NCBI GenBank assembly: GCA_031288635.1
Contig: JAITQZ010000013.1
Coordinates: 1 to 5,149, forward strand
Length of the DNA stretch: 5,149 bases
Reading direction: 5' to 3'
From: Candidatus Peribacteria bacterium
GTDB taxonomy: Bacteria; Patescibacteria; JAEDAM01; Absconditabacterales; Absconditicoccaceae
Each line of letters opens with the position of its first letter. Position 1 is the stretch's first letter. The translations under genes and the position numbers were made by a program. The notes beneath the pieces were generated by a model. It saw nothing but the letters and a program-made list of their open reading frames with translations. It had not been told where the DNA came from and searched no databases. Shown here in pieces: positions 1 to 5,149 of the stretch.

Positions 1-2810
1 GGGGTGTAGCCCTTTTCATTTGGCGTAAGGTAGGTGTAGGTTGCACGGTCTTTAGTAGTAATCAAATCCCATTCTCCATCTCCGTCGAAATCATATTGAA
101 TCGTTCTATGTGCGATAAAGTCGCTATTATCTGAAGTCACTTTTGCTACTACATCAAACGTTACCGTATCCCCTACATTCACCGTCTGTTTATCGAATTT
201 GAGTGTAACGATAGGAATATCAGGATTATTATTCGTTTGTGGAAAAAATACCGTTGGACCATTTCCAATGATTTGTTCGCTTTTTTGAGATCCATCGTCG
301 CTATCATACATTGTCACACCAAACATATATTCTCCTGCAATCCTTGGGAGCGTGAAAAACGTATACGGAATATTGCTCGGAGTAATTCTCGTCTCTAAAA
401 TCTGATTGGGATTGTCTTTAGGATAGTAATACCACTTAAAGTAAGCAACTCCTCCATTTGGACTATCGGGGTCTGTAGCTCCGACCGCAGTGACTTTCAC
501 AATCAGATTTCCATCTGTGGTAGCACTCCCCGGGTCGAGGACATTTTGTACTTTGTTCTCTTGAAATCCAATACCCGTTTCATTTCCATATTGAGGAAAA
601 GAGAGGGTGATATTCTTCAGGGTAGGGAGAGCATTTTGGACTTTGAACCAAATTCTGGAGTAGGCTTGATTTCCAATTTCGGTATCACTGACCGTGAGAT
701 CAATGTATTGGCAGCCGATTTCGTTAAATTTATACGTGAAACTGGTCTGCGGATACACGGACTCATATTTAGGCTGAAAGTAAAATTTGAGCCCCGCACT
801 CATTCCTTTAGAGTTTACGGAGATGCTTGGGTCGATGGTGATGTTTTGATATCTATCTACGGTATAAGCAGCATAGGTAGCGGTTTTCCCATTCTCTTCA
901 ACAGCACAGCTTTCGGTAGTTTGTAGGAAAAATCCCCCACTATTTTTGGTCCTAAACGCAGCAATTGGAAATCCTATTTCCCCGATAAAGACTTTTTCGG
1001 TGACACTGTTGCTATTCCCATTCGAGTCGGATACCTGTACCGTCACCGTATAGACTCAGATTTGTCTATAAATGTGTTGCATCTGATTAGACTGATTGGA
1101 ATTGGTGGTACTATCTCCAAAATTCCACTGATAATTGATAATAGGTTTGTTGGTTTGTACACTAAATTCCACATTCTTCCCTCGAGTAATGGCATTGGGA
1201 TTGACCGTCAATTCTGGTCTGAGAATAGAAGTAACATTCACTGATTTCTCGATAGAGGCAGATTTTCCATACATATCAATAACGGTAAGCTTAATGGTAT
1301 GCTGTCCTATTTCATCAAACTGTACCACGACTTTTTTGTTATTCTCTGTGGTGGAAATGACTTTACTCACGTTAGGGTTGGAAAATTCCCATCTGTATTC
1401 GAGAGAGTCGTTTTGATTGGTGACATCCAAATCGGCAGAAGAAGTCGCATCTAAATGAAATTCTGAAGCTTGAGCTCGTTTATTCGTTGGAGTAATGGTA
1501 AACTGTGGAACAGGGGTACTCGACTCTACGTAGAGTTCTTTAGTATCCACATTCGTCTCTCCGAGCTCATCTTCCAAGGTCAGCTTAACCATATAATTTC
1601 CTGGTTTGGTAAACTGCTTTTTAATGCTTTTCCCTTGAATAGTATCGGTCTTGGTTCCATTACTATCAAAAATCTCCCACGTATACAGCTTGAGACGAGC
1701 CGTAAGGGAATACGAAGCACTAGAATCAAAGCTGAACGTTGTGGAGGTATTCCCTTCATCCGGAGTTTGTTTAATAATTGCGACCGGGTCAGACACCGTG
1801 AGACTAAACGTTTCAGATACGGTATTAGTTTCATTATCCGTGGTGGCGAGTTTTATCAGATATTCGCCGTTGCCATTGAGAGGGACATTAATATATCTAG
1901 GCACCCCATCAAACTCTCTGCTTCGTTTAAATCCATCCCTACTGGTAATGGTTCGTGCGTGGCGAAGAATTCTTCTTCCTCCCGTAGGCATTGTAGGAGA
2001 ACCATCGAAAATCACCCCTTTTTGGGCTTCTTGGGTTCCGATTTTTGTTGGTCTGGTTTTGTCGAGTTGTTTAGTATTGGCATAGACGACAATATTTGCT
2101 GCTTTTGGTTCCACATCGACATTAAGATCCATTTCTCCATCTAAAATTCCTTTGGAGTGATTGGAACTTCTCACCGTGAGATGTACAACATAGTTTCCCG
2201 ACTCTTCAAACGTATAGTTAATGACTTCTCCGACACCAATAGGTCTAAAAATCCCTTTGGTATCCCTGTAATATCGAAAAAAATTTCTCGTAGGAATGGT
2301 CTCGTTGCTCGGGTCTTTACTGCCTCTCGCACTAAAGGTCACCGTTAATGGTGCGGCTCCATTTCCAGGATTTTTGGTAGCAGAGACTTTCACGGTGTAT
2401 TGCGTGTTAATCGTGTTGATAAGTTTACTGAGGGGGGTATAGCAGTTATCCATAAACGACTGGAAATTGAGAAGAGTATTGGCTGCTGCAAGCGTTTCTG
2501 TACCATCTAGACATTGTTGGTAGACCACTTTGAAATTATACTCTTGAGGAAATGCAGAAAAAACCGTCCCAAAGTTGCTATGAAGTTTGGTGAAAAGGTC
2601 GCTGCTGAGCTTATCCGTTTTCCCAGATTTTTTGGCTGCATCCAGCTGGACAAAAATGTCTTGGATTTTCCCGAGTTCCGTTTGGATTTCGTGATTAGCG
2701 TAGTATTCAAGAGGCACATCATCTGCTGCCAGAGCAGGCAAAGCCAAAAAGGCTGTAAACAAACCGATGAGGAGCGTTAAAAAGGTGATACGTTGTGTTT
2801 TTGTTTGCAT
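1..2810 (-). CDS. Secreted multi-PKD-domain surface protein, C-terminus beyond window; contains in-frame TGA read as Gly
   Basis: Exported, probably cell-surface protein built of serial PKD-like beta-sandwich domains; in this family they serve adhesion or as structural spacers. Numbered from ATG 2810: signal peptide about 1-28 (basic n-region, TFLTLLIGLFTAFLALP core, cleavage after ALA); helical unknown domain about 32-137 with C100 and C123; PKD-like units at about 139-232, 238-340, 341-430, 434-527, 531-610, 611-725, 726-852 and from 863. Most end in a G-x-Y-x-V-x-L-x-V strand; the last has an acidic DFDGDGEWD loop that may bind calcium. A TGA at codon 585 would end the protein under the standard code, but the frame continues with PKD sequence for 351 codons without another stop. 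A GTG at 2817-2819 could add three residues; ATG is preferred because it gives a normal signal peptide. An in-frame TAG lies further upstream. No Shine-Dalgarno is evident; promoter at 2843-2870. PKD assignment is confident, the role inferred. Confidence 0.88.
1056..1058 (-). other. In-frame TGA codon, probably decoded as glycine (code 25)
   Basis: The codon lies between ATC and GTC in the fifth PKD-like domain, giving HIYRQI-[TGA]-VYTVTVQVSD. The equivalent position in the other complete domains is glycine: ESG-NY, GNG-EY, KPG-NY, EIG-QH, EIG-CQ and IAG-EY (residues 205, 315, 404, 502, 699 and 826 from ATG 2810). The frame is unchanged on both sides and stays open to the left edge. Reassignment of UGA to glycine is established for Gracilibacteria and Absconditabacteria. 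Alternatives are a nonsense mutation (GGA to TGA is one base change) or a sequence error. Confidence 0.8.
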
Positions 2811-2842
2811 CTGAGCCACAATAAAAGATAAATACTATTTTA

Positions 2843-2870
2843 AGTATACAGATTTTATGAAAAAAGTCAA
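2843..2870 (-). promoter_or_regulatory. Sigma70-like promoter of the PKD protein gene
   Basis: On the minus strand there is a -35 box TTGACT (2870-2865), a 16-bp spacer and a -10 box TATACT (2848-2843), each 5 of 6 matches to consensus. Transcription would start near 2836, giving a leader of about 26 nt before ATG 2810. It lies in the 78-87 bp gap after the nuclease gene, so the PKD gene probably has its own transcript even though both genes point the same way. Confidence 0.65.
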
Positions 2871-2897
2871 AAAAACTGAAGGAAAAATCCGTGTTCT

Positions 2898-4124
2898 TTA
2901 TTTTTTCTTGGCTTGTACCCGTCCAACCACCACTTTCTCTTGAAATTCTACCAAATCCACCAGTTGACGTAATTGTTCCGGATGGGACTGCAAAAATTTC
3001 GTTAACTCTTTCGACTTTACCGTCATACTGAGTAAATCTCGTAAATCGTGTTTCAGCAGAAATTGCTTCAACGCATCACCTTGATCAACTTTTGCTTTAT
3101 ACTCATCTTGGTAAGCCACTTTTACTTGAGCTTCATTTCCATACAGATTGCTCCATCCTTCATCGCGATGAGCTTGCACATATTCTTCCAAAAATGCTTT
3201 AATCGTCTGGATTTCCTCTTCCAACGCTTTTTTCTGCTGTTGCAGATGATAAAATTTATCAATCAGCTTTTTAATAGAGGTTTCTCCAATCTCGGTCATC
3301 ATCACTTCATCCTCAGTAAACTTATGCTTCCACAGCGGACACAGCACTTGATAAGGACATCGACGACAATGGTTGCCTTCAGTAGCCTGAAATGCCTCTT
3401 TATTCCCCATATTGTACCTAAAAAGCGTGTCTTCCACCACTACAATCTTCTCTTCAATCTTTTTGATGGTAGACTCCAGCATTTCACGGGTAATCTCTCG
3501 TGTGATTTCCTGTTGCAAACGCAGATAAATCAGCTTTCCTTCTACATTTTTTGCGATATGGGAATAGTGCTGCATTACTCGAATAGCGTAGCTTGTCAAC
3601 TGTTGCTGATAACTCTCTGCAAAGGTAGAGAACGGAGCAATGGATTTATCCGTCTTGTAGTCCACGATAATCGCCGTATCTCCTTTCAAATCCAGTCTAT
3701 CAATAATCCCCCTAAATTTGGCACCACTGGGCAAATCAAAATGGATATTCTGCTCCAACCCGTTGATTTTCGTTTCTGTAAAAGGAGCATACTGCTCGTA
3801 ATATCGTTCAATCATCTGCTTGCCTAATAACATCCTCTCCTCAAACTCCTGTGCAGCAAAGGGAAGCTCTGAAAGGCTGTCATATTGTTGGCGATAGGTC
3901 TGCATTTCAGACTGAAAATATTGGAGGAGGGCAGACTTCTCTGGTGCTTGTCCAGCATTTTGGATCGTTTTATAGAGAACTTCCAGAGTGGCATGGAGGA
4001 TTTTTCCAAACTTTAATGCGGGAGATTCAGCGATTTGAGGTTCGGGGATTTTATCCAGATATTTATAGCGATAGTGTAGCGGGCATTCGTCGAAGATTTT
4101 CAGTTGGGAGTGAGAGTAGGGCAT
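2898..4124 (-). CDS. PD-(D/E)XK nuclease, RecB/AddB/Cas4-like, with predicted 4Fe-4S cluster
   Basis: Predicted metal-dependent DNA exonuclease of the PD-(D/E)XK superfamily, 408 residues, cytoplasmic. In order: N-terminal YSHSQLKIFDECPLHYRY with C14; FGKILHATLE with motif-I H44; FRGIIDRLD with acidic D142; IIVDYKTDK with D155 and K157, the D-x-K catalytic pair; QQQLTSYA, the QxxxY motif with Q175 and Y179; and CRRCPYQVLCP with C253, C256 and C262. C14 plus the last three is the split four-cysteine pattern that binds 4Fe-4S in AddB and Cas4. All catalytic residues are present, so it should be active. Residues about 283-315 look like a coiled coil, followed by a charged tail to 408 that I cannot assign. 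The start is ATG 4124, with an in-frame TAA upstream and no clear Shine-Dalgarno; it ends in TAA. No helicase partner or cas gene is visible. A role in recombination, repair or mobile-element processing is inferred. Confidence 0.88.
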   Translation of the reverse strand: MPYSHSQLKIFDECPLHYRYKYLDKIPEPQIAESPALKFGKILHATLEVLYKTIQNAGQAPEKSALLQYFQSEMQTYRQQYDSLSELPFAAQEFEERMLLGKQMIERYYEQYAPFTETKINGLEQNIHFDLPSGAKFRGIIDRLDLKGDTAIIVDYKTDKSIAPFSTFAESYQQQLTSYAIRVMQHYSHIAKNVEGKLIYLRLQQEITREITREMLESTIKKIEEKIVVVEDTLFRYNMGNKEAFQATEGNHCRRCPYQVLCPLWKHKFTEDEVMMTEIGETSIKKLIDKFYHLQQQKKALEEEIQTIKAFLEEYVQAHRDEGWSNLYGNEAQVKVAYQDEYKAKVDQGDALKQFLLKHDLRDLLSMTVKSKELTKFLQSHPEQLRQLVDLVEFQEKVVVGRVQAKKK

Positions 4125-4474
4125 CGTTAAAGGGGCGAGGAGACTAAAAGACTGAAATTACCACAGAGAAAAGAACATTTGCAAATATCCCATTTCCCAT
4201 GGGTAATCATATGTATCCTATTCTCCTTTTCAAGCAGTTTTCAGGATTTGGGTTGGGTGTTTGGACGCCTATTAATACATCCATATTCAGCAAATGGGGA
4301 CAGTGTAGTATAAGGAAAGGTAGGATGAATTGTAGGGACACCGCAGTACTGCGGTGTCCGAACCGCATAATACCCCCCACAACAAAAATAAAAAGGGATT
4401 TCTCAACAAAACACCTCTAAGACATCAAAACTAAAAAATGTCTACAAGCAAACTAAAACAAAGTGTTAAAAAAC
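4125..4474. other. Divergent intergenic region, no convincing gene
   Basis: This stretch separates the minus-strand nuclease from the plus-strand surface protein. It should hold the nuclease promoter, but only a weak match is seen on the minus strand: TTGCAA at 4184-4179 and TAATTT at 4160-4155, spacer 18. A 10-bp palindrome ATTTGCAAAT at 4177-4186 overlaps that weak -35 and could be an operator, which is speculative. A perfect 24-bp palindrome lies at 4336-4359. Short open frames here have no recognisable protein features. Confidence 0.5.
4336..4359. repeat. Perfect 24-bp palindrome, REP-like
   Basis: Two 12-base arms, GGACACCGCAGT and its exact reverse complement, meet with no loop; as RNA a shorter stem with a small loop would form. 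No T-tract follows on either strand, so it is not an intrinsic terminator. The flanks give GTAGGGAC (4332-4339) and GTCCGAAC (4356-4363), nearly the same ends as the hairpin inside the downstream gene at 4786-4814. It is probably one copy of a dispersed palindromic repeat family; copy number cannot be seen here. Confidence 0.75.
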
Positions 4475-4503
4475 TTGAAAAAAAATGGAAATGGGGGTAT
4501 ACT
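4475..4503 (+). promoter_or_regulatory. Sigma70-like promoter of the exported repeat protein
   Basis: -35 box TTGAAA (4475-4480), 17-bp spacer, -10 box TATACT (4498-4503). Transcription would begin near 4510, leaving a leader of about 27 nt before ATG 4537. This decides the start: the upstream in-frame ATG at 4438 lies before the promoter and would put 33 charged residues in front of the signal peptide. Confidence 0.7.
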
Positions 4504-4536
4504 GATGATAGCATTTTATTTTTTTATTCATGTATC

Positions 4537-5149
4537 ATGAACACCAAAAAATTTCTTCTATCTCTGACCGCATTTCTCCTGCTGTTTAATCAGCTAGAAA
4601 TTGGATATATATATATGCAATAGAAAATCCCCAGCAACCAGTGACAAATTCTTTGACAGAAACCACCCCTCAGCCCGACCAGTACCCCGACTCCAGTAGG
4701 AACGATGGCTTGCCTCCTACGGACTCCACCGGAGATGGAGTCGATTATCCAGATGATCCCCAGCCGGACCAGTATCCCGATTCCAGTAGGGACGATGGCT
4801 TGCCTCGTCCGGACTCCGCCGAAGACGGAGTTGGTTATTCAGATGATCCCCAGCCTGTGGAGCCCCCTTACCAGGGGGGCAGCGACGAAGTCGCGGGGGA
4901 TTTAGTGGAGGAAATCCTTTCAGACACGCTTTTCAGTACGTCTGCGGTTACTAATGCATCTTCCACTTATCCGGGTTGTAACCACGTAGACTTGACAGTT
5001 GATAGCTATACGATAGCAGCGTGTAATGTTGGAGCAACAGTAGCAGGGACGAGTGTAGCTTCCTACGGTTCTTGGTTCCAGTGGGGAAATAATTATGAAT
5101 TTGAAAATAATGGAAATTCTATAACTCCAACCACAACAGCAGTAAATAC
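4537..5149 (+). CDS. Exported low-complexity repeat protein, frameshifted at an AT repeat; C-terminus beyond window
   Basis: Probably a secreted or surface protein. ATG 4537 starts a signal peptide (MNTKK, then FLLSLTAFLLLFNQ), but that frame ends at TAG 4621-4623. The frame one base back (codons from 4617: AIENPQQPVTNSLTET...) is open for 177 codons to the right edge. The switch point is (AT)6 at 4605-4616; with five units the product would read ...LEIGYIYA-IENPQQ, a plausible signal peptidase site. The mature part has two 30-residue acidic, Pro-rich repeats beginning PQPDQYPDSS, a stretch encoded by GC-rich hairpins, and then TYPGCNHVDLTVDSYTIAAC and YGSWFQWGNNYEFENN. The last motif loosely recalls FISUMP-type (Fibrobacter succinogenes major paralogous) domains; this is a memory-based impression. 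The mature frame has no TGA and no start giving a signal peptide of its own. A phase-variable gene, a pseudogene or a sequencing indel all fit. No Shine-Dalgarno is seen. Confidence 0.7.
4605..4616 (+). repeat. (AT)6 dinucleotide repeat at the signal-peptide frame junction
   Basis: Six uninterrupted AT units follow GG and precede GC. The signal-peptide frame runs into TAG seven bases after the tract. Five or eight units would join it to the long open mature frame, whereas six or seven leave it off. Short tandem repeats in a signal-peptide region are a classic site of slipped-strand phase variation, although six units is short for a highly mutable tract. Confidence 0.85.
4696..4742 (+). repeat. 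Two hairpins inside repeat unit 1
   Basis: First hairpin: GTAGGA (4696-4701) pairs with TCCTAC (4715-4720), with GGC-TT-GCC forming an inner stem at 4707-4714. Second hairpin: GACTCCA (4722-4728) pairs with TGGAGTC (4736-4742) around a 7-base loop. Both lie within coding sequence. Confidence 0.7.
4790..4832 (+). repeat. Two hairpins inside repeat unit 2
   Basis: First hairpin: GGACGA (4790-4795) pairs with TCGTCC (4805-4810), then, past a bulged T, GGC (4797-4799) pairs with GCC (4802-4804) around a TT loop. Second hairpin: GACTCCG (4812-4818) pairs with CGGAGTT (4826-4832), the outermost pair being G-U in RNA. These are the counterparts of the unit 1 stems with altered but still pairing bases. 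Confidence 0.7.
4862..4894 (+). repeat. Pair of adjacent GC-rich inverted repeats in coding sequence
   Basis: GCCCCC (4862-4867) pairs with GGGGGC (4875-4880), loop of 7. GCGAC (4882-4886) then pairs with GTCGC (4890-4894), loop GAA. They encode PPYQGGSDEVAG in frame. No T-run follows, so a terminator is unlikely. The look is that of a dispersed palindromic element inserted in frame just where the third tandem unit breaks off. Confidence 0.7.

Follow-up and report, generated by a model that had tools for sequence, protein, structure and literature searches.

A UGA codon most probably read as glycine in a multi-PKD protein gene of an uncultured Absconditabacterium

In SR1/Absconditabacteria, as in Gracilibacteria, UGA is translated as glycine (NCBI table 25; Campbell 2013 and Rinke 2013, as cited in PMC8629427); this code is also treated by Hanke 2014 (PMC4032931). 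A second reassignment, of CGA and CGG to tryptophan, was described in Absconditabacteria by Shulgina & Eddy 2021 (PMC8629427) and is stated for Absconditabacterales in PMC13092985. According to the passages of PMC8629427 that deal with codon usage, the reassigned codons have not yet rebounded and CGA stays below 37 per 10,000 in all of its species, one of which has CGA near parity with UGG. Searches limited to open-licence papers yielded publications on both reassignments and none on order-wide UGA-glycine usage. The window described here (the whole stretch of DNA that was analysed, 5,149 nucleotides of contig JAITQZ010000013.1) is, judging from its sequence, almost certainly a genome piece of an uncultured Absconditabacterium (SR1) in which UGA is a glycine codon. 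Both UGA=Gly and CGA/CGG=Trp are already known for this lineage, and the window is a new contig with a known code variant.

The PKD-protein frame and its TGA codon

On the minus strand of the window, a frame that runs from a GTG at 2819 to the window edge (2819..3) comprises 939 codons with zero TAA or TAG. Its sole in-frame stop-type codon is a TGA at 1056-1058, codon 588 counted from the GTG. As the frame is open at the edge it is at least 939 codons long, which confirms the description in an earlier note of one TGA in an otherwise open frame of at least 936 codons. Translated with TGA as sense, it gives the first 939 codons of an edge-cut multi-PKD protein (3..2819) with a signal-peptide-like start, several PKD domains and a PKD_4 match (E-value: 7e-37). 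Of 7,990 candidates that were scored, 308 proved to be homologues. The best-scoring ones are approximately 1,400 aa in length, and several are named SR1 or Absconditabacteria and one Gracilibacteria. The complete homologue P0046 (1417 aa, 69% identity) has a hydrophobic C-terminal segment that, in our own reading of the sequence, resembles a membrane anchor. The PKD protein is a putative surface protein that may serve in attachment. The earlier note was right that the standard code cuts this protein, but the size it gave (587 residues from the GTG) differs from that of the database call: the standard-code product in the protein database (P0049) is 584 aa in length and starts at an ATG at 2810, three codons past the GTG.

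Glycine is encoded in the window's PKD gene by GGA (31), GGG (16), GGT (7), GGC (5) and TGA (1; n = 60). Because GGA accounts for 31 of the 70 codons of the frame that lie one step from TGA (44%), the landing of a TGA on any glycine is weak evidence by itself. The chance of a TGA landing in one of the 19 invariant-glycine columns out of 939 is approximately 2%. In each of these columns, all orthologues that are present (30; 29 for one column) carry GGN or TGA, and the columns include codon 588 as well as the glycines of six other PKD-like domains (208, 318, 407, 505, 702 and 829) with which the earlier note had compared it, so its placing of the TGA on a conserved glycine holds. At the DNA level, codon 588 is TGA in 13 of 30 orthologues and GGN in 17 (GGT 9, GGA 6, GGC 1 and GGG 1). 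TGA stands there in G001 (JAISMG010000028, labelled Ca. Peribacteria), which at 70% identity is the nearest genome found, and in G002 (BNUE01000024, SR1 bacterium MS502-49); the sister genomes G144 and G095 have GGA. This recurrence of TGA at codon 588 in 13 of 30 orthologues, the nearest genome found included, is the decisive point.

The PKD gene was matched in 48 of the 49 genomes of the order, one match being partial and one also having a TAA, and all 48 orthologues contain in-frame TGA (3 to 53 each); codon counts refer to the 30 of these 48 that have loci. Over the PKD family, 616 TGA codons score G at +1168 nats and the next best residue at -364 (log-odds from our own Codetta-like score, which is uncalibrated and computed on related rows), in agreement with the expectation of TGA at conserved glycine positions. 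In the family of a neighbouring nuclease gene, TGA falls on columns of Gly (91), D (13), A (7) and N (5), and GGN on columns of G (140), A (19) and N (7). When compared with proteins from 0.4 Mb of G003 (Tepidibacillus, code 11), TGA is on glycine in 41 of 60 codons for G001 and in 101 of 139 for G002.

At site 588, 29 of 41 database homologues have G and 10 have W, while N and K occur once each. The W entries most likely represent a table 4 reading of TGA, because the alternatives to TGA at the DNA level are GGN only, with no TGG in the 30 orthologues. For both the PKD protein and the nuclease, some public calls have W where relatives have G at further sites besides 588, again most likely from table 4. 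As some of the W are most likely table-4 TGA, counts of W and R from database proteins were dropped for counts at the DNA level.

Upstream of the PKD gene lies a gene encoding a RecB/Cas4-like PD-(D/E)XK nuclease (2898..4124, minus strand; 408 aa, stop TAA; PDDEXK_1 match, E-value: 6e-33). The window's copy contains zero TGA and its relatives have in-frame TGA; nuclease codon counts are based on 30 of 37 matches (33 genomes), those with loci, and the rows of G028 and G016 contain one TAA or TAG each. A phage origin of the nuclease was considered and rejected, with no match in the phage collection (distant blastn). On the plus strand, a signal-peptide-like start at 4537-4640 (MNTKKFLLSLTAFLLLFNQ...) hits a TAG at 4621 just past a (TA)5 tract (4606-4615), and the long frame downstream of this TAG is in a different frame. 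The tract is possibly slippage-prone (phase-variable) or the site of an assembly indel. Further along the same strand (4671-4855), a 90-base tandem repeat (2.1 copies, 87% matches) codes for QPDQYPDSSR(N/D)DGLP-type repeats; the frame that bears it had no Pfam or NCBIfam match.

Lineage and translation machinery of the relatives

The nuclease gene led to both G001 (78% identity) and G002 (67% identity). In a tree of the PKD protein (31 rows), the window falls in a clade with G001, G144, G002 and G095 (support 99/97). G002 alone of these four clade mates has an SR1 name; their order includes an SR1 bacterium. There is no 16S or ribosomal marker gene in the window. The earlier suggestion that a single UGA site points to the lineage is upheld by relatives and a one-gene tree, both of which place the window with SR1/Absconditabacteria. 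The contig JAISMG010000028.1 (L001) is labelled Candidatus Peribacteria. This label is probably wrong, because the genome to which the contig belongs shares its order with an SR1 genome, reads TGA as Gly and has no RF2 over the cut-off.

RF2 was found above its curated cut-off in 0 of the 49 genomes of the order versus 10 of 14 control genomes; it was also above the cut-off in G003. For any one genome, which may be incomplete, a missing RF2 is not conclusive. Weaker, below-cut-off hits occur in 46 of the 49. A separate RF2 gene in G001 and G002 was rejected, as the only TIGR00020 hits in these genomes, below cut-off, are the prfA locus, and prfA itself has in-frame TGA (1 in G001 and 7 in G002). 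Both genomes encode a tRNA-UCA of 74-75 nt with the glycine acceptor elements G1:C72, C2:G71, G3:C70 and U73 (read by eye, following a rule given in the tRNA passages of PMC8629427). This tRNA was matched by DNA in 43 of the 49 genomes of the order, with the anticodon itself read in G001 and G002 only and one match (G112) consisting of 24 bases without the anticodon; 6 of the 49 had no DNA match, and no tRNA-UCA lies within the window. Reading TGA as sense instead of stop lengthens the average ORF of G001 from 153 to 303 aa but leaves that of G003, the code-11 control, practically unaltered (281 versus 280 aa; simple ATG-to-stop caller on genome pieces, with no gene finder). Of the signs that the earlier note had proposed to look for, the lack of RF2 above the cut-off, the tRNA-UCA resembling tRNA-Gly and the code-dependent gene length were seen in relatives of the window.

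If the TGA at codon 588 were a real stop, the standard code would apply and the frame would be either a pseudogene disrupted by a nonsense mutation or a pair of adjacent genes. Consistent with this, the window has a single TGA, the neighbouring gene ends in TAA without containing any TGA, and an ORF with a GTG start lies directly after the TGA (1046..3). It is nonetheless extremely improbable given that 13 of 30 orthologues, G001 and G002 among them, share TGA at codon 588, that 939 codons pass without TAA or TAG, that RF2 was not detected in the order and that homologues of approximately 1,400 aa continue through site 588. A sequencing or assembly error, in which GGA was read as TGA, would be a single event at the commonest glycine codon (31 of 60), and GGA is the codon that the sister genomes G144 and G095 carry at this site. 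Against it, G001 and G002 have TGA at exactly codon 588, and each of the 48 orthologues has TGA in its PKD gene; we regard such an error as very improbable.

Another residue at UGA, either tryptophan (code 4) or selenocysteine, would fit the W at site 588 in 10 of 41 database homologues and the 'SeC' label given to the UCA tRNA by ARAGORN. Against it stand the zero TGG among the site-588 alternatives of the 30 orthologues, the margin by which TGA in the PKD family scores as G (+1168 nats, next best -364) and the length and glycine acceptor elements of the UCA tRNA, and we attach almost no probability to it. The reading of UGA as glycine in the window, as claimed in the earlier note, is supported by GGN or TGA at codon 588 in 30 of 30 orthologues, by relatives without RF2 over the cut-off and by tRNA-UCA in relatives. 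In the window's cell, a tRNA-UCA charged by glycyl-tRNA synthetase would insert glycine at codon 588, no RF2 would compete with it, and RF1 would terminate translation at UAA and UAG. The predicted product is a single multi-PKD protein of approximately 1,400 aa, rather than two fragments.

CGA and CGG codons

The window contains five CGA codons in the PKD gene, and five CGA and one CGG in the nuclease gene (all on the minus strand). The five in the PKD gene score W at +19.2 versus R at -9.8 nats, and each is most likely read as Trp. Four of them lie at positions where the 30 orthologues have mainly TGG or CGA: codon 182 (2274..2276; CGA 17, TGG 10, CGG 3), codon 289 (1953..1955; TGG 16, CGA 9, CGG 5), codon 448 (1476..1478; CGA 15, TGG 13, CGG 1, Leu 1) and codon 546 (1182..1184; TGG 17, CGA 11, Leu 2). 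The fifth, codon 299 (1923..1925), is at an aromatic position (Tyr 15, Phe 7, TGG 3, Ile 2, Gln 2, Ala 1) with zero Arg codons among the 30 orthologues. Across the PKD family, counting only columns with a majority residue and at least 8 unambiguous rows (others were excluded), 116 of 119 CGA, 19 of 19 CGG and 163 of 168 TGG are on Trp columns; CGT/CGC and AGA/AGG are mostly on Arg columns.

Taken singly, the six codons of the nuclease gene are harder to read. Codon 209 (3498..3500) is the clearest Trp of the six (TGG 14, CGA 13, CGG 1, F 1 and V 1 in 30 relatives), and codon 255 (3360..3362), an aromatic position, is probably Trp (Y 16, F 4, CGA 4, TGG 3, S 2 and G 1 in 30 relatives). Codon 362 (3039..3041) is at a hydrophobic position (L 16, F 3, I 3, V 2, TGG 1, Y 1 and E 1 among the 12 commonest codons), and codon 107 (3804..3806) is in a mixed column (N 7, S 4, TGG 3, CGA 2 and AGG 2 among others of the 12 commonest codons). 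The single CGG, codon 402 (2919..2921), lies in the poorly conserved C-terminus, where the 12 commonest codons comprise P 4, K 4, TGG 3 and A 2 and, once each, G, S, V, TGA, CGA and AGA. Codon 182 (3579..3581) is mostly Gly in distant relatives (TGA 13, GGN 11, TGG 3 and Ala 3 of 30). Database proteins suggested that this site was Trp, a reading that was set aside as 24 of 30 relatives have TGA or GGN at the DNA level; in the Absconditabacteria code, a single transition separates CGA (Trp) from TGA (Gly). Four CGA codons of the window's nuclease gene could be scored under the column rule given for the PKD family, and they fall in columns of G, W, Y and L; those of the nuclease family are on columns of W (27), Y (8), F (8), L (5), R (2) and G (1).

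When G001 is compared with G003 proteins, its 54 CGA codons are matched most often by W (21), followed by F (5), L (4), R (4) and Y (3), and its 50 TGG codons by W (21) and F (9); its CGG codons, too rare to be informative (5), correspond to Y (2), L, F and W. The numbers for G002 are small and weak: of 14 CGA, 3 are at W and 1 at R, and of 2 CGG, 0 are at W. In G001, both tRNA-UCG and tRNA-CCG carry G73 but no A20, whereas tRNA-Arg(GCG) has both A20 and A73 (all read by eye); the identity rule for positions A20 and 73 is taken from the tRNA passages of PMC8629427. DNA matches to the tRNA-CCG of G001 were present in 19 of 49 genomes, several of these matches being short. Evidence for CGA at Trp positions thus comes from the window itself and that for CGG from relatives, the window's single CGG being uninformative. 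Within the order, the share of CGA+CGG among CGA+CGG+TGG codons of the PKD gene ranges from 0 of 11-12 in G028 (L204), G228 (L211) and G236 (L213) to 7 of 8 in G188 (L214) and 9 of 11 in G154 (L216).

Based on these sequence comparisons, the window's lineage most likely uses both CGA and CGG for tryptophan, and the window's cell most likely reads them through tRNA-UCG and tRNA-CCG; its code would therefore be table 25 plus CGA/CGG=Trp. Of the earlier proposal of code 25, the assignment of UGA to Gly stands, but table 25 as the whole code does not, as CGA and CGG are most likely Trp and not Arg. With CGA/CGG as Trp, table 25 would mistranslate up to 11 further residues of the window. More generally, table 25 is insufficient for Absconditabacteria, leaving R where the cell most likely has W. 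Database records are already affected at the UGA site, in that the PKD protein stops at 584 residues (P0049) and W stands at this site in 10 of 41 homologues.

UGA usage and comparison with described codes

Of the glycine codons of the window, UGA makes up 1 of 60 in the PKD gene and 1 of 90 when three frames are taken together. Among the 31 rows of the PKD gene, the TGA share of glycine codons extends from 1.7% (the window, the lowest) to 74%, and it falls with rising GC content (Spearman -0.74 and -0.72 in two counts). The scarcity of UGA was rejected as a special trait of the window, whose share is approximately as its GC content predicts (z -0.86 in an overdispersed logistic GC fit made without the window). 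On the PKD tree, rows low in TGA require 6 changes and show no clustering (an equally low count came from 86 of 500 shuffles), and no inverse link was found between TGA share and CGA/CGG share in the PKD rows (rho -0.14, p 0.46). In conserved alignments, TGA accounts for 60 of 1,106 glycine codons in G001 (5.4%) and 139 of 441 in G002 (31.5%); a cruder count on ORFs of at least 300 aa gave 12.7% and 41.1%, respectively. The four clade mates have 3 to 20 TGA in the PKD gene versus 1 of 60 glycine codons in the window. It is conceivable, although we think it unlikely, that the two reassignments have reached opposite stages in the window's clade, CGA (together with CGG) having caught up with UGG for Trp while the glycine codon UGA is being emptied again by rising GC content. 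If this were true and UGA fell to zero, UGA would be free for loss or for a third meaning.

The case confirms that a recoded lineage can be recognised from a single in-frame TGA when the surrounding protein is taken into account. Like the lineages that use table 25, the window and its relatives have UGA at conserved Gly positions, and in the relatives RF2 is undetected and the tRNA-UCA is of the glycine type. The window differs from its table 25 relatives in the extent of UGA use in the PKD gene (1 of 60 glycine codons versus 3 of 58 to 41 of 60 in 30 orthologues). Contrary to table 25, which has CGA and CGG as Arg, the five CGA of the window's PKD gene favour W. In this the window resembles the code described by Shulgina & Eddy 2021, with CGA and CGG at Trp positions and, in G001, tRNA-UCG and tRNA-CCG with G73 and no A20. 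With respect to the codon usage stated in the passages of PMC8629427 cited above, CGA in G001 (54 of 15,000 aligned codons, or 36 per 10,000) is within the bound, whereas its CGA+CGG (59) are level with TGG (50) in aligned codons, as set against reassigned codons that have not yet rebounded.
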